Assembly: GCA_014360335.1 (NCBI GenBank)
Contig: JACIXS010000348.1
Coordinates: 1 to 40,292, forward strand
Reading direction: 5' to 3'
Length of the DNA: 40,292 nt
Origin: a bacterium
GTDB lineage: Bacteria; DUMJ01
Shown here: piece after piece, positions 1 to 40,292 of the stretch
How positions within the stretch are numbered: the first letter of the stretch is position 1
Layout: the number at the start of each line of letters is the position of its first letter
Program-made: the position numbers and the translations under genes
The notes under the pieces: generated by a model
What the model was told of the DNA's origin: nothing
The model's database searches: none
What the model saw: the letters and a program-made list of their open reading frames with translations, nothing else

Positions 1-867
1 ATTAAATTCTAAGGTTCCATCTTCAGTATATACTATAAGTTCCCCTTTTAGTATCATCTTGTCCCACTGTTCTGCCGTTAGAGAAAGTGTTATCTCTGGT
101 TTACTCTTCCATTTAACCTTTCCCTCACCAGTGTATTTCCAGAACCCATTACGAATCTCCTTACTAATCATACTATAGAGAATTTCGTTATATCCAATCG
201 TAAAGCTCAAAGATTTATCTAAAGAATATAGGGTATACTCTCCAAAGACTGACATACCTCTATCTATATAAGCTCTTACTCCTAGAAGGTAAAAATCTGT
301 CTTCTCATAGGAAACTTCCATACCAGATTCGGTTAATATCTCTGTAAATATTCCATCGTTGTATGGCAATATCATAGAAATATAAGGTGTGCTTGTATCT
401 ATAGAAATAATCTCTTCTCCAACTGAAAACTTTATACCAGAACTGTACGGACCAAAAGGAATAGAAATCTCAGGAAGAACAATATCTTGAGATACCCTCA
501 AATCCTTAAATGTTATTACCGTTGTTCGCCAATCTATTTCTATCTCTTTTGCCATTATATAGGGAAGTGACTGAGCTTCATATACGTTAAAATCTAGTCT
601 TTCAGTGGAGAATACATCATAGAACTCTTCCTTATTATCTTTAAGTACCTTTACATCTCCAAATGCTATAACATTCTTACTAAGAAGATCTACAATAATC
701 ACATCTGCTGAAATTACGATACCACTATCTTTCCATACCGCCTTTCCTACACCTCTTATCTCCCAAATGGTAGGGAAAAAGTATACAAAATCTCCTTTAA
801 GGGTGGTTGAAAAAACGATAGTTGGGGAAAATACAAATAGAACAATTAGAAGGAAGAATAACTTCAT
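1..867 (-). CDS. Exported LptA/OstA-like envelope protein, C-terminus cut by window edge
   Basis: An open frame of 289 codons runs without a stop from an ATG at 867 to the first base of the window, so the C-terminus is missing. It begins MKLFFLLIVLFVFSPTIVFS, a clean signal peptide with a short basic start and a hydrophobic core. Residues about 35-80 contain GKAVWKDSGIVISADVIIVD followed by a V.A.GDV segment, the pattern of the LptA/OstA beta-jellyroll repeat that binds lipopolysaccharide precursors or forms the periplasmic part of LptD. The remainder is beta-rich with alternating hydrophobic residues. It follows the preceding gene by one nucleotide (TAA-A-ATG) and is the most promoter-distal gene visible in the nagB-like operon. 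I infer a periplasmic or outer-membrane role. The family is assigned from motif resemblance only, so moderate confidence. Confidence 0.7.
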   Translation of the reverse strand, partial: MKLFFLLIVLFVFSPTIVFSTTLKGDFVYFFPTIWEIRGVGKAVWKDSGIVISADVIIVDLLSKNVIAFGDVKVLKDNKEEFYDVFSTERLDFNVYEAQSLPYIMAKEIEIDWRTTVITFKDLRVSQDIVLPEISIPFGPYSSGIKFSVGEEIISIDTSTPYISMILPYNDGIFTEILTESGMEVSYEKTDFYLLGVRAYIDRGMSVFGEYTLYSLDKSLSFTIGYNEILYSMISKEIRNGFWKYTGEGKVKWKSKPEITLSLTAEQWDKMILKGELIVYTEDGTLEFN

Positions 868-868
868 T

Positions 869-1933
869 TTATGGGACTACTTTAAACGTCCTACTCTCAC
901 TTTCTACAAAACTGCCATCTTCTCTATAACCTATTACCTTCCAAACATAAGTGGTTTCAACTGAAACTGAAGGGGCAGTATAGTTATACGAGGTCCCAGT
1001 AGTTGAATAAATATTTCCAGAGATTACTAAAGCAAAATTCTTTATACTATCATCATTAGTAAGCCACAAAAATGTTATAAGATCTCCAGGATGAAAGGTT
1101 GCATTATCTTCAGGGAACCTAAGTTTTATCCAAGTCGCCATATTTGCCTTAGCTATATTATAAAGTGTCACTAAACCTGCTAATATGGCTATACCAGCAA
1201 TTGCATTTAAGACTGGAACAGCCTGGTTTATAAATGAAACCTCTGGAGACGGCGGAATATAAGCAATCCTTACAATGTCTCCAAGTCGTGGGTACTCATT
1301 CTCAGCTTTATAGATAACTTCTGCCTTACAGGTCTTCTGGCTTAGACTTGTCACCTTACCTTTTGCTATAAGATTATTGCCTCTAAATATACCTAATACA
1401 GTCCCCTCCACTATACCTATATCCTTTCCCAAGTCACTTTCAAACACATTTCCCTCCGCATATATAACTACACTGCTACTCCTCCACATATCATCCAATC
1501 TCTTAGATAGTATGGCTATAGCATTGAGAAACGCCTCTTTTTCTAGTGGCTTCCAATCTAAGACTGTTCCAGTAAAAGGAGAACTTAAAGCATTTGTCTC
1601 TAAGATAAATGCATCTGTATTTGTTCTTGTATCTTTTATTAGAAGCTTAACATTAGCACACACATTAGAGGTATTATGTTTGAACCTTACGTCAAAACTT
1701 GCTATACCCCAATATATTGATGTAGGAGTATCTCTACCAATCCTTTCCCAGTCAAAGAAGTTACTGGTAGAAAATATTGGTGCTACTATACTACTTAGTG
1801 ACGTGTCTTCTTTTCCCTCTACGAAAACTCCCATAACCCCAATCTTTAACTTTCTCTGTTCACTAAGGGCATCGACTGGAAATAATTCAAAGATAAAAAA
1901 GATTATTATAACTATACTTAGAAACCTCCTCAT
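869..1933 (-). CDS. Exported/membrane protein with FlgT-like and Ig-like segments, unknown function
   Basis: 354 residues that I do not recognise as a named family. A signal peptide or N-anchor covers residues 1-24. Residues about 28-40 (RKLKIGVMGVFVEG) start a segment resembling the CsgG/FlgT-type 'kIaV..F' strand. Residues about 175-225 (GTVLGIFRGNNLIAKGKV ... LGDIVR) resemble the C-terminal beta domain seen in FlgT-like proteins. A hydrophobic helix lies near 242-262 (NAIAGIAILAGLVTLYNIAK). The last ~85 residues look like an Ig/FN3-type fold with TYVWKV and SRTFKV strands. It overlaps the preceding PLP-enzyme gene by 4 nt (ATGA) and is followed after 1 nt by the LptA-like gene, so the two are translationally coupled. 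I infer an envelope assembly or surface role; the domain names are suggestions. Confidence 0.7.
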   Translation of the reverse strand: MRRFLSIVIIIFFIFELFPVDALSEQRKLKIGVMGVFVEGKEDTSLSSIVAPIFSTSNFFDWERIGRDTPTSIYWGIASFDVRFKHNTSNVCANVKLLIKDTRTNTDAFILETNALSSPFTGTVLDWKPLEKEAFLNAIAILSKRLDDMWRSSSVVIYAEGNVFESDLGKDIGIVEGTVLGIFRGNNLIAKGKVTSLSQKTCKAEVIYKAENEYPRLGDIVRIAYIPPSPEVSFINQAVPVLNAIAGIAILAGLVTLYNIAKANMATWIKLRFPEDNATFHPGDLITFLWLTNDDSIKNFALVISGNIYSTTGTSYNYTAPSVSVETTYVWKVIGYREDGSFVESESRTFKVVP

Positions 1934-3144
1934 TTTACCTCCTCTAACATTTTTTCTACGCTACTAATTATACCAGTTATTACCTGGTTACGCGAATATC
2001 CTCCCTGAATAAATGCAACATATGGAGGTTTTAATATTCCATCCGCACTAAATTCACCTGTGGAACCTTGGACAAATCCTCCCCCTGCTAGGATTACAGG
2101 GTCAGAATATCCAGGAAGGTCTTGAGGTTCGGGGATATACATAGAATTTACAGGACAAAACCTCTGTATACCCTGTAAAAACCTTATGAGCTTCTCTTTT
2201 TCTTTTAGGATAACTCTCTGAACTCCATCGCCCCTAGGTTCATTCCACTTAGGTAAGACATCAAAACCCAGTTTCTCCAATATGTAACTAACTATAGTTA
2301 ATCCCTCTAGGGATTCTCCTATAAAGTGAGGGGCAAATAAGAGACCCTGAAGTATAGCTTTCTGAATTCCTAATGTTGGGCCTATGTCTCTTCCCTGTCC
2401 TGGGGCAGTAATAAAATCTCCTATCTTCTCTATGATTTCCCCTTTCCCCGCTATATATGCTCCTGTAGGTGCAAGATTCCCACCAACCCCTTTTATCAGA
2501 GAGCCCACTATAATATCCGCGCCAACTTCAGTAGGTTCCCTGTCTTCCACAAATTCGCCGTAGCAGTTATCTACAAAGATGACACTCTCTTTAAATATAT
2601 CTCTTACAGTAGAAATTATCTTTGCTATCTCATCAATAGTTAGAGATTTTCTGTGCCAGTTATACCCACAGGAACGCTGTATAAATATAAGCTTAGGGAT
2701 TTCTTTAACTTTAGACTTGATATATTCTATATCCTCTCTATACTCAAAAGGTATCTCTTGATATTCTATGCCCCACTCGGACATAGAGTTTATTACACTT
2801 TTTAGGGTATCGTATACCGGACCAGTAATAGAAAGTATCCCATCTTTTGGTCTTAGGAGGGCAAAAAGGGTACTAGAGATAGCATGAGTTCCTGAAATAA
2901 TCTGGGGCATAACTATAGCTGACTCACTAGAAAAAGAAAGGGAGAACACACGTTCCAGTGCCTCCCTTCCTCTATCATTATACCCATAACCTGTTCCTAT
3001 AAAAGAGACTACATACTCATCTATGCCTGCAGACCTAAAAGCAGAGAGAACCTTTAACTCATTCTTCCTCTTTACATTCTGTATCTCTCTTATCTTAGGC
3101 CTACAAACCTCTTCTGCCTCTTCAAGAAGCTTATCTAGATTCAT
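1930..3144 (-). CDS. Methionine-gamma-lyase-like PLP enzyme (YnbB / 'aluminium resistance' family)
   Basis: 404 residues, the usual length for the Met_gamma_lyase family typified by Bacillus YnbB. It is a fold-type I pyridoxal-phosphate enzyme distinct from classical Cys/Met metabolism enzymes. Visible hallmarks are GTGYGYNDRGREALERVF at 50-67, SGTHAI at 84-89, the cofactor-contacting Asp192 in VDNCYGEF, and the probable Schiff-base Lys218 in GSLIKGVGGNLAPTG. GGFVQGSTGEFSADGILKPPY near the C-terminus is also typical. The in vivo substrate of the family is not established. It starts in a TAATG overlap with the end of dapL and ends in an ATGA overlap with the next gene, so it belongs to the nagB-dapF-dapL operon. 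Confidence 0.9.
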   Translation of the reverse strand: MNLDKLLEEAEEVCRPKIREIQNVKRKNELKVLSAFRSAGIDEYVVSFIGTGYGYNDRGREALERVFSLSFSSESAIVMPQIISGTHAISSTLFALLRPKDGILSITGPVYDTLKSVINSMSEWGIEYQEIPFEYREDIEYIKSKVKEIPKLIFIQRSCGYNWHRKSLTIDEIAKIISTVRDIFKESVIFVDNCYGEFVEDREPTEVGADIIVGSLIKGVGGNLAPTGAYIAGKGEIIEKIGDFITAPGQGRDIGPTLGIQKAILQGLLFAPHFIGESLEGLTIVSYILEKLGFDVLPKWNEPRGDGVQRVILKEKEKLIRFLQGIQRFCPVNSMYIPEPQDLPGYSDPVILAGGGFVQGSTGEFSADGILKPPYVAFIQGGYSRNQVITGIISSVEKMLEEVK

Positions 3145-4316
3145 TAATTACCTCTTATCCCTGCAGATTCCATCCTTTCTAGAGCTTCTTTTAATACAGA
3201 TTCATCAACTGTTAGCGCTATACGGAAGTAACCCTCTCCGTTTTCTCCGTATCCTATCCCTGGAGGAACAACTATCCCTGTCTTCTCAAGCAGAAAGCTA
3301 GCAAACTCTATAGATGATTTGAAGTCCTTAGGGATAGGCACCCATAGATAAAAGGTTCCCTTAGGAGGTTTTATATCCCAACCAAGCTTCTTTAGACCTT
3401 CTACAAATATATCCCTTCTTCTGGCTATGACTCTCTTATTCTCTTCTACCACATCTTGTGGACCTCTAAGGGCAACTGTTCCTGCATATTGTATAGCCAT
3501 AAATACGCCAGAATCAACATTAGTTTTTACTATAGAAAGCCCCTCTATTATATCTTTATTACCAACAACAAAACCAATCCTCCAACCAGTCATATTGTAG
3601 GTCTTTGATAAAGAGTGAAATTCTACCGCTATATCCTTTGCTCCTTTGACCTCAAGTATACTTGGTGCAACATATCCGTCAAATGTAACCTCAGAGTAAG
3701 CGTTATCGTGACAGAGAATAATATCATACTTCTTAGCAAACTCTACCGCAGATTCAAACACTGAGAGGTCTGCCACTCCTGCTGTAGGATTATTTGGATA
3801 GTTAAGGAACATTACCTTTGCCTTACGTGCTACCTCTTCGGGGATACTAGAGAAGTCAGGTAGATATGTATCAGGTTTCAAGGGAAATGTATAAGGTATA
3901 CCACCAGCCAAGATAGTAGCAACCTTATATACAGGATATCCTGGGTCTGGTATTAGAGTAATATCTCCTGGGTCTACAAAAGCCAAGAATATATGAGCTA
4001 TACCTTCTTTTGAACCTATAAGTGTTAGGACCTCTTTTTCAGGGTCTAAAGTAACGTTAAATCTCTTCTCGTACCATTCTGCTACAGCCTTTCTAAACTC
4101 TTTTGTTCCTTCGTATGGAGGGTATTTTTGATTGCTTACAATCTTGGCAGATTCGTATAGAGCATCAACTATATGTTGAGGAGTCGGAAGGTCTGGATCT
4201 CCTATACCTAGGCTTAAAACCTTTACGCCCCTTTTTATAGCCTCTTCCTTCTTCTTATCTATCTCTGCAAATAGATAAGGCGGAATATTATCCAATCTCC
4301 TTGCCTTCTTTATCAT
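3144..4316 (-). CDS. dapL: LL-diaminopimelate aminotransferase
   Basis: 390-residue class I/II aminotransferase matching the DapL group. DapL converts tetrahydrodipicolinate directly to LL-diaminopimelate with glutamate as amino donor, bypassing the acylated steps of lysine synthesis. Visible features: [11 protein letters not shown] near 36-46, [19 protein letters not shown] at 64-82, NYPNNPTAG at 172-180, [11 protein letters not shown] at 204-214, and the PLP-binding Lys238 in [16 protein letters not shown]. It lies 3 nt downstream of dapF, which supplies the next step (LL- to meso-DAP), strong context for DapL rather than another aspartate-type aminotransferase. Product use: peptidoglycan and lysine. 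It overlaps the downstream gene by 1 nt. Confidence 0.92.
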
Positions 4317-4319
4317 CTT

Positions 4320-5120
4320 TTACCTCCGTAATCTAGAATTTAGATATTCCTTATCTAGTTCTCCTCTAAATACCTCCTCCGCAGGACCTTCCATAAAGAT
4401 CCCTCTTTCTTTATCCCACTCTATATTGAGTTTACCTCCTGGAAGGGTAACCTCTACTAAGTTATCTGTGTAATTATTTACTATACTAGCCACAGCCACA
4501 GCACAAGCCCCACTTCCGCAGGCAAGCGTCTCTCCTGCTCCTCTCTCCCAGACTCTAACAATGAGATGGCTCTTGTCTATTACCTGAACAAACTCTACAT
4601 TAGTTCGATTAGGGAAGTCAGGATGATTCTCTATCTTAGGACCCAAATCCCTTAAAGGGATACTATAGACATCTTTTACAAAGTTTATTGCATGAGGATT
4701 CCCCATAGAGACCAGTGTAAGATTAAATCTCTTATCATCTAATATCAAAGAGTGAAACTTTATCTCCCTGGGTTGTCCCATATTTACCCTAACCCTAAAT
4801 GGATTAGTAGAGGTTACCTCGCAATCAAGAACCCCTATCTTAGTTTCCACTCTAAATAGCTTCTTGGGGTCTTTCTTGTAACCATAAAGGGTGATACAGC
4901 GTATTCCATTCCCACACATCTCAGCCTCTGTACCATCAGGATTGAACATACGCATCCTAAAATCAGCAATAGACGATTCTTCATATATCAACAATCCATC
5001 AGAGCCTACCCCAAAGTGTCTATCACATAAAAGCTTAGCTAATTCGCTAATATCATATCCCTCCGTATCCTCTATTATGACAAAGTCATTTCCTATACCG
5101 TGAGATTTCACGAAACGCAT
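4320..5120 (-). CDS. dapF: Diaminopimelate epimerase
   Basis: 266 residues, normal for DapF, which racemises one centre of LL-diaminopimelate to give the meso form for peptidoglycan and lysine by a two-cysteine, cofactor-free mechanism. Both catalytic cysteines are present: Cys69 in EMCGNGIRC and Cys201 in ETLACGSGAC. MRFVKSHGIGNDFVII at the N-terminus is the conserved start, so the ATG at 5120 must be used even though this makes dapF overlap the end of miaA by 35 nt. GNPHAINF at 140-147 and FNPDGTEAEMCG at 59-70 are also canonical. It is followed after 3 nt by dapL. Confidence 0.96.
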   Translation of the reverse strand: MRFVKSHGIGNDFVIIEDTEGYDISELAKLLCDRHFGVGSDGLLIYEESSIADFRMRMFNPDGTEAEMCGNGIRCITLYGYKKDPKKLFRVETKIGVLDCEVTSTNPFRVRVNMGQPREIKFHSLILDDKRFNLTLVSMGNPHAINFVKDVYSIPLRDLGPKIENHPDFPNRTNVEFVQVIDKSHLIVRVWERGAGETLACGSGACAVAVASIVNNYTDNLVEVTLPGGKLNIEWDKERGIFMEGPAEEVFRGELDKEYLNSRLRR

Positions 5121-6000
5121 CTTCTACCTCCTCGTAACCTATGAGTTTAACTCTTATCTCATTTCTAAACCAAGTGAGCTGTCTCTTTGCATACCGTCTT
5201 GTCTCTTTCTTTATCTCTTTTATAGCAGATTCTAAACTGTATATTCCCTGTAGATACTTTATTATCTCTCTATATCCCAAAGTTTGCAAGGAGGGAAGCT
5301 CTGGGCTATAACCCAAACTAAGTATATGCTTCGTCTCCTCTATAAGACCTAATTGTATCATCTTATCCACTCTCTCTTCAATCCTTTTATAGAGTAAATC
5401 CCTTGGAGGATTTAAGACAAAGTATACCACGTTATACTTAGGATAATCCGTATCAATACCTTTCCTATAATACGAGATAGGTTTACCTGTAGCGTAATAG
5501 ACCTCTAGGGCTCTAGTAATTCTAACCTCATCGTTAGGACTTAATTTACTTGCTGTAACAGGATCCACCCTCTGTAACTCTTCATATACACTAGGAAGCC
5601 CTTCCTTTCTAACTTTCTCTCTTACCCTCTCCCTTATTTCTTCATCTACCTTAGGTGGAAAGTCTATATCCCTTATAACCCCCCTTATATATAAACCCGT
5701 TCCTCCAACAAGAAAAGGGATTTTTCCACGTGTATATATATCTTCTATACATCTCCTTGCAAGCTTTTGGAATTCTCCAGCAGACATAACCTCATCTGGA
5801 TATATGATATCTATAAGATGGTGTGGAACTAAGTCTCTTTCTTCAGTTGTAGGTTTGGCTGTTCCTATGTCCATATATTTGTATATCTGTCTAGAATCGC
5901 AGGAGATTATCTCTCCATTAACCTTAAGTGCCCACTCTATAGCGAGCTGGGTCTTTCCACTTGCAGTTGGACCACCAATAACTATGACTGGTATCTTCAT
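5086..6000 (-). CDS. miaA: tRNA dimethylallyltransferase
   Basis: 304 residues. MiaA transfers a dimethylallyl group to N6 of A37 in tRNAs reading UNN codons (i6A37). The P-loop GPTASGKT is at residues 10-17, with ISCDSRQIYKYMDIGTAKPT at about 31-51 and HHLIDI at 62-67, all diagnostic. VGGTGLYIRG near 98-107 is the expected substrate-pocket motif. The start overlaps the upstream glycosyltransferase stop by 4 nt and the 3' end overlaps dapF by 35 nt. The partner enzyme MiaB, which methylthiolates i6A to ms2i6A, is encoded at 9890-11170 as the last gene of a different operon. Confidence 0.96.
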   Translation of the reverse strand: MKIPVIVIGGPTASGKTQLAIEWALKVNGEIISCDSRQIYKYMDIGTAKPTTEERDLVPHHLIDIIYPDEVMSAGEFQKLARRCIEDIYTRGKIPFLVGGTGLYIRGVIRDIDFPPKVDEEIRERVREKVRKEGLPSVYEELQRVDPVTASKLSPNDEVRITRALEVYYATGKPISYYRKGIDTDYPKYNVVYFVLNPPRDLLYKRIEERVDKMIQLGLIEETKHILSLGYSPELPSLQTLGYREIIKYLQGIYSLESAIKEIKKETRRYAKRQLTWFRNEIRVKLIGYEEVEDAFREISRYRK

Positions 6001-7061
6001 TTTAATACATCTTTGTATACTGCTTGAGTCTTTTCTACCATAACTTTGAATGTAAATTCTCTTATAAACCTATTATAACCGTTCTCTGCAAGTTTTTCTC
6101 TTAACCTTTCGTCTCTTATTAATCTTTCAATAGCAGAAGCCAATGCCTTAGTATCTTTTGGAGGGACAAGTATTCCCGTCTCCTCATCTTTTACTAACTC
6201 AGGGATACCACCTACATTTGATGCAATAACAGGCTTTTTCTCTGCATAAGCCTCTATAATTGATACTGGCAGGGACTCAAATAGAGAAGGTAGAACGAAT
6301 ATATCAAAATTGTTTATATAACTTCTGGCAAAGGGAAGTCCTCCAAGGAAAAATATATATCTCTTTATCTTAAGTCTCTCAACTAGAGACTCTAGTCTTC
6401 CTCTCTCTTCCCCTTCTCCTATTATAAAGAGTCCTACATCCTTAAATTTCTTAGTAATTAAATCTATTGCTTCAATAAGATAATTAATCCCTTTCCTTTT
6501 TATAAGGCTAGCGATAGTTCCAATCTTAAGCCCATCAAATTGAGGTAAAAATTTTCTCTCCTCTATAGTAGATATCCCATTGTATATAAGAGTAACCTTC
6601 TTTGGTTTTAGCCCAAATCTAATAAGAAGTTCCTTATCATTATTACACACTGCAATAACCTTTTCTGCCCATCTATTTCCCGCCATAGCGGTAAGTTTAT
6701 AATCCCAAAGGGCTATAGAATTTCCGTAACCGTGACAGGTAATAATAACTGGAATAGAAGAAAGAATTCTCTTACTGAAGAAGGCAGGTTCATATCTCCC
6801 CTGTATATGAACCAGGTCCGGTTTAAAGTCCTTTAATATGCTCTTCAGCATATTTTTATACAATCTAACGTTAAAAGGTGTAAGACCTGGTAACTTCGTG
6901 TATGGTATTTTATTCTCCTCCAAAAGAGAAATCCCTAAACCTTCTGGTCCTGCCACTAATACTTCATATTCTGACCTAATACCTTTTATCAATTCAACAG
7001 TATGAACCTCAGTTCCTCCAAGATTCATAAACGGAAGAATATAGAGTATCTTTTGAGCCAT
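5997..7061 (-). CDS. GT4-family glycosyltransferase
   Basis: 354-residue GT-B retaining glycosyltransferase. The N-terminal Rossmann half begins KILYILPFMNLGGTEVHTVEL (residues 4-24), with the GGTE/H acceptor loop typical of GT4. The C-terminal donor-binding half (about 175-345) contains GTIASLIKRKGINYLIEA and the EX7E motif Glu262...Glu270 in FESLPVSIIEAYA, followed by KPVIASNVGGIPELV. The donor and acceptor sugars cannot be read from sequence. It sits between an O-antigen-ligase-like gene and miaA, suggesting extracellular polysaccharide or lipid-linked glycan synthesis on the cytoplasmic face. A 42-nt gap separates it from the upstream gene. The GGAGG in that gap is unusually far (about 16 nt) from the ATG, so the start is slightly uncertain. 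Confidence 0.9.
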   Translation of the reverse strand: MAQKILYILPFMNLGGTEVHTVELIKGIRSEYEVLVAGPEGLGISLLEENKIPYTKLPGLTPFNVRLYKNMLKSILKDFKPDLVHIQGRYEPAFFSKRILSSIPVIITCHGYGNSIALWDYKLTAMAGNRWAEKVIAVCNNDKELLIRFGLKPKKVTLIYNGISTIEERKFLPQFDGLKIGTIASLIKRKGINYLIEAIDLITKKFKDVGLFIIGEGEERGRLESLVERLKIKRYIFFLGGLPFARSYINNFDIFVLPSLFESLPVSIIEAYAEKKPVIASNVGGIPELVKDEETGILVPPKDTKALASAIERLIRDERLREKLAENGYNRFIREFTFKVMVEKTQAVYKDVLK

Positions 7062-7103
7062 AGACCAATTTCTTCATCCTCCTCTCTAGAAAATTTCTAT
7101 AGA

Positions 7104-8231
7104 CTATCTTACTCTCTCATAAAAGTTCGATATAATCGCCCCCATAAACCATAATATTAGACCTATATGTAGAGACCACATTGTACCATCGAAGAGTTGA
7201 TGTCCAAGGTAAGCGGTAAGAGATGAGAGTAATACTAGAATAAGATTATCTTGAGTCTTTCTATAGAGGCTCAAGCCTTTTTTGTATAAACTTACTATGA
7301 AGGCAAAGAAGGATAAGAATCCAAGGGTACCCGTTTCTGCAAGAAGATTCAAGGGAAGGTTATGGGCGAAAGACATAGAAATTTCGTGTGCTTCTGGTAG
7401 TTTATACTTTGGATATACCAAAGAGAAGGTACCTATACCCGTTCCTATAATAGGATAGTCTAGAAATATCTTTATACTTGCCTTCCAGATATAGATTCTT
7501 TCCACTTTAGAACTACTATAGGGGTCTAATCGTGTATAGAAGAAGGACAGCAAGTTAGTACCTGTTAGGGTAGAATGGAAGGCAAAGATAGCAAGGGATA
7601 AAATAGCAAATAATAAAAGCATAACAACACTCTTTCTAGCCTTTTTATCACCAAAGACTAATAAAAATATTTCTCCTAAACATAATCCTACCCAAGCACC
7701 TTGAGACATACTTAGTATTAGACCAGATATGGTAAAGATAAAGAACAGGTAATGATAGACTTCACCTTTAGATAAGATACTCAACTGAACCATAGGTATA
7801 GCGGTTGCAAGAACAGTGCCTATCCCATTTTTCCCAAGAAATGGTGTATCTGCATAGGTTCCCTTGTAGAGATATCCAACAACACCTCCAAATGCAAGCA
7901 TCGAAGACCCAAGGACAAAGTAATCTAACATTCTTACAGTATCATCTTTAGAGAGTTCTTCCTTTCTTAGAAATAGGTAGGTTATGTAAATGAGGGAAAA
8001 GACAGTAAAGTTTACCAAAGAGAAATTTCTGTATGAAGAAAATACTGCAGAAAGAAGAAAAGAAAAGAGTATCAGTGTTGGTAATATGTCAAATTTAAAT
8101 CGCCAAGACCTTACTTTAAAGAACCTAGAAGCTAGATAGATAAGAAAACTTAAAGTTCCTCCTCCTAAACCTAGGAAGAAACTAAACAGATATAAGATAT
8201 TCTTATCTAAAGCACCTCTTTTTTCTTCCAT
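7104..8231 (-). CDS. O-antigen ligase / polymerase-like membrane protein (Wzy_C)
   Basis: 375 residues with about ten hydrophobic segments. The signature region is near 255-300: LDYPIIGTGIGTFSLVYPKY followed by AHNLPLNLLAETGTLGFLSF, the GxGxGtf...HN..l...aE.G loop shared by WaaL ligases and Wzy polymerases. These enzymes act at the periplasmic face, polymerising glycans or moving them from undecaprenyl diphosphate to an acceptor. Whether this one is a ligase or a polymerase cannot be decided from sequence. It lies 28 nt after the nagB-like gene and 42 nt before a GT4 glycosyltransferase, which supports a surface polysaccharide role. Confidence 0.85.
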   Translation of the reverse strand: MEEKRGALDKNILYLFSFFLGLGGGTLSFLIYLASRFFKVRSWRFKFDILPTLILFSFLLSAVFSSYRNFSLVNFTVFSLIYITYLFLRKEELSKDDTVRMLDYFVLGSSMLAFGGVVGYLYKGTYADTPFLGKNGIGTVLATAIPMVQLSILSKGEVYHYLFFIFTISGLILSMSQGAWVGLCLGEIFLLVFGDKKARKSVVMLLLFAILSLAIFAFHSTLTGTNLLSFFYTRLDPYSSSKVERIYIWKASIKIFLDYPIIGTGIGTFSLVYPKYKLPEAHEISMSFAHNLPLNLLAETGTLGFLSFFAFIVSLYKKGLSLYRKTQDNLILVLLSSLTAYLGHQLFDGTMWSLHIGLILWFMGAIISNFYERVR

Positions 8232-8259
8232 CCTTACAATATTCTAAATCTATGGATAA

Positions 8260-9033
8260 TCAAATGTCTAATTTTGAGGCAGAATCTAGGTCCAAGTAGA
8301 GGATTGCATTCTTACATCTTCTTAGGATCGATGCTGGGCAAGACTCTTCTATAGGACCTAAGAGAGTATTTCTAACCGCTTCTGCCTTCTGTTTTGCTGG
8401 CACTATACAAAATATATATGGAGAGGAAATCAGTGTCGGGATGGTCATTGTTATTGCATACTTTGGAACTTCTTCTAAGGTCTTGAAACATCCATCATTA
8501 ACCTGCTGTTGCCTACATTTCTCATCTAAATCTACTATCTTTACCTTCTTTGGGTCATTAAAATCTGCCACATGGGGATCATTAAAAGCTATATGACCAT
8601 TCTCTCCTATACCCATACAGGTTATATCTAAAGGGTTCTCCTCTAATAATTTTGTAAGTCTCTCGCATTCTTCTTCAGGATTTTCTGCGTTTCCATTTAT
8701 ATAGAATACATTTCTAAAAGGTTTATTAGCAAATAGTCTTTCCCTAAGAAAGTTGGCAAATAACTGTGGAGCATCTGAAGGTAATCCTATGTACTCATCC
8801 ATATGAAAGGCATTTATTCTATTCCATTCTAAATCTTCCCTATTTAGATAAGCCAAGAATTCGTTCTGAGATGGTGCAGCTGCAAAAACAACATTTATAA
8901 TATCCTTCACTTTAAGAAGTTCCCTCATCTTTGAAGAGACATCGTAAGCAGATGCCTTTCCCATCTCATCTCGAGTATTATAGACCTTTACTAGTAGTTC
9001 ATCGACCTTAAATTCCTTAAAAGGTATAACCAT
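8260..9033 (-). CDS. NagB-like glucosamine-6-phosphate deaminase/isomerase
   Basis: 257 residues of the NagB/6-phosphogluconolactonase superfamily. Motifs are FHMDEYIG (77-83), GIGENGHIAFNDP (141-153) and ASILR (234-238). Classical NagB (E. coli) uses Asp72, Asp141, His143 and Glu148. Here His147 and Asp79 remain, but the Asp141 equivalent is Asn145 and the Glu148 equivalent is Asp152. This, with the CRQQQVNDGCF segment at 173-183, places it in a NagB-like subgroup whose exact reaction I am less sure of. It is the first gene of the operon running to the left edge, 38 nt downstream of a TTGACA-17-TATGCT promoter, with a GGAGG-type ribosome site. Amino-sugar supply for wall or surface glycans is a plausible role. 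Confidence 0.88.
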   Translation of the reverse strand: MVIPFKEFKVDELLVKVYNTRDEMGKASAYDVSSKMRELLKVKDIINVVFAAAPSQNEFLAYLNREDLEWNRINAFHMDEYIGLPSDAPQLFANFLRERLFANKPFRNVFYINGNAENPEEECERLTKLLEENPLDITCMGIGENGHIAFNDPHVADFNDPKKVKIVDLDEKCRQQQVNDGCFKTLEEVPKYAITMTIPTLISSPYIFCIVPAKQKAEAVRNTLLGPIEESCPASILRRCKNAILYLDLDSASKLDI

Positions 9034-9070
9034 ATTCTCACTCCTTCCTCCATTGTACTATTCTAGATAA

Positions 9071-9099
9071 AGCATAGTATCAAAAATCACTATTGTCAA
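9071..9099 (-). promoter_or_regulatory. Sigma70-type promoter of the nagB-like operon
   Basis: On the minus strand a perfect TTGACA (9099-9094) is followed, after exactly 17 nt, by TATGCT (9076-9071). Transcription would begin near 9064, giving a leader of about 30 nt that ends in a GGAGG-rich ribosome site before the ATG at 9033. Seen directly; activity is inferred. Confidence 0.7.
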
Positions 9100-9123
9100 C
9101 ATAGCACAAATTTAGAAATTTTA

Positions 9124-9132
9124 TGGTACAAT
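9124..9132 (+). promoter_or_regulatory. Extended -10 promoter for the short-chain dehydrogenase
   Basis: TGGTACAAT matches the extended -10 pattern TGnTATAAT with one mismatch. No good -35 hexamer lies 16-18 nt upstream. Transcription would begin near 9139, leaving a very short leader that starts close to the GGAGGAGG ribosome site at 9141-9148. Plausible but weakly supported. Confidence 0.4.
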
Positions 9133-9153
9133 TAACTGCAGGAGGAGGAAACA

Positions 9154-9882
9154 ATGAAAAATAATCTAGTAGGTAGAGTAGCTTTAATTACTGGGGCAAG
9201 TAGAGGGATAGGTAGAGCAATAGCTTTACTCTTAGGACAGAACGGAGTAAACCTAGCGGTAAATGCGCGTTCGGAAGAGTCTCTTTCTGTATTGAAAGAA
9301 GATTTAAATCCCTATGGGATAGATGTTCTTATCTGTCCAGGTGACCTTAAAGACCCAATAATACCGTCAATAATAATTAAGAAGGTAATAAATCACTTTG
9401 GCAGATTAGACATACTTATAAATAATGCAGGAGTAGCTCTGGCTAAACCTCTTACTGAAACAACGATAGAAGAGTGGGATACAATGATGGCGGTAAATGC
9501 CCGTGCTCCTTTTTTATTAAGCAAGGAAGCTATTCCTTACCTCAAGAGGTCAGATATTGCTACTATTATAAATATCTCCTCTGTAGTAGGCACAAAAGGA
9601 TACGTAAATCAAGGGGCATATACCGCTTCTAAACATGCACTTATGGGATTTACTAAAGTGCTAGCCCAAGAGGTCTTCCAGGACGGTATCAGGGTTCACG
9701 TAATATCTCCAGGTGGAGTTGCAACGAGTATGATAGAGTTAACAAGACCAGACATAGACCCAGCAACGCTTATATCTCCCGAGGAAATAGCAGAGATAGT
9801 TCTATTTCTGCTTACCCACAGGGGCAATGCGGTTATAGATGAGATCAATGTTCGCAGATCTGCCACTCCTCCTTGGAGATAA
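9154..9882 (+). CDS. Short-chain dehydrogenase/reductase (FabG-like)
   Basis: 242 residues, classical SDR. The NAD(P)-binding TGASRGIG is at 13-20, the structural NNAG at 90-93, and the catalytic triad is Ser143, Tyr156 and Lys160 (ISSVVG...YTASK). Arg residues near the end of beta2 (NARSEES) hint at NADP(H) preference. The product could be 3-oxoacyl-ACP reductase or another alcohol/ketone oxidoreductase; the short C-terminus ending RRSATPPWR does not settle it. It is a single-gene unit with a strong GGAGGAGG ribosome site 5 nt before the ATG. It is divergent from the nagB-like operon and ends only 7 nt from the convergent stop of miaB, leaving no room for a dedicated terminator between them. 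Confidence 0.88.
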   Translation: MKNNLVGRVALITGASRGIGRAIALLLGQNGVNLAVNARSEESLSVLKEDLNPYGIDVLICPGDLKDPIIPSIIIKKVINHFGRLDILINNAGVALAKPLTETTIEEWDTMMAVNARAPFLLSKEAIPYLKRSDIATIINISSVVGTKGYVNQGAYTASKHALMGFTKVLAQEVFQDGIRVHVISPGGVATSMIELTRPDIDPATLISPEEIAEIVLFLLTHRGNAVIDEINVRRSATPPWR

Positions 9883-9889
9883 GAACAGA

Positions 9890-11170
9890 CTATTCTACTT
9901 TTTCCCCTTTTAGCGTATATTCGCTTGCCTCTTTTATCCTTACCTTTACTATTGTTCCAGGTTCTATCTTTTCATCTATAACAACTACCTTATTAGTCCT
10001 AGTTCTCCCCCTTGACTGATTCGGAAACTTAGTCTTAGCTTCCTCTATAAGAACCTCTTGAATAGTACCTATAAGCCTCTCATTTAATTCTTTTGATATC
10101 TCATTCTGAACCTGATTAAATATCTCATATCTTCTCTGCTTTACTTCATATGGTAGGTCTGGAAGTTCTGATGCCTTAGCCATAGGTCTTCTGGAAAATA
10201 TAGCTGAATATACCTGGTCAAACTTTATCTCTTTTATAAATGCTAAGAGCTCTTCAAATTCCTCTTCTGTCTCAGTCGGATAACCGATTATTATATCTGT
10301 AGTTAGAGCTATACCTGGTATTGCATTTCTAACCTTCTCTATCAGTCTCCTATACTGGTCCTTTGTATAGTTCCTATTCATAAGTCTAAGTATCCTGTCA
10401 TTTCCTCCCTGGACAGGAAGATGCAGGTGTTCACATACCTTAGGAAGTTCTGCCATAGCCTTTATAAGCTCATCAGACATATCCTTCGGATGTGACGTGG
10501 TAAACCTAATCCTTTCTAGGCCCTCTATATCATTAAGTCTATAGAGGAGTTGGGCAAAGGTCATCTCTCCAGGGATATCTTTTCCATAGGAGTTTACGTT
10601 CTGTCCAAGTAGGACTATCTCCTTTGCCCCTCTTGCCACAAGTCCCTTTGCCTCTTCTATGATTAACTCACTAGGTTTACTCCTCTCTCTCCCTCTTACA
10701 TAAGGAACTATGCAATAACTACAGAAGTTATTGCACCCCTCCATAATCCTTATAAAAGAAGATACCTTTGCCTTTTCAGGCAAAACTATCTCCCACTCAG
10801 TCTTCTTCTCTTCTACGTAGAGTCTTTTACCATCATTTAGAAGTTCTGGGATATTGAGAAAGTCAAATGTTCCAACTACCTTATCTACGTATGGAAATCT
10901 CTCTAATATCTTTTCTTTATGAGCCTGTGCATAACAACCAGCCACCACTATAATAGGATTACCTTTTTCTTTCAGTTTCTTAAACTCTCCTATTCTTCCT
11001 TCTATACGAATTTCAGACCGCCTTCTAACAGAACAGGTGTTTAAGATGATGAGATCTGCAAGTTCTGGCGAATCCACCTCTATATTCCCATTTTTCTTCA
11101 AAAGAACCGCTAGTTCTTCGCTCTGTTTTTCATTCATCTGACATCCAATAGTCCATATGTAGAACTTCAT
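9890..11170 (-). CDS. miaB: tRNA-2-methylthio-N6-dimethylallyladenosine synthase
   Basis: 426-residue radical SAM methylthiotransferase that converts i6A37 to ms2i6A37 in tRNA using two 4Fe-4S clusters. The N-terminal UPF0004 domain carries Cys10, Cys46 and Cys79 (TIGCQMN, NTCSVR, AGCYAQ). The radical SAM cluster is Cys146, Cys150 and Cys153 in EGCNNFCSYCIVPYVRGRERS, whose tail is characteristic of MiaB rather than MtaB or RimO. A TRAM RNA-binding domain occupies about 362-424. It is the last gene of the long arginine/translation operon, starting in a 4-nt overlap with glyS and ending 7 nt from the convergent dehydrogenase. Its substrate is made by MiaA, encoded at 5086-6000. Confidence 0.95.
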   Translation of the reverse strand: MKFYIWTIGCQMNEKQSEELAVLLKKNGNIEVDSPELADLIILNTCSVRRRSEIRIEGRIGEFKKLKEKGNPIIVVAGCYAQAHKEKILERFPYVDKVVGTFDFLNIPELLNDGKRLYVEEKKTEWEIVLPEKAKVSSFIRIMEGCNNFCSYCIVPYVRGRERSKPSELIIEEAKGLVARGAKEIVLLGQNVNSYGKDIPGEMTFAQLLYRLNDIEGLERIRFTTSHPKDMSDELIKAMAELPKVCEHLHLPVQGGNDRILRLMNRNYTKDQYRRLIEKVRNAIPGIALTTDIIIGYPTETEEEFEELLAFIKEIKFDQVYSAIFSRRPMAKASELPDLPYEVKQRRYEIFNQVQNEISKELNERLIGTIQEVLIEEAKTKFPNQSRGRTRTNKVVVIDEKIEPGTIVKVRIKEASEYTLKGEKVE

Positions 11171-13167
11171 AGTCTCTCTTCCACCTTGGTTAAGTCTCCA
11201 AAAGGAGCAAATAGCCTATAAGTTTCTTTCAACAGAGAAAGCCTATTATTCCTTATCTTCTCATCATCTACCATTACAAAGACATTCTTGAAGAATCTAT
11301 CTAGCATCTCTACTAATGGTAAGAGTGTTTCATACCTTTCTTCTAATGAACTCATATCTTTAGGGAAATCCTTTATAAATCTATATAGATTCTCTTCGTC
11401 TTCTATTTGGAAATAGCTAGGATCACAGGCTGGTAAATCTTCTACATCTTTAGTAATCCTATAGCATCTCACTGCAGAGGTTATAAATAGAGGAAACGAA
11501 TCTTTAATAGATAGCTTCTGTAACGTGAGTGCAGTATTGGTAATCTTTGCTACTGAGGTAGTATCAAGCCCTAAAGCTGACTCTACTAGGTCTCGCTTTA
11601 TCCCTCTATTCAAAAGATAGGCGTATAACCTCTGAGTTAGAAAGTTCCAAACCTCATTTTTATCTTTACATTCGAGTATATCCATAATGGGTCCAAGTTC
11701 CACATCTATATCATTGTCTCCCAACAGAGAGACCAATGTATAGGCAGACTTTCTAAGACCATAGGGGTCCTGAGATCCAGAAGGGATATAACCTTCATTA
11801 AAGTGAGAAACTATATCATACATCTTTTCAGATATAGCCAAAAGTTTAGCACCTAAAACTTGAGGATTCTCACTCTCATGGTAGTATATACTCTTCCAAA
11901 CTTCTTCCTTCTCATTGAGCCTTGCGTATATTCCACCCATAATCCCATGTAACTCTGGGAATTCTTTTACCATCTCTGTAGTTCTGTCGGTCTCACATAA
12001 GTCAAGAGCGGTATTAAGGTCGTCTTTAATATCATAGAGTCTTAGCGCATCGATTAGATAATTTAGGACCAGCCTCATCCTCTCTACCTTATCTTTCAGT
12101 GTCCCTTCCTCTCCAGGTAGACTTATCTTCTCTAAATCTTTTATCCTATCCTTTAGAGGTATAGAGGTGTCTCTTTTATAGAAAAACTTTGCATCGCTAA
12201 ATCTAGCTGATATAACTCTTTCATTCCCTCGCCTTATATTTTCTTCTGCTTTATCTCCCATATTGCTCACTATAATGAACCCGTTATATAAAGATCCATC
12301 CTTCTCTAAAGGGATATATCTCTGGTGGTGTATCATAACAGTTGTAAGTATTTCTCTTGGTATCTCTAGGAATTCTCTAGAAAATTCTCCAAGTATTATA
12401 AATGGAAACTCTACCAGGAAAGTTACCTCATTCAGAAGGTCCTCAGTAAGTATGGGTTTTGCCTGAATCTCGTAGGCTCTCTTTTCTACCTCTTTCAATA
12501 TATAGTCTCTTCTCTCTCTATGGTCAAACATTACAAAAGAAGACCTTAAAGTGTCTTTATAATCTTCTACCGCTTTTATCTCTAAGGGTCCTGGAGCTAA
12601 AAATCTATGGCCATAGGTATATCTATCTGACTTTACACCTGCCAATTCAAACGAAATCACTTCATCATCTAAGAGTGACAATAGCCATCTTATAGGCCTA
12701 GAGAATAAAAACTTCGTATCTTCCCAATACATATTCCTTTGGAATTCAAGGGAACTTATTAGCTCTTTAGATAGCTGTCCTAGCAAGTCCCTAACAGGTC
12801 TTCCTCCTGTTCTTATATAGGCAAAGGCATACTCTCCCTGTGAAGTAGTTTCAAATTTTATGTCTTCTATACTACATCCCTGTCTTTCGACAAAACCTAA
12901 CAAGGCTTTTGTTGGATGCCCATTACTGTCTAACGAGACATTTTTGGGTGGTCCCTTGACCTTTTTTATCTCATCCCTCTGTATGTCTTCTAACCCATAG
13001 ATAAATAATACAAGCCTCCTAGGTGTTGCAAATACCTCTATATCTTTATAATCTATACGATATCTATCCAATAAATTTTTGGTTTTATCTTCTATCTGTT
13101 CTATAATATTGGGAAAGATTCCAGCTGGAAGCTCTTCGGTCCCTATCTCAAGAAGAAAAGTCCTCAT
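11167..13167 (-). CDS. glyS: Glycyl-tRNA synthetase beta subunit
   Basis: The beta subunit of the bacterial alpha2beta2 glycyl-tRNA synthetase carries most tRNA recognition. I place the start at the ATG at 13167, giving [16 protein letters not shown], the invariant GlyS N-terminus. It is preceded by AAGGAG at a good distance and forms an ATGA overlap with glyQ. The longer frame from 13206 adds 13 non-conserved residues inside glyQ and is probably not used. The protein is then 666 residues, near the family norm of about 690. [15 protein letters not shown] and [10 protein letters not shown] are visible family motifs, and the C-terminal ~100 residues form the anticodon-binding region. Next gene: miaB, 4-nt overlap. 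Confidence 0.94.
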
Positions 13168-14015
13168 ACCAATTCTCCTTTCATCTCTAAGTATAGCCTT
13201 GCACATTCCCTTGCTAATGCTCTCACCCTACCTATGTATGATACCCTTTCTGTGTATGAGAGCATCCCTCCAGCATCTAAGAGGTTAAATATATGCGAAC
13301 ACTTAAGTGTGTGGTCATAGGCTGGCAAGACAAGTTTAAGCCCTAATAATCTATTAGCCTCTCTTTCACAATCATCAAAGAAATCCCTTAGTGTTCTATT
13401 ATCTCCATTCAAAAGCGCATATTTGGAGAATTCAACTTCTTCTTGGAATCTTACATCCCCATAGGTAATATCATTATTCCAGAGTAGGTCAAACACGTTA
13501 TCTTTCTCCTGGACATACATAGCTATCCTTTCCAATCCGTAAGTAATCTCTGCTGATACTACATCTACTGGAAGCCCTCCCATCTGCTGAAAATAGGTAA
13601 ACTGGGTAATTTCCATACCATCAAGCCAGACCTCCCAGCCTAAACCCCAAGCACCAAGTGTTGGAGATTCCCAGTTATCTTCAACAAATCTTATATCATG
13701 CAGTAAAGGGTCTATCCCCAAAGCTTTTAAACTTTCTATATAGATATCCTGAACGTTAGAAGGAGCAGGTTTTAATATAACCTGTAGTTGATAGTATTTG
13801 CCCAACCTATTTGGATTCTCTCCAAATCTGCCGTCCGCTGGTCTTCTGCTTGGTTGCACGTATGCAACATTCCATCTCTCCTTGCCTAAAGCCCTGAAGA
13901 ATGTATCTGGACTCATAGTTCCAGCCCCAACTTCCATATCGTACGGTTGAGTTATAATACAATTCTGTTCCTGCCAAAAATCTAATAATTTTAATATTAC
14001 TTCTTGAAATGTCAT
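13164..14015 (-). CDS. glyQ: Glycyl-tRNA synthetase alpha subunit
   Basis: 283 residues, the normal length for GlyQ, the catalytic subunit that activates glycine and joins with GlyS. Highly conserved blocks are visible: [20 protein letters not shown] at 13-32, [10 protein letters not shown] at 35-44, [20 protein letters not shown] at 50-69, and [20 protein letters not shown] at 127-146. C-terminal [19 protein letters not shown] is also typical. The start overlaps recO by 4 nt and the end overlaps glyS by 4 nt. The era-recO-glyQ-glyS order is the one common in Firmicutes and related lineages. Confidence 0.97.
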
Positions 14016-14734
14016 ACATTCACCTCTTCAGACTTAAGTCTTATATTTGTATGATAGATTCTAAAATTTGCTATTATATTCTCTATCTCTTCCATCAAAT
14101 ATTGTGGTATCTCTCTCTTTACAGCCTCACTCAACTTTATGATAGCATACTCTTTTAATAATGTAAGCACAGAATTAGAAACAGTTATAACATCATCCGC
14201 TTTCTCGATACAATCATTACATAAAACCCCGCCCATTGAGGAACTAAAACTAGTAATCTCTCTTCTTCCACAGATACATCTGTCCAATCGCATCTTATAT
14301 CCAGCCAAAGCTAAGGCATTGATCCAGAAGAATATATATACCGAATTAATATTCTCATAATCATTCATAGCACTCATAGTTCCAAACAAAAGCTTAAATA
14401 TTTCAGGACTTTCTTCGTTTTCTTGGACTATGTATTGGATAAATTCTATTATTCTACTCACAAGGAGATACTTTTTTATATCCCTTACAAGATTTGGAAA
14501 CGTCTTTATAAGTTCGACCCCTTTAATAATATCAAAGGTCTTTCCAATATGTATCCAACACCTTACAAGATTAAAAGGCTCTAAACTTCCTGCCATTTTA
14601 CTAGATATCCTTCTGGAGCTTCTAGCTACCGCTCTTAATTTACCCCTTTCTCTAGTAAGAAAGACAATTAATCTATCCTTCTCTCCGATATTCTCACGAG
14701 AAAGGATAATACCAGTAATATAATAGGAATTCAT
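14012..14734 (-). CDS. recO: DNA repair protein RecO
   Basis: 240 residues. RecO anneals single strands and, with RecR, loads RecA onto SSB-coated DNA. The N-terminal OB-fold is recognisable from [20 protein letters not shown] and [14 protein letters not shown] (residues 6-42). A zinc-finger-like set Cys153, Cys155, Cys172 and Cys175 (CICG...LCNDC) lies in the helical C-terminal domain, as in many RecO proteins. It lies 21 nt after era and overlaps glyQ by 4 nt, a conserved neighbourhood that strengthens the call for an otherwise divergent protein. Confidence 0.92.
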
Positions 14735-14755
14735 AGGAATATTATATCACAGTAG

Positions 14756-15631
14756 TTAGCTATAGACTAACTCTTCAACCCATCTAGCCTTCTTACGCCA
14801 CTTCTCTTTTACCTTTACCCAAAGATCAAGATAGACCTTCTTTCCAAGGAGAGCCTCTAGTTCTTCTCTAGCTAAGGTTCCAATCTCCTTAAGCTTCTTA
14901 CCATTCTTCCCTATAATGATACCTTTCTGGGAATCTTTCTCTACAAATATTATTGCTCTTATATAAAATATATTCTCTTTCTCATAAAATTCTTCAAGGG
15001 CTACCGCTATACTGTAAGGTATCTCCTGATAGGTGAGTAGGATAGCCTTCTCTCTTATAATTTCTCTTATCCTATCCTCTATAGGTTCTGTTGTCTTGGT
15101 ATCGTCAGGATAGTACTGTGGACCTTCAGGTAGATATTTCTCTATAGTTTCTTCTAACTTATCTAAGTTCGTTCTATATAGAGCGGATATAGTAACAACT
15201 TCATCATAGTTGGTAATATTTATCTTATCTTTTACACTCTCAACCGGGTCACTATGTACTAGGTCACACTTATTTATTACTAGTATCTTTTTGGTGTTAT
15301 ACTTTGGTAAGACATATCTATCTATATAGATATCTTCATCTGTAATCTCTGTAACATCTACTAAAAAGAGAACAAGGTCTACATCATCTTCTAGGGCGGA
15401 TATGGCATTTTTTACCATATATTCTCCAAGGTTATCCTTAGGTTTATGAATCCCAGGAGTATCTAGAAACATTATCTGTATATCATCCTTTGTGAGGATA
15501 CCTAATATATTCTTTCTAGTAGTTTGGGGTCTATCTGAGATGATACTTATCTTTTCTCCAATAAGAGCATTTAAAAGTGTAGACTTTCCAACATTTGGTC
15601 TTCCAACAATCGTTACTAATCCTGACCTCAT
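14756..15631 (-). CDS. era: GTPase Era
   Basis: Era binds 16S rRNA and helps mature the 30S subunit. I choose the ATG at 15631 (291 residues, starting MRSGLVTIVGRPNVGKST), which has AGGTGG at the right distance. A GTG at 15640 abutting the upstream stop would add only three residues and lacks such a site. G1 is GRPNVGKST, G2 the PQTTR region, G3 DTPG, G4 NKCD and G5 SAL. The C-terminal KH domain carries GIIIGKNGKKLKEIGTLARE. It follows a class III aminotransferase gene and precedes recO. Confidence 0.96.
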   Translation of the reverse strand: MRSGLVTIVGRPNVGKSTLLNALIGEKISIISDRPQTTRKNILGILTKDDIQIMFLDTPGIHKPKDNLGEYMVKNAISALEDDVDLVLFLVDVTEITDEDIYIDRYVLPKYNTKKILVINKCDLVHSDPVESVKDKINITNYDEVVTISALYRTNLDKLEETIEKYLPEGPQYYPDDTKTTEPIEDRIREIIREKAILLTYQEIPYSIAVALEEFYEKENIFYIRAIIFVEKDSQKGIIIGKNGKKLKEIGTLAREELEALLGKKVYLDLWVKVKEKWRKKARWVEELVYS

Positions 15632-15640
15632 AGAAACCAC

Positions 15641-17029
15641 CTATCTCTTAAATATGGAACCAAGAATAGTCTTACCACTTGCTAGAGCAATCCGGGTGAT
15701 TGTAGGGTGAGACCTTAATAGGTCATCCATAGCATCGACAAATCTATCTAGGTCTTCCCGAGATATGATAAGAGGTGGCTCTAGTCTAATGACATTTGGA
15801 TTATTGAGAGTATAGGCAGTTATAATATGATATCTATTGAGAAGTTCTCCAGCAACTAGAGAACCTAAATATTCGCTGGTTATCTTACTAACCCCACCGC
15901 CAGTAATCTTATCTAGGATTCCTCCCTCTGGCTGATAAAACTCTAGACCTATCATAAGACCTCTACCCCTTACATCTTTTATAATCTTGTATTTCTCTTT
16001 TAGGTTTAGCAATTTATTCAAGAAATATTCACCCTTTACCTTTGCTTGCTCAGGAAGATTCTCCTTTACTATTACATCTATGGTAGAGATACCAGCGGAC
16101 ATAGCCCAAGAGTTTCCACCGAAGGTTGATGTATGGAGTAAACATCTATCTAAACCACCATAACCCTTTTCCCATACTTCATCGGTAGAGATAGTAGCCC
16201 CTATTGGCATTATACCCCCACCTAAAGATTTAGCCAGACACATAATATCTGGCGTTACCTCTTCCCTCTGACAGGCAAACATATATCCTGTTCTACCAAA
16301 ACCAGTCTGTATCTCATCGACTATGAGTAACGTTCCATACTTACTGCAGAGCTCCCTTGCAGACCTAAGATATCCATCAGGAGGAACAATAACTCCTCCT
16401 TCGCCTTGGATAGGTTCTACTATAAAACCAGCAACATCTCTAGGCCTCAATGCAGACTCTAATGCAGATATATCTCCAAATGGAATCTCCCTTACATCTT
16501 GTATTAAAGGGTCAAAGGGCTTACGATATTTTTCTCTTCCTGTAACGGATAAGGCTCCAAAGGTTTTACCGTGAAAAGAATTTGTACAGTATACAAATAC
16601 CTTTCTACCTGTAGATATCCTCGCCAATTTAAGAGCAGATTCTACCGCTTCTGCCCCACTATTACAGAAGAAGGTATGCTTTAAACCTTTGGGAGATATC
16701 ATTGCTAGGTTATGGGCTAATCCAGCAGAGAGTTTATTTAATGATGCCTGCAGGATATTAGGTCTATCCTTTACCTTCTCTATAGCAGATATTATATCTG
16801 GATGATTGTGGCCAAGATTCAGAGCTCCATAACCACCTAGAAAATCTGTATATCTATTCCCTTTATCATCCCAGATGTACGCACCCTGTGCCTTTACAAA
16901 GTTTTTATCAAAGTCTAAAAGGGATAAAAGTCTTGCAAGCCCAGGATTCACAAATTCTCTATGTAGACTTCTATTTGTCTCTCTATCAAAACTTAATATC
17001 TCTTCTAAGGTTAATAACTTTTCCATCAT
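15641..17029 (-). CDS. Class III aminotransferase, putrescine/ornithine aminotransferase-like
   Basis: 462-residue fold-type I PLP enzyme. The cofactor lysine is probably Lys267 in CLAKSLGGGIMPIGA, with Asp238 in LLIVDEIQTGFGRTG contacting the pyridine nitrogen and FFCNSGAEAVESALKLAR at 120-137. The ~60-residue N-terminal extension and overall length resemble the PatA/YgjG putrescine aminotransferase group rather than the ~390-residue ArgD. ArgD itself is encoded at 22781-23950, so this is a second, distinct class III enzyme in the arginine operon. Candidates are putrescine, ornithine, cadaverine or 4-aminobutyrate transamination; sequence alone does not decide. It lies 12 nt after argH. Confidence 0.85.
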   Translation of the reverse strand: MMEKLLTLEEILSFDRETNRSLHREFVNPGLARLLSLLDFDKNFVKAQGAYIWDDKGNRYTDFLGGYGALNLGHNHPDIISAIEKVKDRPNILQASLNKLSAGLAHNLAMISPKGLKHTFFCNSGAEAVESALKLARISTGRKVFVYCTNSFHGKTFGALSVTGREKYRKPFDPLIQDVREIPFGDISALESALRPRDVAGFIVEPIQGEGGVIVPPDGYLRSARELCSKYGTLLIVDEIQTGFGRTGYMFACQREEVTPDIMCLAKSLGGGIMPIGATISTDEVWEKGYGGLDRCLLHTSTFGGNSWAMSAGISTIDVIVKENLPEQAKVKGEYFLNKLLNLKEKYKIIKDVRGRGLMIGLEFYQPEGGILDKITGGGVSKITSEYLGSLVAGELLNRYHIITAYTLNNPNVIRLEPPLIISREDLDRFVDAMDDLLRSHPTITRIALASGKTILGSIFKR

Positions 17030-17041
17030 ACTTTTATTATA

Positions 17042-18463
17042 CTATAAATTCAAAACCAACTCTTCTATACTTACAGAAGCTATACTCTCTATCTGGCTCT
17101 GGCTCTCCTCTAACCACCTCCTATTTAGAAGAATCTGATACTCAACCTGATTTCTACCTGTCCCTCCATAGGTATCCCTTCTAGTTACAGCATTCTCAAA
17201 TGAAAAGAAGTCTTCTGGAAGCTCTAAAAACTCTTCATGGAATTTTCTCCATTCATCCTTGCTTAGCTCGCTAAAGAGTTTATTATGTTCTTGGCAATAA
17301 AATACTACATTTCTAACTATATGATGAGCAGACCTGAACGGAATTCCTCTATTTACTAGAAAATCTGCTAGGTCTGTTGCTAGCAAAAATTCATTCTCTA
17401 GATTTTCTCTTATCTTCTCCCTATCGAATTCTATATTCTCCAACAAACCTTTAAAGACTCTAAGCAAGATAAGGAAGGAATGAGAAGCCCTAAAGATAAC
17501 CTTTTTATCTATCTGTAGATCTCTATTGTATGTAAGAGGTAAGCCCTTCATCATAACTACAAGTGTGTCTAGATATCCTAGATACTCACCTACTGAACCT
17601 CTTACTAACTCTGCTATATCTGGATTCCTCTTCTGCGGCATCATACTGCTTCCAGTTGTGTAGCCAGGGTTTATCTTTACAAATCCAAAGAGAGGATTAC
17701 TCCATATAACTATTTCTTCCCCAAATCTACTCATATGAATAGAGGTAACGAGCATATTGAACATGTATTCCAATAAATAATCCCTGTCACTTACAGTGTC
17801 CATACTGTTAGCGGTAGGCTTATTGAATCTCAAAATCTCCGAGACCAAAAATCTATCATAAGGGAAATCTAATCCAGCTAACGCGCCAGAGCCTAGAGGA
17901 CACTCATTCAATCTTGGGTATGAAGAGTAAAAACGAGAAAAGTCTCTCTTTAGCATCTCCACATATGCCAAAAGATGATGGGAAATGAGTACGGGTTGGG
18001 CAGGCTGTAGATGGGTAAATCCAGGTAATACTATGTCTAAGGATATACTAGCAAGGTCAACAAATGCCTTTACAATATCCCTAATTAGTATCAAGTGCTC
18101 TTTCAATTTATCCCTCAGATAGAGCCTCTCGTCAAGTGCTACTTGGTCATTCCTACTCCTAGCAGTATGAAGCTTCTTAGCAGGTTCTCCTATAAGACCT
18201 GTCAATTCAACCTCAGTAGCGGTGTGAACGTCTTCATATTTAGAGAAATCTATATCTTTTTTATCTTTTAACTTATATAGCCCATCTATAATAACCTTTG
18301 CCTCATCCTGGTTTATAATTCCACCTCTATATAGGGCTACCGTATGGGCTATCCCTCCTAGGATATCGTAGTAAAATAGTTCCTTATCCTCATCTATAGA
18401 ATACGTAAAGACCTTTACAATATCTGGAAGTTCCTCATTAGCTGACCACAAAAACGTAGACAT
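17042..18463 (-). CDS. argH: Argininosuccinate lyase
   Basis: 473 residues. ArgH cleaves argininosuccinate to arginine and fumarate, the last arginine step. The fumarase/aspartase superfamily signature GSSMMPQKRNPD is at 271-282, the catalytic loop serine lies within it, and THLQPAQP (150-157) carries the conserved histidine. HTARSRNDQVALDERL at 99-114 is specific to argininosuccinate lyases. The start is unambiguous: GGAGG lies just before the stop of carB and TAATATG links the two genes with a single base between. Confidence 0.97.
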   Translation of the reverse strand: MSTFLWSANEELPDIVKVFTYSIDEDKELFYYDILGGIAHTVALYRGGIINQDEAKVIIDGLYKLKDKKDIDFSKYEDVHTATEVELTGLIGEPAKKLHTARSRNDQVALDERLYLRDKLKEHLILIRDIVKAFVDLASISLDIVLPGFTHLQPAQPVLISHHLLAYVEMLKRDFSRFYSSYPRLNECPLGSGALAGLDFPYDRFLVSEILRFNKPTANSMDTVSDRDYLLEYMFNMLVTSIHMSRFGEEIVIWSNPLFGFVKINPGYTTGSSMMPQKRNPDIAELVRGSVGEYLGYLDTLVVMMKGLPLTYNRDLQIDKKVIFRASHSFLILLRVFKGLLENIEFDREKIRENLENEFLLATDLADFLVNRGIPFRSAHHIVRNVVFYCQEHNKLFSELSKDEWRKFHEEFLELPEDFFSFENAVTRRDTYGGTGRNQVEYQILLNRRWLEESQSQIESIASVSIEELVLNL

Positions 18464-18464
18464 A

Positions 18465-21400
18465 TTACCTCCAAGGATTTATGATTCTATCCTCTATAGG
18501 AGGAAGTAGCTTATGATAGTCATTTATAGCGTAAACATCGTAATCTATACCTTCTGGATAGACTCTAACTGCCCTACTTATTGCATCCAAGAGGTCTATA
18601 GCGGTTATTACAGGTACCTGCCACTCAACTGCCATTCTCCTCAATTTAAAACCAAATCTATTAGAGTCTTTTCCTTTAGTGGGAGTATTGACTACCAAAT
18701 CTACCTTCCGGCCTCTAAATAGTTCTTCGATCTCTTCTAGCGAGGAAACTTTCAAGTTTTCTATCCCTTCTGACCTTAGCCATTCATATGTCCCAGAAGT
18801 AGAATAGAAAGAATAACCGCAAGCCTTTAGTCTTGCTATTGAACTTAACGCCTCACTTCTAAATCTCTCATTTAAAGAGAGGATGATTCCGCAGGTTCTA
18901 CCTATCTTCATTCCAGCAGAGATAAGACCTTTTAACAGCGCCATCTCAAAAACGGGGTCTATCCCCATAACTTCACCTGTAGACTTCATCTCTGGTCCCA
19001 TTATAGGGTCTACACCTCTAAGTTTACCAAAAGAGAATACCGGAACCTTTACAGAATAGTAAGGAGGGTCTCTTAAAATACCCTCTTTCAATCCACAGTC
19101 TCTTAATGTTTCACCTAACATAATCCTAGTTGCTATATGGACAAGAGGAATCCCCGTTGCCTTGCTCATAAAAGGAACAGTCCTACTTGCCCTAGGATTA
19201 GCCTCTATTATATAGACCTTATCCTGTCTATCTATGGCAAACTGTATATTTATGAATCCTTTAACATTTAAAGCCTTTGCTATCTTATATGCATACTCTA
19301 GCATAGTCCTTTGGACATCAGGCGATAGAGAGAACGGCGGATACACCGCAGTACTATCACCAGAATGAACTCCAGCCCTCTCTATGTGTTCCATTATCCC
19401 AGGGATAAAAACCTCATCACCGTCACAGATAGCATCTATCTCTGCCTCTTTACCAACTACGTACTGGTCTATAAGTATAGGATAATCTGGAGATATGCCT
19501 AAAACGTATTTTACGAAGCTTACAAATTCTTCTTTGTTATATAGGATCTCCATCGCCCTTCCACCAAGGACATAAGAAGGCCTAACCAATAGTGGAAAAC
19601 CAATCTCATCTGCAATGGCTAGAGCCTCATCTAAGATAAGAGCGGTATGCCCCTTAGGTCTAGGGATGTTTAACCTCTCAAGAAGGGCATCAAACCTATT
19701 TCTATCCTCCGCTATATCTATACTGTCTGCAGAGCTACCAAGTATCTCAAATCCAGCATCTTTTATCTTTTTGGCTAGATTTATAGCGGTTTGCCCTCCA
19801 AGCTGAACAATTACTCCTTTAGGCTTCTCTTTCCTTAGGACATTTACAACATCTTCAGCCCTTAAAGGTTCAAAGTACAGTTTATCTGCGGTATCAAAAT
19901 CTGTACTTACCGTTTCTGGATTATTATTTATTATTATTGATGTATAACCTTTCTCTTTCAATGCAAATACCGCATGGACGGTACAATAATCGAATTCTAT
20001 ACCTTGTCCTATCCTTATAGGTCCAGCACCAATAACACAGACCTTCTCTTTATTATCTTTATCCATCACTTCATCTTCTTGCTCATAGGTTGAGTAGTAA
20101 TATGGTGTAACCGCTGAGAACTCTGCAGCACAGGTATCTACCATCTTATAAACTGGGAATATCTTCTTTTCTATCCTCTCTCTAGATATCTCACTAAAGC
20201 TTTCTCCTTTACACTCTGCTATGTATGCATCACTCATACCTAGCCTCTTGGCTAACGGTAAAAGTGAACCATCTCCCTCTTTGAGTCTTCTCTCAAATTC
20301 CACTATGTTCTTTATCTTATGAAGAAAGAACCTATCTATATGTGTAAGTTCATATATTCTATCTATCTCCCAGTCTCTTCTCAATGCCTCAGCTATGAGG
20401 AATAGTCTCTCGTCATCTCCTCTTTTGAGTCTCTCTTCTATCTCCTTATTACTCAATAAGGATATCTCAGGCCTTATAAGCCCTTCTCTGCGATGTTCTA
20501 AAGACCTAACAGCTTTTAATAGAGCCTCCTCAAAGGTTCTGCCTAGAGCCATAACCTCTCCTGTAGCCTGCATCTGTGTTCCAAGTTTTCTGTCCTTTAC
20601 AGGGAACTTGTCGAATGGCCAGCAGGGAATCTTTACTACCACATAGTCCAGCGCAGGCTCAAAGGCGGAGACGGTCTCTCCAGTAACGGGATTCTTTATC
20701 TCCTCTAAGAGAAGGCCCAGAGCTATCTTGGCACTTATCCTAGCAATGGGATATCCTGTAGCCTTAGAAGCCAATGCACTTGACCTACTTACCCTAGGAT
20801 TTACCTCAATTACATAGTATTTAGTGCTATTTGGGTCTAGGGCAAACTGTATATTACAACCGCCTTCAATCTTTAACCCATCTATTATCTTTAGTGATGC
20901 AGTCCTTAGAAGTTGATACTCTTTATTTGTCAAGGTTTGGCTTGGAGCAACTACTATACTGTCACCTGTATGTACTCCCATAGGGTCAAAATTTTCCATA
21001 TTACAGACGGTTATGCAGGTCCCATTACTATCTCTCATCACTTCATACTCTATCTCTTTCCATCCTCTTACACTCTTCTCGAGTAGGACTTCTCCTACCA
21101 TACTAGCGTTAAGACCTATAGAAACAACCTCGTCTAGCTCGTCCCAACTCTCCACAAAACCTCCACCTGTCCCACCAAGCGTATAAGCAGGTCTTACAAC
21201 TAGTGGCAATCCTACCCTCTTAGCAAACTCTCTAGCGGATTCCAAGTTCCTTACTATCTCGCTTTCAGGAACAGGTTCCCCTATACTCAAGATGAAATTT
21301 TTAAATAACTCTCTATCTTCTGCATTCTTTATAGCGGATAAAGGTGTCCCTAAGAGTTCTACTCCGTATTTATCTAGAATGCCTGCTTCGTGGAGTTTCA

Positions 21401-21698
21401 CTGCCAAGTTCAATCCTGTCTGTCCTCCAAGAGTAGGTAGAAGCCCATCTGGTCTCTCTTTGGCAATAATCTTCTCAATAGCCTCTACTTCTAGGGGCTC
21501 TATATAGACCCTATCTGCCATAGTAGTGTCGGTCATTATTGTAGCAGGATTACTATTTACAAGGACCACACTAATTCCTTCCTCTCTTAGAGATTTACAG
21601 GCTTGAGTTCCAGCATAGTCAAACTCGGCAGCCTGTCCTATAACTATAGGCCCAGAACCTATAACTAATACCTTCTTGATATGTCTTTTAAGTGGCAT
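18465..21698 (-). CDS. carB: Carbamoyl-phosphate synthase large subunit
   Basis: 1077 residues, full length. CarB makes carbamoyl phosphate from bicarbonate, two ATP and ammonia channelled from CarA, feeding arginine and pyrimidine synthesis. Two homologous ATP-grasp halves are visible: the first starts KVLVIGSGPIVIGQAAEFDY (residues 9-28) and holds IEVNPRVSRSSALASKATGY, the second starts near 550 with VIGAGPIRIGQGIEFDY and holds IEANPRASRTVPFMSKATG. The last ~130 residues are the MGS-like regulatory domain, which in E. coli binds UMP and ornithine. It overlaps carA by 11 nt. Placement within the arg operon suggests arginine-linked control. Confidence 0.97.
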   Translation of the reverse strand: MPLKRHIKKVLVIGSGPIVIGQAAEFDYAGTQACKSLREEGISVVLVNSNPATIMTDTTMADRVYIEPLEVEAIEKIIAKERPDGLLPTLGGQTGLNLAVKLHEAGILDKYGVELLGTPLSAIKNAEDRELFKNFILSIGEPVPESEIVRNLESAREFAKRVGLPLVVRPAYTLGGTGGGFVESWDELDEVVSIGLNASMVGEVLLEKSVRGWKEIEYEVMRDSNGTCITVCNMENFDPMGVHTGDSIVVAPSQTLTNKEYQLLRTASLKIIDGLKIEGGCNIQFALDPNSTKYYVIEVNPRVSRSSALASKATGYPIARISAKIALGLLLEEIKNPVTGETVSAFEPALDYVVVKIPCWPFDKFPVKDRKLGTQMQATGEVMALGRTFEEALLKAVRSLEHRREGLIRPEISLLSNKEIEERLKRGDDERLFLIAEALRRDWEIDRIYELTHIDRFFLHKIKNIVEFERRLKEGDGSLLPLAKRLGMSDAYIAECKGESFSEISRERIEKKIFPVYKMVDTCAAEFSAVTPYYYSTYEQEDEVMDKDNKEKVCVIGAGPIRIGQGIEFDYCTVHAVFALKEKGYTSIIINNNPETVSTDFDTADKLYFEPLRAEDVVNVLRKEKPKGVIVQLGGQTAINLAKKIKDAGFEILGSSADSIDIAEDRNRFDALLERLNIPRPKGHTALILDEALAIADEIGFPLLVRPSYVLGGRAMEILYNKEEFVSFVKYVLGISPDYPILIDQYVVGKEAEIDAICDGDEVFIPGIMEHIERAGVHSGDSTAVYPPFSLSPDVQRTMLEYAYKIAKALNVKGFINIQFAIDRQDKVYIIEANPRASRTVPFMSKATGIPLVHIATRIMLGETLRDCGLKEGILRDPPYYSVKVPVFSFGKLRGVDPIMGPEMKSTGEVMGIDPVFEMALLKGLISAGMKIGRTCGIILSLNERFRSEALSSIARLKACGYSFYSTSGTYEWLRSEGIENLKVSSLEEIEELFRGRKVDLVVNTPTKGKDSNRFGFKLRRMAVEWQVPVITAIDLLDAISRAVRVYPEGIDYDVYAINDYHKLLPPIEDRIINPWR

Positions 21699-22776
21699 AG
21701 GACTTTCTTATACACCCCTTTGCAAATTCTTCAAATAAGAATTTTGTATCTAATGGACCAGGCGAAGCCTCAGGATGAAATTGCACACTCATTATGGGCC
21801 TTTTAGTAGACTTTAATCCCTCTACCGTCTTATCGTTAAGATTGATAAATCTTACCTCTATATCATCAGGCAATCCTCTAGGGTCTACAACATAGCTATG
21901 GTTCTGTGAAGTTATATAAACCTTTCCTGTAATAGTATCCTTTACTGGCTGGTTTGCGCCTCTATGGCCAAATTTTAACTTATAGGTATCGCTACCAAGG
22001 GCTAAACCTATAATCTGATGTCCTAAACATATACCAAAGAGAGGCACTTCCTCCTCTATGAGTCCTCTGGTAGTTTCAACCACATAGGTCAATCGCTTCG
22101 GGTCTCCAGGTCCATTAGATATCAAGACACCAACAGGGTCAAGTGCAAGAATCTCATCCTTTGTATACCATGCGGGAACTAGGACTACCTCAAAGCCAAG
22201 AGAGAGTAGTGACCTAACTATACCCTGCTTTACACCGCAATCTATAAGAACAATTCTATCACTTCCATCACCAAGATAAACAGGCTCCTTTACACAGGAA
22301 GATTTTACAAAGTCAAAATCCTCAATATGCCAGTTAAGAATTTGCCTCATAAGTTCTTCTTTTCTCTCTTCAGAAAATTCCCTAGAGGAGATGATACCTC
22401 TAAGTGTTCCAAATATCCTAAGTTTTCTAGTTAAAGCCCTTGTATCTACACCTGAAAGTCCCACTATACCAAATCTTTTCAAGAAGTTATCAATATCGTA
22501 ATCTATACCCCAATGACTAGGAATCTCACAGTATTCTCTAACTACAACACCTCTAAGCAATGGGATATCTGATTCTCTATCTTCAAGTTGTATCCCATAA
22601 TTTCCTATAAGTGGATATGTAAATACCAATATCTGTCCACTGTATGACGGATCAGTGATAGATTCGGGATAACCAACCATAGCTGTGTTAAAAACCACTT
22701 CTCCTATAGCTTCTCCCTCTGCTCCAAATGAAAGTCCTTCCAATAAGGTTCCATCTTCTAATAAAAGAAATCCCAA
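21688..22776 (-). CDS. carA: Carbamoyl-phosphate synthase small (glutaminase) subunit
   Basis: 362 residues. CarA hydrolyses glutamine and passes ammonia to CarB. The N-terminal CPSase small-chain domain has GEVVFNTAMVGYPESITDPSY (25-45). The C-terminal class I glutamine amidotransferase domain carries the triad Cys250 (FGICLGHQ), His334 and Glu336 (QFHPEASPGP). It lies 4 nt after argD and overlaps carB by 11 nt. Confidence 0.97.
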   Translation of the reverse strand: MGFLLLEDGTLLEGLSFGAEGEAIGEVVFNTAMVGYPESITDPSYSGQILVFTYPLIGNYGIQLEDRESDIPLLRGVVVREYCEIPSHWGIDYDIDNFLKRFGIVGLSGVDTRALTRKLRIFGTLRGIISSREFSEERKEELMRQILNWHIEDFDFVKSSCVKEPVYLGDGSDRIVLIDCGVKQGIVRSLLSLGFEVVLVPAWYTKDEILALDPVGVLISNGPGDPKRLTYVVETTRGLIEEEVPLFGICLGHQIIGLALGSDTYKLKFGHRGANQPVKDTITGKVYITSQNHSYVVDPRGLPDDIEVRFINLNDKTVEGLKSTKRPIMSVQFHPEASPGPLDTKFLFEEFAKGCIRKSYAT

Positions 22777-22780
22777 CTAA

Positions 22781-23950
22781 TTAGATCCCTCCTTTAATAA
22801 CCTTTTCTAGTATATATACTCCCTCTTCTATCTCTTGTTCGTTTATTATAAGAGGAGGCACTATCCTTACTGTATTCTTCCCACAGGTTATTACAAGAAG
22901 CCTCTCCTTAATACACCTTTCGCATATACTTCTTGCATTACTCTTTGTATCAATACCATACATCAATCCGATTCCTCTTATATCTGATACATCATCTAGT
23001 GGAGCTATTTTCTCTTTCAATAAATTGCCTAAGAATCTTCCAACCTTATTTATATGTGGAAGAAGATTCTCAACTTCATCTACTACTACACTGGCAACAC
23101 TAGTTACAAAAGGGTTTCCTCCAAATGTAGAGGCATGGTCACCATAGTGAAGAGATTCTGCAACCTTGTTATTTATCACTGTAGCACCGATCGGTAAACC
23201 TCCACCTAATCCTTTTGCAAGGGCTAGTATGTCTGGAGTTACATCGAAATGCTGAAAGGCAAACATAGTTCCAGTTCTTCCTATTCCCGTCTGAACTTCG
23301 TCGAATATAAGGAGAGTATCATACTTATCACAAAGATACCTAGCTGTCTCTATAAATTCTTTCCTGGCTGGATTTATACCACCTTCACCCTGTATTGGTT
23401 CTAAGATAACCGCACAGTAATCTCCCTTTCTAAGCTCTTCTTCTAGTGCCTTGGTATCATTGAACTCAATAAAGGTAACTCCATCTAAAAGTGGTTCAAA
23501 TGGTTCTTGATACTTCTTCTGCCCAGTTACCGATAAACTCCCCATAGTTCTTCCGTGAAACGAGTTTATAGTTGATATAAACTTATACTTTCCCCTCTCT
23601 TTTCCCCACCTCCTCGAAAATTTAAGACTAGCTTCTATAGCCTCTGTCCCACTGTTACAGAAGAAGGCTTTATTTAGTCCTGATAATCTTACTAGTTTTT
23701 TGGCTAATTCCAACTGAGGCTCTGTGTAGTAAAGATTAGATATATGCAAAAGTCTTTTTACCTGTGATGTAACAGCCTCTATAATCTTAGGATGGGCATA
23801 TCCCAATGAATTTACTGCAATACCACTAGCAAAATCGAGATACCTATTACCATTTTCATCAAAAACGTAGACTCCTTCGCCCCTTACAATGGTTAGAGGA
23901 AATCTGTTGTAAAGTGGTGCTAAATATAGACTCTCTTCTTTAAAATTCAT
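22781..23950 (-). CDS. argD: Acetylornithine aminotransferase
   Basis: 389-residue class III aminotransferase converting N-acetylglutamate semialdehyde to N-acetylornithine with glutamate. PLP lysine is probably Lys246 in LALAKGLGGGLPIGA, with Asp217 in LLIFDEVQTGIGRTG and the FCNSGTEAIEASLKFSR block at 97-113. Length and position between argB and carA make it the biosynthetic enzyme. In many organisms ArgD also acts as N-succinyl-DAP aminotransferase, but that role is unnecessary here because dapL is present. It overlaps argB by 11 nt. Confidence 0.95.
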   Translation of the reverse strand: MNFKEESLYLAPLYNRFPLTIVRGEGVYVFDENGNRYLDFASGIAVNSLGYAHPKIIEAVTSQVKRLLHISNLYYTEPQLELAKKLVRLSGLNKAFFCNSGTEAIEASLKFSRRWGKERGKYKFISTINSFHGRTMGSLSVTGQKKYQEPFEPLLDGVTFIEFNDTKALEEELRKGDYCAVILEPIQGEGGINPARKEFIETARYLCDKYDTLLIFDEVQTGIGRTGTMFAFQHFDVTPDILALAKGLGGGLPIGATVINNKVAESLHYGDHASTFGGNPFVTSVASVVVDEVENLLPHINKVGRFLGNLLKEKIAPLDDVSDIRGIGLMYGIDTKSNARSICERCIKERLLVITCGKNTVRIVPPLIINEQEIEEGVYILEKVIKGGI

Positions 23951-24683
23951 CTTTCTTCCCTCTTATAATTGTCCCTTGGTTAAGGTTATTACCTATCCAA
24001 ACCTCCTTTACACCTGCATTTACTGCAGATATAGCGGACTTTACTTTAGGTATCATACCTTCCTTTATTATTCCCTTTTCTATAAGGGATTTTGCCATAT
24101 CTACATCAAGTCTCGGAATAAGGTTCTTATTCCCATCTAGGATACCTACAACATCGGTAAAGAGAAAGAGTTTATCAGCCTTAAGTGCCTTCCCAACCTC
24201 TATAGCAACAAAATCCGCATTTACATTACAGGGAAGTCCATCCTCTGTTTCAGAGACAGGGGAAAGGACCAAGGTAAAACCAAGCCCTAAGAGTTTCTCT
24301 ATAGGTTCTACATCTACAGATTTTATCTCTCCAACATAACCAAGCTCTATCTTTCTCTTCGTAGTTATAAGGCCCAGGTCCCTTCCACTTATGCCTATGG
24401 ATTTTATACCCATATGGCATAAGATACTCGTAATCTGTTTATTCACTAAGCCACTTAAGACCATCTCTACAACTTCCATAGTTCTTCTGTCTGTGTATCT
24501 CTCTCCTTCAACAAAATAGGTCTCTATACCAAGTTCAGATAAAAGATTTGTGATCTGTTTCCCCCCTCCATGGACAAGGACAAACGGATTTCCGTTTACA
24601 ATATCCTTTATACCTCTTACTACTTTTTCTAAAGCGGATGGGTTCTCTGCAATACTTCCACCTAATTTAACTACCAGACTCAT
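23940..24683 (-). CDS. argB: Acetylglutamate kinase
   Basis: 247-residue amino acid kinase that phosphorylates N-acetylglutamate, the second step of arginine synthesis. KLGGSIAENP at 6-15 and LVHGGGKQITNLLSELGIET at 37-56 are the nucleotide- and substrate-binding glycine motifs; NVNADFVA near 153-160 and IPKVKSAI near 212 are also typical. It lacks an obvious long N-terminal helix of the kind associated with arginine-inhibited hexameric kinases, so feedback control cannot be asserted. The start forms an ATGA overlap with argJ. Confidence 0.94.
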   Translation of the reverse strand: MSLVVKLGGSIAENPSALEKVVRGIKDIVNGNPFVLVHGGGKQITNLLSELGIETYFVEGERYTDRRTMEVVEMVLSGLVNKQITSILCHMGIKSIGISGRDLGLITTKRKIELGYVGEIKSVDVEPIEKLLGLGFTLVLSPVSETEDGLPCNVNADFVAIEVGKALKADKLFLFTDVVGILDGNKNLIPRLDVDMAKSLIEKGIIKEGMIPKVKSAISAVNAGVKEVWIGNNLNQGTIIRGKKDEF

Positions 24684-25867
24684 GAGAGATAACTTCCGTT
24701 TATAAACACATAATCTGGAGTAAGGTCACACCCCCAAGCTTTTCCTCGGGCTTTCCCTTCTCCAACGATTATCTTTATCGGCACCTCCTTGCCTTCTAGA
24801 ATCTTACTCACTCTACTTGTATCAAAATCAATCTCAATCCCATTTTCTACTAATTTAACATCTCCAAAGAATATACTCACTCTCTGGGGATCGAATGGAT
24901 CAGAATTGGCACCTAATGCGCTCATTATCCTTCCCCAATTTATCTCCTTTCCCCAGATAGCAGACTTGAAAAGGTTACTCCCTACTACAGCTCTAGCCAT
25001 CCTTATCGCCTGCTCCTCTGTTTCCGTTCCAATCACCTCTACCTCTATAAGCTTCTCAGCCCCCTCTCCATCCTTAGCTATCTTTCTGGCAAGCTCAATC
25101 ATAATCTCTTTTAGATTATCTCTAAATAAGATAAATCCTTTTTCACTTACGTTCTTTATCTCTACATTGCCCGCCTTACCATTAGCCATTATAATGACGC
25201 TATCATTTGTACTCATATCTTTGTCTATGGTAATTGCATTTAATGAGACATCAACTACAGATTTTAGTGCTATCTTAAGTAGAGTCTTATCTATCTCTAT
25301 ATCTGTTGTAATAAATGAGAGTAGAGTAGCAAGGTTTGGATGTATCATACCGGAACCTTTAGCACAGGCACCTATCCTTATAGTCGTCCCATTATAAAAA
25401 AAGGAGGTTTGCACCTCCTTCACCACTCTATCAGTCGTCATAATTGCCCGTTCAAAGAGTATTCCTGATTCTTTACTCAGTCCATCTACAAGGAGAGGTA
25501 GGCTTTCTAATATTTTATCAACGGGAAGCCTTTTACCTATAACTCCAGTAGAAGCTATACCTAATAGTTTAGGTTCTTCCTTCAAGATAATTCCTAGCCT
25601 ATTCAATATAGACTCTGCATCCAAAAATCCCTGCTCTCCTGTACAGGCATTGGCGCATCCACTATTAGCTATAATACCTCTCAGCATACCTGATTTCAGT
25701 CGTTCTGCTGTTATTACTACAGATGGAGATTTTACCTGATTTGTAGTGAACATGCCACTAGCTTTGGCTACACAAACACTTACAAGTAGACCTAGATCCA
25801 ACCCCTCTTTCTTTACCCCACAATGTATACCATTGGCAAGAAATCCTTTAGGAAATGTTATACTCAT
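24680..25867 (-). CDS. argJ: Glutamate N-acetyltransferase / ornithine acetyltransferase
   Basis: 395 residues. ArgJ recycles the acetyl group from acetylornithine to glutamate and, when bifunctional, also acetylates glutamate from acetyl-CoA. No argA or argE is seen in the window. The precursor self-cleaves before the nucleophilic threonine, here Thr181 in GMIHPNLATLLSFI. NSGCANACTGEQG at 68-80 is the oxyanion-hole region and TIDKDMSTNDS near 217 is conserved. Codons about 150-158 form a perfect terminator-like hairpin on the mRNA (see the separate entry). It overlaps argC and argB by 4 nt each. Confidence 0.95.
   Translation of the reverse strand: MSITFPKGFLANGIHCGVKKEGLDLGLLVSVCVAKASGMFTTNQVKSPSVVITAERLKSGMLRGIIANSGCANACTGEQGFLDAESILNRLGIILKEEPKLLGIASTGVIGKRLPVDKILESLPLLVDGLSKESGILFERAIMTTDRVVKEVQTSFFYNGTTIRIGACAKGSGMIHPNLATLLSFITTDIEIDKTLLKIALKSVVDVSLNAITIDKDMSTNDSVIIMANGKAGNVEIKNVSEKGFILFRDNLKEIMIELARKIAKDGEGAEKLIEVEVIGTETEEQAIRMARAVVGSNLFKSAIWGKEINWGRIMSALGANSDPFDPQRVSIFFGDVKLVENGIEIDFDTSRVSKILEGKEVPIKIIVGEGKARGKAWGCDLTPDYVFINGSYLS
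25396..25420 (-). terminator. Intrinsic-terminator-like hairpin inside argJ
   Basis: On the argJ mRNA strand AAGGAGGT (25420-25413), a GCAA tetraloop and ACCTCCTT (25408-25401) form an 8-bp stem that runs straight into a T tract, seven T in a row counting the two at the stem base. Such a structure would normally be masked by translating ribosomes. It therefore could act as a polarity or attenuation site for the eight or more genes downstream. Structure seen; function inferred. Confidence 0.5.
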
Positions 25868-26904
25868 GGGTATAAGGGCACTATATCAAGTCCAAGATTT
25901 TCTTCTAAACCAAACATAATGTTCATATTCTGGACTGCCTGTCCGCTAGCTCCTTTCACGAGGTTATCTATAGCTGAGGTTATTATAGCTACACCTTCTT
26001 GGACAGAGATACCAATATCACAGAAGTTAGAACCTCTCACACTTTTAGTAGATGGGAACTGCCCTATGGGCATTAAACGGACAAAGTAAGAGTCTTTATA
26101 AAAGTTCTTATATATCTCATAAAGGCTTTCTGCATCTATTCTTTCACTAAGAGGTGCATATATTGTCGTCAATATCCCCCTAGATATAGGTACTAATTGT
26201 GGTGTAAAAGCAACTCTAATATTCCTTCCAGCTATTAGGCTTGCCTCTTGCTCCATCTCCGGTATATGTCTGTGTCTACCAACATTATAAGGCTTGACAT
26301 TTTCAAATATCTCTGAAAAGCTCATATCTACCGTTCCTTTTCTTCCAGCTCCCGAAGTACCCGACTTTGAATCTACGTATAACCAGTCTCCTTCAAGGAG
26401 TTTGTTTTTTAATATAGGAGCTATACCTAAGAGAAAACTTGTTGGATAACAACCAGGGTTAGCTACTATCCTAGCGTTCTTTATTTTCCCCCTATTTAAT
26501 TCTGGAATTCCATACACCGCCTCATTAACAAGTTCTGGATACTGATGATCAAAGTCATACCATCTTTTATAATCCGCTAGATTCTTTAATCTGAAATCAG
26601 AACCGATATCTATTACCTTCTTTCCAGAATGGACCAAAAGATTAGTCCTTTCTGCACTAATACCAGCAGGAAGAGCCAAGAATGCTACATCAAAATCTTT
26701 ATCTTTAATCCTCTCATACTCTTCTTCGTTAGTAAGGGCTATAGGCTCAAATCTCTCTAAATGTGGATATATAGTGCTGAAATTCTCTCCTGAATATGTA
26801 TGACTAAATATATACTTTATCCTTACTTCTGGATGATTTAAAAGGATTCTAAAGAGTTCTACCCCTGTATAGCCAGTTGCTCCCCAGATGGCTACGTTTA
26901 TCAA
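25864..26904 (-). CDS. argC: N-acetyl-gamma-glutamyl-phosphate reductase
   Basis: 346 residues. ArgC reduces N-acetylglutamyl phosphate to the semialdehyde with NADPH. The Rossmann motif GATGYTGVELFR is at 8-19, the catalytic cysteine is Cys152 in VANPGCYPTSFLLG, and YGIPELNR (131-138) and HRHIPEMEQ (about 213) are family blocks. It lies between argG and argJ with 4-nt overlaps on both sides. Confidence 0.97.
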   Translation of the reverse strand: MINVAIWGATGYTGVELFRILLNHPEVRIKYIFSHTYSGENFSTIYPHLERFEPIALTNEEEYERIKDKDFDVAFLALPAGISAERTNLLVHSGKKVIDIGSDFRLKNLADYKRWYDFDHQYPELVNEAVYGIPELNRGKIKNARIVANPGCYPTSFLLGIAPILKNKLLEGDWLYVDSKSGTSGAGRKGTVDMSFSEIFENVKPYNVGRHRHIPEMEQEASLIAGRNIRVAFTPQLVPISRGILTTIYAPLSERIDAESLYEIYKNFYKDSYFVRLMPIGQFPSTKSVRGSNFCDIGISVQEGVAIITSAIDNLVKGASGQAVQNMNIMFGLEENLGLDIVPLYP

Positions 26905-28100
26905 GGTCTTTTTCCCCTCTTTCTAGCTGAAGAGCTTAGAGGTAATCCCCAGATGTATATGAAACCTTCTGCCTTCTTTTGATCGAAGATGTCTCCCTTT
27001 TCATAGGTAGCCAAAGACCTCTCATATAGAGAGAACGGTGAACTTCTCTGAGATACAATAATATTCCCTTTATAGAGTTTTAGTCTAACAGTCCCATTCA
27101 CTACTTCTTGCGTTACATCAAAAAAGGCTTCAAGAGCTTCTCTCATATGGGAGAACCACAATCCGTCGTATATAAGCTTTGCATATTCACTCTCTAGGTT
27201 ATTCTTTAAGAAGAGAAGGTTACGCTCCATTACTAGATGCTCTAACTCTTTATGTGCCTGTATTATCACAGTAGCAGCAGGAACTTCATATACTTCTCTA
27301 GACTTTATACCAACAAGACGGTCTTCTATCATATCTATTCTTCCAATACCATGAAGTCCTGCTAAAGAATTGAGTGCAGTAATAATCTCTATCAATGGAA
27401 GCTCTTTCCCGTTCAATGAGACAGGTATGCCTCTCTCAAATCCTATCTCTACATACTCAGGCTCATCTGGAGCAGACATAGGAGACCTAGTCCAAACAAA
27501 TGGTTCCTCAGGTGGTTCTACTTTCAAGTCTTCCAAAATGCCAGACTCTATACTTCTACCCCACAGATTTTCATCTATGCTATAGGGAGATTCTTTCGTA
27601 ACAGGAACCGGAATTCCATGTTTCTCTGCATATTCTATCTCCTCTTCTCTCGAGAACCCCCACTCTCTTATAGGAGCTATAATCTCCAAGTTTGGATCCA
27701 AGGCTCTTACAGAAACCTCTATTCTTACCTGATCATTTCCTTTACCTGTACAACCATGTGCAACCGCATCTGCGCCATACATCCTAGCAGTCTTTACTAA
27801 TTCTCTTGCTATTAATGGCCTAGTTATTGAGGTAGAAAGTGGATATTTACCTTCATAAAGAGCATTTGCCTTTATCACTCTTTTTACATAGTGGTTTACA
27901 AATACCTCTTTGGCATCAACAACTACCGCATCCTTTGCACCGATATCTAACGCCTTCTTCCTTACCGCCTCAAGGTCTATTGGTTGCCCCATATCCAAGG
28001 TAAGGGTTATGACTTCCGCATCATATTTCTCTTGAATCCATCTTATGGCAACAGAAGTATCAAGACCTCCTGAATAGGCTAAAACTACTCTCTTTGCCAT
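26901..28100 (-). CDS. argG: Argininosuccinate synthase
   Basis: 399 residues. ArgG joins citrulline and aspartate using ATP. The PP-loop AYSGGLDTSVAIRW is at 8-21 and the conserved GCTGKGNDQVR is near 118-128, with SPYSIDENLWGRSIE around 176-190. It is the first gene of the 14-gene operon, with a GGAGGG ribosome site and a promoter plus possible ArgR operator just upstream. Citrulline must come from an ornithine carbamoyltransferase encoded outside this window. Confidence 0.97.
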   Translation of the reverse strand: MAKRVVLAYSGGLDTSVAIRWIQEKYDAEVITLTLDMGQPIDLEAVRKKALDIGAKDAVVVDAKEVFVNHYVKRVIKANALYEGKYPLSTSITRPLIARELVKTARMYGADAVAHGCTGKGNDQVRIEVSVRALDPNLEIIAPIREWGFSREEEIEYAEKHGIPVPVTKESPYSIDENLWGRSIESGILEDLKVEPPEEPFVWTRSPMSAPDEPEYVEIGFERGIPVSLNGKELPLIEIITALNSLAGLHGIGRIDMIEDRLVGIKSREVYEVPAATVIIQAHKELEHLVMERNLLFLKNNLESEYAKLIYDGLWFSHMREALEAFFDVTQEVVNGTVRLKLYKGNIIVSQRSSPFSLYERSLATYEKGDIFDQKKAEGFIYIWGLPLSSSARKRGKRP

Positions 28101-28124
28101 CTTTTTCCCTCCAAGTTTATATTC

Positions 28125-28138
28125 TGATTAATTATACA
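28125..28138. promoter_or_regulatory. ARG-box-like palindrome over the -10 of argG
   Basis: TGATTAATTATACA matches 12 of 14 positions of the ARG-box core TGAATAATTATTCA bound by ArgR/AhrC repressors. It covers the TATAAT element completely, the position expected for a repressor site. AT-rich DNA makes partial matches easy by chance, and no argR gene is in view. Confidence 0.4.
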
Positions 28139-28159
28139 AGGTAAGTTCAAGAGATGCAA
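28131..28159 (-). promoter_or_regulatory. Promoter of the arginine operon
   Basis: On the minus strand TTGCAT (28159-28154), a 17-nt spacer and a perfect TATAAT (28136-28131) lie just upstream of argG. The leader would be about 24 nt, too short for a riboswitch or leader-peptide attenuator. Any regulation should therefore act on initiation or inside the operon. Confidence 0.7.
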
Positions 28160-28175
28160 TAGTCCCTAAGAAAAC

Positions 28176-29141
28176 TCATTTAATTTTATTATTCAAGCTT
28201 CTCTTTCGCTCATATAAAGAATTATCAGCAATAGCAAGTATCCTATCTAAAGAATTGCCATCTCTAGGAAAGATAGCTAAGCCAAAAGAGACATCTACGT
28301 CTTTTAAACGCTTCTTTAGTTTATCTTTAATTCTCTCGTAGAGAAATTCTACATTCGTTAACTCTCCGGGTAAAATTATAACAAATTCATCTCCTCCATA
28401 CCTAAAGCTTATATCTGTAGACCTAACAGAACTTCTTAGTATACCTGCAAATTCTCTAAGGGCTATATCTCCTGCCTGATGCCCATAGGTATCGTTGTAT
28501 CTTTTAAATCCATCTAGGTCACACATTACTAACGTAAAAGGAACTCTTCTTGAAATCATGGTATCCGCACATTTTTCAAGTGCTCTCCTATTATAAAGCC
28601 CTGTAAGTGGATCTATATGAGCCTTTTTCTCCATATCTATAGCGTAAGAAAGTAGTGACCCCTGTGTCTTCACTAATATCCTCGATAACCAGTACATAAG
28701 AACTATTATGCTACTTATATACGCTATACCAAAGGCGTCCCCAATAACAGCAGAATATATCTCTAGAGCAACTAAAAAGAATGTATCTATAATTGCTATC
28801 CTTAAAGCCCAAGTGGGTTCTCTCTCTATCCCATGAGATACAACAGGGAGAAAAAATAAAAACATAAACGGGCTTCTCTGAATGCCTGTATTGAGAACTA
28901 CCGAGATATTTAGTAATAGTGAAGATATTACTGGTATCCACGGAGATTTAAATTCTAATATATGAACCAACAGAAAAATGGCTCCCAAAAGAATAGGAAC
29001 ATAAAAATACCTAGTATCTTTTGCCAGTAGGACATAAGCTACTGCGAAGAAGATTGCAGTAGCTATCCTCATATTACGAACCTCTCTTCTTATCTCCCTA
29101 TATATGTCTAAGTCTTCTCCTCTATACTTAAGAGGTTCCAT
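28176..29141 (-). CDS. Membrane GGDEF diguanylate cyclase
   Basis: 321 residues. Five or six hydrophobic segments occupy about residues 24-157, followed by a short linker and a GGDEF domain starting at DPLTGLYNRRALEK (177-190). The active-site motif is intact, GGDEF at 249-253, and an RxxD inhibitory site (Arg240-Asp243) lies exactly five residues before it, so an active, product-inhibited c-di-GMP synthase is expected. The N-terminal membrane part has no recognisable ligand-binding domain. It has its own promoter (29175-29203) but no strong Shine-Dalgarno before the ATG. No terminator is visible between it and the argG promoter. Confidence 0.9.
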   Translation of the reverse strand: MEPLKYRGEDLDIYREIRREVRNMRIATAIFFAVAYVLLAKDTRYFYVPILLGAIFLLVHILEFKSPWIPVISSLLLNISVVLNTGIQRSPFMFLFFLPVVSHGIEREPTWALRIAIIDTFFLVALEIYSAVIGDAFGIAYISSIIVLMYWLSRILVKTQGSLLSYAIDMEKKAHIDPLTGLYNRRALEKCADTMISRRVPFTLVMCDLDGFKRYNDTYGHQAGDIALREFAGILRSSVRSTDISFRYGGDEFVIILPGELTNVEFLYERIKDKLKKRLKDVDVSFGLAIFPRDGNSLDRILAIADNSLYERKRSLNNKIK

Positions 29142-29174
29142 GGATTATTCTTATCTTGTCGTCGTTAAGTTATT

Positions 29175-29203
29175 ATTATAAATAATATCACACATTCTGA
29201 AAA
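29175..29203 (-). promoter_or_regulatory. Promoter of the GGDEF gene
   Basis: Minus-strand TTTTCA (29203-29198), a 17-nt spacer and TATAAT (29180-29175) lie about 35 nt upstream of the ATG at 29141. The promoter sits just beyond the 94-bp inverted-repeat element. Confidence 0.55.
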
Positions 29204-29221
29204 ATAAAAGGAGAATTAAGC

Positions 29222-29315
29222 CTGATCCGTAATCAAAATTAACCTACTGGAAGCTTTTGGTAAGATAATGCTTACCGTGTTTTTGTTAAATTCATATGAA
29301 ATGATTACAGATCAG
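29222..29315. repeat. 94-bp element with 14-bp inverted ends (MITE-like or structured RNA)
   Basis: CTGATCCGTAATCA at 29222-29235 and TGATTACAGATCAG at 29302-29315 are inverted copies with 13 of 14 matching. Between them sit a central hairpin, GGTAAG (29259-29264) with CTTACC (29271-29276), and a perfect 10-bp palindrome TTCATATGAA at 29291-29300. The right end of the element is exactly where the ArsR-like reading frame stops making sense. No target-site duplication is visible. It may be a miniature transposable element remnant, or a hairpin acting as terminator or operator pair. Confidence 0.5.
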
Positions 29316-29502
29316 CTATAGCGGTAGTAGATTGTGGCATACCTAACTCTTTAGCTATCTCACTCACATTAAGTCTTTTGTCTTTAAGGAGAGAAAGGAT
29401 TCTTATCCTTCTCTCAGACGCTAAGGCTTTAAGGACCTTTATACTATCTTTATCCTCTATACTAACAACTAATATTCCATCCTTGTTATTCTTATTAATC
29501 AT
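29305..29502 (-). pseudogene. Truncated ArsR-like winged-helix regulator
   Basis: 65 residues: SIKVLKALASERRIRILSLL followed by VSEIAKELGMPQSTTAI, the N-terminal half of a winged-helix HTH domain like those of ArsR-type regulators. The recognition helix breaks off after QSTTAI, where homologues would continue with the rest of the helix and the wing. Here the frame reads ADL and stops within the end of the 94-bp inverted-repeat element. The missing part is not found in any frame on the other side of that element, so insertion plus deletion is likely. The start follows the chemoreceptor stop by 18 nt, with only AAAGGAT close to the ATG. I infer a non-functional remnant. Confidence 0.65.
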
Positions 29503-29520
29503 ATCCTTTATTATATCATA

Positions 29521-31260
29521 TTAAAGGATGAATCCTTTATTTATATCTTCCAACTCCTTCGACACCTCTACTAATCTCTTTAGATTTGAGGTTATATCCT
29601 CCATAGTAGCTGTTACTTCCTCTACCGCTGCCGAGACCTCCTCAGAAGATGCTGCATTTTCCTGCGCTATAGCGGCGACACTCTGGATAGCATCTGATAT
29701 CTTTTTACCATCCTCTACTAGGCTAATTATTCCTGAATTTATCTCTTGAATCATCTCGCTTATCCTAGTATTAGCTTGAGAAATACTATTGAATGTCTCC
29801 GTCACATTGGAGCCGATCTCAACTTGTGTAGATATAGTCTTTACCGCGTCGTCTGTACTCTGTGCTGCTAGTGTTATTCTATTCCTAATCTCGTCTATAA
29901 ACTGGGAAATCCTCTGTGCACTTTGATTAGATTCTTCCGCCAATTTTCTCACTTCATCAGCCACTACTGCAAAACCACGTCCAGCTTCACCAGCCCTTGC
30001 TGCTTCTATCGCTGCATTTAACGCTAAAAGATTGGTCTGAGAGCTTATACTCACTATTGTCTCTACAATACGACCTATCTCTCCTGCGGTCCTTTCAAGT
30101 TCATTCATAACAGTAACGATAGAGTTAGTTGCTTCTGTAGTCTTTGAGAATCCTCTATTAAGCTCGTCAACTACCCTTTCTCCCTGATTTGTAAGAGCTA
30201 AAGCCTCTTGAGTTGTCTTTTCAACCATTCCTGCTCTCTGCGATAGCTCTTCTATCTTCCTACTCATAACCTCTATAGCACTAGAGGCTGAAGTTACACT
30301 ATTCGCAGTCTCTTGGGCTCCGCTAGCGACACCTTGAATAGTAGTTGCTATCTGCTGTATTGCCATAGAGGATTGTCCAATATTACTATCTATGGAACTA
30401 GCAAGGTTGTCTAGTGTCTCTGAAGATATCTTTGCCTTCGATATGATAGACCTTAGATTCTCTAACATTGTATTTATCTCTTTACTTAACTCTCCAAGTT
30501 CATCGTTAGAGATAATGTCTATACTCTTTATACTCAGATTGCCTTTAGCGATGCTAGTTACTACCTCGAGTAGTCTATTTATTGAGCCTTTTATACCTCT
30601 TGTTATTAATAGTCCTATAACTAGCGTCAAAGCCAATGCTATGCCAAATATAATTATAAGTATTATTGACTGGCTCCTCAGATATCTTGCCTGCATAGTT
30701 GACCATTCTTCTGCTCCCTTGTCTATAAGCTCTCCTATTACATTCAAATCTTCTCTAGCAATGTCAAACTCTTCCTGCCATTTTTTGAGTGTGTCTTTTG
30801 ATATACTCCTTCCTGCCTTTACATCTTCAACGATAGAATCTGATGTTTGTTTCCAGGTATTTATATGGCCTTGAGAGATAGAATAGATATCAAATATACT
30901 CTTACCGGAAGAGTCTCTATAGATATCCCATCGCGCTCTATCTTCCCCCATCCTTTTTATCGCTTCAGATGTCCTATCTAATACCTGCGATAAGTTACTG
31001 TTATAGTCATCTAATAGTTTATTGCTCGGATTATTTGTATATATTATCTCTTGAAGGGCGGTAAGTGCCTGGTAGAAATCTCTATCCGCATTTAAGACTA
31101 GAGAGATACTGCTATAAGCCTCTTCATAGAGTGCATCTATAATAGTAGATGTTGAAGTACTAAAGGTAACATAAGAAAAGATACCAACTACTAGTATCCC
31201 TATCATAGGAATAGCTAGATTTAATAATAACTTAGCACCGATAGACATTTTTCTTAGCAT
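29521..31260 (-). CDS. Methyl-accepting chemotaxis protein
   Basis: 579 residues with the classical receptor layout: membrane helix at 12-33, extracytoplasmic helical sensor about 34-196 (four-helix-bundle-like, no PAS/Cache motif seen), membrane helix at 198-220, HAMP about 221-273, and the cytoplasmic signalling coiled coil to the end. The CheA/CheW-binding hairpin is intact at 407-442 ([20 protein letters not shown] followed by [15 protein letters not shown]). Glu/Gln-rich methylation helices flank it. There is no C-terminal CheR-tethering pentapeptide. It is transcribed from an extended -10 promoter with a GGAGGGG ribosome site. The ligand is unknown. Confidence 0.95.
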
Positions 31261-31304
31261 ATTAAGTCCCCTCCTATCTTCTATTTGGATATGTAAATGT
31301 TACA

Positions 31305-31313
31305 ATTATACCA
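31305..31313 (-). promoter_or_regulatory. Extended -10 promoter of the chemoreceptor gene
   Basis: TGGTATAAT on the minus strand (31313-31305) is a perfect TGnTATAAT element. No clear -35 hexamer lies upstream. The predicted leader of about 38 nt contains the GGAGGGG ribosome site. Confidence 0.6.
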
Positions 31314-31392
31314 TAGAGTACAAAACATATATATTAATAGCCGAATTAATTCAGAAGCTAGTTTATAGGAAAGGAGAATTTCTATAGATACT

Positions 31393-33162
31393 ATGAATAA
31401 ATTCTTACCTATCACTTTAGAAGAGGCTAAGAGTAAAGGCTGGGACGAGTTAGATGTAGTAATTGTTACGGGTGATGCCTATGTTGACCATCCATCCTTT
31501 GGCTCTGCTGTAATTGGAAGGGTTCTTGAATATTTCGGATTCAAAGTAGGTATCCTTCCTCAGCCTGACTGGAAAGATAAGGAGTCTTTCAAGGTTCTAG
31601 GAAGACCTAGACTTTTCTTTGGTATTACCGCAGGAAGTGTTGATTCGTTAGTTGCAAACTACACTCCAAATAAAAGGAGAAGAGAAAGGGATGCCTATAC
31701 TCCAGGAGGGGTATCAGGGAAAAGACCGGATAGAGCTACAATTGTTTATTCAAATGTTATTCATGAGATTTATCCAGATGTACCAATTATACTAGGAGGT
31801 CTTGAGGCAAGTTTAAGAAGGTTTTCTCATTATGACTTTTGGGATAACAAAGTTAGGCACTCTATAATTTTAGACTCTAGGGCAAAGATCATTGTCTATG
31901 GTATGGGTGAAAAACAGATAGTGGAGATTGCTAAAAACCTTGCCTTAGAAAGACCTTGGTATGAGATATACCAGATTCCAGGGATTGTGTATGTCCTTAG
32001 TGAAAAGGAGTTCGATGAACTTTTAATAGATAAAGATTATATAATGCTTCCATCTTTTGACGAGGTATCTCAAGACAAGGATAGATATTTTGATTTTCAA
32101 ATGTTGCTTTTAGAAGGAATGAAGAAAAGAAAGATATTAGTCCAAAGAGACGGGAGAAGATATATTATTCAAAATCCTCCACCTATTTATAATACTCAAG
32201 ACCTCGACTTTATCTATTCATTACCCTTTCAGAGGCTTCCCCATCCATCCTACAGGGAAAAGATTCCTGCATTAGAGACAGTGATAACATCTATTACCTC
32301 TCATAGAGGATGTTTTGGCAGTTGTACCTTTTGTTCTCTTAATCTTCATCAAGGATGGCAAGTAGTTTCTAGAAGCGAGGAATCTATATTAGAAGAGGCA
32401 TATAATCTAACTAAACAGAAAGATTTTAGAGGCACTATTAGCGATGTAGGTGGACCAACTGCCAATATGTATAAATTGAGATGTAAGATTTATGGAATTC
32501 CAGGGTCTTGTAAGAATAGAGAATGTCTATTCCCTAGTATCTGTAAAAATCTAGAGATAGACTATTCGCATCAACTAAAACTTCTAAAAAAGATTAGAGA
32601 GATTCCTGGCGTAAAACATGTATTTATTGCCTCTGGAATAAGATATGACCTTGCTTTAAAGGATGAAAGCTACATAAAAGAGATAATTAAAGAAGACTAT
32701 ATTGGAGGTCATCTTTCTACCGCTCCTGAACATATCAAAGACCATATCCTTGATATTATGAAAAAGCCTAAATTTGAAGTCTATGAAAGATTTATTTCCC
32801 TTTTTGAAAGAACTATAAAAAGACTGGGGAAAGAGATATATACTATCCCGTATTTTATATCTTCACATCCGGGAGCCACTTTAAAAGATGCATGGGACCT
32901 TGCTATGTATGTAAAGGGGTTGGGACATTATTTAGAACAGATACAGGACTATACTCCACTTCCACTTACCCCAGCTTCCTGTGCTTACTATACTGAGTAC
33001 CATACACTAAGAAAAGAAAAGATTTATGTGGCAAAAACTTATGAGGAAAGAAGATTACAGAGAGCCTTGGCGCAGTATAGAGACATAAAGAATAGAGAAT
33101 TTCTCCTAAGACATAAAGACAAGATACCATTCTCATTAGAAAACCTACTTAAAACTTCATAG
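31393..33162 (+). CDS. YgiQ-family radical SAM protein (UPF0313)
   Basis: 589 residues. The N-terminal domain starts FLPIT.EEAKSKGWDELD and VIVTGDAYVDHPSFGSAVIG (residues 23-42), hallmark text of the YgiQ family. The 4Fe-4S cluster ligands are Cys307, Cys311 and Cys314 in SHRGCFGSCTFCSLNLHQG. Further conserved blocks include LGGLEASLRRFSHYDFWDN (134-152), SDVGGPTANMY and LSTAPEHI. The biochemical function of the family is unknown. It is a single-gene plus-strand unit divergent from the chemoreceptor. The AAGGAG upstream is about 16 nt from the ATG, farther than usual. Confidence 0.94.
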   Translation: MNKFLPITLEEAKSKGWDELDVVIVTGDAYVDHPSFGSAVIGRVLEYFGFKVGILPQPDWKDKESFKVLGRPRLFFGITAGSVDSLVANYTPNKRRRERDAYTPGGVSGKRPDRATIVYSNVIHEIYPDVPIILGGLEASLRRFSHYDFWDNKVRHSIILDSRAKIIVYGMGEKQIVEIAKNLALERPWYEIYQIPGIVYVLSEKEFDELLIDKDYIMLPSFDEVSQDKDRYFDFQMLLLEGMKKRKILVQRDGRRYIIQNPPPIYNTQDLDFIYSLPFQRLPHPSYREKIPALETVITSITSHRGCFGSCTFCSLNLHQGWQVVSRSEESILEEAYNLTKQKDFRGTISDVGGPTANMYKLRCKIYGIPGSCKNRECLFPSICKNLEIDYSHQLKLLKKIREIPGVKHVFIASGIRYDLALKDESYIKEIIKEDYIGGHLSTAPEHIKDHILDIMKKPKFEVYERFISLFERTIKRLGKEIYTIPYFISSHPGATLKDAWDLAMYVKGLGHYLEQIQDYTPLPLTPASCAYYTEYHTLRKEKIYVAKTYEERRLQRALAQYRDIKNREFLLRHKDKIPFSLENLLKTS

Positions 33163-33183
33163 CTGATTAAGAGAGGAATCTCC

Positions 33184-33245
33184 GGGGGGGATATTCAAGG
33201 TCAGCTAAGACAGATAATATCCAATGTGCCCCAAACCATTTTTTT
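33184..33245 (+). terminator. Possible terminator structure after the YgiQ gene
   Basis: A run of seven G (33184-33190) opens a structure in which GGATATT (33189-33195) pairs with AATATCC (33216-33222) and remaining G residues can pair with CCCC (33229-33232); seven T follow at 33239-33245. The loop is about 20 nt and the inner bulge 6 nt, so it is not a textbook terminator. Confidence 0.3.
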
Positions 33246-33305
33246 ATTAAAGATGAAAAGGCATCTTCTCTTCACTGTTCCTTTCCGAGAGGAGTTTCTC
33301 TACTC

Positions 33306-33329
33306 AAGGAGAAGTCCTTACTTCTCTTT
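33306..33329. other. 9-bp hairpin in the YgiQ/GHL10 intergenic region
   Basis: AAGGAGAAG (33306-33314), six-nt loop, CTTCTCTTT (33321-33329) form a 9-bp stem with one G-T pair when read on the plus strand. Neighbouring GAGA and TCTC tracts from 33287 offer competing pairings. No T tract follows on either strand, so this is not a plain terminator. Part of a 243-bp stretch without a convincing gene. Confidence 0.35.
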
Positions 33330-33337
33330 GAAGTCCT

Positions 33338-33403
33338 TTAACCTCCCGAGAATTTACATATTGTTGGACCTTCCGATAAAAGTAATACATCTACTACGCT
33401 CAT
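33338..33403 (-). other. 21-codon open frame coupled to the GHL10-like gene
   Basis: An ATG at 33403 lies two bases after the stop of the GHL10-like gene, and a strong GGGGAGGA ribosome site sits in that gene's last codons. The frame encodes MSVVDVLLLSEGPTICKFSG plus one residue and stops at 33338. It resembles no family I know. It may be a real short peptide or the start of a downstream gene since lost. Confidence 0.3.
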
Positions 33404-33405
33404 TT

Positions 33406-34386
33406 CTATCCTCCCCTCTCCACACTTAAAAAGTGTCTCTTAAACACTCCTATTTTTACTTCATCTTTGAATACAGCCTGAGCTGTAAAAATTATTACAC
33501 CGTTAAGATCAGCATCTAGAGATACCTCTATAACGTCTTCAAAATTATCTAACTTTAAGGGTTCATCTATTGCCTGTACTATGGGGACTACAGCTTTTTG
33601 TGTTTTGTCTTTTAAGTATAGAGAGTAATCTCTTATCCAACTTACAGGAAATCCGCACATAAGATGATAAACCATTGGAGAGAATACATCTATATACTGC
33701 GATAAGGCTTTAAAGTCTTGTGCAACAATATTAAAAATAGCCCCACCAAATTGGTCCTCTCTCCAAGGAACCGAAAAGATACCAAGGATAACATTAGGAT
33801 TGACTGTATTTACTATCTTTCTAGTATCCCTACAGAAAGATGTAATTTGTTCACATTTCCATCTAGTCCAATCTTCGAGCTTATTATCCAATATCCATTT
33901 AGCTTTGTCATGGATAGCCAATCCAGGTATCTCTATACCTATATATTTCTCAAACTTTTTTAAGGATACTTCATCGAAAGATGATTGTTCCAGCTTTGGA
34001 TTTGGAACCTCCCAATGGCAAGGGTATCTTATAAAATCAAGCCATAATCCGTCTATATTATACTTATCTAAAGTCTCTCTAATTTCACTCAACTTCTTTT
34101 CTCTGTACCAGTCTATAGCAGGGTTTATCCCCATATACCACTTGATATGGGCTAAGGGTCTTCCATCTACACCAATTGGAGCTAGATCAGGATGCTTTTC
34201 AACGATGTCTTTTCCAACAAATATCCCTATTTCAGCAAAGACCTTTGCTCCTTCTTTATGGATTCTCCTTATTATTTCTTGGTTAAGATTCTTATGGCTG
34301 ATGAATACAGCATTAATATTATAATCTTTTAGAGTTTCATTTCGGTCCCATATAACTTCTGGCGAGCCAAAGATTCCTAGTATCAT
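33406..34386 (-). CDS. Putative glycosidase-like TIM-barrel protein (GHL10-like)
   Basis: 326 residues without a signal peptide. It reads like a TIM barrel: NAVFISHKNLNQEIIRRIHK, then VFAEIGIFVG, then YNIDGLWLDFIRYP at 109-122, a strand with Asp117 that closely resembles the DGihlDYiRYP block of the family-10-like hypothetical glycosyl hydrolases. Later FSPMVYH (about 236-242) and VVPIVQAIDEP match barrel strands 7-8 of such proteins. No activity has been assigned from sequence. The gene starts in a 4-nt overlap with a flavin-reductase-like gene and lies in a carbohydrate-related neighbourhood with GH67. Confidence 0.7.
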   Translation of the reverse strand: MILGIFGSPEVIWDRNETLKDYNINAVFISHKNLNQEIIRRIHKEGAKVFAEIGIFVGKDIVEKHPDLAPIGVDGRPLAHIKWYMGINPAIDWYREKKLSEIRETLDKYNIDGLWLDFIRYPCHWEVPNPKLEQSSFDEVSLKKFEKYIGIEIPGLAIHDKAKWILDNKLEDWTRWKCEQITSFCRDTRKIVNTVNPNVILGIFSVPWREDQFGGAIFNIVAQDFKALSQYIDVFSPMVYHLMCGFPVSWIRDYSLYLKDKTQKAVVPIVQAIDEPLKLDNFEDVIEVSLDADLNGVIIFTAQAVFKDEVKIGVFKRHFLSVERGG

Positions 34387-34901
34387 CTTTTCTCCAAAGT
34401 CTTTACAATCTCACCGACAAACATCCTGTGATAGTCTTTCATTGGATAGTTATTGTGAATACTCTCATCCAAAAAATTCTCTGGATTTATGTCCTGATAG
34501 TATATCTTTTTACAGATAAAAACTAGTCTTGCCTCATCAAAGTAGACAGTTTTATAATCTTTATCCTCTACAGGGGTCAAGCCACTGAGCTTAACCTTGT
34601 CTACATCTCGTCCAGAGTACCTTCCACATATACTGAGTGCTTCTCTATACTTTTCAGAGAAGAATGAAAGTGTAAAGAACTCATTTTCATTGGCGAACTT
34701 GTAGGTATACCTAGTTGGTCTTATAAAACAAAAGGCAACCTTTTTACCCCACAAGATACCTAGACTACCCCAACCAGCTGTCATCATATTAAAGGAATCT
34801 ATACTCCCGCTGGATATAAGCATCCAGTCCTTTCCTATAAGATTAAATGGATTAATTAGAAGGTTTTCTAAAGAAATAATCTTATATGCCAATTCGAACA
34901 C
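34383..34901 (-). CDS. Flavin-reductase-like FMN-binding protein
   Basis: 172 residues of the split-barrel flavin reductase (DIM6/NTAB) type. The N-terminal half has LISSGSIDSFNMMTAGWGSLGILWGKK, the strand-loop that binds FMN phosphate, then CFIRPTRYTYKFANENEFFTLSFF, typical of the family; SICGRYSGRDVDK follows. Such proteins bind FMN and either reduce it with NAD(P)H or serve as uncharacterised flavoproteins. It overlaps the GHL10-like gene by 4 nt and follows hepT by 10 nt; no functional link to either is evident. Confidence 0.85.
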   Translation of the reverse strand: MFELAYKIISLENLLINPFNLIGKDWMLISSGSIDSFNMMTAGWGSLGILWGKKVAFCFIRPTRYTYKFANENEFFTLSFFSEKYREALSICGRYSGRDVDKVKLSGLTPVEDKDYKTVYFDEARLVFICKKIYYQDINPENFLDESIHNNYPMKDYHRMFVGEIVKTLEKR

Positions 34902-34911
34902 CTCCTAAGTT

Positions 34912-35364
34912 TTAAATATCTTTAATCTGTTCCTTATACTTTTTCAAGAAAACACTGATTTCTACCAGAAATTGCTCTATATCCTTTAAATCATTCTGAA
35001 GAATATTATAAAGTTCTTCATTGGTTATTTCATAGAAATGCGTCATTCTATTTCTGTAACCTGCCATTCTTACTAGGACTTTAGCATATTCTTCTGAAAC
35101 TATACCTTTTTCTCCAAGACTTCTTGCTATCTCCTTATACTCAAGTGGTTTAAAAGAGAAACTCTTAGCAAGAATATGTCTTCCTATGTCGAAGATAGTT
35201 TCTATACATCTTCTCAAAAAGCTTTCGGCAGATGCTGGATTCCGCTCATCCGATAAAAATTCTTCTAACGAAAGTTTAGAAAGCCTTTTTAGTTTTTCTA
35301 AAAAATTTCCTATAAGATTTAATCCTTCTTCTATTCTATTTAAGTTCAATCTCGAAATGACCAT
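34912..35364 (-). CDS. hepT: HepT-like HEPN ribonuclease toxin
   Basis: 150-residue all-alpha HEPN (DUF86) protein. The catalytic RX4HXY motif is intact: Arg104-Asn105 ... His109-Phe110-Tyr111 in YRNRMTHFYE. In characterised HepT/MntA pairs this motif cleaves RNA, and the antitoxin inactivates the toxin by adding AMP to the motif's tyrosine; that tyrosine is present here. The gene begins 29 nt inside the 3' end of mntA, the antitoxin-first order seen in some such pairs. Function is inferred from the family and the neighbour. Confidence 0.88.
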   Translation of the reverse strand: MVISRLNLNRIEEGLNLIGNFLEKLKRLSKLSLEEFLSDERNPASAESFLRRCIETIFDIGRHILAKSFSFKPLEYKEIARSLGEKGIVSEEYAKVLVRMAGYRNRMTHFYEITNEELYNILQNDLKDIEQFLVEISVFLKKYKEQIKDI

Positions 35365-35773
35365 TTTCTATAGCCTCTAGGAAATCTTTCTCGAATAATC
35401 TCTGCTTAAAAGCCAAATCTGATGCAATCTTCATTACTATCTCCTCATACTCATCGACAAAGGTTTCATCTTCTGCATATATTCTATATCCAGTTATTAT
35501 CTCATATTTCATAAGATAATCTACTTCGTTAAGAAAAGTTATATCAACTTCAAGAGGTTCAAGGACCATTGAAAGTTCATAATATAAGTCACCATAAAAT
35601 CTATACATATCGGAAGGATAAGATTTAAGAAGTAGTCCAATATCTAAGTCTGAAGTCTCACTTATCCTAACCTCTTTACCCAAAAGATAATTTAATCCAA
35701 CATCCTTCTGAGAACCAAAGAGATAGGCAATTGATATTCCATATCTCTTAAATATATCAACTAACCTTTCCAT
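35336..35773 (-). CDS. mntA: MntA-like nucleotidyltransferase antitoxin
   Basis: Minimal nucleotidyltransferase paired with hepT. I use the ATG at 35773 (145 residues, MERLVDIFKRYGISIAYLFG), the usual N-terminus; an in-frame TTG at 35809 would add 12 atypical residues. Neither has a strong ribosome site. The active site is GS (20-21) and DLD (Asp42, Asp44), with a third acidic residue Asp77 in PLEVDITFL. The spacing between GS and the first Asp is 20 residues instead of the usual 10, an insertion in the catalytic loop. It would transfer AMP from ATP to HepT. It lies just after a truncated SIMPL-domain gene. Confidence 0.82.
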   Translation of the reverse strand: MERLVDIFKRYGISIAYLFGSQKDVGLNYLLGKEVRISETSDLDIGLLLKSYPSDMYRFYGDLYYELSMVLEPLEVDITFLNEVDYLMKYEIITGYRIYAEDETFVDEYEEIVMKIASDLAFKQRLFEKDFLEAIENGHFEIELK

Positions 35774-35813
35774 ATCTAAAATAATAACATTACAGATTAG
35801 CTTTTTCAAATCT

Positions 35814-36050
35814 TTACTTTAATACAAACACTACCCTTACTGTTACCACTACCTCTTTATCGATAGTAGATATATTATGAGTTCCATAATCACTTACCTC
35901 TGTTGAGTTTGGTGCCAATACTTGAACTACCCCCATACTTGCAGACTTTAGACTTCCTACCTTCTGTCCTGTGCTCTGGGCAATTCGTTCAGCTCTAGCT
36001 CTAGCGTCATTTATAGCTTTTGTAAGTGGAGTTACCCGAAATTCTCTACT
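35814..36050 (-). pseudogene. 5'-truncated SIMPL-domain (DUF541) protein
   Basis: Minus-strand translation ending at a TAA at 35814 reads REFRVTPLTKAINDARARAE, then RIAQSTGQKVGSLKSASMGV, then VQVLAPNSTEVSDYG and a C-terminal strand KEVVVTVRVVFVLK. This is the C-terminal third of a SIMPL/DUF541 domain (the A.nDAraRAe.iA...G..vG.l pattern). The frame is closed upstream by a TGA at about 36050, and there is no start codon or N-terminal part. Its 5' end overlaps the last codons of the UroD-like gene, so a deletion or recombination event seems to have removed the first two thirds. Too short and startless for the ordinary gene-finder view; I am confident of the domain match. Confidence 0.75.
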
Positions 36051-37078
36051 GCTTCAATCAAAGCCTTAATATTTCTCTCCGGTGTCCCCGGAGATGTTCC
36101 TCCACCTGCAGAAAGAATTATCCCTCTTCTAGAGGGAAATTTCTTCAATATCTCTTCTACACTCTTTTTTATATCTTTCTCACTTCCATTTACCAACACA
36201 TCAAGGGGAGGAACATTCCCCATAAGGCATATCTTCCCCTTGGTTAAATCTTGAACAGTCTTTATATCTTGACAATATGTAAAATTGAATATATTTATCC
36301 CCAAATCAGGTAGATATCTATAGCTTACAGGATTATCAGTATCATTGTGAAAGATCTTTATAGGAAAGTTAAAGTGGGAGAAAATCTCTTTTAGGACTGG
36401 ATGAACAAACTCTAGATAATCTTTTTCAGAGAAAAAGCCTACTATATCATCTAAAACCAGAATACCCTCTATGTCTTCTAGCACTTCTATCTGTGACTCA
36501 AGCCAATCTATAACTAATTTCTTAGTTATATCGATAAGTTTTTTCATCTCCTCTGGATAGAGTTTTACTGCTACAAGAAGCTCGGAAACTCCCATAAGAT
36601 GAGAAGCTACAGCAAAAGGTCCTCTTGATGCTACAATCTTAATCTTCTCTCCCCTTTCTTTTATTTTAGGTTCTGCATATCTATATAACTCTAGGACAAG
36701 TGGCATAAGTCCATCTGTCTTCGGGTTCGGTTGTTTTACCCTTTTTAGAAAATCCTTTAAGTCATCTGCAGATTGGATTATCGGTTCTATACTTGGGGTT
36801 GAGTTTCTACTAAAGATAATCTTTGTCCCAAAGCCCGAAGGTTCCTGAGCCATTCCATACTCTATCCAGAAATCTGGAATAAGTATAACTTCAGGGAATC
36901 TTCTCTTTATTTCAAAATACGATGATAACCAGACCTCTGGTATAGCATAGAACTCTGTATGAGAGATTCCTAAAAATCCCGGTATCCATGGGCTATCTAC
37001 AATTAAAGCTATAGGAATTTCTCTCATCTCTTTAAGTTTTACGCAATCTAATAATATCTGCCATTGTCTCTCAGTCAT
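36032..37078 (-). CDS. Uroporphyrinogen decarboxylase-like (URO-D superfamily) protein
   Basis: 348 residues, family length. MTERQWQILLDCVKLKEMRE at the start, EYGMAQEPSGFGTKIIF near 83-99, ILVLDDIVGFFSEKDYLEFV near 205-224, and the C-terminal GGGTSPGTPERNIKALIEAV are characteristic of the UroD/MtaA superfamily, which includes haem-synthesis decarboxylases and corrinoid methyltransferases. The HxC zinc motif of MtaA-type methyltransferases is replaced by HND in IKIFHNDTDN, so methyltransferase activity is doubtful. No other haem or corrinoid gene is nearby. It lies 15 nt after the alpha-glucuronidase fragment. The substrate is unknown. Confidence 0.85.
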   Translation of the reverse strand: MTERQWQILLDCVKLKEMREIPIALIVDSPWIPGFLGISHTEFYAIPEVWLSSYFEIKRRFPEVILIPDFWIEYGMAQEPSGFGTKIIFSRNSTPSIEPIIQSADDLKDFLKRVKQPNPKTDGLMPLVLELYRYAEPKIKERGEKIKIVASRGPFAVASHLMGVSELLVAVKLYPEEMKKLIDITKKLVIDWLESQIEVLEDIEGILVLDDIVGFFSEKDYLEFVHPVLKEIFSHFNFPIKIFHNDTDNPVSYRYLPDLGINIFNFTYCQDIKTVQDLTKGKICLMGNVPPLDVLVNGSEKDIKKSVEEILKKFPSRRGIILSAGGGTSPGTPERNIKALIEAVENFG

Positions 37079-37093
37079 AATATTACGCTCCTA

Positions 37094-37570
37094 TTATGGA
37101 TATATCTTCCTTCCTTTTTCATCTGGTATACCCGTCCTCCTATAAAAATAGGTATTAATTACATCTCTCCACTCTTTTGCATGTTCAATCTGTCTATTCA
37201 ATCTCTCTAATACTCTATTAAATCTCTTACCGTCAATCTTATCTCTAAGTTCTAACCACTTCTCTCTCAAGACTTCTGCTTCTTCTACACCTTCAAAGTG
37301 TGAGTCGTAAATATATTGAATTAGTGTCTCGCCAGATTTCAGCCTGAATGTATATGGTATCCTATGGAAGAATAGAAGTAGATCTTCAGGACATTTATCT
37401 ATGTCATCAAATATCTTTTGCCAATAAGGATGATACTGTTTAGTATATCCAGTTCCTTTTGAAGTTCTATCCACTCCTATAGCTCTAAAATCCGCACGAT
37501 GATAAGTTCCCCAATGGGAATACTCATACCCTTCTGGGTTAGGTCCATAGTGATGACCAGGATTTACCAT
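37094..37570 (-). pseudogene. Alpha-glucuronidase GH67, C-terminal fragment after a frameshift
   Basis: 158 residues starting [20 protein letters not shown] and continuing [17 protein letters not shown]: this is the GH67 C-terminal domain, beginning in the middle of the conserved [15 protein letters not shown] block. The first part of that block is at the end of the neighbouring frame (37576-39150). Restoring one G near 37581 fuses both into a 680-plus-residue protein, the normal GH67 length. The ATG at 37570 is an internal Met with no ribosome site. So this is not an independent gene unless the frameshift is a sequencing error or is read through. Confidence 0.85.
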
Positions 37571-37575
37571 CCAAC

Positions 37576-39150
37576 CTAGACAAGTGGAGTAGTATACTTT
37601 TCATATATTCTATGTGATCTGAGGAGCATATATGTTATATTCTCTATCACTTTCTCATCATTTCCAAATGTCAATCTTATCCACTCGTTGACTATGTTTT
37701 CTATACTTTCGTCTGGGTCCCAAGCCAGTCTTCCAAAAGTCCAAAGGTTAGCCTGTGCTAAATCGTGGCCAGTCCAGTTAGGATCATCCCCTACATTAGA
37801 TATACCGGCAAAACCATTATTCCTTCTCCCAAATAGGCTTCCATCAATTATCCTCTTTACAGTCGAACCTTCTCCTTTCACATATGTATCAAACTCTAGT
37901 ATCTCCTTCCACATCGTCCCAAGATAACATAGATGAATCTGTTGTCCTGTATACTCTTGAGTTATCTGCAATTCGATTATCTGATTCGTTTTTTCTAAGG
38001 CTCCAAAGAGCGGAGAAACAGGCTCTCTTACTTGAAAATCCATAGGTCCATTCTTTATCTGTATGATAACATTATCTTCAAAAAGTCCATCTAGGGGTTT
38101 AAAATTATCATACGCTGCTTTTGCTCTATCTGTAGCTGTATCTCTCCAATCTTGCATACAGTTATATACAAATGCCCTCCAGATTACATACCCGTTAAAT
38201 GGAGCCAATGCTTCTGCAAGCATATTCGCTCCTTCTGCATGGGTTCTTCCATACATATGGGGTCCAGGTGTAAATTCTGAATCCGCTTTGACTATAAAAC
38301 CACCTAAATCCGGGATAAAATTATATATCTCCTCTACCTTTCTCTTCCACCAGATTTTGACTCTGCTGTCTAAAGGGTCTGCGGTCTCTAGCTTACCTAA
38401 ATAGATAGGAGAGGCAAAATTAATGCCAATAAAGAGTCTTATCCCGTAATCTCTAAAAACATCTGCTATTTTAGCTAGCTCTTTTAGGTAATGCGGCTCT
38501 ATTAATTCTATAGCTCTCTTTCTTACATTTGCATTATTTAAGACTATACCATTTATCCCAATAGAAGATAAGAGTCTAGCATAATCCTTTATTCTTTCTG
38601 TACGAAGGATCTGATAGTCTTTAAAAAATATCGAATTTCCAGCGTAACCCCTCTCTATACTCCCATCTAAGTTATCCCAATGGTTTATCATCCTAAACCT
38701 TACTTTTGGATTTACTACCAAATCTAATCCTTCTATTCTTCTACCTAACTGTATTAACTTTATAAGCTCAAAGGTCCCATATAAAAGAGAAGTGATTGTC
38801 TTTCCAGTAACAAGAATGATGTCTCTAAGATCATCCTTTATATTCTTTATGATAAAACCCTCTTCGTTTATAAGTCTCTCCCATTCTCTAGCTTCTTGTA
38901 TAAGATCTATTATCTTCTCTAATCTTCCCAGTAGGATACACTTTCTACGAATATCCCTAATTTTACTTATCTCTGGTTCTAATCCAAAGGAGATATTAAT
39001 AAAATATCTCAGTTCTCCGATAGGAACTTTTATATCCTCTAGTTCTTCAGGAGTTTGAAGGAATTCAAACCAATCGTTATAATATTGCCTTTCATCCTCA
39101 GGCAATTTATCGTATTCTAACCAACACATCTCATATAATTTCATACCCAT
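37576..39150 (-). pseudogene. Alpha-glucuronidase GH67, N-terminal and catalytic part, frameshifted
   Basis: 524 residues. GH67 enzymes remove (4-O-methyl)glucuronic acid from the non-reducing end of xylo-oligosaccharides inside the cell. The N-terminal domain (about 1-125) is followed by the catalytic barrel with [20 protein letters not shown] (155-174), [10 protein letters not shown] (201-210), the catalytic acid Glu292 in [11 protein letters not shown], and [15 protein letters not shown] (368-382) with Asp348/Glu376 as likely base pair. The frame ends TTPLV-stop exactly where the family has TTPLGLGWM: CTT-GGT-CTA is read CTT-GTC-TAG after loss of one G. No signal peptide. It lies 11 nt after the D-aminopeptidase gene with AGGTGGG as ribosome site. 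Confidence 0.9.
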
Positions 39151-39161
39151 ATTATACCCAC

Positions 39162-39950
39162 CTAGCCAATCAAATCAAATATATTGTCTGACCTTCTTAT
39201 TATAGTCCTAGGGTCTACCCTCTCTATGCCAATCTTTTTAGCTTCCTCTTCTGCCAGATGCTCAAGTTTATACTCAATTTTAAGCTCAAAAGGAGGAGAA
39301 AATTTTAAAGGCTTAAACTTATCTATGCGATATATTGCTCTTTTTACACCTTCTTTTATTAATCTTTGCGCATCTTTTGGGTGCAGAGAGAGTGCACAAT
39401 TTCTACCGAAACCTTCTTTTACAGCAACAGTCTCTATGTCTCCAAGAAGTCTTTTAGCCTCTTCTACCCCTTTTACACAGCTTGAGACAAATATAACAGG
39501 TACATCTAAAGCACCTGCCAAACTAGCATCTAAGCCTATCTCCCCTATCTCTATACCATTAAGCCACATCCTTTGGATTCCCACAGAAGAATAACTGTGT
39601 GATAGTATCCCGCCATCTACTCCAGCCATAGGATGGTAGCCTATAAGAATCATTCCATCAAAGGAACTATCAAGGCCAGGGAAACGCCTAGGTCTAGGAT
39701 TCCCAAGAAATATTTTGATTCCTGGAAGTAATTCCTCATAAATTAGAATCTCTGTTCCTCCATTATGTTCATCATCAACAACTATCTCATCTACTCCACA
39801 TTCCTTAAGTGCCTCTATGGCACTATTAACTTCCTGAGTAAGCTCCTTTCTAGCAAAATCATACTGTCTACTACCAGGCATTAAAGGTTTCCCCGCTTCA
39901 CCAACAACACAACAGGCTCCTTCCAAATCAGCTGAAATATAGATTTTCAA
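39162..39950 (-). CDS. M55-family D-aminopeptidase (DppA-like)
   Basis: Zinc peptidase of the DppA type, a decameric self-compartmentalising enzyme that cleaves D-Ala peptides. I start it at the TTG at 39950 (262 residues, [13 protein letters not shown] after the initiator), because an excellent GGAGGTGAT lies 5 nt before it. The frame can be extended to an ATG at 40022, but those 24 extra residues are not family-like. With this start, Asp8, Glu10, His62 (DDEHNGG), His106 (IGYHPMAG) and Glu134 or Glu137 fall at nearly the numbering of the Bacillus zinc ligands and active-site residues. First gene of the GH67 operon. Cell-wall peptide recycling is plausible; a link to xylan is not obvious. Confidence 0.92.
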
Positions 39951-40001
39951 TTTAATCACCTCCAAAAGGAATATCCATTCGAATCCTCTAGGAAAGATTT
40001 T

Positions 40002-40031
40002 ATCATATGTACTCCTATTCAAAAAATGAAA
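40002..40031 (-). promoter_or_regulatory. Weak promoter candidate for the dppA-GH67 operon
   Basis: Minus-strand TTTCAT (40031-40026), 18-nt spacer, TATGAT (40007-40002). The -10 is good, the -35 poor. It is the best candidate in the AT-rich gap 39951-40140, which otherwise shows nothing. Confidence 0.35.
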
Positions 40032-40140
40032 GGCACTTTATGAAGATTTTTAATATACAACTTACGCAAACAAAATTATCTTTAAAACAATATATGTTTA
40101 TAGGTATTAAACAGCAAATTAGGGACCCTCCATAAAAATT

Positions 40141-40174
40141 TTCAAGGGGGGAAGAGATCTCTTCCCCCCTTGAA
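40141..40174 (-). terminator. Strong intrinsic terminator of the solute-binding-protein gene
   Basis: A perfect 34-bp palindrome with 17-nt arms, each containing six G or six C, immediately follows the stop codon at 40175. With a GATC loop the stem is 15 bp. On the minus strand it is followed by AATTTTTATGG, a T tract. It should isolate the dppA operon from the upstream gene. Confidence 0.88.
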
Positions 40175-40292
40175 TTATCTAGATTCCTTGATGAAGAATT
40201 GCTCTGGATTTAGATAACCGGGAATCGAAAGAGGATACGCAAGAGTCGCATCCTTAGTAACATTTCTAAAGTTATTTTTTACTACTACTGGT
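40175..40292 (-). CDS. C-terminus of a probable ABC-transporter solute-binding protein
   Basis: Partial gene entering from the right edge. The minus-strand frame encodes 38 residues, PVVVKNNFRNVTKDATLAYP then LSIPGYLNPEQFFIKESR, and a TAA at 40175. The ending resembles the C-terminus of oligopeptide-type (family 5) or similar extracellular solute-binding proteins, which often end with a strand and a short aromatic tail. With so little sequence the family is a guess. Transport of xylo- or gluco-oligosaccharides would fit the GH67 neighbour. The gene ends in a strong terminator, so it is a separate transcription unit. Confidence 0.5.
   Translation of the reverse strand, partial: PVVVKNNFRNVTKDATLAYPLSIPGYLNPEQFFIKESR

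Follow-up and report, generated by a model that had tools for sequence, protein, structure and literature searches.

Non-autonomous derivatives of insertion sequences (IS) include the MITEs, MIC231 among them. The IS4 family, as delimited in a family-wide survey ('IS4 family goes genomic', 2008; PMC2266710), has as its signature the spacing Y(2)R(3)E(6)K together with target repeats of about 10 bp. The locus described here is a 94-bp element at positions 29222–29315 of the window, by which we mean the whole 40,292-nt stretch of DNA that was analysed. It has 14-bp terminal inverted repeats at its edges, the arms of which are complementary, and its ends are IS ends found elsewhere in the genome. 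We consider this element most probably (at a probability of roughly 0.87) to be a degenerate, possibly hybrid IS4-like remnant that came from an IS-associated deletion, and an instance of ordinary genome decay. A structure that had looked suspicious is on this reading settled as an IS scar, and no new mechanism is involved. Like MIC231 and other MITEs, the window element consists of IS ends only and lacks a transposase gene, with no ORF of at least 40 aa found inside its 94 bp. Unlike them, it was found once, has no target duplication and gives no sign of movement.

The whole analysis is based on draft assemblies. The window's own assembly (G000) comprises 2.37 Mb in 433 contigs and is estimated to be 99.2% complete with 4.5% contamination. 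Two other genomes of the same genus (G001 and G002) were available for comparison, the remaining genomes searched sharing only the domain. Two related IS groups were encountered, for which the labels IS-A and IS-B were coined in this analysis.

The main features of the element named in the original prediction were all seen. The arms at 29222–29235 and 29302–29315 pair at 13 of 14 positions (93%) and stand 66 bases apart, and reading of the sequence places a central hairpin (GGTAAG-ATAATG-CTTACC) at 29259–29276 and a 10-bp palindrome, TTCATATGAA, at 29291–29300. The inverted repeat by itself is not significant in 40 kb and is expected about once per window: one repeat pairing at 13/14 or better across a gap of 20–100 bp was observed, while over 30 sequences generated from the window by a first-order Markov model the mean was 1.3 and the maximum 5, and a search of the window for the arm pattern, allowing at most 2 mismatches, gave two matches where 1.21 would be expected. 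It is because the ends match IS ends that the element becomes significant. That a chance inverted repeat happens to lie at an unrelated deletion junction has, in our estimation, next to no probability. Such a repeat is indeed to be expected about once per 40 kb, but both ends of this one match IS ends (14/14 on one side and 88% over 41–42 bp on the other) and one of them sits at the exact breakpoint.

The right terminal repeat (29302–29315, + strand), TGATTACAGATCAG, does not differ from the right ends of IS-A, an IS present in many copies. Nine exact copies of this 14-mer occur in G000, that of the window included, against 0.03 expected from base composition. The other 8 are all IS-A right ends, each preceded by almost identical coding sequence that enters the repeat, and each lies 102–270 bp from a contig end, as expected because a repeated element breaks the assembly. 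When up to 2 mismatches were allowed in the terminal-repeat pattern, the number of matches in G000 was barely higher than in the control (26 vs 21), and therefore only the exact matches (11) carry weight. Over its right 17 bp the element matches, in addition, the left-type ends of the G001 IS copies L077 and L079 as well as a repeat that stands alone in G002 (L084), compared with 14 bp for the match to IS-A right ends. The copy that supplied the right end may thus have contributed either an IS-A right end or a left-type end, both being candidates. The TIR pattern TGRTTACNNNNCAG, less strict and covering both types of end, gave 30 matches in G000 against 3 for a reversed-pattern control, 13 against 4 in G001 and 9 against 5 in G002, with some of the matches outside tRNA-Thr genes inspected. 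Rejected as IS ends were two of the 30 matches in G000 (C2:21383 and C212:4145), two in G001 (C40 and C142) and one in G002 (C25), all of which sit within tRNA-Thr genes.

The left part of the element (29222–29263, + strand) corresponds to an IS-B-type left end, made up of the terminal repeat and the 5′ arm of a subterminal hairpin. Its first 41 bp are 87.8% identical to L048 of G002, and its match to contig C249 of G000 (L011) extends over 36 columns at 91.7% or 42 bp at 88%; overall, the left 41–42 bp are about 88% identical to the IS-B left ends at G000:C249:15582 and G002:C32. A match of 36 bp at 89% was also found at G002:C3, and one at 82% in G001. The hairpin comes after the terminal repeat in copies of IS-B, and of this hairpin the window element has the 5′ arm without the 3′ arm; no intact IS-B copy was found in the genomes examined. 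The 35-bp interior (29264–29298), which takes in the palindrome and the latter half of the small hairpin, had only chance-level matches in the fetched loci.

A hairpin was observed just inside the left terminal repeat in both IS groups (L038:1438–1545; L077:240–361, − strand; L048:1430–1541, − strand; L011:1501–1600; L094:175–290), with fold z values of −3.8 and −4.4 for those of IS-A type and −3.7, −3.4 and −1.9 for those of IS-B type. A GGAG-type motif lies in its 3′ arm, ahead of where the transposase is presumed to start, and the hairpin is placed as if it were to sequester the ribosome binding site of the transposase. At G000:C249:15582–15711 (L011) there is an IS-A right end within IS-B-like sequence, an arrangement that would fit insertion of IS-A into a remnant of IS-B. 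Shortened elements with similar terminal repeats were seen in both relatives, one of 200 bp at G002:C3:11622–11821 (L082:623–822) and one of 224 bp at G001:C95:3098–3321 (L069).

Left ends of IS-A, which start with CTGGGGTGTAATCAC or CTGGGATGTAATCAC, were obtained next to 11 different flanks. When these were compared with 9 right flanks, 4 of the 99 combinations showed a target duplication, the lengths being 10, 10, 10 and 12 bp; all four flank pairs that share at least 6 bp share at least 10, and among the other combinations none shares 6 bp or more exactly. The IS-A transposase is represented by pieces only, with no full-length copy found. A fragment from G001, comprising the C-terminal 219 aa of a related transposase, has a DDE_Tnp_1 domain (PF01609, E = 4.3e-14) and carries YRERMKIEEMFKDEK, in which Y-RE-R-MKI-E-EMFKDE-K fits Y(2)R(3)E(6)K with the spacing counted by eye; this motif is known from G001 only, the right-end fragments of G000 beginning downstream of it. 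The same fragment matched three cyanobacterial plasmid records in the plasmid collection (37–39% identity) and two loci among the genome contigs, one at 100%, apparently the G001 locus itself, and the other, on a gammaproteobacterial contig, at 35%.

With its DDE domain, YREK spacing, target duplications of about 10 bp and short terminal repeats, IS-A resembles the IS4 family as the survey outlines it (PMC2266710). The parent IS would accordingly seem to be IS4-like, and it is called no more than this, with no subgroup assigned, because the NCBIfam IS4 models match the partial protein below their cut-offs (59.9 bits vs 152 for NF033591 and 39.4 vs 115 for NF033592). In the survey, IS231 and ISH8 have ends in CAT, whereas those of IS-A and of the window element are 5′-CTG; the CT ends of IS10 agree with those of the element, the repeats of IS10 being 9 bp (PMC2266710).

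One of the explanations first put forward for the locus was that a small non-autonomous mobile element had inserted with a deletion, and a search was proposed for further copies of the 94-bp unit and its ends. When this was carried out in G000, the ends were present elsewhere but the unit was found only once; no full-length copy was found in 58 other genomes, and the element had no DNA match in the plasmid collection at E 1e-5. No exact direct repeat of at least 4 bp flanks the window element, and 2 of 10 flank positions agree. What stands of this explanation is a relic with a deletion, its ends derived from resident IS groups and the second half of the gene not found. Remnant, or scar of recombination, is a better description than mobile MITE family, for which the single unit, the lack of a target duplication and the unmatched interior are all unfavourable. 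The related proposal that a true MITE was moved in trans by an IS4-like transposase into the regulator, an unrelated later deletion then taking the rest of the gene, would suit the shortness of the element, the likeness of its terminal repeats to those of larger resident IS elements and the occurrence of other internally shortened elements in the genus (200 bp at G002:C3 and 224 bp at G001:C95). We consider it unlikely, given that the interiors of those two elements differ and that neither the copy number nor the flanks of the window element are those of a transposed MITE.

The gene that ends at the element is a 65-codon ORF (29305–29502, − strand), a truncated ArsR-type HTH regulator whose last residues and stop are read from the element itself; the TAA within the terminal repeat (CTGATCTGTAA on the − strand) is its in-frame stop. 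BLASTN homology to the full-length gene of G001 starts at 29316, placing the breakpoint at 29315/29316, exactly at the element edge, as had been claimed. The comparison with relatives that had been suggested revealed a full-length regulator of 314 aa in G001. The second half of the gene was not found, residues 64–314 being unmatched in G000 at E 0.001; a search of this genome recovered only residues 5–63, at 90% identity to the G001 relative. The 65-codon protein matches HTH_5 incompletely, at profile positions 2–32 of 47 only, compared with 2–46 of 47 for the G001 protein. Compared with a full-length regulator of this type, in which a long C-terminal domain follows the HTH part, the window copy lacks the winged-helix end and the whole C-terminal domain. 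The regulator had no match in G002 at E 0.001. Near-full-length homologues with 37–56% identity were identified in four distant genomes (G006, G053, G306 and G328) of the 336 searched; any match at E 1e-8 was limited to 8 of the 336, namely those four, G001, the window fragment and two partial C-terminal matches which lie in larger ORFs.

Over 50 codons, with the poorly aligned first 11 left out, dN was 0.044 and dS 0.38 relative to G001. These values show constraint over most of the divergence, a measure in which the periods before and after truncation are not separable. The 65-aa product is probably non-functional, the likeliest function being none, and we suggest that the ORF be annotated as a pseudogene fragment. 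That the IS scar created a functional mini-regulator, in the form of a selected 65-aa peptide acting as a stand-alone DNA-binding or dominant-negative protein, seems to us highly improbable.

The other explanation in the original prediction was a structured RNA or terminator that had evolved at this position, which would imply a naturally short regulator gene. The 94 bases do fold stably relative to shuffles (z = −4.7 and −4.9), as expected because the arms pair, with z values of −2.6 and −3.6 when about 10 flanking bases were added, and a terminator-like hairpin is present at 29258–29277 on the + strand (1 found vs a mean of 0.2 in shuffles). However, this strand is opposite to that of the genes for the regulator, the GGDEF protein and the MCP, the window gave no match to Rfam at gathering scores, no second copy was found on which covariation could be assessed, and the arms are IS ends. 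The length of the G001 gene and the full-length homologues in four more distant genomes also argue against a gene that is naturally short. A structured RNA or terminator is thus scarcely credible here. It had also been stated that a single-copy element, with relatives showing the same 65-codon gene and a conserved hairpin, would speak against an inserted element; the whole unit is single copy, but no relative with such a gene and hairpin was found.

On the other side of the element lies a GGDEF protein gene (28176–29141, − strand). One DNA match in G001 covers this gene and the adjacent one, which we take to be argG. Homology to the region upstream of the GGDEF gene in G001 stops at 29192, and a spacer of 29 bp (29193–29221) then leads to the element. 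The other boundary of the deletion may not coincide with the element, because these 29 bp lie beyond the end of the G001 homology.

Several features point to an IS-associated deletion: the edge on the side of the gene is an IS end to the base, two IS ends with slightly unlike repeats remain with almost no interior, there is no target duplication, and sequence has been lost. An IS end would have been located within the regulator gene, and a deletion starting at or inside the IS would have led to the loss of the C-terminal ~250 codons of the regulator (about four-fifths of the gene). The same deletion would have taken whatever separated the regulator from the GGDEF gene, leaving 94 bp of IS ends. 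As to the kind of recombination and the order of events, we infer that the simplest single event would be one in which the interiors of two IS copies recombined, the first of them near the GGDEF gene, with its left end of IS-B type, and the other in the regulator. Recombination of this kind would give the slightly unlike terminal repeats, the short interior, the absence of a target duplication and the lost neighbour all in one step. An alternative route, through an internally deleted element and an adjacent deletion, would take two steps; both routes are compatible with the present data. By either, the terminal repeat would by chance have provided the in-frame TAA that makes a 65-codon ORF of the remnant.

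The undeleted arrangement was seen in neither G001 nor G002, so that restored synteny in the relatives was rejected. In G001 the best matches lie on three contigs (argG–GGDEF on C112, the regulator on C146 and the MCP gene on C127), whereas the genes are adjacent in the window (28176–31260), and in G002 there was no DNA match to the argG–GGDEF part at E 1e-5 among the best 40 of 75 candidates. Because the best matches of the GGDEF, regulator and MCP genes fall on different G001 contigs, the comparison suggests that this region has undergone rearrangement in one of the two lineages. The locus further suggests that an IS4-like group has been reshaping gene content in a lineage that is sparsely sampled, with two other genomes of the genus.

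The long C-terminal part of the intact regulator (L053:1489–2433) had no convincing Pfam or NCBIfam match. Its near-full-length homologues recur within single genomes, with at least 6 matches in G053 and at least 5 in G328 among the best 6 candidates of each. Beside an IS-B remnant of G002 (L048:1–822, − strand) there is also an ORF with a long, near-perfect array of a nine-residue repeat (VTVDQLADY).
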